The notes beneath the pieces are model-generated. The model had not been told where the DNA came from. It did no database searches and worked only from the letters and a program-made list of their open reading frames with translations. Shown piece after piece: positions 1-45,901 of a stretch of DNA of 45,901 bases. Where the stretch lies: assembly GCA_029264955.1 (NCBI GenBank), contig JARHYC010000009.1, positions 1 through 45,901 on the forward strand, written 5' to 3'. Position 1 is the stretch's first letter; each line of letters begins with the position of its first letter. Position numbers and translations under genes: made by a program. Source of the stretch: Faecalibacterium sp. (GTDB taxonomy: Bacteria > Bacillota > Clostridia > Oscillospirales > Ruminococcaceae).

Positions 1-46
1 ACCCTACCCAAGACAAAAAATATTTATTTTGAGGAGTTTTTTAACC

Positions 47-1555
47 ATGAAAAATTTAAAAAGAATTTTGAGCATTGCGCTGGTATTTATGCTGGTATTT
101 GCTCTGGCAGTTCCTGCTTTGGCAGCAGAAGCTCCAAGCAATGGAACAATCACCATTAACAATGCAAAAGAGAATGAAACCTACAAGGCATATCGCCTGT
201 TTGACTTGAGCCTTGACGCTTCGAACAAAAACTATGCTTATACCATGAATAAAGATTGGACTGCGTTTTTTGCAGAAAATGGTGCAGGTCATAAGTATGT
301 AAAGTTTGATGCTACAAATGACAATGTGGCCTTGAAAGACAATATTACTGCTGCTGAATTGCAGGAGTTGGCAGCAGCTGCAAAAATGTTTGCAGAGCAA
401 CAGAATATAACTGCCTATAGCCCGGAAGGCACTGCACCTACTTTGACCTTTAAGAATCTTCCGCTTGGTTACTATTTGGTATCTACCAGTGCAGGTACAT
501 TACAGGCTCTGGATACTACGAATAAGAATGCCGTAATGTACGAAAAGAACACCACTCCCACGATTGGTAAAACTGCGGATAAAACCAATGCTGCTTATGG
601 CGATATTGTTTCTTTTAAAATCCCTGTTACCAAGGGCGGCTATGCCTGGGGTGATTATGTTATCACTGATACCATGACCGGTCTTGCGTTGAAGGCAGAC
701 ACAATTCAGGTAGTTGCCACTGCACCCAATACTGCGGAAGTTACTCTGTCAAAGGATGTGGATTATACATTAACCTCGACCCAAAATGGGTTTACCCTTA
801 CAATTTTGGAGAAAACTCTGAACAAGCGTAACAACGAAAATACCGACTTTGTTTATCCTGCCGGTACTGTTTTTACCATTAAGTACGATGCCATTGCAAA
901 GAAAGTGGTAGAAATGGAGAATAAGGCAGAGTTGGAGTATGCCAATAGCCCGGAGGTTGGCAAGCCTCACGATAAGGTTCCGGCACCCATTATCAAAGTT
1001 GCAAACTATGAGTTCTATGTGCAGAAGGTTGATGAAAGTAAACAGAATCAGCTGGATGGAGCCGTTTTTGAGCTTTATAAAGATAAAGACTGCACCCAGG
1101 CATTGAAGTTTGTTCAAAAAGAAGCAGCTTATCGCTTGGCTGAGAAATCAGAAGAAGCACAAGCCGTATCTGAAATTTCTGCCGGTAAAGCAAAAATCGA
1201 AGGTTTGCCTGCTGGAAAGTACTACCTGAAGGAGCTGAAAGCCCCTGCTGGCTATAATAAGCTGTTACAGCCTGTTGAAGTGGAAATCATTGAAAAAAGA
1301 AACACTACAGTAGGCTCTCCGTACTACGATCAGGCTTTTGATGACAATGGTAAGCGTATTGATCCTACTATTAAGATGAATGGCGTTGAAGTTCCTGCTC
1401 AGAATGCAGAATTTATTTTGCAGGTTATCAATAAAACTGGTGTTGAGCTGCCCTCTACCGGCGGTATTGGCACTACGGTCTTCTATGTGGTTGGAAGCGT
1501 GTTGATGGCTGCGGCTGTGGTCGCATTGATTGTAAAAAAGAAGATGGATCGATAA
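47..1555 (+). CDS. LPXTG-anchored major (backbone) pilin, SpaA/isopeptide type
   Basis: Surface pilin subunit that sortase would polymerise into a pilus shaft. The 502-aa product has a signal peptide (about residues 1-27, ending ALAVPALA-A). Long beta-rich Ig-like domains follow, of the D2/SpaA isopeptide-forming type. An E-box-like segment LKELKAPAGY contains Glu396. The C-terminal sorting signal is LPSTG (468-472), a hydrophobic helix and a KKKMDR tail. I chose the ATG at 47 because GAGGAG at 31-36 precedes it by 10 nt; an upstream TTG would add six residues and lies inside that ribosome site. It heads a pilin-sortase-pilin-sortase cluster, and a strong hairpin follows the gene. The promoter lies outside the window. 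Family assignment is secure; the backbone role is inferred from size and gene order. Confidence 0.9.
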   Translation: MKNLKRILSIALVFMLVFALAVPALAAEAPSNGTITINNAKENETYKAYRLFDLSLDASNKNYAYTMNKDWTAFFAENGAGHKYVKFDATNDNVALKDNITAAELQELAAAAKMFAEQQNITAYSPEGTAPTLTFKNLPLGYYLVSTSAGTLQALDTTNKNAVMYEKNTTPTIGKTADKTNAAYGDIVSFKIPVTKGGYAWGDYVITDTMTGLALKADTIQVVATAPNTAEVTLSKDVDYTLTSTQNGFTLTILEKTLNKRNNENTDFVYPAGTVFTIKYDAIAKKVVEMENKAELEYANSPEVGKPHDKVPAPIIKVANYEFYVQKVDESKQNQLDGAVFELYKDKDCTQALKFVQKEAAYRLAEKSEEAQAVSEISAGKAKIEGLPAGKYYLKELKAPAGYNKLLQPVEVEIIEKRNTTVGSPYYDQAFDDNGKRIDPTIKMNGVEVPAQNAEFILQVINKTGVELPSTGGIGTTVFYVVGSVLMAAAVVALIVKKKMDR

Positions 1556-1603
1556 AGTTAGCAGCTCCTGCAGCTTTTGAATATAAAAATTGAAGTCAAC
1601 TGA

Positions 1604-1645
1604 CTCATCAGGGCGGGGACATCCGACCCCGCCCATTTTGATGAG
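1604..1645 (+). terminator. Large stem-loop between backbone pilin and sortase genes
   Basis: Perfect 8-bp GC stem, GGGCGGGG (1611-1618) with CCCCGCCC (1627-1634), extended by CTCATCA (1604-1610) pairing with TGATGAG (1639-1645) around an ATTT bulge. Four Us follow the GC stem. It probably acts as a partial terminator or mRNA-stabilising element, so that pilin mRNA exceeds sortase mRNA. Confidence 0.6.
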
Positions 1646-1661
1646 CAGTAGGGAGAGATCT

Positions 1662-2498
1662 ATGAAAAAACACCTGTCTACAATTGTGCTCATACTGGTT
1701 TTTCTCACGGGCCTCTCCGTGCTGCTCTATCCGGTCGTAAGCGATTATGTAAACTCCAAAAGTCAATCAAAAGCCATTGCCTCATTTGTTGAAAGAATGG
1801 AAACAATGAATACTTCCGCTTACGATGCACTCTTGAAGCAAGCAAAAGAGTATAACACCAGTTTACTCAACGATGTGGGACGTTTTGCACTCCAGGGAGA
1901 AAAGCGAGATCGCTATTTGAGTATGCTGGGCTCTGATGGCGGTGCCATAGGATATGTGAAAATCGATTCAATCGATGTTTCTCTGCCAATATATCTGGGC
2001 GATAGTCCAGCGGTTCTTCAAATGGGAATCGGTACTATGCCAGGCTCGTCTCTGCCGATTGGCGGCGCGGGAACACATGCTGTTCTTACAGGACATCGGG
2101 GGTTGCCATCCGCTCGACTGTTTACAGATTTGGATCAAATGACGGTAGGGGATACTTTTGTTGTGCATACCCTCAATGAAGTTATGACCTACCAGGTTGA
2201 TCAAATCCGAATTGTAGAACCGCAGGATCTTATGGAGTTGGAAATCTTACCGGATCAGGATTTATGTACATTAGTTACTTGCACACCCTATGGAATTAAT
2301 ACACACCGTATGTTGGTACGTGGACATCGAATTGAAAATAATCAATCTGTAAGCGCAAAAAATCATTCCATAACAGCAGATGCAATTCAGATAGAGACAC
2401 TTCAGGTTGCATCGGTTTTGACGATTCCCCTGCTGCTGATCTTATTTGCAGGAGTGTTCTTAGGTGCAAAAGTAGAGTCTAGAAAAAACAAAAAGTAA
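1662..2498 (+). CDS. Class C (pilus-polymerising) sortase
   Basis: Membrane transpeptidase that cleaves pilin sorting signals and links subunits through isopeptide bonds. The 278-aa product has an N-terminal membrane helix (about 5-25) and a sortase beta-barrel. The catalytic set is His145 in LTGHRG, Cys207 in TLVTCTPYG and Arg216 in THRMLVRG. A second hydrophobic helix (about 248-268) ends in a basic tail, the usual class C topology. The ATG at 1662 follows AGGGAGAG at an appropriate distance. No clear DPW/DPF lid motif is visible ahead of the barrel, where class C enzymes often carry one. It lies directly downstream of the backbone pilin and 57 nt before the minor pilin, so it is the likely assembler of this pilus. 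Confidence 0.92.
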   Translation: MKKHLSTIVLILVFLTGLSVLLYPVVSDYVNSKSQSKAIASFVERMETMNTSAYDALLKQAKEYNTSLLNDVGRFALQGEKRDRYLSMLGSDGGAIGYVKIDSIDVSLPIYLGDSPAVLQMGIGTMPGSSLPIGGAGTHAVLTGHRGLPSARLFTDLDQMTVGDTFVVHTLNEVMTYQVDQIRIVEPQDLMELEILPDQDLCTLVTCTPYGINTHRMLVRGHRIENNQSVSAKNHSITADAIQIETLQVASVLTIPLLLILFAGVFLGAKVESRKNKK

Positions 2499-2555
2499 AG
2501 ATATAGTGTTGAGAAAAATACTGGATTTCTCAAATACAAACCGAAAGGATACGAA

Positions 2556-3275
2556 ATGATGAATGGCAAAAAAAGAAGAGTGCTGATAGGAGTGCTTTCT
2601 ATATTAGTCGTTTTCTGTTTGTTAAGCACGGTTGCGTTTGCAGCACCCCCCGAAAATAAATACAGCATTGATGTGGACATGCAAATGCCGGAATCGAGTA
2701 ATATATACGATACCCAAATCTATTTATATAAAGTGGCTGATGCAGAGATTGACACAACTGGCAATCTCCACATGAAGCCAATCAAGCTGTTTGAAAATCT
2801 TGTTTTTGATAATCTGACATCGGAAAAGGTGCATATACTGGTAGACGCCCTGTGTGCGAAAATTCAATATCCAGAAGAGACGTCTCATACCGGAGCAAAT
2901 CTAGCACCGGTGGCAATACAAAAACCGGAAAAAGATGGAAAGATACATTTTAAGGAATTGGATGCTGGTGTTTATCTTTTGAAAAAGTGGGATAAAGAAG
3001 AACCCCAAAAATTGGAGATGATCCCGGCTTTGGTGTATTTGCCTAGTACCGATTTAGAAAGTGGTAAGTGGCAGGACCATGCTATTGTAAGCCCCAAATT
3101 CAGCTGGATACCGGACCCGTCGCCTGTGCCGGATGAGGCAGACTCCCCAGTGGTACCTGATCCCAAATTGCCGCAAACAGGAATGGTTCAGTGGCCAATT
3201 CCGATTTTTTTGACACTAGGCCTTATTCTTTTAGCAGTTGGATATAGAATTCTTGGCAAAGCAAAACAAGGTTGA
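2556..3275 (+). CDS. LPXTG-anchored minor or basal pilin
   Basis: Small wall-anchored surface protein (239 aa) probably incorporated at the base or tip of the pilus. Visible parts are a signal peptide (about 1-29, ending TVAFA-A), one beta-rich domain with the KIHFKELDAGVYLLKK segment typical of pilin Ig-like folds, a proline-rich stalk (PDPSPVPDEADSPVVPDP), the sorting motif LPQTG, a hydrophobic helix and the basic tail GKAKQG. Two adjacent ATGs (2556 and 2559) are possible; GAAAGGA lies upstream. The sorting motif LPQTG differs from the LPSTG of the backbone. The second sortase begins 6 nt downstream, suggesting the two work together. The basal or tip assignment is inference. Confidence 0.8.
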   Translation: MMNGKKRRVLIGVLSILVVFCLLSTVAFAAPPENKYSIDVDMQMPESSNIYDTQIYLYKVADAEIDTTGNLHMKPIKLFENLVFDNLTSEKVHILVDALCAKIQYPEETSHTGANLAPVAIQKPEKDGKIHFKELDAGVYLLKKWDKEEPQKLEMIPALVYLPSTDLESGKWQDHAIVSPKFSWIPDPSPVPDEADSPVVPDPKLPQTGMVQWPIPIFLTLGLILLAVGYRILGKAKQG

Positions 3276-3281
3276 GAAACT

Positions 3282-3893
3282 ATGCAGAAAAAGAATGTTT
3301 TGTTGGGTAGATTCTGTGTGCTTTTAGGCAGCGTGTTTGTGATAGGCGCATTGCTTTTGTTTGCTTATAATCAACAGAGGCAAAGGTATGCCGCCAAGGC
3401 GAGTGAAGAAATGTTGACGCAAGTTCTGCAAGAAATTGAGCAAACTGTTGAGATGCAGAAAACGCAGACACACAAAACAGTTACGAGTTGTCATGAGTAT
3501 TTGGGTGTGCTTGACCTACCTACTTTGGGAATGATTTTACCGGTGCAGGCAGATTGGAGCTACGAGAAGCTGCGTAGTTCCCCCTGCGTGTATTTTGGTA
3601 GTATCGAGGAAAGAAATTTGGTTATTCTAGGCCATAACTATCGCAAACATTTTAACCCGATTAAGAGGTTGCATCTGGGAGATGAAGTGATCTTGACCGA
3701 TGGATCGGGAAACAGTTTTCATTATGAGGTAAAAGAGTTACTAGTACTGGAGGCTACGGAAATAGATTCGATGATTGATTCAGAATACGATTTAAGTCTA
3801 TTTACCTGCAACTATGATGGAAGTGCACGTGTCACTGTTCGTTGTATGCTGAAAAATCCAGCCGACTATTTTTTGAAAGAAACAGTGCGATGA
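3282..3893 (+). CDS. Second sortase, class uncertain (B/D-like)
   Basis: A 203-aa sortase with a single N-terminal membrane anchor (about 8-28). Conserved catalytic residues are His118 in VILGHNY, Cys176 in LSLFTCNYDG and Arg183 in SARVTVRC. It lacks the C-terminal membrane helix of class C enzymes, so it is more likely to anchor the finished pilus (or the LPQTG protein) to the wall than to polymerise pilin. It starts 6 nt after the minor pilin gene and ends the pilus operon. The short active-site spacing resembles non-class-C sortases of Clostridia; I cannot place the class with confidence. Confidence 0.82.
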   Translation: MQKKNVLLGRFCVLLGSVFVIGALLLFAYNQQRQRYAAKASEEMLTQVLQEIEQTVEMQKTQTHKTVTSCHEYLGVLDLPTLGMILPVQADWSYEKLRSSPCVYFGSIEERNLVILGHNYRKHFNPIKRLHLGDEVILTDGSGNSFHYEVKELLVLEATEIDSMIDSEYDLSLFTCNYDGSARVTVRCMLKNPADYFLKETVR

Positions 3894-3972
3894 AGAAATA
3901 AAAATAGAAAAGCGAAAAGGATAAGTCCTTTGAAGAAACCGAAAGCGTTTGCAGAGGAATACCTGTGCTTTT

Positions 3973-4068
3973 ATGCTAAAAGAAATACCAAACAAGCGAT
4001 ACACACCAGAGCGTAAGAAGCAAGTCGTTGAGGCTTCAGAAATAGACAAGCCACTAGGGCTTCTGTAA
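3973..4068 (+). pseudogene. Remnant of an IS3-type transposase orfA (N-terminus)
   Basis: A 31-codon reading frame containing NKRYTPERKKQVVEA, which resembles the start of IS3/IS150-family OrfA proteins. It breaks off after about 20 recognisable residues and stops 45 nt before the IS256-type transposase start. This suggests an older element was truncated, perhaps by the second insertion. The similarity is short, so the call is tentative. Confidence 0.45.
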
Positions 4069-4112
4069 AATGATAGTTACCACACAATCATCAATACAAA
4101 GGAGATACCCTA

Positions 4113-5262
4113 ATGGCTCAGAAAAAGAATAACACAGGTCTCACAGAATTGCTACTGCAATGTGTCACATAGCTGGATCCTATGCTGAGTATGCTGGAAT
4201 GGCTTTGCACGCAGCTCATGGAGAGCAGCTGGGGACTGAGAAAAGTGAACGCGCAGACAGTCGAAATGGCTACCGCAGTGGATACCCCCGTCGCCTGGAT
4301 ACCCGGATGGGGACGATGTACCTCATGGTGCCCAAGGTTCGTCATGGCGGTTACATCTCGTTCTTTGTTACGGAGCGCAAGCGCAGCGGGGCTGCGCTCA
4401 TTCAGGTAATTCAGGAGGTCTTTGTGCAGGGCGTTTCTACTCGGAAAATGGAGAAGCTGGCCCAAAGTCTCAGCATTGAAAATTTGTCCAGAAGCCAGGT
4501 CAGCGAGATGAGCAAAGGGCTCAACGAGCAGGTCAATGCGTTTCGTAATCGGCCTCTTTCGAATACTGTGTACCCCGTTCTGTGGGTAGATGCACTCTAT
4601 GAAAAAGTGCGTGTAGACGGAAGAATCGTGAGTATGGCGGTACTTATCGTGTGTGGTGTGGATGAAAATGGCCACAGAGATATCATTGCCGGTGAACCTA
4701 TGTCCGGGGAATCCAGAAGTTCCTATGGAGTGCTGTTTCCAAACTTGAAGGATCGTGGTCTTGCCACGCCGAAGCTTATCATTTCAGATGCTCACTCCGG
4801 GTTGGTTTCGGCAATCCAGGCGTCCTTCCCTGGAGCCTCCTGGCAGCGTTGCAAAGTGCATTTCATGCGGAATATCTTGGCCTATGTACCGCAGAAAGAG
4901 AAGAGATCCTTTGCTTCTGTGCTCAAGGAAATCTAGCTGGCGCCCACCGCAGAGCTGGCCAGAAAAGCGGGCTTATGATGTGATGGATGCCTATGCAAAA
5001 CGCTTTCCAAAGGCGGTTCAGTGTCTTGAAAACGGCTTGGAGGATTCTCTGACTTTTTACGCATTTCCAAAACTGGACGCCTGGAAGATCTCATCCTCTA
5101 ATATGATTGAACGACTGAACCGGGAGATCCGTAGGCGCACCAGTGTGGTAGGGGCTTTCCCGGATGGCAACTCCCCACTGATGCTGGGGCGTGTCAGACT
5201 TCGCTATGTTGCTGGAACTTAGTAGAACAACAAGAAATACATGAATATGCAACACTTAGAGT
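4113..5262 (+). pseudogene. Decayed IS256-family (mutator type) transposase
   Basis: Recognisable IS256-type transposase broken in several places. From ATG 4113 (AAGGAGA upstream) the frame begins MAQKKNNTGLTELLLQ, hits TAG at 4170-4172, then resumes in frame as LDPMLSMLEWLCTQLME. The conserved body continues in another frame (RNGYRSGYPRR, PVLWVDALYEKVRV, LIISDAHSGLVSAI, WQRCKVHFMRN) up to TAG 4934-4936. A further frameshift near 4970 leads into LEDSLTFYAFPKLDA and RLNREIRRRTSVVG. After TAG TAG at 5220-5225, NNKKYMNMQHLE continues the family-like C-terminus. That is at least two frameshifts and four in-frame TAGs, so the gene is inactive. I could not identify convincing terminal inverted repeats. 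Confidence 0.88.
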
Positions 5263-5399
5263 CGATGGCTTTATTGCAGGTTGACCGCATTCATTCAGTA
5301 GTCTGTAAAGCAATTTGTGCATAAATCTTGATGGTACCGTATCTGAAGGTATTTGTCTTGTGGTTCGATAAATCCAGGTGAAATTCGTAATTTTGTATC

Positions 5400-5428
5400 T
5401 TGGCGTTTGGTTATCTTGTGGATATAAT
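5400..5428 (+). promoter_or_regulatory. Probable promoter of the GH3 gene
   Basis: TTGGCG (5400-5405), 17-nt spacer, consensus TATAAT (5423-5428), 33 nt before the start codon. AGGGGG at about 5448-5453 is the ribosome site. The rest of the gap from the transposase remnant (about 5263-5399) shows nothing else. Confidence 0.6.
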
Positions 5429-5460
5429 GGGGACAAGAATAAATATTAGGGGGTACAGAA

Positions 5461-7896
5461 ATGTTTGATTATGAAAAAAAGCATCTGGAATTTCTTCGTG
5501 ATCATCTGGCGGAGTGCACCGTTTTACTGAAGCAGAACGGCGATTTTCCTTTGGAATGTGCGGGTAAGATTGCCGCGTACGGCAGTGGCGTTCGTCATAC
5601 TGTTAAGGGTGGCACCGGCTCCGGTGAGGTCAATTCCCGCTATTTTGTGAATGTGGAGCAGGGGCTTACCGATGCAGGTTTTACAATTACCACACAATCG
5701 TGGTTGGATGCCTATGATCAGCAGCGGATTGTGGCGAAAAAACAATTTATCAAAGACGTAAAGGCACGTGCAAAGGCAAAGCGCGTCAATGTAATTATGG
5801 AAGGCATGGGTGCTGTTATGCCGGAGCCGGAATACAACTTACCGTTGGATGGCGAGGGTGATGTGGCGGTTTATGTATTGTCTCGCATTTCCGGTGAAGG
5901 CAATGACCGAAACGCCGAAGCAGGGGATATCAAACTGACAGCAACTGAAACACGGGATATTCTGACATTGCAGCAGAAGTACAAAAAATTTATGCTGGTG
6001 CTGAATGTGGGCGGTGCAGTGGATCTCAGCCCGGTGATGGAAGTGCAAAATATTTTGTTGCTGTCCCAGTTGGGCGTGGAAACCGGTACTGCACTGGCAG
6101 ATATTTTGCTGGGAAAGGCCAACCCCTCCGGCAAGTTGACCACAACTTGGTCTGCATGGGAAGATTATGCAGATGTAGGCGAATTTGGCGACAAGAACGA
6201 TACCCGCTACACGGAAGGTATTTATGTGGGGTATCGCTATTTTGATTCTATAGGTAAAAAAGCGTTGTTCCCGTTTGGATATGGTACATCCTATACCACA
6301 TTTAGTATGAATACGGATGAGGTTGCTGTTGAAAACGGAAAAGTTTCCGTAAAGGTAAATGTCCAAAATGTGGGCAATCGTGCCGGCAAGGAAGTTGTAC
6401 AGATATATATTTCGGCTCCGGAAGGCAAACTGGATCAGCCGTATCAGACTTTGGCAGCTTTCGCCAAGACTTCAGAGCTTGCGCCGGGTGCGGCAGAAGA
6501 TGTTGTGGTAGATTTCAATTTCTCTCAGCTGGCATCTTACGATACAGAGCGTGCATCCTATATTTTGGAAAAAGGTAATTACATCATCCGTGTCGGCAAC
6601 AGCAGTGTAGATACAACGGTAGCTGCTGTTGCGGTGCTGGATGAAGAGGTGATTACGCTGCAAGCACAAAACAGCTGCGGCACGACTGATTTCACAGATT
6701 GGAAACCGGAAAAACGAATGGAAATGCCGATTCCTGCGGATGTCCCGGTGATTGCACTTTGTGCTTCTGATTTTGAAACGAAGGCTGTCTGTTATGACCA
6801 AACGTACGAAATGGATGCGGCAGTTCAAAACTTGACCAACGCGCAACTGGCATACGTCAATGTTGGTGCGTTTAATCCAAAAGCGAAGGGCTTGAGTATT
6901 ATTGGTAACGCGGGTTTCAGCGTGGCGGGTGCTGCGGGTGAAACCACTGGCAAGCTGAAAGATGTGGGCTTTGAACCCATTGTTATGGCGGATGGTCCTG
7001 CTGGTTTGCGGCTCAGTCCCATGTCTTACAAAGATGAAAAGGGTGTACATACCATTGGTCGGGGTGGTCTGCCGGAAAGCATTACACAATTTTTGCCGGT
7101 ACCAGTCAAATTGTTGGCGAAGTTGTTGTTCAGCAGAAATACCAAACCTAAAAACGGGTGCGAAATTATCCATCAAAATGCCACTGCGATTCCAATTGGT
7201 ACCGCACTGGCGCAGAGTTGGAATTTTGCGTTTGCAGAGGAATGTGGAGATATTGTCGGCGATGAGATGGAGCGCTTTGGGGTGCATCTGTGGCTAGCAC
7301 CGGCTCTGAATATTCACAGGAGCATCCGTTGCGGACGCAATTTTGAATATTTTTCGGAAGACCCGTTGATTAGTGGTAAATTTGCAGCGGCGATTACGCT
7401 TGGTGTACAAAAACATCCCGGATGTGGAACGACCATCAAACATTATGCGGCAAATAATCAGGAGTATAATCGCTACGGCAACAATAGTATAGTCAGCGAG
7501 CGTGCAATGCGCGAGATTTATCTGAAAGGCTTTGGCATCTGTGTCAGAGAAGCGCAGCCGTGTGCAGTGATGACTTCCTACAATTTGCTGAACGGACAGC
7601 ATACCTCTGAAAGCCGTGGCTTGATGGAAGATATTCTGCGCAGTGAGTACGGCTTTGAAGGCATCATCATGACTGACTGGATTGTGGCAGGAATGGTGGA
7701 TAAAAAATCCGTCCATCCTGCACCGCAGGCGCACAAGATTGCGGCTGGTGGCGGCGATTTGGTTATGCCCGGCAGTCAGGCAGATTACGATGATGTTTTG
7801 CAGGGGATTGCCGCAGGAGAACTGTCGCGGGAACAGCTGCAAATCAATGCAACGCGTGTATACCGGATGGCGCAAAAGCTGAATCAGAAGCACTAA
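5461..7896 (+). CDS. Glycoside hydrolase family 3 beta-glycosidase with inverted domain order
   Basis: Cytoplasmic exo-acting beta-glucosidase-type enzyme, 811 aa, no signal peptide. The domain order is reversed from most GH3 proteins. The alpha/beta sandwich domain comes first (about 1-270, with LSQLGVETGTALADILLGKANPSGKL), then a fibronectin-III-like domain (about 285-400). The (beta/alpha)8 catalytic barrel is at the C-terminus (about 490-805). Barrel motifs are MADGPAGLR, GRNFEYFSEDPL, TTIKHYAANNQE and IIMTDW, whose Asp739 is the predicted nucleophile. The same order is known from Ruminococcus albus and Butyrivibrio beta-glucosidases. It is monocistronic between its own promoter and a terminator. 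Substrate cannot be told from sequence; beta-glucosides or beta-xylosides taken up as oligosaccharides are likely. Confidence 0.9.
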   Translation: MFDYEKKHLEFLRDHLAECTVLLKQNGDFPLECAGKIAAYGSGVRHTVKGGTGSGEVNSRYFVNVEQGLTDAGFTITTQSWLDAYDQQRIVAKKQFIKDVKARAKAKRVNVIMEGMGAVMPEPEYNLPLDGEGDVAVYVLSRISGEGNDRNAEAGDIKLTATETRDILTLQQKYKKFMLVLNVGGAVDLSPVMEVQNILLLSQLGVETGTALADILLGKANPSGKLTTTWSAWEDYADVGEFGDKNDTRYTEGIYVGYRYFDSIGKKALFPFGYGTSYTTFSMNTDEVAVENGKVSVKVNVQNVGNRAGKEVVQIYISAPEGKLDQPYQTLAAFAKTSELAPGAAEDVVVDFNFSQLASYDTERASYILEKGNYIIRVGNSSVDTTVAAVAVLDEEVITLQAQNSCGTTDFTDWKPEKRMEMPIPADVPVIALCASDFETKAVCYDQTYEMDAAVQNLTNAQLAYVNVGAFNPKAKGLSIIGNAGFSVAGAAGETTGKLKDVGFEPIVMADGPAGLRLSPMSYKDEKGVHTIGRGGLPESITQFLPVPVKLLAKLLFSRNTKPKNGCEIIHQNATAIPIGTALAQSWNFAFAEECGDIVGDEMERFGVHLWLAPALNIHRSIRCGRNFEYFSEDPLISGKFAAAITLGVQKHPGCGTTIKHYAANNQEYNRYGNNSIVSERAMREIYLKGFGICVREAQPCAVMTSYNLLNGQHTSESRGLMEDILRSEYGFEGIIMTDWIVAGMVDKKSVHPAPQAHKIAAGGGDLVMPGSQADYDDVLQGIAAGELSREQLQINATRVYRMAQKLNQKH

Positions 7897-8011
7897 GCAC
7901 ACCGTATTTCAAAAAAGATTAGCATACAGATAAAACCCATGGGCGGTGTTTTCCCAAAAATCCAGCGATACCGGGAGGATGCTGCAGAAATAAGAAAAAT
8001 TCAATTCGGTG

Positions 8012-8045
8012 ATACCACCTTGCCATCCGGCAGGGTGGTATTTTT
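8012..8045 (+). terminator. Intrinsic terminator after the GH3 gene
   Basis: 13-bp stem ATACCACCTTGCC / GGCAGGGTGGTAT with one G-U pair, loop ATCC, followed by TTTT. It separates the GH3 gene from the two-component genes. The rest of 7897-8150 shows no gene. Confidence 0.85.
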
Positions 8046-8150
8046 ATGCAGTAAGGAACATGAAGAAGTATTCCTGTTGCGTTTTGAGAAAAAGTTAGAA
8101 AATCGTAAGATTTAGAAACAGCCAATCCGGTAGCACATCAATAACGGGAC

Positions 8151-8159
8151 TGCTATAAT
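8151..8159 (+). promoter_or_regulatory. Extended -10 promoter of the two-component operon
   Basis: TGC followed by consensus TATAAT (8154-8159), 29 nt before the GTG start of the response regulator. No good -35 box is visible, which an extended -10 does not strictly need. Confidence 0.5.
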
Positions 8160-8188
8160 GAAGAAAAGGAATAGAAAGAGGCGATTGC

Positions 8189-8878
8189 GTGGCGGACAGA
8201 ATATTGATTGTAGATGATGAAAAAGAAATTGCCGATCTGGTAGAGGTATATCTGAAAAATGAAGGCTATGAAGTGCTCAAATTTTATGATGGAACCAGTG
8301 CATTGGGTTGTGCGCAGACACAGGAGCTGGACTTGGCAATTCTGGATGTGATGCTTCCTGACATAGATGGATTTACTATTTGCCAAAGAATTCGGCAGGA
8401 TCATTATTATCCAATCATCATGTTAACGGCTAAAGTGGAAGATATGGATAAAATAACCGGCCTGACACTAGGGGCAGATGATTACATTACAAAACCATTT
8501 AATCCATTGGAGCTGGTTGCACGTGTTCGGGCACAGCTGCGGCGCAGCCATCGGTATAATCAGGTGCAGACCCTGCAGGAAGAAGAAATTGATATCCGAG
8601 GATTGTACATCAATAAGACAAATCATCGCTGCACCCTGCATGGGCAGGAATTGATATTGACGCCAAAGGAGTTTTCAATTCTCTGGTATTTGTGCCGTCA
8701 TCAGGGCTCAGTTGTGCCATCAGAAGAATTGTTTGAGGCTGTTTGGGGTGAAAAGTATCTGGACAGCAACAATACAGTCATGACGCATATTGCCAGATTG
8801 CGGGAAAAAATGCACGAGCCGGCACGCAATCCACGTTTTGTAAAAACAGTTTGGGGGGTAGGGTACACCATTGAATGA
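8189..8878 (+). CDS. OmpR/PhoB-family response regulator, VanR-like
   Basis: DNA-binding response regulator, 229 aa. The N-terminal receiver domain (1-115) has the acidic pair in ILIVDDEKEIADL, phospho-acceptor Asp53 in AILDVMLPDIDG, and the conserved Lys of DDYITKPFNPLEL. A C-terminal winged-helix trans_reg_C domain (about 130-228) ends in RFVKTVWGVGYTIE. The start is GTG 8189 after AGAAAGAGG. The sensor kinase gene overlaps its 3' end by 8 nt, so the two are co-translated. Sequence resembles VanR of glycopeptide-resistance operons, but no vanHAX-type genes follow. A cell-envelope-sensing role is inferred from that similarity only. Confidence 0.93.
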   Translation: MADRILIVDDEKEIADLVEVYLKNEGYEVLKFYDGTSALGCAQTQELDLAILDVMLPDIDGFTICQRIRQDHYYPIIMLTAKVEDMDKITGLTLGADDYITKPFNPLELVARVRAQLRRSHRYNQVQTLQEEEIDIRGLYINKTNHRCTLHGQELILTPKEFSILWYLCRHQGSVVPSEELFEAVWGEKYLDSNNTVMTHIARLREKMHEPARNPRFVKTVWGVGYTIE

Positions 8879-9995
8879 ACGAGAAAAGAAACAGCGGCGC
8901 AATCAGCTTTCCAGCCGCATTTTAGTGCGTTATGTATTGATGCTGTTGGTATTTACCTTGATTTATTTGGCGTGTATTCCGCTGGCGTATGCGCTGTATC
9001 ATAACATATACTATGGTCAGTATCTGTATCAGTGGTGGCCGATGCGCCATTTTGTACAGACCGTGCGAAATTATTTTGCCCTTTTTGCAAGTTTGCCCTA
9101 TGTTGCAGGGGTCTTGTGGATTACACATAAGGCAATGGAAATGCCGCTGCAATATTTAGAGGATGTGATTGACGCATCTGCACAGCTCATTACCAACAAA
9201 CAATCTCCGGTTGAACTGCCGGAGGAGTTGCATACCGTTCAGGATCAGCTGGAACTGTTTCGGATGCAGGCACTTCGGTCGGAACAGAAAGCACTGGAAG
9301 AAAAAAAGCGCAAAGATGACATGATCGTATATCTGGCACACGATTTGAAAACGCCGCTTACCAGTGTAATTGGATATTTGAGCCTTCTGCGGGATGAACC
9401 GCAGATTTCACCGGAAAGCCGTGCAAAATATGTGGGGATCGCATTGGATAAAGCACTCCGGCTGGAGGAATTGATCAATGAGTTTTTTGATATTACCCGC
9501 TTTAATTTGACTACCATGACACTAGTACCGGAACCTACGGATTTAACCAGAATGCTGGAGCAGGTTGCATTTGAGTTTCAGCCCCTTTTGCAGGAAAAAG
9601 AGTTGACGTTAACCAACCAGCTAGACCCGAACGTGAAAATCCTTTGTGACCGGGATAAGCTGGGGCGCGTGTTTGACAATCTGCTGAAAAATGCCATCAA
9701 TTACAGCTATCGCAAGTCTGAAATTCATCTTTCTATGGAACAAAAGAAAGATTTCGCTGTGGTTCGTATGCAGAATCATGGTGCGGCCATAGCACCGGAA
9801 AAGCTGGAGCATATTTTTGAACAGTTCTTCCGAATGGATTCGTCACGTTCTACTGCTACCGGCGGTGCAGGATTGGGTCTTGCAATCGCGCGGGAAATCG
9901 TAGAGCTGCATGGTGGTACAATTACTGCAGAAAGTGAGCAGGAAAGTATTTTGTTTACCGTGATGCTACCGCTGAATTGTAAGAAAAACGTATGA
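8871..9995 (+). CDS. Sensor histidine kinase, VanS-like
   Basis: Membrane histidine kinase, 374 aa, partner of the overlapping regulator. Two membrane helices (about 20-45 and 68-88) flank a short extracellular loop. A linker and a HisKA dimerisation domain follow, with phospho-acceptor His157 in YLAHDLKTPLTSVIGYL. The HATPase_c domain has the N-box LLKNAINYSY, an F-box-like EHIFEQFFRMD and the G-box GGAGLGLAI. It starts at TTG 8871, preceded by a G-rich ribosome site at 8853-8862; the only nearby ATG is out of frame. The small sensing loop and VanS-like kinase core suggest detection of envelope stress or antibiotics. The signal is unknown. Confidence 0.92.
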   Translation: MNEREKKQRRNQLSSRILVRYVLMLLVFTLIYLACIPLAYALYHNIYYGQYLYQWWPMRHFVQTVRNYFALFASLPYVAGVLWITHKAMEMPLQYLEDVIDASAQLITNKQSPVELPEELHTVQDQLELFRMQALRSEQKALEEKKRKDDMIVYLAHDLKTPLTSVIGYLSLLRDEPQISPESRAKYVGIALDKALRLEELINEFFDITRFNLTTMTLVPEPTDLTRMLEQVAFEFQPLLQEKELTLTNQLDPNVKILCDRDKLGRVFDNLLKNAINYSYRKSEIHLSMEQKKDFAVVRMQNHGAAIAPEKLEHIFEQFFRMDSSRSTATGGAGLGLAIAREIVELHGGTITAESEQESILFTVMLPLNCKKNV

Positions 9996-10042
9996 TTTCC
10001 ATGAGAAATTCGTCAGGGATCGGCAAGGAAAAGTGAATACAT

Positions 10043-10089
10043 AAAAAGCTCTGTTTCGTTATGATAGAAGTATCCAAACAGAGCTTTTT
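10043..10089 (+). terminator. Bidirectional hairpin between kinase and peptidase genes
   Basis: Perfect 14-bp stem AAAAAGCTCTGTTT (10043-10056) / AAACAGAGCTTTTT (10076-10089) with a 19-nt loop. The U-rich 3' arm makes it an intrinsic terminator. The peptidase gene therefore probably has its own promoter or is read at reduced level. Confidence 0.8.
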
Positions 10090-10160
10090 CATCTGTAAGG
10101 TTCTGGACAATACAAATCGCATTCGAATGAATGCTTGCGTGGAAATCGAGGAGTAAGCAC

Positions 10161-11012
10161 ATGGCACAAAAACGGAGAGTACATAGAAGAAAAAGACGTT
10201 CGCGTCGAAAAATCAGAACCTTTCAAATCGCACTGGTCTTGATTTTTCTTGTTTGTGTGGGGGCAATTTCAATCCCAATCCGAGGGGTAGTCAGAGCCTT
10301 GCGAAAAGTGCATCCGGTAGGAGAAATGATAGTGTGTCATTATGACAACAATAGTTTTCAAGGCAGATTAGAAAAGTTTGCTGCAGAAAATCATTTGGAA
10401 CGGAATGAATGGCCGGAAGATTTATTGGAAGCTGCACAAAACAATCCGGAAATGGAAGATTTTGTGCTGCATTATCCTCTCAAAAAAAACAGCAAACCGG
10501 AAATTGATTTGAGTGAATATAAAAATGCAGATTCTGTCCCATTGCTGTTCCAATGGGATGAACGGTGGGGATACACAGAGTATGCTGGAAATATGATGGG
10601 ACTTTCCGGATGCGGTCCCACTTGCCTTTCTATGGTAAGTATGTTCCTTTTGCACGATACCTCCTATACACCTCAATATATTGCAAAGTTCAGCGAAGAA
10701 AAAGGATATGGTGTACCAGGCAGTGGCAGTTCCTGGACGCTTATTTCAGAAGGCGGCAGAAAGCTGGGTTTGGATGTGGTGGAAATTCCATTGGATAAGC
10801 AGCGAATCATCCGTAATTTGGAAGTAGGCAATCCAATCATCTGCGTTATGGGGCCCGGAGATTTTACAACGACAGGGCATTTTATTGTATTTGTTGGATA
10901 TGAAGATGGGAAAATCAAGGTGAATGATCCGAACAGCAAAACAAGGTCGGAAACTTTGTGGGACTACGAGCAAATCAAGGATCAAATCAAAAACCTCTGG
11001 GTTTGTAGATAA
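10161..11012 (+). CDS. Membrane-anchored C39-like cysteine peptidase
   Basis: Predicted papain-like peptidase of the Peptidase_C39_2 type, 283 aa, held on the outer face of the membrane. A very basic N-terminus (KRRVHRRKRRSRRK) precedes one membrane helix (about 21-42). The catalytic domain (about 125-280) has Gln131 in LLFQWDERWG, Cys151 in LSGCGPTCLSM, His240 in TGHFIVFVGY and Asp256 in VNDPNS, a complete Gln/Cys/His/Asp set. ATG 10161 follows GAGGAG (10148-10153). It lies next to the VanRS-like pair but behind a terminator, so co-regulation is plausible rather than shown. The substrate may be wall or secreted peptides; this is unknown. Confidence 0.82.
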   Translation: MAQKRRVHRRKRRSRRKIRTFQIALVLIFLVCVGAISIPIRGVVRALRKVHPVGEMIVCHYDNNSFQGRLEKFAAENHLERNEWPEDLLEAAQNNPEMEDFVLHYPLKKNSKPEIDLSEYKNADSVPLLFQWDERWGYTEYAGNMMGLSGCGPTCLSMVSMFLLHDTSYTPQYIAKFSEEKGYGVPGSGSSWTLISEGGRKLGLDVVEIPLDKQRIIRNLEVGNPIICVMGPGDFTTTGHFIVFVGYEDGKIKVNDPNSKTRSETLWDYEQIKDQIKNLWVCR

Positions 11013-11043
11013 TCAAGACGGACGCGTTATCGTGATGTAAAGA

Positions 11044-11093
11044 AAATCCGCAAAAAGGCAGCACCGAAATAGCGATGATGCCTTTTGTGGATT
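11044..11093. other. Imperfect inverted repeat downstream of the peptidase gene
   Basis: AATCCGCAAAAAGGCA (from 11044) pairs imperfectly with TGCCTTTTGTGGATT (11079-11093). It may be a transcription end for the peptidase gene, although no clear U-tract follows on the + strand. Nothing else was recognised between 11094 and 11253. Confidence 0.4.
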
Positions 11094-11253
11094 GAAAATA
11101 TTAAGAATGTGTAAGGAGAAGAGGGGAAAACGATAAAAATCTTTTGTATTTGAGATGAAATGGCTGTGCGCAGCAAATGACGCGTGGTATATATCATATG
11201 GCCATTTGGAAAAAAATGAAATTTGCTTTTTGACGTTGGTTGGAATAACTTCC

Positions 11254-11282
11254 TTGTACAAATTTAGTTGTCATGTTAAAAT
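11254..11282 (+). promoter_or_regulatory. Probable promoter of the NSS transporter
   Basis: TTGTAC (11254-11259), 17-nt spacer, TAAAAT (11277-11282) with an extended TG two bases upstream. It lies 80 nt before the start codon; GAGGAGG at about 11347-11353 is the ribosome site. Confidence 0.5.
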
Positions 11283-11362
11283 GAGAAATACTGTCTGATG
11301 TTGCGAATTGTTGAATCATATTTAGACAGGATCAAACGATTTGGAAGAGGAGGAAAAAGCAT

Positions 11363-12748
11363 ATGAACGAAAAAGCAGGCGAACAGCGGGATGGATTTCG
11401 GACGCGTTGGGGATTTATACTCGCTTGCATTGGCTCCGCAGTGGGGATGGGAAATATTTGGCGATTCCCGATTATGGTATCCCAGTGGGGCGGATTGACC
11501 TTTTTGCTTCCTTATTTTTTATTTGTCGTTTTGATTGGTTCATCTGGTGTCTTGGGCGAGTTTTCGCTGGGGCGTATGACAGGTTGCGGGCCGATTGGTG
11601 CATTCGGGCGCTGTACCGAAATGCGTGGCAATAAAAAAATCGGCGCCATGATTGGTATTTTACCGGTTTTGGGTTCAATGGCATTGGCGATTGGCTATAC
11701 GGTCGTCGTGGGCTGGATTTTTAAGTATACCGCTATGGGTGTTTCTGGAGGCCTGTATGCACTGGGGACCGATATGGAGCAGATCGCAGAAATTTTCAGC
11801 GCAACTGCACCAGAAACCGAAAATTTGGCGCAAAGTGCATTGGTCGTTTTGCAGGGGCAGACTGGTAACAGCATTTGGCTGACGATCGGTTTGCTAGTCA
11901 GCATGTTCATTCTAATTATGGGAGTCAGTGGCGGCATTGAAAAGGTCAATAAAATTATGATGCCAGCGTTATTTATCCTTCTGTTGGGGTTGGCGGTTTA
12001 TATTTTTACATTGCCTGGTGCCCAGGAAGGCTATGCGTACATCTTTACCTTGCATCCAGAAGGTTTGAAAAATCCACAGCTGTGGATTTTTGCATTTGGT
12101 CAGGCATTTTTCTCACTTTCGGTGGCTGGAAACGGCAGCGTGATTTACGGTTCGTATCTTTCTAAAAACGAAGATCTGGTATATTCGGCCCGCAATGTTG
12201 CACTGTTTGATACCATTGCGGCACTGCTTGCTGCTTTTGTCATCATTCCGGCGATGGCTGCTGGCGGTGGTGATTTAAGTCAGGGTGGTCCCGGATTGAT
12301 GTTTATCTGGCTGGTGAATGTGTTTAACAGAATGCCGGGTGGCCGAATCGTTGGGATGATTTTCTTTATTTGTGTTTTGTTTGCCGGGCTGAGTTCACTG
12401 GTTAATCTGTACGAAGCGCCAGTTGCGACCTTTCAGGAAGTTTTCCATTTGAAACGCTTGCCGGCTTGTTTGCTGATTGGGGCCTTGGGCGGTTTTACAG
12501 CAATGCTGATTCAAGGTATTACCAGCCAGTGGATGGACGCGGTAGCGATTTATATCTGTCCGCTGGGTGCAGCAATTGCAGGGATTATGTTCTTCTGGGT
12601 TTGCAAAGGCGAGAAGACGCTGGAAGCAATCAATATGGGAAGAGAAAAGCCGATTGGTACATGGATCATTCAATTAGGTCGATTTGTGTATATTCCAATG
12701 GCAATCGCAGCACTGATTGCTGGCGCAATACTGGGCGGGATTGGCTGA
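11363..12748 (+). CDS. Neurotransmitter:sodium symporter (SNF/NSS) family transporter
   Basis: Sodium-coupled uptake of an amino acid or related amine, 461 aa, with the LeuT-type multi-helix core. TM1 carries the unwound-helix signature GSAVGMGNIWRFP that binds substrate and Na+. TM6 has the FGQAFFSLSVAGNGSVIYGSYL segment, and helices continue to a GAILGGIG C-terminus. Length is slightly short but within the bacterial range (11-12 helices). ATG 11363 has a strong GAGGAGG site 9 nt upstream. It is monocistronic between its own promoter and a strong terminator. Substrate cannot be assigned. Confidence 0.9.
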   Translation: MNEKAGEQRDGFRTRWGFILACIGSAVGMGNIWRFPIMVSQWGGLTFLLPYFLFVVLIGSSGVLGEFSLGRMTGCGPIGAFGRCTEMRGNKKIGAMIGILPVLGSMALAIGYTVVVGWIFKYTAMGVSGGLYALGTDMEQIAEIFSATAPETENLAQSALVVLQGQTGNSIWLTIGLLVSMFILIMGVSGGIEKVNKIMMPALFILLLGLAVYIFTLPGAQEGYAYIFTLHPEGLKNPQLWIFAFGQAFFSLSVAGNGSVIYGSYLSKNEDLVYSARNVALFDTIAALLAAFVIIPAMAAGGGDLSQGGPGLMFIWLVNVFNRMPGGRIVGMIFFICVLFAGLSSLVNLYEAPVATFQEVFHLKRLPACLLIGALGGFTAMLIQGITSQWMDAVAIYICPLGAAIAGIMFFWVCKGEKTLEAINMGREKPIGTWIIQLGRFVYIPMAIAALIAGAILGGIG

Positions 12749-12766
12749 CATAAGGAAAATTTGTTC

Positions 12767-12816
12767 AGATAAAAAGAGAGTGGTGTGATGCGGATCATGC
12801 CGCTCTCTTTTTATCT
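12767..12816. terminator. Bidirectional terminator after the NSS gene
   Basis: A 17-nt arm AGATAAAAAGAGAGTGG (12767-12783) pairs with CCGCTCTCTTTTTATCT (12800-12816) with one G-U or mismatch position, and ends in a U-tract. Confidence 0.85.
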
Positions 12817-12897
12817 GATCCAGGGAAAGTAAAAATGTATTATCAAAAGTTGAAGCCATTGCTATCCGGCAGTATCCTCTTATTGTGTCAAACTGGG

Positions 12898-12934
12898 TAT
12901 AATAAATGCAGATATATAGTATATATCTGCATTT
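12898..12934 (+). promoter_or_regulatory. Consensus -10 followed by a perfect 14-bp inverted repeat
   Basis: TATAAT at 12898-12903 is immediately followed by AAATGCAGATATAT (12904-12917), a 3-nt centre AGT, and ATATATCTGCATTT (12921-12934). The position over the expected transcription start is that of a repressor operator; a short terminator is the alternative. It lies 227 nt before the GH84 start. A second TATAAT lies at 13085-13090 with a poor -35. No gene was seen in 12817-13160. Confidence 0.45.
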
Positions 12935-13160
12935 TGACTTTTCGATATATTAAATGTAAAAGTGCACAATGATACCATGCACAATTTAGCAGCTATGCTA
13001 GGATGAGTGAACACTGATTGCTTTTTATACAAAAAAATATATAAACAGGACAATATTCTGTATTTTTTATAGAACATTGCGAGGTATAATAAAAAGAGGT
13101 AAATGGATTCTGCAAAGTCGGTTGGCAGCAGGGTGCCATTCAGAACGAAGGAGGAAAAAC

Positions 13161-16100
13161 ATGAAAGTGTGGAAACGCATCATCAGCGCGACAATGGCTG
13201 CTGTAATGGTCCTGTGTTTGCCGGGACCTGCATGGGCGGCAGAAAAGTCTGCTGCGGGAAAGGAGTCACCCTGGAAACAGAGTTGGCAAGCCGGTGACCC
13301 TACCAGTAGTCAGGCGGGTACATATCAAATCTACCCGGTACCGCAGGAGCTGACGATGACAGAAGGCAAAGCTTTGGTTTTGCCGAAGGAGATAAAGGTA
13401 GCTGTAGGCAATGAAATTACCCAGCCTACCCGTGATTATTTGACCGAAGTGCTGGAGCAAATCGGCAGTACGGTTCAGTTTGTGGATGCAAACGATGCCT
13501 CTGCACAGATTCGTTTGGGTGTCAAAGGTACGCCAAGCGAAGCGGTCAAAGTATTTGAGAGTGCTAATCTGGAGAAGGCATTTGCAAAACCAGACGCCTA
13601 TGCGATTCGTGTTGACGATAAAGCTGTGACGATTTTGGGTGCACAGCCCTCTGGTGCTTTTTATGGTGTGGCTACGCTCAAAATGATGCTCTCCTCACTG
13701 GAAAATCACCAGTTGCCTCAGGTGGAAATTCACGATTGGGCATCCATTCCGCTGCGTGGATTTGTAGAAGGCTTTTACGGCGGATTCAATCACCAGCAGC
13801 GCGTCAGCCTGATGAACTTTGCTCGTGACGTGAAGATGAACTTGTATGTATATGCAGCAAAATCGGACCGTTACCACACTGATTGGTGGGATAAACTGTA
13901 TCCGGAACAGCAGATGAAGGAGTTCCGTGAGTTGGTAGCGCTGGAAAACAAAACGGGCTGTGAATTTGCATGGTCCGTGCATTTGGGCAGTTTCTTCCGC
14001 GGCTTGAATGATCAGAACTATGCCGAGCGAAAGGACAAACTGATTGCAAAGTTCGATCAGCTGCGCACGATTGGCGTAAACCGTTTCTGCATTCTGAACG
14101 ATGACTTTGGCAGTGGTTCTACGGACATGGTGGTTCGTCTTTTGAATGATTTGAACCAAAACTATGTCAAGAAAAACAACTGCAAACCGATGATTTACTG
14201 CCCGCAGCAGTACAACAATGCATGGTCTGACAGCAATGGCAAGCGGGAAATCAAAGGATTGACCGGTTTGGATGATGACATTATGATTTTCTGGACAGGA
14301 CGCGATGTAAACTCTCCGTTCTGGCAGGATGCCATTGATTATGTCATCCAGAATACCAAGGACCCCAAGAATCCAAACAGCTTCCAGAAACCCGTATTCT
14401 GGGTAAACTATCCTTGCAGCGAACACGCAAAGTCTGGTGTTTTCCTGGGCAGCAGCAAGTATTATCTGAGAGATAATATCCATGATTTGGGCGGTGCAGT
14501 ATCCAACCCGATTTTCTTTGCTGAAACGGATAAGGTTGCATTGTTCCAGCTGGCAAACTATTTCTGGAATGTGCACGGAGCAGAAGCGCGCGCAGACCAG
14601 GTTTGGGAGCAGTGTTTCAAATATTTGCAGCCGGAAGTATATGATGCCTATCTGACCATTGCACGAAATGTGTCGAATGCACCTGGCTCCAGCCGTGTAC
14701 CGGGATTTGAAGAATCGCTTTACATGGCAAAAGAACTGGATACCGTACAGAATGCGGTTAAGGCCGGTACACTGAAGCAAAATGATGCCAACGCAGAAAA
14801 ACTGCTGGCAGAGTTTGCTCATATTCGTTCCGCTATTACCGATTTCAAAACGAACTGTAAAAATGATATTCTGGTAAAGGAACTGTCTAATCCCGGCTTC
14901 TTAGCTGGAATCAATGATGGCGAAGGTTGGCTGCATGCTCTGGATGATGTAGCTGCGGCAGCCGGTGCATTGCTGGAAGCACAGCTGGAGTTGGCTGGAG
15001 AAAAGCCGGATATGAATATGGTGTGGGACAACTTCGCCAAAGCATCTGCAGCAATGTCCCGCTATAACTCTCGTACCTATACGTTCCCGGATCGCAACAC
15101 AACGCCCAACCCCAAAGCAGGTACGAAACGTTTGGTTCCTTTCGTGGAGGAATTGACTAAAACTGTGAAAGCGGCGGTAGATCGGGAAATCGGTATTGCA
15201 GCACCGGTTCCTGCCGTGAATCGTGTATATACCAATGTGGAAAACTATGCGAGAACACCGCTCACCATTCAGGATGCACATTTTGCATTGTGCAAGCTGG
15301 ATGTTTCCTTGCAGCCCAACCAGTACCTGGGCATCAAAAAGGATGGCATTGCGGAAATTACCGAAATCGATCTGACAGCTACCGGACTGGAAAAGCTGAC
15401 GCTGGAATGGTCGCTGAATGGCGATCAGTGGACGGTGGTGCAGCCCGGTAAGCAGGAAAAGCCGATTCTGGCACGATACCTGCGTTTGATAAACCGCACC
15501 AAAGAGGCCGTCGCAGGACGTCTGGAGAGCCTGGGTATGCAGGTGGCAAATGAAACGCCGATTATGCGTTTCGCGGATACGAATATTGCCCACTTGAAGG
15601 AAAACAGCTGGGAGCAGATGATTGACGGCAATCTGTCCACCTATGTCTGGACCCAAAAAGATCAGGCAGCTGGAGATTACGTTACGTTCGATACCGGCGC
15701 ATTGCAGGAAATGCATGATATTACCATCTACTCTACGGACGGAAAAGACCATATCTATCAGGCAGAAGTATTGGTTTCGGCAGATAACCAGACCTTTGAG
15801 CAGGTAGGTGTTATCAATGATGAAAGCAATGCCAACAATATTCGCCCGCCGCATCGCGTATATGAATTTGATGCAAAGGGCAAAAAGGCACGGTATATCC
15901 GTCTGCGCAATACTCAAAATTCCAATCCTCCGGCATGGATGCATCTGTACGAGCTGGAAGTAAACAAAAAGACTCCTCCGGCGGACCGTACCCCGTCTGC
16001 TGCTGTGATTGGCAGCCAGCCAAATCATCTGGAGCTGTTGACAGACGGCAATCTGTCTACTATGTATCAGCTGAAGCAGGCAGGTCAGAATGACTATCTG

Positions 16101-17858
16101 GAATACCGCATCACCGACAATACCAATGTAAACAAAATCAGCATCCTGCAAAACCAGCCCTGCAATGCAGATGTGATTGTTACAATGGCAGATGGCACTA
16201 CCAAAAATCTGGGAAAAGCAGATCAGCCCATGACGCAGTTTACGCTGCCCGAGGGCGGTGTCCACAGCATCCGCTTGAATTTTGTAGCGGGCAAACCGGT
16301 TGAAATCAATGAAATTGTACTGAAATGCGGTGCGGACGTATCCGGTGATGTGGGTCAGGCAGTGGAAAATATCTACCCGAGCCAGCGCCCGGAGGACTCT
16401 ACGGAAAGCGTAAACCTGGCACTGAAGCGCCCGGTCAAGGTTTCCGGCACGGAAACATCGTCGGTCAAGCCCGAAAGCGCCGTGGATGGAAATGACGGTA
16501 CCAAATGGGATAGCGGCGCGATGAAGGGCGCCGGCGCAAAGACACCGCAGTGGATTGAGGTTGATTTGGGTGAATACACCAATTTGATTTCCTCTTTCTC
16601 CATGTCCTATTTCAACAAAGTGTATCCCACCGATTATGATGTGCAGGTCTCCAACGATGGAAAGACCTGGACAACTGTTAAAACACTGACTCGCCCGAAC
16701 GATGATAAGCCGAATCCGGTAGATACGTTCACGCTGGATGTTCCGGTACAGGCGCGTCATGTGCGTTTGCTGCTGCGCAGCATCAATACCGCTGCTGCAG
16801 GCAACTGTGTGGGTCTGAAGGAACTGGTTGTAAATGGTCAGCGCCGTACTGCGGATATGGCATATACCGCAGTAACCAATCCGGAAAATCAGCAGCTGGA
16901 AGTGGGTGCTTCCTGGACTGCACCTACCATGGCAGATGCGCAAATCAAGGCAGAAAATGACCCGGCAGCTACTGCTGTACGCGTGCTAGCGGATTGGAAT
17001 CCCACTAGTATCGATACCTCTGTGTCCGGCAGTACGGTTGTGACCGGTACGCTGCCGCAGACCGTTAATTTGTCGAACCCCAAGAACCTGCAGGTAGAGT
17101 TCACTGTAAAGGTCGGGGAGGAACCCCAGCCGGAAGCACCTTCTAATTTGGCATTGAATGCTAAGGTGGAAGTGTCGGCAGTGGAAATGTCTGGCGGCAG
17201 CGAAACTGCTTTTAAGGGACTCGCAGCTGTGGATGGCAATGCTGACACACGCTGGAGTAGCGGTCCTCTGAATCACAAGATGGATCAGGGCATCGAGCCT
17301 GCGGATCAGTGGATCATTGTAGATCTGGGTGAGCAGGCTTTGGAAATCAACCAAATTCAGGCTACTTTCTTTAGAAAAGTGTGGCCCATGCAGTACCGCA
17401 TGGAGCTGTCCATGGACAAAGAAAACTGGGTGACGGTAGAACAGTATGATCGCCCAGCATCGGACAATACGCAGGTTGTGGACACCAAGGACTTTGAAAC
17501 GCCGGTATATGCACGCTATCTGCGCCTGTACTTCCCGGTGAACCAGTTGAATACCAATGCAGCAGGCAGTGGCGTTTCGATTACGGAGTTGACAGTGAAT
17601 GGTATGCGCCTGAACGGAGCGGTTGATTATTGCACCTTGACCGATACGTTTACTGAGAAAACCTTCCCCAATGAAGCAACCACAGCTGATTTGCAGTTGC
17701 CTGCATGGCTGACTATGACGTGGAAGGCACAGAACGGTGCAGAGCGTCCGGTACAGGTGTTGGCGCAGTGGAATACCAAAGGCTTTGATGCGTTGAAGGA
17801 CGGCAAGATGGATTTGCTGGGAGCACCTGCTACAACAGAAGCGGTTACAAATAGCTAG
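13161..17858 (+). CDS. Secreted GH84 beta-N-acetylglucosaminidase, multi-modular (main part)
   Basis: Extracellular exo-N-acetylglucosaminidase of the NagI/NagJ/O-GlcNAcase type, probably acting on mucin or hyaluronan glycans. Signal peptide about 1-27 (ending PAWAA). A GH20b-like N-domain (about 50-185) precedes the GH84 barrel (about 190-480), whose paired catalytic acids are Asp314-Asp315 in ILNDDFGSG. Then come a helical region, a divergent discoidin-like domain (about 800-940), and two clear discoidin/CBM32 domains (about 1090-1235 and 1330-1480). Each of these last two is followed by a bacterial Ig-like stretch. ATG 13161 follows AAGGAGG. The frame stops at TAG 17856-17858 after 1565 aa, but the same frame continues into a linker and sorting tail, so the intended protein is probably 1715 aa. 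Confidence 0.9.
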   Translation: MKVWKRIISATMAAVMVLCLPGPAWAAEKSAAGKESPWKQSWQAGDPTSSQAGTYQIYPVPQELTMTEGKALVLPKEIKVAVGNEITQPTRDYLTEVLEQIGSTVQFVDANDASAQIRLGVKGTPSEAVKVFESANLEKAFAKPDAYAIRVDDKAVTILGAQPSGAFYGVATLKMMLSSLENHQLPQVEIHDWASIPLRGFVEGFYGGFNHQQRVSLMNFARDVKMNLYVYAAKSDRYHTDWWDKLYPEQQMKEFRELVALENKTGCEFAWSVHLGSFFRGLNDQNYAERKDKLIAKFDQLRTIGVNRFCILNDDFGSGSTDMVVRLLNDLNQNYVKKNNCKPMIYCPQQYNNAWSDSNGKREIKGLTGLDDDIMIFWTGRDVNSPFWQDAIDYVIQNTKDPKNPNSFQKPVFWVNYPCSEHAKSGVFLGSSKYYLRDNIHDLGGAVSNPIFFAETDKVALFQLANYFWNVHGAEARADQVWEQCFKYLQPEVYDAYLTIARNVSNAPGSSRVPGFEESLYMAKELDTVQNAVKAGTLKQNDANAEKLLAEFAHIRSAITDFKTNCKNDILVKELSNPGFLAGINDGEGWLHALDDVAAAAGALLEAQLELAGEKPDMNMVWDNFAKASAAMSRYNSRTYTFPDRNTTPNPKAGTKRLVPFVEELTKTVKAAVDREIGIAAPVPAVNRVYTNVENYARTPLTIQDAHFALCKLDVSLQPNQYLGIKKDGIAEITEIDLTATGLEKLTLEWSLNGDQWTVVQPGKQEKPILARYLRLINRTKEAVAGRLESLGMQVANETPIMRFADTNIAHLKENSWEQMIDGNLSTYVWTQKDQAAGDYVTFDTGALQEMHDITIYSTDGKDHIYQAEVLVSADNQTFEQVGVINDESNANNIRPPHRVYEFDAKGKKARYIRLRNTQNSNPPAWMHLYELEVNKKTPPADRTPSAAVIGSQPNHLELLTDGNLSTMYQLKQAGQNDYLEYRITDNTNVNKISILQNQPCNADVIVTMADGTTKNLGKADQPMTQFTLPEGGVHSIRLNFVAGKPVEINEIVLKCGADVSGDVGQAVENIYPSQRPEDSTESVNLALKRPVKVSGTETSSVKPESAVDGNDGTKWDSGAMKGAGAKTPQWIEVDLGEYTNLISSFSMSYFNKVYPTDYDVQVSNDGKTWTTVKTLTRPNDDKPNPVDTFTLDVPVQARHVRLLLRSINTAAAGNCVGLKELVVNGQRRTADMAYTAVTNPENQQLEVGASWTAPTMADAQIKAENDPAATAVRVLADWNPTSIDTSVSGSTVVTGTLPQTVNLSNPKNLQVEFTVKVGEEPQPEAPSNLALNAKVEVSAVEMSGGSETAFKGLAAVDGNADTRWSSGPLNHKMDQGIEPADQWIIVDLGEQALEINQIQATFFRKVWPMQYRMELSMDKENWVTVEQYDRPASDNTQVVDTKDFETPVYARYLRLYFPVNQLNTNAAGSGVSITELTVNGMRLNGAVDYCTLTDTFTEKTFPNEATTADLQLPAWLTMTWKAQNGAERPVQVLAQWNTKGFDALKDGKMDLLGAPATTEAVTNS

Positions 17859-17861
17859 AAG

Positions 17862-18308
17862 TTGGTTGCCGTACAGCCTATCTTGAAGGGCGTAATTCCG
17901 ACAGCTACTCCGGAACCGACCGCAGAGCCTACGGCAGCGCCGACGGCAACTCCGGAACCGACCGCAGAACCTACAGCAGCGCCGACGGCGACTCCGGAAC
18001 CGACCGCAGAGCCTACGGCAGCGCCGACGGCAACTCCGGAACCGAGTGCAGAGCCTACGGCAGCGCCGACAGCAACTCCGGAACCGACCGCAGAACCTAC
18101 GGCAGCACCGACGGCTACTCCGGAACCGACCACAGAACCTACGGCAAACCCGACTGCAACTCCGGCACCTGCTGTGGAAAATACACCGCGAACAGGGGAC
18201 AGTACTTGGATTACAGTGCAGACGATGTTGTTGCTGGCAGCAGCAAGCGGTGCAGCAATTCTCCTGATTTTGCGCAAGCAGCGCGGTGAGAAGAACTACA
18301 ACGCGTAA
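17862..18308 (+). CDS. C-terminal linker and wall-sorting tail of the GH84 protein (after in-frame TAG)
   Basis: In frame with the upstream GH84 gene and separated from it only by the TAG at 17856-17858. It encodes a Thr/Pro/Glu/Ala linker of 14-residue repeats (ATPEPTAEPTAAPT type). A sorting signal follows: TPRTGD, a hydrophobic helix of about 20 residues, and a basic tail (LRKQRGEKNYNA). TPRTG is close to the S/P-P-X-T-G signals used by clostridial class B sortases. There is no ribosome site at 17862 and no signal peptide, so it is not a gene in its own right. Either the TAG is a mutation or assembly error, or it is read through some of the time. Confidence 0.85.
   Translation: MVAVQPILKGVIPTATPEPTAEPTAAPTATPEPTAEPTAAPTATPEPTAEPTAAPTATPEPSAEPTAAPTATPEPTAEPTAAPTATPEPTTEPTANPTATPAPAVENTPRTGDSTWITVQTMLLLAAASGAAILLILRKQRGEKNYNA
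17901..18170 (+). repeat. 42-bp tandem repeat, six copies plus a partial
   Basis: Units start at 17901, 17943, 17985, 18027, 18069 and 18111, and a partial unit starts at 18153. They differ by only a few substitutions. Each encodes 14 residues (TATPEPTAEPTAAP phase) of an extended wall-spanning linker. Near-identity implies that copy number can change by slippage or recombination. Confidence 0.95.
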
Positions 18309-18342
18309 AACGGTCAGTAAAAGCCAAACGTAAAAGAAAATG

Positions 18343-18381
18343 AGTGGTCCTTGCTTTCTCAAGAAAGCAGGGCCACTTATT
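18343..18381 (+). terminator. Intrinsic terminator after the GH84 locus
   Basis: Stem AGTGGTCCTTGCTTTCT (18343-18359) / AGAAAGCAGGGCCACT (18362-18377), very short loop, then TATTTTA. Confidence 0.8.
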
Positions 18382-18462
18382 TTATATGGCAAGTTTGGAC
18401 CGGATCAACAATGAAAATATAGCGCAAGTGCGCGTGCAGGCAGAAGAATCTGCGGCGACAGA

Positions 18463-18491
18463 TTGCGAAATGCAGCAAAGGTATTTATAAT
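18463..18491 (+). promoter_or_regulatory. Probable promoter of the M42 peptidase
   Basis: TTGCGA (18463-18468), 17-nt spacer, TATAAT (18486-18491), 30 nt before the start codon; the ribosome site AGAGGAGG follows. Confidence 0.55.
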
Positions 18492-18521
18492 AAAACATAA
18501 AATATAGAGGAGGCTTGAGCA

Positions 18522-19562
18522 ATGATTGAAAAAAGTTATGCAGATTATTCCTGGGATCAGGTTGTTACCCTGTTGAGCGTGGATTCTCCGTCCGGTTATA
18601 CGGAACAAGCAGCTCAGTGGGTTAAGAATGCGTTTGCGACCCTGGGGTTTCATGCAGAAATTACCACAAAGGGTGGTGTTCTGGTTGATTTGGGCGGCAA
18701 GAATGAAAATGACGGCCTGCTGTTAGAAGCGCACGCGGATACGCTGGGCGGTATGGTTGCGGAAGTCAAGAGCAGCGGTCGACTGCGTTTGACCCCGCTG
18801 GGCGGCATGGAAGCCAATAATGCAGAAACGGAAAATGTACGGGTCTATACCCGCAGCGGTGCAGTCATTGAAGGCACATGCCAGCTTTGCAATGCATCGG
18901 TTCATGTCAACGGAGAATATTCCGAAACCAAGCGCAGTTTCGATACAGTCGAAGTGGTTCTGGACGAGGATGTATCTACTGCAGACGAAACCCGTGCGCT
19001 GGGGGTTGAAGTGGGCGATATTGTGTGCTTTGAACCGCGCACCAGACGAACCACTTCTGGATATTTGAAGAGCCGTTTCCTGGATGATAAGCTGTCGGTT
19101 GGTATTTTGTTGGGCTTTGCAAAGTATCTCAGCGATCATAAAATTGTTCCGGAGCGCCGTGTGTGGGTGCATGTGACTGTATACGAAGAAGTGGGTCATG
19201 GCGGTTCTGCTTCGGTTCCAATTGGTGTTACAGAAGCGATTTCTGTGGATATGGGCTGCGTGGGGAATGGTTTACAGTGTACTGAGCGGCAGGTCAGCAT
19301 TTGCGCAAAGGATTCCGGCGGTCCGTACAGCTATCAGGTTGTAGGCAAACTGATTGATGCGGCGAAGAAGATGGATGCGGACTATGCAGTAGATGTGTAT
19401 CCGCACTATGGTTCAGACGTGGAAGCAACGCTGCGCAGTGGTGTAGATATTCGTCATGGATTGATTGGTGCCGGTGTTTACGCCAGTCATGGCTATGAGC
19501 GCAGCCATATTGACGGTGTCTATAATACCCTGAAAGTGATTGCAGGATATCTGAATGTTTGA
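18522..19562 (+). CDS. M42-family metallo-aminopeptidase
   Basis: Cytoplasmic di-metal aminopeptidase (glutamyl aminopeptidase/tetrahedral TET type), 346 aa, that trims peptides to amino acids. Metal and catalytic residues can be seen in EAHADTLGGMV (His and Asp), SRFLDDKLSVGI (bridging Asp), YEEVGHGGS (catalytic and metal Glu), VDMG (Asp) and the C-terminal ASHGYERSHIDGV (His). A PDZ-like insertion falls between the first two motifs, as is usual for the family. It has no signal peptide. ATG 18522 follows a good AGGAGG site. It stands alone between its own promoter and a terminator. The precise peptide preference is not readable. Confidence 0.9.
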   Translation: MIEKSYADYSWDQVVTLLSVDSPSGYTEQAAQWVKNAFATLGFHAEITTKGGVLVDLGGKNENDGLLLEAHADTLGGMVAEVKSSGRLRLTPLGGMEANNAETENVRVYTRSGAVIEGTCQLCNASVHVNGEYSETKRSFDTVEVVLDEDVSTADETRALGVEVGDIVCFEPRTRRTTSGYLKSRFLDDKLSVGILLGFAKYLSDHKIVPERRVWVHVTVYEEVGHGGSASVPIGVTEAISVDMGCVGNGLQCTERQVSICAKDSGGPYSYQVVGKLIDAAKKMDADYAVDVYPHYGSDVEATLRSGVDIRHGLIGAGVYASHGYERSHIDGVYNTLKVIAGYLNV

Positions 19563-19590
19563 TTTGTCAACAAAACGATAAGAGATTTGC

Positions 19591-19622
19591 AAAAGGCGGA
19601 GTGGTGCTCTGCCTTTTCTCTT
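19591..19622 (+). terminator. Intrinsic terminator after the M42 peptidase
   Basis: AAAAGGCGGAG (19591-19601) / CTCTGCCTTTT (19607-19617) with one mismatch and a 5-nt loop, then CTCTT. Confidence 0.7.
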
Positions 19623-19775
19623 ACTCATCTGAAAAGATAGGGAAAGCGTTCCGCAATCAAAAGGTACATTGCGAGTGAATTCTTTGGTGCTTTGCAAAAA
19701 TGTAGTTTGGTGAAAAAGTTTTTGTTTTATACAAAAGAGCTGAAAATATAGAAAAATAACAAATTGTATTTTCGC

Positions 19776-19805
19776 TTGACAAAAGATTGCTAACTGCGGT
19801 ATTAT
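19776..19805 (+). promoter_or_regulatory. Promoter of the flavin reductase lipoprotein gene
   Basis: Perfect TTGACA (19776-19781), 18-nt spacer, TATTAT (19800-19805). The spacer contains GCTAAC (19789-19794), one half of the operator repeated upstream of the heme locus; its partner half is missing here. Confidence 0.65.
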
Positions 19806-19847
19806 GTAGTGAATGTGAAAAAAATGTGTATTGAAAACGGAGGAAGC

Positions 19848-21656
19848 ATGAAATTTGTAAAAACAATTGTGTCGGTTGCACTGAGCTTAGTTTTGCTGAC
19901 AGGCTGTGTCGCACCGACAAGCACAAAGCCTGAAAATAATGGCGAAAACGCAAACGTTAGTCAGACCAAGTTTGATCAGGAAGTGGATTATCTGGTCATT
20001 GGCGGCGGTGTTGCAGGCTTGTCCAGTGCGATTGAAGCAGCTGACCTGGGCGTGGAGAACATTCTGGTCTTGGAAAAGACTGGCAAGATTGGCGGTTCTG
20101 CATTCTATTCGGATGGCATCCTGAGCGGTTATGATACCCAGATTACCAAGAAGCTGGGCTTGGAAGTTTCCCATGAGGCTGTTTACGAAGAACAGATGCG
20201 TGAGAAAAAATACATTCTGGATCCGGAACTGACCAAGCTGACTTTGGATCAGTCCAGTAAAACGATCGACTGGCTGATTGATCATCTGGGCGTCAAGTTT
20301 CACGATGAAGTCATCGTGAAAGACGGCTATGGCACGATTCCCACCGTTCATATCGTTGAGGGCAATGGTGCAGGTCTGGAACCCTATTACCAGAAGGCGC
20401 TGGATGAGCGCCCTGCAATCAAGTTGGAGATGGAAACTGCTGCTACGGAACTGATTGTGGAAGACGGCAAGGTTGTTGGTGCTGTGGCAAAGAATAAAGA
20501 CGGCGAACAGGTTCGTATCGGTGCAAAGGCAGTGTTGCTGGCAACTGGTGGTTATAGCGCAAACCATGAGCTGTTCACCAATGTGCATGTACCAAACGGT
20601 GTGTTCCAGACCACAAACTTTAAGAACCAGATGGGTGACGGTCTGATTATGGCGATGAACATTGGCGCCAATGCACAGAACTTGGATCAGCTGCAGGTTT
20701 ATCTGCGCGAGTATAATAACCCGACCAGCCAGTATCCCTATATGTTCACGATGTTTGTGGGTCAGGATGGCAAGCGTTTCATGGATGAAAAGCGCACAGC
20801 ACAGACCTACAACCAGGAAATCAAGGATGACGTGATCGACCTGTATGGCCGTACCGGTGTGGATTATTTCTGGGCAATCGCAGATGAAGCATCTCTGACT
20901 CAGATGGGCATTGCAGAGGACGCAAAGGATCACGTGGGCATCTACGTGGCAGATACGCTGGAAGAACTGGCAGACAAGATGGGTGTGGATCGGGAAACTT
21001 TCCTGGCAACCGTCAAGGCTTGGAATGCTGCTTGTGCAAAGCAGTCTGATTCGGAGTTTGGCAGAACTTCTCCGATGTGGTTCCCCATTGCACAGGGACC
21101 TTTCTACGCATTGCAGACAACTTTCTTCTCTTCTGTTACGCACGGTGGTCTGGTGAAGAATGCAAACGCACAGGTGCTGCGTGTGGATGGCTCTGTGATT
21201 CCGGGTCTGTATGCAGCAGGTGAGGTAACTACGGTTACTAACTCGAATGGTTATACTATTTCCAATGCAATCACCTTTGGTCGCATTGCAGCACAGCAGG
21301 CACAGAAGTACATGAATGGTGAAGTAGTTGTGGAAGAAGTTTCCGTGGAAGAACCCGAGAAAGAGGTTCGCTTCGACATGACGACAGCACTGAATGACGG
21401 CGAGTATGAAGCATCTGTGGATGGTCAGCACGGCAAGATGACAGTCAAGACCGTGATTACAAATGGTGCGATTGCTGATGTTATCATTCTGGAGCAGAAT
21501 GAAACGGAAGAAGTTGCAAAGGATGCTTTGACGAGTGTCCCGCAGAGTATTGTTGAGAATAATTCTGCAGATGTGGACAGTGTCAGCGGCGCAACTATGA
21601 CCTCTAATCGAATCATGGATGCAGTTGCTGCTTGCCTGGAACAAGCAAGTAAGTAA
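19848..21656 (+). CDS. Lipoprotein flavin reductase (fumarate/urocanate-reductase type) with FMN-binding domain
   Basis: Extracytoplasmic FAD- and FMN-containing reductase, 602 aa, probably using an alpha,beta-unsaturated acid as terminal electron acceptor. Lipoprotein signal with lipobox VLLTGC. The FAD_binding_2 domain (about 45-490) opens with DYLVIGGGVAGLSSAIEAA and ends with the GLYAAGE and NGYTISNAITFGRIA motifs. A C-terminal FMN-binding domain (about 515-600) has VSGATMTS, where Thr583 is the expected covalent FMN attachment site for ApbE. No heme-binding CxxCH motif is present, unlike Shewanella flavocytochrome c. ATG 19848 follows GGAGGA. Family members reduce fumarate, urocanate, cinnamates or similar compounds; the substrate here is open. 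Confidence 0.88.
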   Translation: MKFVKTIVSVALSLVLLTGCVAPTSTKPENNGENANVSQTKFDQEVDYLVIGGGVAGLSSAIEAADLGVENILVLEKTGKIGGSAFYSDGILSGYDTQITKKLGLEVSHEAVYEEQMREKKYILDPELTKLTLDQSSKTIDWLIDHLGVKFHDEVIVKDGYGTIPTVHIVEGNGAGLEPYYQKALDERPAIKLEMETAATELIVEDGKVVGAVAKNKDGEQVRIGAKAVLLATGGYSANHELFTNVHVPNGVFQTTNFKNQMGDGLIMAMNIGANAQNLDQLQVYLREYNNPTSQYPYMFTMFVGQDGKRFMDEKRTAQTYNQEIKDDVIDLYGRTGVDYFWAIADEASLTQMGIAEDAKDHVGIYVADTLEELADKMGVDRETFLATVKAWNAACAKQSDSEFGRTSPMWFPIAQGPFYALQTTFFSSVTHGGLVKNANAQVLRVDGSVIPGLYAAGEVTTVTNSNGYTISNAITFGRIAAQQAQKYMNGEVVVEEVSVEEPEKEVRFDMTTALNDGEYEASVDGQHGKMTVKTVITNGAIADVIILEQNETEEVAKDALTSVPQSIVENNSADVDSVSGATMTSNRIMDAVAACLEQASK

Positions 21657-21676
21657 ACTATAATTGGAACTATATT

Positions 21677-21718
21677 AAAACAGTGCGGTGGCAAATGAGT
21701 CACCGCACTGTTTTTTCT
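21677..21718 (+). terminator. Intrinsic terminator after the flavin reductase
   Basis: Perfect 14-bp stem AAAACAGTGCGGTG (21677-21690) / CACCGCACTGTTTT (21701-21714), 10-nt loop, U-tract. Confidence 0.9.
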
Positions 21719-21808
21719 TTTATAGTATAGAAATATTTCCGAGAAGGACTTTCCGGTACAGCTTTGTTTCAAAGCAAAACAAACTAAAATATTATTTTTG
21801 AAAAAAGC

Positions 21809-21837
21809 TTGACAAACCGGCGGAAGAGGAATAAACT
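21809..21837 (+). promoter_or_regulatory. Promoter P1 ahead of the heme locus leader
   Basis: Perfect TTGACA (21809-21814), 17-nt spacer, TAAACT (21832-21837). The expected start (about 21844) lies just in front of operator 1, a position suited to iron-dependent repression. Confidence 0.55.
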
Positions 21838-21843
21838 ATATGA

Positions 21844-21921
21844 CGGTTAGCAAAAGCTAACTGAAAATTTCGTTGTGTTTCACCTCCAAAAGGATAGGTT
21901 TGCTATCGGGAGGTATTTTTT
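21844..21921 (+). ncRNA. Candidate short iron-repressed RNA or attenuated leader
   Basis: A promoter (21809-21837) leads into a unit that ends at an intrinsic terminator. ACCTCC (21882-21887) pairs with GGAGGT (21909-21914), and GATAG (21893-21897) pairs with CTATC (21903-21907), followed by six Ts (21916-21921). The predicted transcript is about 78 nt with no credible ORF. It carries TCACCTCC-like sequence (TTTCACCTCC, 21878-21887), identical to the anti-Shine-Dalgarno core of 16S rRNA, so it could pair with ribosome sites. The alternative is simply a transcription attenuator for the heme operon. Confidence 0.4.
21846..21861. promoter_or_regulatory. Iron-box-like operator 1
   Basis: GTTAGCAAAAGCTAAC: perfect 6-bp inverted repeat with a 4-bp centre. 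It resembles DtxR/IdeR/MntR-type boxes (TTAGGTTAGCCTAACCTAA class). First of three copies upstream of heme-uptake genes. Confidence 0.65.
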
Positions 21922-21931
21922 AGAACTTAAG

Positions 21932-21947
21932 GTTAGTCTAAGCTAAC
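21932..21947. promoter_or_regulatory. Iron-box-like operator 2
   Basis: GTTAGTCTAAGCTAAC: same inverted repeat with one mismatch, 86 bp after operator 1 and just downstream of the leader terminator. Confidence 0.6.
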
Positions 21948-22024
21948 TTTCAAAGGGTGAATGTATTCCAGAATTCTGTTGCATCAGGGGAACGGAATAA
22001 AATGCAGTCGGAATTCTTATTTTT

Positions 22025-22052
22025 TTGCACAGTGGTTAGCTATTGCTAACAT
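22025..22052 (+). promoter_or_regulatory. Operator 3 embedded in a probable promoter of the heme operon
   Basis: GTTAGCTATTGCTAAC (22035-22050) is a perfect copy of the operator. It fills the spacer of a possible promoter TTGCAC (22025-22030) - 16 nt - TAACAT (22047-22052), 25 nt before the first structural gene. Repressor bound here would block polymerase directly. Confidence 0.6.
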
Positions 22053-22076
22053 TTACATAAGTGGGGAGAAAAAAGT

Positions 22077-22559
22077 ATGAAAACAAAACGATCGAAACTA
22101 TTGGTGGCAGCCGTTCTGGTTTTGGCATTGTTGCTGGTTGGTGGTTGGTTCTTTGTGAAGAATCGATCCGATGCTGGGCAAGTCACAAATTTTACGCCGG
22201 AGTTTGAAGCGGAGCAAACACAGGAAACGACACAGGCATCTACTGCAAAGGGAATTAAAATTCCGGGATATTCCACAATTCCGATTCAGGCAAATGCCGA
22301 GCAAGTTGAGATTGATTTATATAATCCCGAAGAAAATGATGTGCATTTTCAAATTGACTTTTATCTGACTGAAACCGGAGAAAAATTGTTTGAGTCAAAA
22401 CTTATCAAACCAGGTCAGCATTTGTACAGCATCACACTGGAACGTGCGTTGGAACCTGGTGAGTATCCCATTACCATTCAGTACAACACTTATAGCACCG
22501 ACGGAGCGTTTTCTCCGAAAAACGGTGCAGCTGTAGACTGTATCCTCAGCGCAGAATAA
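22077..22559 (+). CDS. Small membrane-anchored surface protein of unknown function, heme operon
   Basis: 160 aa, family not recognised with certainty. It has a basic start (MKTKRSK), one membrane helix (about 8-28), a Thr/Gln-rich linker, and an extracellular beta-rich domain (about 58-158). The beta domain carries IKIPGYSTIPIQANAEQVEI, ENDVHFQIDFYLTETGE, KPGQHLYSITLERALEPGEYPI and IQYNTYS, a strand pattern suggesting an Ig-like sandwich. No Cys, LPXTG or obvious heme-ligand motif is seen. ATG 22077 follows GGGGAGA. It is the first gene after the three iron-box-like operators and precedes the NEAT-like proteins by 61 nt, so it is probably iron-regulated and may be an accessory or scaffold for surface heme transfer. 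Confidence 0.75.
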   Translation: MKTKRSKLLVAAVLVLALLLVGGWFFVKNRSDAGQVTNFTPEFEAEQTQETTQASTAKGIKIPGYSTIPIQANAEQVEIDLYNPEENDVHFQIDFYLTETGEKLFESKLIKPGQHLYSITLERALEPGEYPITIQYNTYSTDGAFSPKNGAAVDCILSAE

Positions 22560-22620
22560 ATTAGGATTCGTCACCACTGGTGAATCACAATAAATTGAAT
22601 GATTATTAGGAGGTCTGAAT

Positions 22621-23577
22621 ATGAGAAATGTATTCAAACGTGTGGCAGCTAGTACAGTTGCTCTGAGCTTGATCGCAAGTATTGGTGCGATGGGTGCCTT
22701 TGCGGCAGCCCCTGCGGAAAATGGCAGTTATACGGGTTCCATTCGTGTCTATAAGGACAAGACGACCGAGTTTGTGGACAAGAACGTGAGTATGTGCGAT
22801 TCGCTCTTTGACCACGATGTGGATGTAACCCTGACAGATGACGGCGCACAGCTGGATGTGTATGTGGCATATCCTGTTCCGAATTTCTCCACCCAAGGTA
22901 AGGATGGTACACTGAAGGATATGACCCTGACGATTGGTGAAAAACAGTATACTGCAACGTCTGATATTGAGACAAAGAAAATGCGTACCTTTGACGCAAA
23001 GGGCCCGATGTTCGGTATCGAAGCTGGAAAGGAATACCAGACGCAAAAGGTTACCTTTACGCTGCCTCGTGACGCAATGGACGCGTTGGAGAAGGGTGTA
23101 GCTTCTACGGCATATGTCAATGTAGTGATGAACATGACGCAGAAATTCGTTGTGCAGGTGAAGGATTTGACACCTGTAAAAGCACCTGAACCGGAAGCAA
23201 CGGAAACAACCGAAAAATCCATGAATGTTACGGCAGACATTAAGGCACCGGAAGCAACCTATACCGTTACCATTCCGGAAAGTGTATCGATGGGTACGCT
23301 GTCGGCAGACAAGGATAACGTGCTGTCTTACCAGGTAAATGTAACTGCTGCCAACATGGGTAAGGGTTATGTGGAAGTTTCTGCTCCGGCAGATGGTGTT
23401 CTGACCAGTGGCGAAAATCAGCTGGCTTTCCAGAACAGCTTTGGTGCACAGAAGGTTACGGCAGATACTACGCTGGATGGTTCTTTCACAGTGAGCGCAG
23501 AAGCTGTTAAGACTGCGGCAGCAGGCAACTACACAGGCACTGCAAACTTTACGATTCGTTATTTTGCGGGTAAATAA
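22621..23577 (+). CDS. Secreted NEAT-like heme-binding protein (hemophore candidate)
   Basis: 318 aa. Signal peptide about 1-29 (GAMGAFA-A). The NEAT-like domain (about 36-185) contains VSMCDSLFDHDVDV, YPVPNF and a final strand MTQKFVVQV. A short EPEATETTEK linker leads to a second beta-sandwich domain (about 205-318) starting TYTVTIPESVSMGTLSAD and ending YTGTANFTIRYFAGK. There is no membrane helix or sorting signal, so it should be released. The NEAT-like domain is homologous to two domains in the next gene, and the C-terminal sandwich to that protein's N-terminal domain. AGGAGG precedes the ATG. It is followed by a strong terminator. Heme binding is inferred from family resemblance and from the Shp/Isd neighbours. 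Confidence 0.72.
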   Translation: MRNVFKRVAASTVALSLIASIGAMGAFAAAPAENGSYTGSIRVYKDKTTEFVDKNVSMCDSLFDHDVDVTLTDDGAQLDVYVAYPVPNFSTQGKDGTLKDMTLTIGEKQYTATSDIETKKMRTFDAKGPMFGIEAGKEYQTQKVTFTLPRDAMDALEKGVASTAYVNVVMNMTQKFVVQVKDLTPVKAPEPEATETTEKSMNVTADIKAPEATYTVTIPESVSMGTLSADKDNVLSYQVNVTAANMGKGYVEVSAPADGVLTSGENQLAFQNSFGAQKVTADTTLDGSFTVSAEAVKTAAAGNYTGTANFTIRYFAGK

Positions 23578-23600
23578 AACTCAGAACATATAATGTGGCG

Positions 23601-23640
23601 AAAAATTCCCGCAGAAACGGTGATTTCTGCGGGAATTTTT
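23601..23640 (+). terminator. Strong terminator inside the heme operon
   Basis: Perfect 17-bp stem AAAAATTCCCGCAGAAA (23601-23617) / TTTCTGCGGGAATTTTT (23624-23640), loop CGGTGA. It would reduce read-through from the secreted NEAT-like gene into the anchored proteins and transporter. Confidence 0.88.
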
Positions 23641-23675
23641 GCGAAATCCCAATTGTTCGTGATAAAGGAGACTTT

Positions 23676-25568
23676 ATGAAAAATATCAGAAGAGGAATTG
23701 CGAGTGCGCTTTTGATTGCTCTGTGTATCTCCAATTCGGTTTCTGCTGCTGCGGCCGCCGGTCAAAGCCAATCTGCATTAGAAGAATCAAACCAGAGTGC
23801 GACCATCCAGGCAGCGGTAGGTGCGGCAACAGCATCCTATTATGTTGAAATCCCGCAAAGTATGGATCTGGGTACACTGGATGCACAGAAAGATTTTGAG
23901 CAAGGGTATACCGTCCGGGTGTCCATGGAGGATAAGTCGGAAACAAATCGCATTACCATTTCTGCGGATGAACAATTCTCCATGTCACGTTTAGAAACAG
24001 AAAAAGATAGTCATTCGCTGATTTGTCATAACGATTTCCCAACAAAGAGCTTTACCCAAAGCGGCAGCGCGGACGGTATGCTGACTATCCCCAAGGAAGA
24101 TATTGCAGCAGCACCACAGGGACGGTACAACGGCACCTTGCAATTCCGAATTCAGTATGAGCGCGGACCTAAGCCAACTCCGGTTGTTCCCACAGATAAA
24201 CCTTCGGAAACTGCGACCCCGACACCTACGGTACAGCCAACACCGACAGAACCCGTAAAGCCTGTGCCGACCAGTACGCCGACAATTCAGCCTACTATGA
24301 AACCCACAGTGCCAGATTCCACAGGCGATCAAACGGCCTATTACAGAGCGACCGTTACCATGCGCAAGGCAACGGATTTCGATACAATCAGTATGTGTAA
24401 TGCACTGTTTCACAGCAATGTGGAGATTGCCAGCAAAGACGGTGTCGCAACCATTACCATGTATGTAGTGAATCCGATCCCGCAGTTTGCCGACGAAGGT
24501 GTTCCGCTGAAAGATGTCAATTTGACCTATCAGGGAAGTAATCATGCGGCGACAGTAAAAAATGAAAAAGTTTTAAAGCGGTTTGATGCTGCGCCTGGAT
24601 TTATTGAAAAAGCAGGCGAATACAGCGCATCCCCGATTGTCGTGGAGCTTCCGATGCAGGCGGTTGAGGATTCCAAAGATGGGAAGCTAATGTGCAGCGC
24701 ATTTGTGGATGCAGTCATGAAGGCAACGCAGGAATTCTATGTGGTATTTGACGATTTGGTACAGGTAGAAAGTGCTGAACAGAATCGGCCTGCACCATCT
24801 GCAAAACCCAAACCTACTAAAAAGCCGGGAACTTCCCCTAAGACGAGTCAAAACGCAGACAAGCTGACTTTGGGTAACGGCGAAAAAACCTACTATACCA
24901 GTAGAGTCACGATGCGTAAAGCGACCGACTTTAGCGCTATCAGTATGTGTAATGCATTGTTTTACCCACAGGCAGAGATCGTTTATCAGGGCGATACCGC
25001 AAAGTTAACACTTTATGTAGTCGATCCGATTCCTAAATTTGCAGAGAGCGGGACGCCGCTTTCGGATATTACCTTGACGTATCAGGATAAAAACTATACG
25101 GCGACATTGAATGCAAGCGGAAAAATGAAAAAAGATTTTGCGCAGGCACCGGGCTTTATTGAAACGGCAGGTGCTTACGATGCAAGTCCAATTGAAGTTG
25201 TTTTGCCCAAGCAGGCAATTCAGGATTCGGTAGATGGCAAGTTGATGTGCAGTGCCTATATCAAGGCGGTTATGAATACAACCCAAGATTTTTATGTGGT
25301 TTTGGATGATTTGAAGCAGACCAGCGGTCCGTCAAGTGCATCCGGTACGAAAAAAGATGCAGCACAGACCTTGGATTCAGAAGCTGCAATGCAGAATTCG
25401 GATGCGCAGGCAGACAATCCAAACGCAGTAAATGCATCTGCAAAGCAAGATGCAATTCTGGAATGTAAAGTAGATACAAAGCTGTTCCCGCAGGTGTTTG
25501 GATTTGTACTGTTTACAGTGCTTGTTATGGGCGGAGCTTTTGCCGTGATTTGGCTGCGGCGTCGATGA
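23676..25568 (+). CDS. Membrane-anchored surface protein with two NEAT-like domains
   Basis: 630 aa. Signal peptide about 1-28. The N-terminal beta-sandwich (about 45-165, SYYVEIPQSMDLGTLDAQ to YNGTLQFRIQYE) is homologous to the C-terminal domain of the previous protein. A Pro/Thr-rich stalk is followed by two tandem NEAT-like domains (about 221-362 and 405-545), closely similar to each other and both with VTMRKATDF, ISMCNALF, a PIPxFA segment and a TQ(E/D)FYVV last strand. A Lys/Pro linker separates them. A single C-terminal membrane helix (about 605-627) and WLRRR tail anchor it. ATG 23676 follows AAGGAG; an upstream frame through the terminator is not the real start. Probably accepts heme from the secreted protein and passes it inward. 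Confidence 0.75.
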   Translation: MKNIRRGIASALLIALCISNSVSAAAAAGQSQSALEESNQSATIQAAVGAATASYYVEIPQSMDLGTLDAQKDFEQGYTVRVSMEDKSETNRITISADEQFSMSRLETEKDSHSLICHNDFPTKSFTQSGSADGMLTIPKEDIAAAPQGRYNGTLQFRIQYERGPKPTPVVPTDKPSETATPTPTVQPTPTEPVKPVPTSTPTIQPTMKPTVPDSTGDQTAYYRATVTMRKATDFDTISMCNALFHSNVEIASKDGVATITMYVVNPIPQFADEGVPLKDVNLTYQGSNHAATVKNEKVLKRFDAAPGFIEKAGEYSASPIVVELPMQAVEDSKDGKLMCSAFVDAVMKATQEFYVVFDDLVQVESAEQNRPAPSAKPKPTKKPGTSPKTSQNADKLTLGNGEKTYYTSRVTMRKATDFSAISMCNALFYPQAEIVYQGDTAKLTLYVVDPIPKFAESGTPLSDITLTYQDKNYTATLNASGKMKKDFAQAPGFIETAGAYDASPIEVVLPKQAIQDSVDGKLMCSAYIKAVMNTTQDFYVVLDDLKQTSGPSSASGTKKDAAQTLDSEAAMQNSDAQADNPNAVNASAKQDAILECKVDTKLFPQVFGFVLFTVLVMGGAFAVIWLRRR

Positions 25569-25572
25569 AAGG

Positions 25573-26472
25573 ATGGACAGAAACGTGAAACAGAGTACAA
25601 AAAAATCATTTTTTCGTGCAGCAGCACTCGCATTGGTGTTGATTTGCTGCTTTGCAACGAGCGCTTTTGCACAGGAGATTTTGTGCGAAAGCGCAACGGC
25701 GGCAGGCTCCTATAAGCACCCGCTAACAGGTGTGATCGAGGATTCCGGCGGAGAAGGCAGTGAAGCGCTGGGCCAAAGTATGGTAGGAAATATGGTGGAC
25801 AGTCAGGCACTTGTGGAAACTGCACCGGATGGAACATACTATCTATCTCTTCGCTTTCATCTAATGAGTAATATTTCGGAAACGCAGTTTTCGGTGCAGA
25901 TGCCCGGTGAAACAAGCTGGAATTCGGTTTCTTATGAAAGCACAGCTAAAGGCGAGGACAGCGAAGATATGCGCATTGCTATCCCCGGTAAAGATGCGAT
26001 TGTCCGCGCAGAGTGCATGGTTGATGCAATGGGGCGCAAAGTGATTTTTTACATAACGGTTGACCAGTTTGTTCCCGGCAATGCAGGTTCGTTTGCACGG
26101 ATGAATGAAAAGCCTTCTGGCACAGTACCCAACGGAAGCACAGTTGGTTTGGTAACGGGCGGTACGGGCAAAGTGGTACAGCCGCCGCAGGAACAAGCAG
26201 CTGAAGACACCACTCCGGTAGTTACCCATGCAGTGATAGGAAGTAACGTATGGATCATGTTCTTTGTTCTTGTGTTCTGTGCGCAGCTGTTGGCATGCAT
26301 GGCTTTTTGGGGAATCAAAACATGGTTTGAGCGCATGATGAAACAGCGCACGAATGCATCTGCAGGCAAGTCCATGCAGGATACCACCGCAGAAGAACAA
26401 GACGTTGCAGATGATTTTGATGCGGATTTTCTGGATAAAAACTGGGAGGATGACGAATATGCGGCACATTAA
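25573..26472 (+). CDS. Shp-type cell-surface heme-binding protein
   Basis: 299 aa (295 if GTG 25585, better spaced from AAAGGA, is the start). The signal peptide ends ATSAFA-Q. The Shp heme-binding domain (about 35-180) has the family hallmarks YKHPLTGVIEDSGGEGSEAL-type opening, LGQSMVGNMVDSQALVE, LMSNISETQF, VDAMGRKVIFYI and PGNAGSF. A linker, one membrane helix (about 217-242) and an acidic cytoplasmic tail follow. In streptococci Shp binds heme through methionines and passes it to the ABC transporter lipoprotein; the same path fits here. It starts 4 nt after the double NEAT-like gene, and its end overlaps the heme lipoprotein gene by 14 nt. Confidence 0.88.
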   Translation: MDRNVKQSTKKSFFRAAALALVLICCFATSAFAQEILCESATAAGSYKHPLTGVIEDSGGEGSEALGQSMVGNMVDSQALVETAPDGTYYLSLRFHLMSNISETQFSVQMPGETSWNSVSYESTAKGEDSEDMRIAIPGKDAIVRAECMVDAMGRKVIFYITVDQFVPGNAGSFARMNEKPSGTVPNGSTVGLVTGGTGKVVQPPQEQAAEDTTPVVTHAVIGSNVWIMFFVLVFCAQLLACMAFWGIKTWFERMMKQRTNASAGKSMQDTTAEEQDVADDFDADFLDKNWEDDEYAAH

Positions 26473-27361
26473 ATCGCTGATTGCGGTGCTGCTATGTCTT
26501 TCTCTTGCCATGACAGGATGTGTAGACCAAAGTGCTGCACCAGCGCGAGCGGATGCTACAGCTGGAAATGGCGGCATTGCGGTTACCAGTATTGCAGTAA
26601 TGCAGATTTGTGAAAAACTGGGTCTGGATTTGGTAGGGGTGCCCCAAAGCAGTCTGGTGGAAATTCCGCAGCAATATCAGGATGCTGCCGTTGTGGGCAG
26701 CCCTATGAGCCCGGATATGGAAATTCTAGCACAGCTTGCTCCAGAATGGGTACTGAGTCCTGCCAGCTTGCAAAACGATTTACAGCCAAAGTATGAGGCC
26801 GCCGGGCTGAAATACGGTTTCTTAAATCTGAAAACAATTTTCGGAATGTATCAGTCCATAGCGGATATGGGCGAACTGTTTAACTGTAAACCACAGGCAG
26901 ATGCACTGGTTGCAGAATTTGAAGCATATTATCGCACCTATCAGGCACAGCATCAAAATAAGCCTTCGCCCAGTGTATTGATTTTGATGGGATTACCGGG
27001 TTCCTATGTGGTCGCAACGGAAAATTCTTATGTTGGCAGCTTGGTAGAAATGGCGGGTGGTCGCAATGTCTATGCAGGAACGGATCAGGAATTTTTGAAT
27101 GTGAATACAGAAGATATGCTGCAAAAAGACCCGGATATCATTTTGCGCACTGCGCACGCAATGCCGGAAAGCGTCATGCAAATGTTTGCTGAAGAGTTCC
27201 AAACGAATGATATCTGGAAGCATTTTTCTGCTGTGGAAAACAATCGGGTCTATGATCTGCCCAATGGCTACTTTGGTATGAGCGCAAACTTTAATTACCC
27301 GCAGGCGCTAGAAACGCTGGATCAACTGCTTTATAGCGAGGAAATAGGAGGAAACGTGTAA
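26459..27361 (+). CDS. isdE: Heme ABC transporter substrate-binding lipoprotein, IsdE-like
   Basis: 300 aa. Lipoprotein signal with lipobox MTGC (Cys21). The two-lobed class III binding-protein fold begins TSIAVMQICEKLGLDLVGVP. It has the IsdE-type segment VVGSPMSPDMEIL (Met83) and, in the second lobe, ILRTAHAMP (His233); these are candidates for the Met/His axial heme ligands known from Staphylococcus IsdE. ATG 26459 follows GGGAGGA inside the end of the shp gene, indicating translational coupling. The permease gene starts at its stop codon. It delivers heme (or an iron complex) to the permease. Confidence 0.87.
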   Translation: MRHIKSLIAVLLCLSLAMTGCVDQSAAPARADATAGNGGIAVTSIAVMQICEKLGLDLVGVPQSSLVEIPQQYQDAAVVGSPMSPDMEILAQLAPEWVLSPASLQNDLQPKYEAAGLKYGFLNLKTIFGMYQSIADMGELFNCKPQADALVAEFEAYYRTYQAQHQNKPSPSVLILMGLPGSYVVATENSYVGSLVEMAGGRNVYAGTDQEFLNVNTEDMLQKDPDIILRTAHAMPESVMQMFAEEFQTNDIWKHFSAVENNRVYDLPNGYFGMSANFNYPQALETLDQLLYSEEIGGNV

Positions 27362-28359
27362 TGAAGGAACAGAAAACCAGAAAACAAGTATTCTCCTTTT
27401 TATGTGTAACGATTGGATTACTGGTCCTGTTCTTCTTTTCCATCAATTTGGGCAGTATTCAGCTTACCGTGCCGCAGTTGCTGCGCGGTCTGTTTATTGA
27501 ATATGACAGGGACGTGGCTTCGGTATATGATTTGCGCTTTCCCCGCATTTTGATTTCCATGATGGCTGGTGCATCGCTTGCTGTAGCAGGTGCATTGTTT
27601 CAGGCTGTATTAAAAAATCCATTGGCAGACCCCGGTTTGTTGGGAATCTCCAGTGGTGCAGGTTTTGCAGCGGTGTTAGCAACGATGCTTTTCCCGCAGC
27701 TGTACTTTTTGACGCCTGCGTTCAGTTTCCTCGGCGGATTGCTGGTCTTTGCGCTGGTGTATGGTTTGGCATGGAAGGGAAACGTATCACCGCTGCGTAT
27801 TATCCTGATGGGTATTGCCATGCAGTCTCTGTTTTCTGGTCTGTCAGAAGCATTACATTCTATGAGCGGTGGTAATGTATCAGGTGTGGCATCCATTGTA
27901 GAAGGCAATATTACAATGAAAACCTGGCATGATGTGCATTTGATGGCGGTTGTGTCGGTGATTGGTCTTGTTCTGGCGCTGCTCTGCGCAAAATCATGCA
28001 ATCTGTGTGGTCTGGAGGATAAAACCGTCCGTGGCCTGGGTGTAAATGTTGACCGTGTTCGTTTGACTGTCAGCATGACAGCGGTGTTTCTGGTAGGAGG
28101 ATGTACGGCAATTGTGGGACCGGTCAGCTTTATTGGTTTGTTGGTTCCGCACATCGGGCGTATTTTTGTGGGCAGCGATCACCGAAAACTACTTCCGTTC
28201 TCCGCGTTGCTGGGTGCATTCTTATTCTTGCTGGCAGATACGATGGGTCGTACCCTGATTCGGCCCCACGAAATGAATGCTTCGGTTATTCTAGCAATTG
28301 TAGGCGGCATTGCATTTGTGATTTTGCTGCGGAAAAACGGAGGAATCTATGGAAAATAA
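27361..28359 (+). CDS. isdF: Heme/iron-complex ABC transporter permease, FecCD family (IsdF-like)
   Basis: 332 aa polytopic permease of the BtuC/FecCD family with about nine or ten membrane helices. Typical segments are RFPRILISMMAGASLAVAGA, LKNPLADPGLLGISSGAGFA and VSFIGLLVPHIGR, plus the loop that contacts the ATPase. The start codon overlaps the stop of the lipoprotein gene (TAATG), and its end overlaps the ATPase gene by 11 nt, so the three are translated as a unit. Heme specificity is inferred from the Shp/NEAT/IsdE neighbours, because this family also moves siderophores and cobalamin. Confidence 0.92.
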   Translation: MKEQKTRKQVFSFLCVTIGLLVLFFFSINLGSIQLTVPQLLRGLFIEYDRDVASVYDLRFPRILISMMAGASLAVAGALFQAVLKNPLADPGLLGISSGAGFAAVLATMLFPQLYFLTPAFSFLGGLLVFALVYGLAWKGNVSPLRIILMGIAMQSLFSGLSEALHSMSGGNVSGVASIVEGNITMKTWHDVHLMAVVSVIGLVLALLCAKSCNLCGLEDKTVRGLGVNVDRVRLTVSMTAVFLVGGCTAIVGPVSFIGLLVPHIGRIFVGSDHRKLLPFSALLGAFLFLLADTMGRTLIRPHEMNASVILAIVGGIAFVILLRKNGGIYGK

Positions 28360-29134
28360 TGCAGTGAGCTTCGAGGTGCGCAACCTGTCGTTTGCCTATG
28401 GAAACAAACCGATTATCCGAAATCTGAACCTGAAAATCCCAAAGGGAAAAATCACGACACTGATCGGTCCGAACGGCTGCGGAAAATCTACAATGTTTCA
28501 GCTTTTGACGAAAAATCTTACTCCGACACAAGGAGAAATCCTTTTGGATGGTGTGCCTTTGAGCCAGATGAGCCTGCGCAGCTTCGCACAAAAAGTGGCA
28601 ATTGTACACCAAAATAATACAGCACCCGGCGATTTGACAGTCGAGCAGCTGGTGGCATATGGCAGAATCCCATATACAAAAATGGGACACTCTGCTTCCA
28701 GTGAAAAGGATTGCCGCTTGATTGAGCGTGCCATGAAAATCACAGGGGTTGCCTCCTTGCGTAACCGAAATATTCAAAGCCTTTCCGGTGGTCAACGTCA
28801 GCGGGTTTGGATTGCAATGGCACTTGCGCAGGGTACGGACATATTGCTGTTGGATGAGCCAACAACCTATCTGGATGTGCGCTATCAGATTCAGATTTTG
28901 CGCTTGGTGCAAATGCTGAACAAACGGTACGGAATTACCATTTTGATGGTCCTGCATGATATGAACCAGACCATCCAATACAGTGACCAGATTGTTGCAC
29001 TTTCTCATCAGGGAAAAATCGTTGCAAACGGTGCACCATGCAAGGTGGTTTCTACAGAAATGCTAAAAGAGGTTTACGGCGTACAACTGGAAGTGGTGCC
29101 CTATCAGGATACTAAAATCGTAATGAATTTCTAA
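28349..29134 (+). CDS. Heme/iron-complex ABC transporter ATP-binding protein
   Basis: 261 aa nucleotide-binding subunit powering heme import. Walker A GPNGCGKST, Q-loop VHQNN, ABC signature LSGGQRQR, Walker B DILLLDEPTTYLD and switch His in MVLHDMNQ are all intact. Start ATG 28349 follows GGAGG and overlaps the permease gene. Last gene of the locus, closed by a strong terminator 15 nt downstream. Confidence 0.95.
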   Translation: MENNAVSFEVRNLSFAYGNKPIIRNLNLKIPKGKITTLIGPNGCGKSTMFQLLTKNLTPTQGEILLDGVPLSQMSLRSFAQKVAIVHQNNTAPGDLTVEQLVAYGRIPYTKMGHSASSEKDCRLIERAMKITGVASLRNRNIQSLSGGQRQRVWIAMALAQGTDILLLDEPTTYLDVRYQIQILRLVQMLNKRYGITILMVLHDMNQTIQYSDQIVALSHQGKIVANGAPCKVVSTEMLKEVYGVQLEVVPYQDTKIVMNF

Positions 29135-29148
29135 AAAGAAATAACGGT

Positions 29149-29186
29149 AAAAAGCGGGAAATCCTTTGCAGATTTCCCGCTTTTTC
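29149..29186 (+). terminator. Intrinsic terminator ending the heme operon
   Basis: Perfect 15-bp stem AAAAAGCGGGAAATC (29149-29163) / GATTTCCCGCTTTTT (29171-29185), 7-nt loop. Confidence 0.9.
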
Positions 29187-29334
29187 TATAAATTAAGTAA
29201 AATCGGTATTTTGTGGCGAAAAAATGATAAATATACCGTATTTGCTAGGTTCTTGGGGAAAGATAAGGTATACTAATAAGTATGCGTACCATTTTAGTAT
29301 GCAGCAATATCAATTCAGATGGAGGCTCGTAGGT

Positions 29335-30765
29335 GTGGGATTATTTGATAGATTAAATCCAGCGCTTTTTAAGCCGTTGGCAGGACGATATCGGGCATTT
29401 TTTGCAGATCTGCTGGATATTCTTTGGAGTCGCTGTAAGCATTCCAAGAATTACAGCATGGAAAAAGAGGAAATGACTGAGATTGCGGAACAATATTTTC
29501 AAACAATTGCAATGGAAATGACATTGGAGGAAGAGGATGACTCCATGTCTGACACGGACAATCCAACACAGCAGGCGTCGTTGGTCAAAAATCCGCATAC
29601 ACAAGCATTGTGGTTTTTGAATCGCTTGCGTGCAACTGGTTGGCTGGAAGATCTGGATGGCGGTTATGGCGAAGCAATGCGCACTGCAATTGTGGCGAAG
29701 GTAGTTCCGTTGCTGCAAGCATTCAATGCAGTTTTACACCCACAGACGGTAACGTACAGTGGTAAGTTGTTCAAAGCATACCAACTGTTTAAGACATTGG
29801 GACAGGACAAAAGCCCATATGAAAACATCCTGAAAGAAGTTTCCACCTCGATGGATGAATTGAACGATGCACTTCGCAACCTGAATGCTTCGATTGGAAC
29901 ATATATCGAAAAGATGACACGCAATAAAACGCCGCAACAAGTATTGGAGCTGTTCGAGGAATACGAAGATAAAATCGTTATTGCGGCTTACCACCGCTTC
30001 AAGACAAGCGATAACTTGTTCTTATATCGTTCAGATTTACAGACGGCATTGGATTTGTGCGAAGACCAGTACATGGATGCTCTGATTGATGATTACAACA
30101 GGGTAGAACAGGTGGATCGGGAACAAGCTGTTGGTGCTGTGATGGAAATCATCCAGAAGGTGCGTGACGATTTGGACACCATGACTGCGTTGATGCGTGA
30201 AATTGATCGTAACCATACCAACTATCGGAAACGTGCTGTACAGCGTGCGCAGTTTATGCTGTTGACCGACAGCTCCATTCAAGGGACCATCAATGATTTG
30301 CTGAAATATTATGCGGAAACCATCCGCACCGCAGAAGAAATGGACGAAGTGGATGACAGTCCGTTGAGTACACAGTGGAATCTATATCCGGTGGATGTGC
30401 TGGGCAAGAATTTCCTGAAAAAACCTGCCCAGCAGCGTGGACCGTTGGATATTGAACCTTTGGAAATGCCGGAGCTTTTGTCTGAAGAAGAACTGGTTGC
30501 AGCGCAAAAGCAGCTGCTTGCCTATGCGGCTGCCGCAGTGACACAGGAAAACGTGAACGCGTTTGCACAGCAGGTCCTGAGCGAGAAGAAAGCCATTCAG
30601 GTATCTGAGGTGGCAAAGCAGGAACCGGATGAATTTGTAAAAATTATTGCATTGCATACCTATTCCCAGTCAAAGAGCAGGAATTATGATATTGAGCTGC
30701 AATCCAACTGGGTACAGTGCGGAAAAATGCGTTTTCAGGATTTTATATTAAAAAAGAAGGTGTGA
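29335..30765 (+). CDS. jetA: Wadjet anti-plasmid system subunit JetA
   Basis: 476 aa, mostly alpha-helical, the kleisin-like subunit (MksF-type) of the Wadjet complex. I chose GTG 29335 (GLFDRLNPALFKPLAG) because GGAGG (29321-29325) lies 9 nt upstream; an ATG at 29224 would add 37 unlike residues that overlap the probable promoter region (TATACT at 29269-29274). Helical repeats such as STSMDELNDALRNLNASIGTYIEK fit this family. In Wadjet, JetA, JetB and JetC form an SMC-like motor that extrudes plasmid DNA until JetD cleaves it. The identification relies strongly on the three following genes in the canonical order. Confidence 0.88.
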   Translation: MGLFDRLNPALFKPLAGRYRAFFADLLDILWSRCKHSKNYSMEKEEMTEIAEQYFQTIAMEMTLEEEDDSMSDTDNPTQQASLVKNPHTQALWFLNRLRATGWLEDLDGGYGEAMRTAIVAKVVPLLQAFNAVLHPQTVTYSGKLFKAYQLFKTLGQDKSPYENILKEVSTSMDELNDALRNLNASIGTYIEKMTRNKTPQQVLELFEEYEDKIVIAAYHRFKTSDNLFLYRSDLQTALDLCEDQYMDALIDDYNRVEQVDREQAVGAVMEIIQKVRDDLDTMTALMREIDRNHTNYRKRAVQRAQFMLLTDSSIQGTINDLLKYYAETIRTAEEMDEVDDSPLSTQWNLYPVDVLGKNFLKKPAQQRGPLDIEPLEMPELLSEEELVAAQKQLLAYAAAAVTQENVNAFAQQVLSEKKAIQVSEVAKQEPDEFVKIIALHTYSQSKSRNYDIELQSNWVQCGKMRFQDFILKKKV

Positions 30766-30769
30766 TCAA

Positions 30770-31333
30770 GTGGAAATCAAGGATGTTGCAAACTACTTAC
30801 TGAACCACTGTTTTGTAATGGGTTCCTGCGAAGAAACCCGTGAAAAATATTATTTCGCAATCAAACATATGGACGAACTGCGCAGTTTGTTTGTGCCGCT
30901 GGGCTATACGCCGATTTTATATCCTTCGCCGCTGAAAGTGCTGGCTTTGGTGAACGAATATGATGGCACCCAGGTCAAACTGAAAAAGTACGAAAGCATC
31001 GTACTGTTGATTTGCAGATTGCTATATCTGCAAAAGCGAGAGCGCCTAACAATGGATGGAGACCAGGTTCTGGTAACGGTTGAGGAAATTCAGCAGGAAT
31101 ACCAAAAGCTGAATCTCCCACAGCGATTTGAACAGCGCAAGCTGGAAGAAATCATGCGCACACTGCGAGAGTATAATCTGGCGCGCCCTATCGATAAGCT
31201 GGATCATTTACAGGCGCAAATTGAAATCTATCCCACGGTAGTTTTGGCACTACCAGATAATGTGCTGAAAGCCAGCCAGGAAGCAACGGTAAACAAATTG
31301 GCAGAGTACGAGACAGGAGGTGCTGACGAGTGA
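30770..31333 (+). CDS. jetB: Wadjet anti-plasmid system subunit JetB (DUF4194-like)
   Basis: 187 aa, the KITE-type (MksE-like) winged-helix subunit that bridges the kleisin and the SMC heads. Sequence features are MEIKDVANYLLNHCF, YTPILYPSPLKVLALVNEY, the long IVLLICRLLYLQKRE helix and VTVEEIQQEYQKL, which fit DUF4194 proteins. GTG 30770 is preceded by AGAAGG; it starts 4 nt after the jetA stop, and the jetC GTG overlaps its stop codon. Tight packing indicates production in fixed proportion with JetA and JetC. Confidence 0.88.
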   Translation: MEIKDVANYLLNHCFVMGSCEETREKYYFAIKHMDELRSLFVPLGYTPILYPSPLKVLALVNEYDGTQVKLKKYESIVLLICRLLYLQKRERLTMDGDQVLVTVEEIQQEYQKLNLPQRFEQRKLEEIMRTLREYNLARPIDKLDHLQAQIEIYPTVVLALPDNVLKASQEATVNKLAEYETGGADE

Positions 31334-34300
31334 TTCAGATGCAGCGGGTTCGATTGATCAACTGGCACAACTTTATCAATACGACGGTGGATTTTGATCA
31401 GATCACCTATATGGTAGGTGTCAATGCCGTAGGTAAAACTACCATTTTGGATGCGATTCGATATTGCCTGACTACAGAGAAAAAGTTTAATGCGCTGGGC
31501 AATAAGCGCAGCGGACGTACCTTGCAAGGTTCGGTACATGGCAAACAGCGTGAAGGGGACGGCTATACCAGACCCGGACATACCATTTCTTATGTGGGTA
31601 TCGAATTTTTGAATCAGCAGAAGGGTTCCAAATTTGTCATTACGGTTCGTGTGGAATCCGACAATCCGGAGCAGGAGCTGCGGCAGGTAAAGCAGACTTG
31701 GTACATTTCCCCCGAAAACTATACGTTGGATGATTTGCCGTTTTTGGATGCGGAAACCAATCAGCCTTCCAGCCGAGAGCAGTTCTGCCTGAAAAAAGAA
31801 AAAATGCCGCCCATTGACCGACAGAACGAAGCAAGAGATAAGATTTGCCGTCGTTTGGGTATTGGTGCGGGTGAATCTCAGTTGGGAAAGAGCTTTGAGG
31901 CCGTATTCCCCATGGGTACTTCGCTGGAAGAAATCTCGGATTTCAAGACCTTTATATACGAGTACATCCTGCCTCAGCCGGAAATTAACTTGGAAGCCAT
32001 GCAGCAGGACGAAGTGGAACTGGAAAATCTGGGCGACGTTTTGCTGAATGCGCAGAGCCGTGCAGAGCAGTTGAAGAAAATCGTAGAAGCCGGCGCAGAA
32101 GCCCGCAAAAAAGAGCGGGATGTTTTGCTGAAACAGGGTGTTGTACTTTGTGCAGAAAATGATGAAAAGTCCGGTTTGGAAGAACAGATTCTCAGTGCAT
32201 TAGAGCAGTGTAATTTGAAAATCGAACAGCTGGAACAAGAGCAACGTCAGGCTGAACAGGATGCAAGCGATGCGTTCAACACTTATGAGCAGGCAATTCG
32301 CGAAGCAGGCGAAAGTGATATTCAAAAGAAACTGGACGGTTTGAAGGCATATCAAAAGGATTTGAAGCGTGAGCTGAATGAAGCGCAGCAGCGCTTGAGT
32401 CGATTTCAAGCGGCTTGTACCCGAATCGAGGGACTGCAGAAAGATGCAGTTGCCTATGGATTCCCGCTGAACGAAGAACTGACCCCGGCAAATATTCAAA
32501 AAATGCCGGAACGCAGACAGGAAGAACTGGAAACAAACCTGATTGCGGAACTTCAGAGCATGGAAAAAGAGCTGGACAGGCAGCGTGGTGTGCTGATTGC
32601 TCAGAACGAAAACAAAAAGGTTCGTTTTGCAGAGCTGCAAAAGAAAATCAAAGTGCTTTCTGAGGGTGATTTGGTTTATCCGGACGGAAACTGCGCGCAA
32701 ATTGTGAAAGATGAAATCAATCAAATGCTGGCGGCGCAGGGAATGGAACCGGATGCAAAAATCGTCTGTGATCTGCTCTATATGGTGGATGAATCCTGGC
32801 AGAGCTGTGTAGAAGCTTGTCTGGGTGGCCGCCGATTTGATATTTTCGTAAGTCCTGAGCATTACAAAACAGCAAAAAATGCCTTTGAAAAACTGGGTGC
32901 ACGCGTGCGTAAAATCAGCTTGCTGGACAGCCGTGCGCTGGAACGCAATGTGGATAAAATTCCGGAGCCGGAGCAGAATATGCTGGCATCCAAGGTGAAG
33001 TCGGAAAATCGCTTGGTAAAAGCCTATGTGACCGATCTTCTGGGCAATATTGTTTGCTGCGATACCTCCGATGCATTGGAGAATTATCCTCATAGTGCTA
33101 CCCGAGATTTGCTGCGCCATTATCCCTATCGTTTGGCACGTTTGCGGGAACCGCAGAAATATATCGGTCAGGATGCACGTTTGGAGCAATTAGAGCGAGC
33201 AAAGCAGGAAGCAGAAGAAATCTCGCAGGAAATGAGAACCTTGGAAAGCAGACAGAAATCTCTGCGTACGCTATGTCTGCGGTTTCACGGGGCTACGGAT
33301 GAGAACACACAACGAGCACTATCTGCAGGTTGGAACAGCGAAAAAACATATGATGCCTGCGCTGCTAAGTATCAGAACATGGCAGAAGAAATTCAGGCGT
33401 GTGAAAATGACCCGATGCTGCTGGCGTCTATGCGTAAACAGCAGCTGCTGAAAAAAGATTACGACGAGAAGAATGAGATTGTACGGTCGGTGAATGCAAA
33501 TCTGGCACTGAGCAAGAATAAGGCGCAGAACTGCCAGAAACAGCAGGAAGGCGCGATCGAAGCTGCAGAGCTGGCAAGAAATGCTTGGCGAGAATTTTTG
33601 AAGCAGACACCTGCATTGCAGGAAGACATTGAAAAGAGATATACAGAGGCTCGCAAAAATAGCAAGCAGCCACAGCAAATCGTGCGCAATCATAAAATTT
33701 ATCAGAGCCAGGCGGAACGCGCACGGGATGACTTTTTGGAAAATACACTGAAACCACTGCAGCGTGAATACAATCAGAAATACACCTGCGATTTCAAGCT
33801 GGGGATGGAAGGAATTGACACCTACCAGTACCAGTATGAGCAGCTGGTGCATATTGATCTGGAACGGTATCAGTCCAGTCTGGAAAAGGCAAAAGCGCGC
33901 TGCAAGGAGCGTTTCCGTCAGGATATTCTGTTCCGTTTAAAGGATGAAATCGCTAATGCAAGAAAACAGTTCCGTGAGCTGAACCGCATTATGGAGAAAC
34001 TGACTTACGGCGAAGAAACCTACCGCTTCTCCATTGGTCCCAGCGAGGATACACAGCTGGGTGCGTTCTGCCGCTTGATTGAGCATGGTTCTAATCAGCG
34101 TGTACCGGAGGAAGGTACACTGGAAGCATTTGCTTATCAGAAAGATGAAGTCTATGAGGCACAGTTGGATGAGCTGATGGAGCATATCATGGCTGACCTG
34201 AAAATCGCGGCAGAAGAACGCCAGAAGGGTAACACGTTATCCTCTATCGAACTGTCCAGCTATGTGGATTACCGTCAGTATTTGAACTGCGATATTGAAA

Positions 34301-34653
34301 TCACCAATGCAGTCACGCAGAAAGCAACGAAGCTATCTAGTGTCAGCGGCGATAGCAGTGGTGGTGAAAATCAGGCACCCTTCTATATTGCAATCTGCGC
34401 TTCGCTGCTGCAAATCTATCAGAAATGTCAGAACTCAGTTCGCCTGATTCTGCTGGACGAAGCATTCAGCAAGATGACCAGTGACCGTATCCGCCCGATG
34501 ATGAAGATGTTCCGCGATATGGACTTGCAGGTCGTGCTGATCACTACGGTAGAAAAGGCTTCTGCGATTGCGCCGTTCTGTGATATTACCCATTCGATTT
34601 TGAAAAAAGGTACGCAGAATGCGGTGAGACCCTTTTATCAGGATGGAGAGTGA
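31330..34653 (+). CDS. jetC: Wadjet anti-plasmid system SMC-like ATPase JetC
   Basis: 1107 aa SMC/MukB-like DNA motor. The N-terminal head has Walker A GVNAVGKT (30-37). Long coiled-coil arms (about 240-480 and 640-880, rich in Gln/Glu/Lys) flank a hinge-like middle domain (about 490-620). The C-terminal head has the signature SGDSSGGENQAP and Walker B LILLDEAFSKM (Asp1043, Glu1044), followed by VVLITTVEKA. All ATPase motifs are intact. GTG 31330 follows AGGAGG (31315-31320) and overlaps the jetB stop; an ATG at 31339 is possible. It drives DNA loop extrusion in Wadjet. Confidence 0.95.
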   Translation: MIQMQRVRLINWHNFINTTVDFDQITYMVGVNAVGKTTILDAIRYCLTTEKKFNALGNKRSGRTLQGSVHGKQREGDGYTRPGHTISYVGIEFLNQQKGSKFVITVRVESDNPEQELRQVKQTWYISPENYTLDDLPFLDAETNQPSSREQFCLKKEKMPPIDRQNEARDKICRRLGIGAGESQLGKSFEAVFPMGTSLEEISDFKTFIYEYILPQPEINLEAMQQDEVELENLGDVLLNAQSRAEQLKKIVEAGAEARKKERDVLLKQGVVLCAENDEKSGLEEQILSALEQCNLKIEQLEQEQRQAEQDASDAFNTYEQAIREAGESDIQKKLDGLKAYQKDLKRELNEAQQRLSRFQAACTRIEGLQKDAVAYGFPLNEELTPANIQKMPERRQEELETNLIAELQSMEKELDRQRGVLIAQNENKKVRFAELQKKIKVLSEGDLVYPDGNCAQIVKDEINQMLAAQGMEPDAKIVCDLLYMVDESWQSCVEACLGGRRFDIFVSPEHYKTAKNAFEKLGARVRKISLLDSRALERNVDKIPEPEQNMLASKVKSENRLVKAYVTDLLGNIVCCDTSDALENYPHSATRDLLRHYPYRLARLREPQKYIGQDARLEQLERAKQEAEEISQEMRTLESRQKSLRTLCLRFHGATDENTQRALSAGWNSEKTYDACAAKYQNMAEEIQACENDPMLLASMRKQQLLKKDYDEKNEIVRSVNANLALSKNKAQNCQKQQEGAIEAAELARNAWREFLKQTPALQEDIEKRYTEARKNSKQPQQIVRNHKIYQSQAERARDDFLENTLKPLQREYNQKYTCDFKLGMEGIDTYQYQYEQLVHIDLERYQSSLEKAKARCKERFRQDILFRLKDEIANARKQFRELNRIMEKLTYGEETYRFSIGPSEDTQLGAFCRLIEHGSNQRVPEEGTLEAFAYQKDEVYEAQLDELMEHIMADLKIAAEERQKGNTLSSIELSSYVDYRQYLNCDIEITNAVTQKATKLSSVSGDSSGGENQAPFYIAICASLLQIYQKCQNSVRLILLDEAFSKMTSDRIRPMMKMFRDMDLQVVLITTVEKASAIAPFCDITHSILKKGTQNAVRPFYQDGE

Positions 34654-35834
34654 CCACCTTGAATTATACGGAGGATATCTTAAATCGCTTTTTAAATCAG
34701 TTGGAACGGCGCAAGAAAAGCGATAAACCACTTTCGCTGAATATCTCAACGATTTACAAAGATTACCGGGATAATTTTTCAGATAGTCAGGAAGCCATCG
34801 ATGCGGCGGTCAGCAGGCTGATTGGGCATGGAATCCTGCAAGGCAAGCGGGATGTACAAGGCTACTATACCAAAGTGACAATGGCACTTTCGCAATGTGA
34901 CGAAGCATACAGCTTTGTACAGCGTGAACCAAAAGCACAGCTTTTGCAAAAACAGCGTGAGCTGCTTTGTCAGGTACAGGGGCGCAATACAGGACTGGCA
35001 TATCGTTTCAGTACGGATATGCTTGTACTGTTGGATTCCGAAAAATTCCCTGGATATGGCATTGGTCAGGATACGGATAAACTGCGGGATATTTTGTTGA
35101 TTTTAGAAAAAATCGATCAGCTGAAAACAGAAACCTATGTGCGTAATTTCTCTGAAGCGATATTCCATGATTCCAAACGGTTTCAAACGTTGCAAGGAGC
35201 AGTGGAGCATATTTTGATGGATTATACGCCAGATGCAATGGATGAAAGCAATATTCTGGAGCAGTATGATTTATACCAGAATCCTACCTATGTCTATTTT
35301 AAAGGCGGTTGGATTTTGTATGCAGGAACGTGTATGTTTGACATTGCGGCATTGCCCGGCGGAATCGGATTGCCGATCAGCGCTTTAGGCAGTATCACAA
35401 AGATTCAGCTGACAGGCGATACTGTGATTTCGGTGGAGAATTTGACCACCTATCACGATATTCCCGAAGAAAAAGGCGCGATCCTGTATTTAGGCGGATT
35501 TCCTAATCATGTGCGCGTAAATTTTTTGAAACTGCTGTATCAGAATGAACCAGACGCAAACTATTTTCATCAGGGCGACTTGGACCCATATGGATTTTTG
35601 ATTCTGGAAAATCTCTGTAGCCGAACACAGATTCCGTTCAAACCATTGGAAATGGATCTGCAAACACTTCAGCAGTGTTTTATAAAAGGACATTATCGCC
35701 CATTGGATGCGCAGGACAAAAAAATCATGCAGTACCCGTTGCTTACCTCATACAGTGAAATTTTTGATTTCATGCGTCAACATAATTGCAAGGTGGAGCA
35801 GGAAAGCTTTGAGGCTATGCAACTGAATTTGTAA
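34650..35834 (+). CDS. jetD: Wadjet anti-plasmid system nuclease JetD (Toprim)
   Basis: 394 aa nuclease that cleaves the DNA held by JetABC. The N-terminal helical/winged arm region (DUF3322-like, about 1-200) includes AVSRLIGHGILQGKRDVQGYY. The C-terminal Toprim domain (DUF2220-like, about 240-380) has the metal-binding Glu in ISVENLTTYH and the DxD pair Asp310/Asp312 in HQGDLDPYGFLIL. Both are intact, so the nuclease should be active. The start is either GTG 34650, overlapping the jetC stop, or TTG 34659, which is better spaced from GGAG at 34645-34648. It completes the system and is followed by a terminator. Confidence 0.93.
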   Translation: MTTLNYTEDILNRFLNQLERRKKSDKPLSLNISTIYKDYRDNFSDSQEAIDAAVSRLIGHGILQGKRDVQGYYTKVTMALSQCDEAYSFVQREPKAQLLQKQRELLCQVQGRNTGLAYRFSTDMLVLLDSEKFPGYGIGQDTDKLRDILLILEKIDQLKTETYVRNFSEAIFHDSKRFQTLQGAVEHILMDYTPDAMDESNILEQYDLYQNPTYVYFKGGWILYAGTCMFDIAALPGGIGLPISALGSITKIQLTGDTVISVENLTTYHDIPEEKGAILYLGGFPNHVRVNFLKLLYQNEPDANYFHQGDLDPYGFLILENLCSRTQIPFKPLEMDLQTLQQCFIKGHYRPLDAQDKKIMQYPLLTSYSEIFDFMRQHNCKVEQESFEAMQLNL

Positions 35835-35850
35835 GTGTTACTGTACAAAC

Positions 35851-35892
35851 AAAAAAGGACTCGAACAGATTGATCTGTTTGGGCCTTTTTTG
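35851..35892 (+). terminator. Intrinsic terminator of the Wadjet operon
   Basis: A 20-nt arm (35851-35870, AAAAAAGGAC then TCGAACAGAT) pairs with ATCTGTTTGGGCCTTTTTT (35873-35891), with a small internal mismatch and a U-tract end. Confidence 0.85.
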
Positions 35893-36088
35893 TTATTAGT
35901 TTATACCAGATGGAAAAGCACGTTATAAAGAAGGAGTTTCCAAAAGTAAGGTGGAGAGTATAGCGAAAACAGAGTACATCGCATTTTGTACTAGCAGCAT
36001 AGAATTTCTGTGCGTTTACAAGCCTAGGAATTGTCAGAAACAAAAACATAATCGGCGTTGAGGGTGGGAAGTAGAACAGTAAATGGAA

Positions 36089-36111
36089 CTTGATAATTAT
36101 TTGTTATCAAG
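36089..36111. promoter_or_regulatory. Perfect palindrome upstream of the chromate-transporter genes
   Basis: CTTGATAA (36089-36096), 7-nt centre, TTATCAAG (36104-36111). TATAAT follows at 36120-36125. The size and symmetry suit a regulator binding site, possibly for the LysR protein encoded after the transporter genes. The rest of 35893-36184 is AT-rich and shows no gene. Confidence 0.5.
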
Positions 36112-36184
36112 ATAATAAATATAATGTATTTTATTTATTAGTTTGTTTATAGTATCATCTCTGCGGACACAACAAGGAGGTTAA

Positions 36185-36760
36185 ATGATGAAGAAAAAAG
36201 CAGACGCAAAAATGTTGTGGAATTTGTTCGTTTCGATGTTTGTACTTAGCTCTTGTACATTCGGCGGTGGATTTGTAATTGTATCGCTGATGAAGAAAAA
36301 GTTTGTGGATGAAAGGCATTGGCTGGATGAAGATGAAATGCTGGATATTACAGCGATTACTCAGTCGGCACCCGGTCCGCTGCCAGTCAATGCATCTGTT
36401 ATCATTGGTTATCGTATGGCGGGTATTTTAGGTTCTGTGATTGCAGTACTTGGCACCATTCTGCCACCGATGATTATCATTTCTTTGATCAGTTTGTGTT
36501 ATGAGGAGTTTCGTACAAACCGAGTGATTGCGCTGGCATTGCAGGTTACACGCGCAGGTGTTGCAGCGGTTATTATGGATGTAACATTGAACCTGACAGG
36601 TAATGTTCTGAAAATGAAGCGCGCACTGTATACCACGATGATGGTCGTGTGCTTTGTTGCAGTTACAGTATTTGATGTCAGTGCCATGATGGTAATCTTG
36701 ACCTGCCTGATGATTGGCATTGTAGATGCGGTGCTGACCAGCAAGAAGGAGGTAAAATAA
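36185..36760 (+). CDS. Chromate transporter family subunit, short CHR domain (1 of 2)
   Basis: 191 aa membrane protein with one CHR domain, half the size of full-length ChrA. Signature elements are FGGGFVIVSLMKKKFV, the TAITQSAPGPLPVNASVIIGYR loop and helices through MVILTCLMIGIVDAVL. In Clostridia such half-size proteins are encoded in pairs and probably work as heterodimers with opposite topology; chromate export has rarely been tested for them. ATG 36185 or 36188 (better spaced) follows AAGGAGG. The partner gene starts 1 nt after the stop codon. Confidence 0.88.
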   Translation: MMKKKADAKMLWNLFVSMFVLSSCTFGGGFVIVSLMKKKFVDERHWLDEDEMLDITAITQSAPGPLPVNASVIIGYRMAGILGSVIAVLGTILPPMIIISLISLCYEEFRTNRVIALALQVTRAGVAAVIMDVTLNLTGNVLKMKRALYTTMMVVCFVAVTVFDVSAMMVILTCLMIGIVDAVLTSKKEVK

Positions 36761-36761
36761 A

Positions 36762-37316
36762 GTGATTTGGAAATTATTTTTTGCTTTCGTTCAGGTAGGA
36801 ATGTTCAGCGTTGGTGGCGGTTATGCGGCAATCCCACTGATTCAGGATCAAATCGTCAATATCCATAAATTGATGACACTGGAACAATTCAGCGATCTGA
36901 TTACCATTGCAGAAATGACTCCGGGCCCTATCTCAATTAACTCGTCTACCTTTGTTGGTATGCAGTTAAGCGGTATTCCCGGTGTGCTGATTTGTACGTT
37001 AGGCTGCATCATCCCATCCTTCATTATTTGCTTGACACTGGCACATGTTTACTATAAGTACAGAGAACTTGGCGGAATCCAAACTGTATTGGCAGCACTG
37101 CGACCTGCGGTAGTTTCACTAATTGGCTCTGCGGGTTTGTCGATTCTCACCATTGCTGCCTTCAAAAATGGTGTGATTGCCGTATCGAATATTCAGTATG
37201 TGGAAGTTGCGCTGTTTGCAGTTTGCTTGTTCCTGTTGAGAAAATATAAGGCAAACCCAATCGCCATTATCTTAGGCAGTGGTGTGGTTGGAACCATCAT
37301 CTATTTGATTTTCTAA
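36762..37316 (+). CDS. Chromate transporter family subunit, short CHR domain (2 of 2)
   Basis: 184 aa, homologous to the preceding protein. It has FSVGGGYAAIPLIQDQIV and TIAEMTPGPISINSSTFVGMQ in place of the corresponding CHR motifs, then membrane helices to the end. Start GTG 36762 follows AAGGAGG (36747-36753). Its 3' end overlaps the convergent LysR gene by 45 nt, so transcription of one should interfere with the other. Probably forms the second half of a paired anion transporter. Confidence 0.88.
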   Translation: MIWKLFFAFVQVGMFSVGGGYAAIPLIQDQIVNIHKLMTLEQFSDLITIAEMTPGPISINSSTFVGMQLSGIPGVLICTLGCIIPSFIICLTLAHVYYKYRELGGIQTVLAALRPAVVSLIGSAGLSILTIAAFKNGVIAVSNIQYVEVALFAVCLFLLRKYKANPIAIILGSGVVGTIIYLIF

Positions 37317-38174
37317 CAGCTGTATGAAAACTTGCATAGCGGGAGACAGGTATTTGTTCTTGTGATAAATCAGCCGAATAGAGCGCTGAATCCGCATATC
37401 GTTCAGGGGGAGTATTGTAAATACTCCTTTTTTTAGTTCCTCCGCAATCATCATACGAGACAAAGCTGCAATGCTGTTTGTATAGAGTAAAGCCTGCTTG
37501 ATGGCTTCCACGCTGCTACAAGCATAGTTCGTGGATAAACGCAGACCAATTTTTTGCAGATGCAGTTCCAACTGGTTACGGCTGCTGCTGCCGTCTTCTC
37601 GTGTAACAAAAGGGTATTGTTCTAAATCGGAATAGGAAATAGTAGATTTGCCTGTCAGGGGATGTGCAGAGGAAACTGCCAGTACAAGCTCATCATCCAT
37701 AATATCACGAACAATCAAATCGGGATTGTTGATACAGCCTTCCACTAAAGCCAAATCGAGTTTGTAGTCACGGATCATCTGTTCAATTTTGCTGGTATTG
37801 TTGACAGTCACTTCGTATGAAATCGGCAGTTTTTGCTGTGTTAGACGCTGCATCAAAGGCGGCAATAAACAGGTACCGACGCTGACAGAACCGCCAATAC
37901 GGATATGATCGGTTTGCCCATGGATATTGATGTCATCTTCCATGTGGTGAAAAAGCTCCAGAATGTGCAATGCGTGGTCCAGCATGGTTTCTCCAATAGG
38001 GGTCAGGTAAAGCCGATGATTGATTCGTTCAAATAGTTTGATATGATAATAGTTTTCTAAATCAGAGATGATTTTCGAGATGGCGGGTTGCGATAAGTTT
38101 AATTTTTCGGCAGCAGCGTGCATGGTCTTTTCTTGACATACGGCTACAAAAACCTCCAGGTGGTGCAATGTCAT
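37272..38174 (-). CDS. LysR-family transcriptional regulator
   Basis: 300 aa. The N-terminal winged helix-turn-helix (about 1-60) has HLEVFVAVCQEKTMHAAAEK and LSQPAISKIISDLE. The LysR substrate-binding domain (about 85-290) includes IRIGGSVSVGTCLLPPL and DLALVEGCI. I chose the ATG at 38174 because GGAGG lies 6 nt upstream of it on this strand; an ATG at 38192 would add six residues across that site. Similar regulators belong to the CysB/CysL-like group that responds to sulfur or organic anions, but the ligand is not readable. It may control the convergent CHR genes or act on a distant target. Confidence 0.9.
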   Translation of the reverse strand: MTLHHLEVFVAVCQEKTMHAAAEKLNLSQPAISKIISDLENYYHIKLFERINHRLYLTPIGETMLDHALHILELFHHMEDDINIHGQTDHIRIGGSVSVGTCLLPPLMQRLTQQKLPISYEVTVNNTSKIEQMIRDYKLDLALVEGCINNPDLIVRDIMDDELVLAVSSAHPLTGKSTISYSDLEQYPFVTREDGSSSRNQLELHLQKIGLRLSTNYACSSVEAIKQALLYTNSIAALSRMMIAEELKKGVFTILPLNDMRIQRSIRLIYHKNKYLSPAMQVFIQLLENQIDDGSNHTTA

Positions 38175-38301
38175 TTCGTGCCTCCAATGCATAGTAGATA
38201 GAATGGCTGCCCATAATTGTGCAGATATTTCAGATTTTCTATATTTGATTTATAACACAGGATGTTTTATATTGCAATTTCAAAAAATGGAAAAACAATA
38301 T

Positions 38302-38338
38302 AAAACCGCTCGGTACAGGCAACTGCACGAGCGGTTTT
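38302..38338 (-). terminator. Terminator of the symporter gene (minus strand)
   Basis: AAAACCGCTCG (38302-38312) / CGAGCGGTTTT (38328-38338), 15-nt loop. Read on the minus strand it ends in a U-rich tract after the symporter stop. Confidence 0.8.
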
Positions 38339-38395
38339 GAAAAGGAGATTTCGTTTTGCGAACGCATGAAGTGATTTTGCAAGAAAAGTGAAGAA

Positions 38396-39649
38396 TTACT
38401 GATTTTGAGAGTTGTTGTATTTTTCGGCCAGAACCTTTTGGAACCAATCTTTTCCGTTGACAAAGCGAGATACGATGAAGGTAGAAACATAGTCGCCAGC
38501 AGCGTTGACCATAGTCGCTGGAGGATCAATTAGATTACCTAGCGCAATCGCAATGGGATAAGCGATGGCAAGCTGATCGGGGAAAAATACTGTGCAGAGG
38601 ACAAGTTCCCCAGTGCCACCGCCACCGGGGATGCCGGACATAGCGACAGAAGACAAAATGGCAATGATAATTGCCAGAATTGCTTTACCACTTGTAAAGT
38701 CGAGACCAAAAATTCCAAAAAGAAAGGCAACTTTGATGATAGCGCTCATAGCAGAACCATCCATATGCATAGTAGCGCCCAGTGGCAGAACAATATCCGT
38801 AACTTCCTTGGAGATGCCGGTATCGGCGGCAGCCTCCATGTTTGTAGGAATGGATGCGACAGACGAACAGGTGCCAAAAGAAACTGCAGCAGGCTTAAAT
38901 AGATGTTGGAACATTACTTTTGCTGCACCCTTGCCTCCACCAAAACGCGCATAAATGGGGGAGAAAATCAGCATATACGCAAAGCTCATGATATAGTACA
39001 GAATCAGAGTACGCCCGTAATCGCCAATTAGAGAAGGTCCGTAGGTCGCAACCAAATAAGCAAAGAATCCAAAGAAACCGATGGGGGCGTAATAGGTGAT
39101 GATTTTGACCGTCTGCATAATGCAGTTGGAAAGGTCAGCCAGCAGCTTTGCTGTGGCGGTTTCAGAACCACCAGCCATCTGTACGCCAAAACCAAAAATG
39201 ACGGCCGCTACAATCAGCGGTAGAATTGCTTTGCGGCTCCACAGTTCAGCAAAATCGGGTTTGGTAAAGAAGTTGATAATCATGTCGGACAGGCTCATTG
39301 TTACATTAACTTCGCCTTCAGTAATCGTGTAATTGCCGGTAGTGAGCGGAACGATGCGAACAACAATATACATCAGTACGGCTGCGATGGCAGCGGTACC
39401 GAAGAAGGTTAAAATTGTTGTGCCTAAAATTTTACCTGCTTTTTTAGCACTGTTCATATTAGCGATTGCAGAAGCAATGGAGCAGAAAACCATCGGCACT
39501 ACGATGCAGAACATCATGTTTGTAAAAACTGTACCCAAAGGCTCCAAAGAGGTTGCATTGGGCCAAAGCCAACCGGTGATACAACCACCTGTAATACCAA
39601 CCAACATCGAGAAGATGAACCAGTTGTTCTTTAAGAATTTTTTTGCCAT
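38396..39649 (-). CDS. Dicarboxylate/amino acid:cation symporter (DAACS, GltP-like)
   Basis: 417 aa Na+- or H+-coupled carrier for glutamate/aspartate, dicarboxylates or a related acid. The GltPh-type core is complete: hairpin-1 serine motif SFGTCSSVASIPTN, TM7 GATMHMDGSA (NMDGT equivalent), hairpin-2 SGIPGGGGTGE, and TM8 DPPATMVNAAGD with the substrate-binding Asp/Asn. Asn is replaced by His in the NMDGT motif (HMDGS), a change that may alter cation coupling or substrate. The start has AAAGGAG 7 nt upstream on this strand. It is divergent from an AraC regulator, its likely controller. Confidence 0.92.
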   Translation of the reverse strand: MAKKFLKNNWFIFSMLVGITGGCITGWLWPNATSLEPLGTVFTNMMFCIVVPMVFCSIASAIANMNSAKKAGKILGTTILTFFGTAAIAAVLMYIVVRIVPLTTGNYTITEGEVNVTMSLSDMIINFFTKPDFAELWSRKAILPLIVAAVIFGFGVQMAGGSETATAKLLADLSNCIMQTVKIITYYAPIGFFGFFAYLVATYGPSLIGDYGRTLILYYIMSFAYMLIFSPIYARFGGGKGAAKVMFQHLFKPAAVSFGTCSSVASIPTNMEAAADTGISKEVTDIVLPLGATMHMDGSAMSAIIKVAFLFGIFGLDFTSGKAILAIIIAILSSVAMSGIPGGGGTGELVLCTVFFPDQLAIAYPIAIALGNLIDPPATMVNAAGDYVSTFIVSRFVNGKDWFQKVLAEKYNNSQNQ

Positions 39650-39694
39650 GATGTGACTCCTTTACCATACATCATTGAATCATTGATATATCTT

Positions 39695-39722
39695 ATTATA
39701 TGCGGAAAGAATGCAATGTAAA
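39695..39722 (-). promoter_or_regulatory. Promoter of the symporter gene
   Basis: On the minus strand TTTACA (39722-39717), 16-nt spacer, TATAAT (39700-39695), about 46 nt before the start codon. Confidence 0.6.
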
Positions 39723-39735
39723 TTGCAGTCAATGC

Positions 39736-39764
39736 TTGAAACGTTGCAAAAAATGCTATATACT
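39736..39764 (+). promoter_or_regulatory. Promoter of the AraC regulator gene
   Basis: TTGAAA (39736-39741), 17-nt spacer, TATACT (39759-39764). It is only 13 bp from the divergent symporter promoter, so one bound regulator could act on both. Confidence 0.65.
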
Positions 39765-39793
39765 GATTTTGTAATAAAAGGAGCGTGCCAAGT

Positions 39794-40636
39794 ATGGAAA
39801 AAACAGAGCGGTTTAGCTGCGAAGGATATCTGAATGAAAATTATCACTATTTTCATTTGCGGGATACGGCAGGGCAGGAACGCGATTTCCATTTCCATGA
39901 GTTTGATAAAGTGGTTTTGTTTCTTTCTGGCAAGGTTGATTACATCGTAGAAAATCAAACCTATACATTGCTTCCATGGACAGTATTGTTGGTAAAGCAT
40001 CACATGATTCATAAGGCTTTGATTGATACCAACGAGCCGTATGAGCGTATCATTCTATATTTAGATCGTCGTTATTTCGATCGTGTGTTTCCAGATGGAC
40101 AGATTATGGAGTGCTTTAAATTGTCGGCACAGCGGGGGAATCAGCTTTTAAAACCGACAGAAGAGCAGCGCAAGATACTGGAAACACTGATTGCATCTTA
40201 TGAAAAGGCACAAAATACCAACGAGTTTGGTGCACAAGTCATGCGAGATACTATCGTCATGCAGATGTTGGTTATGATCGGTCGGATGAGCTCCGCACGG
40301 GAAACGACTACAATGTCGACATACGATCCTAAAATACAGCAAACACTTTCTTTCATCAATGAAAATTTGGACAAAGAATTGAATGTAGATACGCTGGCAG
40401 AACATGTGTTTTTGAGCAAATACCATTTTATGCGTCTATTTAAGGCGCAGATGGGCACCACAGTGCACGCGTACATTCGGCAGAAACGTCTTTTGTGTGC
40501 GGCGCGATTGATTCGAGAAGGGATGAGTGCGAATCGTGCCGCAATTAAAAGTGGTTTTTCGGATTATTCGGCATTTCATCGCGCGTTCAAAGAAAGTTTT
40601 GGCGTCAGTCCGGGACAAATCAAAAAAAGCGAATAA
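39794..40636 (+). CDS. AraC-family transcriptional regulator
   Basis: 280 aa. An N-terminal cupin-like sensing domain (about 1-150) has RDFHFHEFDKVVLFLSGKVD and TLLPWTVLLVKHHMIHK. The C-terminal double helix-turn-helix (about 180-278) has NVDTLAEHVFLSKYHFMRLFK and the AraC signature AIKSGFSDYSAFHRAFKESF-GVSP. ATG 39794 is 10 nt after AAAGGAG (39777-39783); an upstream GTG at 39785 is too close to it. It is divergent from the symporter gene, and the adjoining promoters suggest it controls that gene in response to a small ligand. Confidence 0.93.
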   Translation: MEKTERFSCEGYLNENYHYFHLRDTAGQERDFHFHEFDKVVLFLSGKVDYIVENQTYTLLPWTVLLVKHHMIHKALIDTNEPYERIILYLDRRYFDRVFPDGQIMECFKLSAQRGNQLLKPTEEQRKILETLIASYEKAQNTNEFGAQVMRDTIVMQMLVMIGRMSSARETTTMSTYDPKIQQTLSFINENLDKELNVDTLAEHVFLSKYHFMRLFKAQMGTTVHAYIRQKRLLCAARLIREGMSANRAAIKSGFSDYSAFHRAFKESFGVSPGQIKKSE

Positions 40637-40678
40637 CACTGGTGTGATTGGAAAAGCATGGGAACATTGTTTCGAATC

Positions 40679-40716
40679 AAAGAACGCTTCTGCATGATGC
40701 AGGAGCGTTCTTTTTA
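40679..40716 (+). terminator. Intrinsic terminator after the AraC gene
   Basis: AAAGAACGCTTCTGCA (40679-40694) / TGCAGGAGCGTTCTTT (40698-40713), one mismatch, 3-nt loop, U-tract. The rest of 40717-40895 shows no gene. Confidence 0.85.
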
Positions 40717-40895
40717 TTAGAAGAAAACCAGACAAAACACAGTGGTTGTATGGTTTTTATATAGTGTACGGTGTTTGTTTATATGCGGATGCAGCGTGGG
40801 TTCGGTATACTTCTAAGTACAGGTGTTTATGCCAAGCAGCAAAGCATAGAGAAAGACGATAAACATATACAACTGCTGATAAGGGGAAGGGAACG

Positions 40896-41939
40896 ATGAA
40901 AAAACAAAAGCAAGGAAAGCCCGTGCTTTCTGCGTTACTTTGGATTTTAATTTTAGCCGGACTTTTCTATCTGGTGTTTCATAGAAACTATCGGCAAATT
41001 CTGGTGAATCTTTCTGACGTCGGTTGGAAAGGCTTGTGTGTCTTAGTTGTGGCGGGCTTGGTGTACGAAATATTGGAATCCGCCGCGAATCAAATGTTGC
41101 TGCGAGTGCGGGTGCCGGGATTCACATTTCGGCAGTCGGCAGAATTAACAGCATTAAATGCGTTTGGTCGTACATCTATTTTGGGGATGGGGGCCTTTGC
41201 GCTGCAGGGGTATTACTTAAATCAGTGTGGTATGCTGCCGGGAGATAGTGCAGGAACGGTCTTGATTTCCTATAATCTGCATAAAGCGAGTGTTCTGGTT
41301 TGCGCCGCAGTGCTGTTTTTATGGCAGGGACCAGATTTGCTGCGAGAAAGCCAAAATCTGATGCAATATGTTTTTCTGGGCTTTCTGATTTGTACAACGA
41401 TTGTGCTGGCGTTGCTGTTGGTATGTACTTGGGATAAATTGCGCAAGCTGATGCAGTTCTTGTTGGAACATTTACCACGAACTGAAAAATGGCAGTGCCG
41501 AAAAGAAAAACTGATGCTGAACGTGGATGCAATGTATCATGCGGCATATGCTTTAAAACAGCAGCCAATGAACGTCTGGGCAGCTTTTGCATTGCATAGC
41601 TTGAAACTCCTGTGGATGGATTTTATTCCGGTTTTGTGCCTGCGCATGATGGGGGTTTCTACGCTGACAATAGGGAAAACAATGGGTTTGGCTGCACTTT
41701 GTTTGGTTTTGTCTGGTGCTTGTCCGAACGTGGCGGGAATCGGTCCTACCGAGCTTGCGTTTTTAATGTTGTATGGACCGTGTGTGGGACAAGCGCAGGC
41801 GGCATCTTTGCTGATTTTGTTTCGATGCGCAACGTACTTTTTCCCGTTTTTGATTGGTGCTGGAGTTTCACGGTATGCACTGAAACGAGTGAATCGGGAA
41901 AATGCAAATGGAATCCAAATACAGAAAACAGATATGTAA
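40896..41939 (+). CDS. Lysylphosphatidylglycerol-synthase-type transmembrane protein (flippase-like, UPF0104)
   Basis: 347 aa integral membrane protein with about eight helices, matching the LPG_synthase_TM domain alone. It has no soluble aminoacyl-transferase domain, so it is not a complete MprF. Typical segments are VLVVAGLVYEILESAANQMLL, LNAFGRTSILGMGAFALQGYYL and ACPNVAGIGPTELAFLML. Stand-alone members are thought to move lipids or lipid-linked sugars. Start ATG 40896 has a G-rich site (GGGGAAGGGAA) upstream. It is monocistronic, with no obvious functional tie to its neighbours. Confidence 0.85.
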   Translation: MKKQKQGKPVLSALLWILILAGLFYLVFHRNYRQILVNLSDVGWKGLCVLVVAGLVYEILESAANQMLLRVRVPGFTFRQSAELTALNAFGRTSILGMGAFALQGYYLNQCGMLPGDSAGTVLISYNLHKASVLVCAAVLFLWQGPDLLRESQNLMQYVFLGFLICTTIVLALLLVCTWDKLRKLMQFLLEHLPRTEKWQCRKEKLMLNVDAMYHAAYALKQQPMNVWAAFALHSLKLLWMDFIPVLCLRMMGVSTLTIGKTMGLAALCLVLSGACPNVAGIGPTELAFLMLYGPCVGQAQAASLLILFRCATYFFPFLIGAGVSRYALKRVNRENANGIQIQKTDM

Positions 41940-42041
41940 AAATACTCACGAGAATTGTAAATTTATATGGAGAAATAGCCCGCACAGTTGTTATAGGAGA
42001 AAAACAAACAACAAAATATGAATGGTAGCCATCAGCATCAC

Positions 42042-42070
42042 TTGTGAAAAAAATGTAAAAGTGCTAAAAT
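42042..42070 (+). promoter_or_regulatory. Probable promoter of the modA-like gene
   Basis: TTGTGA (42042-42047), 17-nt spacer, TAAAAT (42065-42070). No recognisable molybdenum-cofactor riboswitch was seen in the 78-nt leader. Confidence 0.5.
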
Positions 42071-42148
42071 AAAACGCATGTGCAAATAGCAAAACGAAGA
42101 ATCTCTGAAGCAAAGAGGCTTTGTTTACAAAAAGATGGAGGCATTTTT

Positions 42149-42955
42149 ATGAAAAAGTTTTTTGCTCTGATGCTGGCTGCGACAATGGCGATCGGTATGC
42201 TGACCGGTTGTGGTGCTGCTTCAAATTCGCAGACTGTAAATGAACCGGACGCTCAAGTCGAAAGCACACAGTTGCTCTCTTTGGAAGGTCATTCGCTACA
42301 TATTTTCTGCGGTGCAGGTATGAAAAATGCATTTGAAGAAATTGCAAAAACATTCGAGGAAGAATCTGGTTGCAAGATGGAAGTAACGTATGCCAATGCT
42401 GCACAAATTCAGACACAGATCAACACCGCGCAGGAGGGCGATTTCTTTATCGCTGGCTCTGAAGGGGAACTAAAGCCTGTTGAAGCAATGGTGGAAGAAT
42501 CTACACCGCTGGTAAAGCATATTCCAGTGCTGGCGGTACAACCTGGTAACCCGAAAGGAATTCACGCAGCGGCAGACCTGGCAAAAGAAGATGTCCGGAT
42601 GGTTATTGGTGACCCAGAGGCTACCCCTGTCGGAAAAATCGCTATGAAGCTGTTCAAGGATTTTGGACTGACCGATAAAGTAAATATTATTTCCAATACT
42701 GCAACTGCTCCGGCAATGAACCAGGCTTTGGCGGCAGATGAGTGTGATGTTATTTTAGTCTGGAAAGAAAATGTAAATTCCGAAGTTGCTGAAATTGTGG
42801 ATACCCCCGATATGGAAGCTTACATCAAACAGATTCCTGCCGCACGCTTGACCTGCTCTGCAGATCAGGAAGCAGCAGATGGCTTTTTGTCGTTCCTGAC
42901 AAGCGAGAAGGCGCAAGATATTTGGGTGAACTTCGGATATGAGCTGGCAGCATAA
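42149..42955 (+). CDS. Molybdate-type ABC transporter substrate-binding lipoprotein (ModA-like)
   Basis: 268 aa oxyanion-binding lipoprotein. Lipobox MLTGC. The fold begins [20 protein letters not shown], where the GAGM-type turn supplies oxyanion contacts. [28 protein letters not shown] and the hinge strands follow in ModA order. ATG 42149 follows GGAGG; an upstream in-frame extension lacks a site. Its end overlaps the permease gene by 17 nt. Ligand could be molybdate, tungstate or another anion; the sequence is somewhat divergent from classical ModA. Confidence 0.85.
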
Positions 42956-43751
42956 AAAGCAATCGCATCAACGACAGCAGCTATTCGAAATACTGTTTGA
43001 AGCAATCTTTTTTCTGGTCGTTGTGTTTATCGGTTGGAATTTATGGGTCGTTGTAAAGGGTGGAGCTTGCTATCTTAAGCAGGCGTTGTTGTCGCCGGAG
43101 CTGCGCTTCTCGATTGGGTTAAGCCTTTGGACCAGTACCATTTCTACCCTAATTTGCATGATTTTGGCGATACCATGCGCCTATGTGATTGTAATGCGGG
43201 AAAGCAAATGGACCAAAATCGGGGAAGCGGTTTTGGGGCTGCCCCTGTCGCTGCCGTATCTGGTGCTAGGTCTTTGTTTGTTGACGGCATTTTCCACTCC
43301 CTTTGGCAAAGTGCTGAAGGAGCTGGGCTTGCGGGTAGTATTTCACCCGCGTGGTATCATTTTAGCGCATATTCTGGTGAACCTGCCCTTTGTGATTCGA
43401 TTGATTACAGAGGCGTTTCGCCGATTAGACCCGGAATTGGCGCTTACAGCGCAAACGCTGGGTGCAAGCCGCTTTCAGGCAATGTGGTATATTACCTTGC
43501 CTTTATGTAAAGTAGACTGTATTACCGCATTGATTTTGGCGTGGAGCCGCGGGCTGGGCGAGTTTGGTGCAACTCTTATGTTGGTCGGCGTTACGCGCAT
43601 GAAAACAGAGACACTACCAGGCAATATTTACCTGAACATTTCTACAGGTGACAACAATGCGGCATTAGCGGCAGCTTTGATTTTGTTGCTGTTGTCGCTG
43701 CTTGCGCAGTTTATCGGATGGCTTGTAACACGAAGGAGAGATTACCTATGA
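42939..43751 (+). CDS. ABC transporter permease, molybdate type (ModB-like)
   Basis: 270 aa membrane permease with about six helices and a BPD_transp_1 domain (about 60-260). The ATPase-docking EAA loop is visible as [38 protein letters not shown] is the conserved ModB segment. It overlaps the modA-like gene by 17 nt and ends overlapping the DUF364 gene (ATGA). The loop implies a partner ATPase, but no ATPase gene follows, so the ModC role must be met by a protein encoded elsewhere. Confidence 0.9.
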
Positions 43752-44491
43752 CCAATCATGAACTTTATGGGACCTTGAAAGAAAAGCTGGTACAGCTTTT
43801 GCAGGAAAATGATCTTGCTGCAGAAACCGTCACGATTGTGGCGCGCGGATTGACACCGACTGAAGCAATCGGACATCCCACCCGGAAAGATTATCCAATC
43901 CTGACTGGCAGCGAAGTAATGCTGATGGCAAGCTTTCTGGATGGAAAAGGGCAGGCATTCACAGATGCACCGGCACAGTTTTCTGGATCTTTGCAAGAGA
44001 TTTTGAATGGAGATGTGGAGAATGATCCGCATATCCGTGCAATGTTTGTAGCGGCTTTGAATGCGGTGATGGATCACCTAAAACTTGCAAGCCCTACGGT
44101 ACATTGTAAGAATGACGGTCCGGAGCAGTGCGCTTCTCATGTGGTAAAATGGGTGGCAGAGCATTACGGAACGCCCAAAATTGCAATGGTTGGGTATCAG
44201 CCAGCTATGGCGGCAGCACTGGCTGCTCATTATCCGGTAAAAGTTTTGGACTTGGACCCCAAGAATATTGGAACTACCCATGATGGCTTTCAGGTTTTGA
44301 ACGGAGCTACCCAGCAAAAGGAAACGATTGCCTGGGCAGATTTGGTGCTTTGCACCGGCAGCACATTATGCAATGGCACGCTTGTGGATTTTTTGGATGT
44401 GGATAAACCCATCGCTTTCTTCGGTACGACGCTGTCTGGTGCAGCACCGCTTCTGGGGCTGAAACGGGTTTGCTTTGCTGATCAGGTCTAA
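43748..44491 (+). CDS. DUF4213/DUF364 protein, putative metal-chelation family
   Basis: 247 aa cytoplasmic protein. An N-terminal DUF4213-like domain (about 1-90, including RGLTPTEAIGHPTRKDYPI) precedes a Rossmann-like DUF364 domain (about 110-245). The latter has KIAMVGYQPAMAAALAAHYPVKVLDLDP, ADLVLCTGSTLCNGT and FFGTTLSGAAPLLGL. Family members lie beside metal and molybdate transport genes and have been suggested to chelate heavy metals; biochemistry is scarce. The start overlaps the permease stop (ATGA), so it belongs to this transport operon. A terminator follows. A role in handling the imported oxyanion or metal is inference. Confidence 0.82.
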   Translation: MTNHELYGTLKEKLVQLLQENDLAAETVTIVARGLTPTEAIGHPTRKDYPILTGSEVMLMASFLDGKGQAFTDAPAQFSGSLQEILNGDVENDPHIRAMFVAALNAVMDHLKLASPTVHCKNDGPEQCASHVVKWVAEHYGTPKIAMVGYQPAMAAALAAHYPVKVLDLDPKNIGTTHDGFQVLNGATQQKETIAWADLVLCTGSTLCNGTLVDFLDVDKPIAFFGTTLSGAAPLLGLKRVCFADQV

Positions 44492-44493
44492 TC

Positions 44494-44535
44494 AAAATGT
44501 CCTTTGGATCATTTGGTCCAAGGGACATTTTTAGA
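44494..44535 (+). terminator. Intrinsic terminator of the modAB-DUF364 operon
   Basis: AAAATGTCCTTTGGA (44494-44508) / TCCAAGGGACATTTT (44517-44531), one G-U/mismatch position, 8-nt loop, U-tract. Confidence 0.85.
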
Positions 44536-44667
44536 TTTAGAGGGTGGACAAGGCCCTCGAGGTGCAAACACAAGCAGCTAAGGGTTGCAAGGCAGTAGTG
44601 TGTGTGTTACTCTATAACAAATAAATGATGCCGTATGGTGGCGCAAAACAAGCAGGAGGGGCTAAAT

Positions 44668-45411
44668 ATGTTTCAGGTGGAAAAGGTCACGCAGGAGACC
44701 GTGCAATGGATTAGGGATTGGTTTGATGCAAATGGTGCAGGCTGTAATGCGGTAATCGGTCTTTCTGGAGGGAAGGATTCCACAGTTGTGGCTGGCTTGT
44801 GCGTAGAAGCGCTGGGGCGAGATCGTGTCATTGGCGTATTGATGCCAAACGGTGTCCAGCCGGATATTGACGACTCCAAGGCTGTGGCAGAGTTTTTGCA
44901 GATTCAGCACTATGTGTTCAATATCCATGATGCTTACGAGGCAATGTTGTCTCAGATGACTGTCTGCGGCGTGGAACCGACCAGTCAGACTGTGGTCAAT
45001 TTGCCGCCGCGTCTGCGTATGTCGGCACTGTACGCAATTTCGCAGTCCAAGAATGGCCGTGTTGCCAACACTTGCAATCTGTCTGAGGATTGGGTCGGTT
45101 ACTCCACACGCTATGGCGATGCAGCAGGCGATTTCAGCCCTCTGGGCGGCTTGACTGTGCGTGAAGTGAAAGCGGTGGGTAAGCATTTAGGCCTGCCTGC
45201 CTATCTGGTAGACAAGACACCTTCTGACGGTTTGTGTGGTTCCACAGATGAGGATAAACTGGGCTTTACCTATGCAGCGCTGGATTGTTATATCCGAGAG
45301 GGCATTTGTGAAGATGCAGAGACAAAGGCAAAAATTGACCATTTACATAAACTGAATCAGTTCAAACTGAAGCCGATTCCGGCTTATGTTCCGGCAAAAG
45401 AACTGCTGTAA
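44668..45411 (+). CDS. nadE: Ammonia-dependent NAD(+) synthetase
   Basis: 247 aa amidotransferase-less NAD synthetase: deamido-NAD + ATP + NH3 gives NAD. The PP-loop ATP pyrophosphatase motif is VIGLSGGKDSTVVAG. Later motifs are NTCNLSEDWVGYSTRYGDAAGD (nucleotide binding), FSPLGGLTVREV and KTPSDGLCGSTDEDKLGF. No N-terminal nitrilase-type glutaminase domain is present, so it uses free ammonia or a separate partner. ATG 44668 follows GGAGGGG. It is separated from the upstream operon by a terminator and is the last bacterial gene before the foreign sequence. Confidence 0.95.
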   Translation: MFQVEKVTQETVQWIRDWFDANGAGCNAVIGLSGGKDSTVVAGLCVEALGRDRVIGVLMPNGVQPDIDDSKAVAEFLQIQHYVFNIHDAYEAMLSQMTVCGVEPTSQTVVNLPPRLRMSALYAISQSKNGRVANTCNLSEDWVGYSTRYGDAAGDFSPLGGLTVREVKAVGKHLGLPAYLVDKTPSDGLCGSTDEDKLGFTYAALDCYIREGICEDAETKAKIDHLHKLNQFKLKPIPAYVPAKELL

Positions 45412-45452
45412 AGAAAGTTTGAAGAAAAGATGAAGAAATTTGTTCTTTTCTG

Positions 45453-45480
45453 TTGACAAATATAGAAAAATAAGTATAAT
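45453..45480 (+). promoter_or_regulatory. Consensus promoter at the end of the bacterial sequence
   Basis: Perfect TTGACA (45453-45458), 16-nt spacer, perfect TATAAT (45475-45480). It would drive a gene to the right, but the sequence becomes mammalian a few bases later, so the gene is missing. Confidence 0.7.
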
Positions 45481-45807
45481 TAATCTTGCCGTTATCTTGG
45501 CTGCCCCAGCTCTGCTGCAAGTTCTTCCTTGGTCTGTCTCTCACTGAGTGGAGTGCCAGCCAGGGAGGGGATGGCAAAGTGAGCACTGGCAGCACACCCT
45601 GCCCTTTCTCCGGTACTCACCAGGTCCTTCGCGACAGTCCCACACCTCATGCCGGTCCGCTGCACGGAGGCATTCCGGAATGTGTACGATGCACGCTGCA
45701 TGAGGTTGGAGGAAGGTCCCTGCCCTCAGATGAGAAGGTCGCAGCAACCCAAACACTCAGAGCCATTCACGGTCAGTGCCCTTGAGAGTTTTATTGAAGC
45801 AGCAAGT

Positions 45808-45834
45808 GGGGGTGCCTGGGTGGCTCAGTTGGTT
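45808..45834 (+). mobile_element. Carnivore tRNA-derived SINE (CanSINE) head
   Basis: GTGCCTGGGTGGCTCAGTTG lies within this segment. It matches, from memory, the start of carnivore Lys-tRNA-derived SINEs (GCCTGGGTGGCTCAGTNGGTT), including the B-box-free 5' head. It breaks off after about 27 bases. Confidence 0.8.
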
Positions 45835-45840
45835 TCAGAT

Positions 45841-45901
45841 GCAGTGTTCAACAATTCATCAGTTGCATAGAATACCCAGTGCTCATCACATTGTGTGCCC
45901 T
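45841..45901. mobile_element. Carnivore LINE-1 fragment
   Basis: TTCAACAATTCATCAGTTGC, CCCAGTGCTCATCACA and TGTGCCCT appear in the order seen in an abundant carnivore L1 segment. Recognised from memory. It runs off the window end. Confidence 0.75.

Follow-up and report, generated by a model that had tools for sequence, protein, structure and literature searches.

The 3′ end of contig C29 in the Faecalibacterium sp. draft assembly very probably (at about 95%) consists of genomic DNA from the sampled mammal, joined to the bacterial sequence as an artefact of short-read assembly. The window, i.e. the whole stretch of 45,901 bases analysed here, is this contig in its entirety. Its last base is therefore the contig end, and the foreign tail sits there. 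We place the mammal-like tail at 45485-45901, with an uncertain start between about 45480 and 45500, based on its composition and on homology that nowhere exceeds 24 bases. It is most likely an ordinary contamination artefact.

The last bacterial gene of the contig is an open reading frame of 258 residues on the forward strand (44635-45411), which encodes a protein of the NAD synthase family (Pfam PF02540, NAD_synthase; E 9.9e-52). Upstream of it, the contig encodes a solute-binding protein, an ABC permease and a DUF364 protein. When the short NAD-synthase-family gene was compared with 24 further genomes of the genus, none matched it strongly; eight gave weak matches (E 2.1e-5 to 7.9e-4), located in frames that are about 650-670 residues long. 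Sixteen genomes from other families within the order were also compared, and seven of them match it strongly (E 1.8e-35 or better). The last clearly bacterial feature follows 3′ of this gene. It is a forward-strand sigma-70-type promoter-like site at 45453-45480 (TTGACA, 16 bases, TATAAT), which agrees with the consensus at 12 of 12 positions. One such site was found, and shuffled sequences gave a mean of 0.5 sites of a laxer kind that asks for 9 of 12. The original prediction had described a consensus promoter followed within a few bases by foreign sequence, and this arrangement is borne out, as the sequence changes from about 45485.

Beyond the promoter-like site, the composition is unlike that of the contig body. 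The tail has a GC fraction of 0.56 versus 0.46, and its CpG observed/expected ratio is 0.37 versus a body median of 0.92. On a third-order Markov model, its likelihood falls below that of all 450 body windows. CpG depletion is not uniform, with a CpG-richer stretch inside the tail at about 45600-45750. A change-point score shows a local rise at 45480-45500 and has its best point at 45696, so that the junction base is not fixed. Two of the 450 body windows have a CpG ratio as low or lower, which would also be compatible with an unusually composed tail that comes from a bacterium, a phage or another mobile element and whose relatives lie outside the collections searched. A frame of 99 residues that can be read in the tail points the same way. 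Nevertheless, we consider this origin very improbable, given the searches described below, the apparent repeat-like strings in the tail and the better fit of the tail to a second mammal-like contig end.

The searches for bacterial or viral relatives were almost entirely negative. Searched against 99 other genomes drawn from the genus, family and order, the tail produced a single 24-base match (E 9.9e-4) in one genome, and there was no match among 72,556 plasmid and 50,697 phage records. Hence no close bacterial match, which would speak against the chimeric join put forward in the original prediction, turned up in these collections. Within its own genome, no second copy of the tail was found. 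Ten open reading frames of 25 residues or more are present at 45412-45901, the longest being that of 99 residues. Five of the ten were scanned against Pfam and gave no match at E values up to 1, which argues against a bacterial or mobile element and fits the earlier statement that any protein called here would be false. Of two tail frames searched against the PDB, one had no match and the other had one at E 0.81. Rfam returned four matches in 45400-45901, all below the gathering scores (best E 0.0069), and these were rejected. A terminator-like site at 45816-45828, inside the SINE-like string discussed below, was likewise dismissed, as one site against a shuffle mean of 0.5 is no more than shuffles provide. 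No repeat pairs were detected at the junction, the fold of which has a z-score of -1.21.

Whether such composition is peculiar to this end can be judged from the other contigs of the assembly, which comprises 1.88 Mb in 39 contigs. Both ends of C29 and of the 38 other contigs make 78 ends, and two from one contig read as N, leaving 76 readable ends. Over the outermost 417 bases, the lowest CpG ratios belong to the start of C14 (0.12), the start of C29 (0.33) and the end of C29 (0.37), and the next lowest is 0.61. The start of C29 has an open frame over 414 of these 417 bases, and its terminal 127 bases recur at the end of C23; we therefore take this start as ordinary bacterial sequence. When the last 300 bases are used instead, the end of C29 has a CpG ratio of 0.49 and ranks only sixth lowest among the 76 ends, so the depletion is modest on this measure. 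Four of the 76 ends score lower than the C29 tail on the Markov measure. By eye, we take the end of C36 to be 23S rRNA, the end of C5 to hold tRNA and 5S genes, and the start of C15 to be a structured RNA gene region; the fourth, the start of C38, is a full open frame. By these composition measures, and less strongly by CpG over 300 bases, the foreign composition is confined to the contig end.

The start of C14 provides a second example of the same kind of DNA. The contig begins with 420 bases of mammal-like, CpG-poor, non-coding DNA that includes a run of T, and then enters a gene of the LytR-CpsA-Psr family in mid-gene (Pfam E 1.3e-17). Bases 421-540 of C14 (120 bases) recur without a difference at the start of C11, on the opposite strand. 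Before the join the two contigs differ, with 15 of 60 bases alike. In line with this, a protein search with the C14 protein locates its residues 5-43 on C11 (100% identity), and we read C11 as supplying the N-terminal part of the interrupted gene. The true bacterial continuation of C14 is thus present elsewhere, on C11. For the C29 junction, unlike C14, a bacterial continuation was sought elsewhere in the assembly and only matches of up to 27 bases were obtained. The C29 tail also shares no 25-mer with any other readable contig end. A dinucleotide model was trained on bases 1-420 of C14, with the window body as the contrast. It scores the C29 tail at 5.4, where the best of 900 body windows reaches 0.7, and this again speaks against an unusual bacterial or mobile sequence.

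Mammal-like DNA therefore stands at 2 of the 76 readable contig ends, interiors having been scanned in C29 only. Its presence on at least two contig ends is best explained by chimeras. The chimeric reading of the original prediction gains support from C14, where the same kind of DNA interrupts a gene whose other copy, on C11, is identical over 120 bases and then diverges. A genuine transfer, in which mammalian DNA was integrated into the bacterial chromosome beside the promoter, would account for the fact that bacterial and mammal-like DNA are joined without a gap in the given sequence. However, both mammal-like segments reach the very end of their contigs with no bacterial DNA beyond them, and the gene of C14 is also found on C11, where other DNA precedes the join. 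We regard such a transfer as extremely improbable, and the related idea that a gut bacterium acquired DNA of its mammalian host, including a SINE head, immediately 3′ of a strong promoter as having next to no chance of being correct.

Under the favoured reading, an assembly artefact, the two ends may have arisen in the same way. Twelve pairs of contig ends in the assembly have exactly 127 terminal bases in common, presumably a trace of short-read de Bruijn assembly at k=127. The overlap between C11 and C14 is shorter than this, at 120 bases, which suggests thin coverage at this position and a chimeric extension of C14. We propose that, where bacterial coverage was thin, a chimeric fragment or a spurious overlap could have fused host DNA to the bacterial end. 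The end of C14 would then have been extended through a chimeric fragment, and C29 likely followed the same course. The C29 contig may have ended at the point where it ran into a high-copy repeat of the host, as the repeat-like strings at its end would suggest. Separately, the starts of C6 and C19 each carry direct repeats at multiples of 24 bases; these repeats are common to the two contigs in opposite orientation and perhaps represent one repetitive gene split by assembly.

Composition and the missing homologues point to the mammalian host as the source of the tail, and the repeat-like strings bear on which mammal this may be. The forward-strand stretch 45810-45835 (about 26 bases) appears to us to resemble the head of CanSINE, a tRNA-derived SINE of carnivores. 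It is followed at 45834-45901 by about 60 bases that likewise appear to resemble a carnivore L1, namely its 3′ end in antisense orientation relative to the forward strand. The head motif CCTGGGTGGCTCAG has a single occurrence in the assembly (45815-45828), and taken alone it is weak and non-specific for carnivore DNA. In its 19-base form it was found in five stretches from four IMG/VR contigs. Three genes with this form, one from each of three of these viral contigs, were tested and all match phage terminase families; we read the fourth contig alike. Among 31 genomes of the genus, the motif is present in this one only. Across 394 genomes from the order, the 20-base form with up to one mismatch is present in two and absent from 392. 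The two are this assembly and one other genome, where it lies inside a frame of 675 residues with a glutamine-amidotransferase domain. As an independent check for carnivore DNA, a survey of the 31 genus and 394 order genomes thus gave no instance of the SINE head besides this assembly and one coding gene. A degenerate 34-base pattern for the L1-like string was found in 0 stretches of the viral contigs. A literature text search with the repeat strings produced no paper with a carnivore SINE in its title, and a term search for CanSINE literature yielded, in the excerpts available, only primers and general descriptions.

A carnivore host, as named in the original prediction, fits these strings and is plausible. 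The foreign DNA might instead be mammalian but derive from another source than a carnivore host, for example from food, handling or reagents. The tentative naming of the repeats and the low specificity of the head motif leave room for such a source. We nonetheless consider it unlikely, as the head string is followed by the L1-like string, in that order, and two readers took the pair for carnivore DNA.

If the C29 end is chimeric, no bacterial gene is to be read in the last ~420 bases of the contig. Gene callers can still offer frames there, of up to 99 residues, that could enter protein databases. The finding is also a flag for quality ratings, since two contig ends bear mammal-like DNA although the genome is rated at 99.59% completeness and 0.03% contamination. 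The rating probably missed the tails because gene-based scores are blind to short non-coding sequence. Such tails also hint at the animal that was sampled. A 16S search of the assembly found none, but little can be drawn from this, as it failed in 5 of 14 control genomes as well.

Compared with the repeats themselves, the C29 end is fragmentary. About 26 bases appear to be like the 5′ head of a CanSINE, whereas the SINE body is missing and the sequence runs into the L1-like string. The roughly 60 bases that appear to be like the antisense 3′ end of carnivore LINE-1 are a short fragment cut off by the contig end. Animal DNA is documented as a contaminant of bacterial records, where it gives rise to spurious proteins. 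FCS-GX provides a TRIM action for inter-kingdom chimeras with terminal contamination, which are expected to be rare (PMC10898089). The end of C29 closely resembles the host contamination at draft contig ends that is described for Conterminator and FCS-GX, with foreign eukaryotic DNA flanking a longer contig and with spurious open reading frames. Nothing of note differs, and in the present assembly another contig end serves as an internal check.
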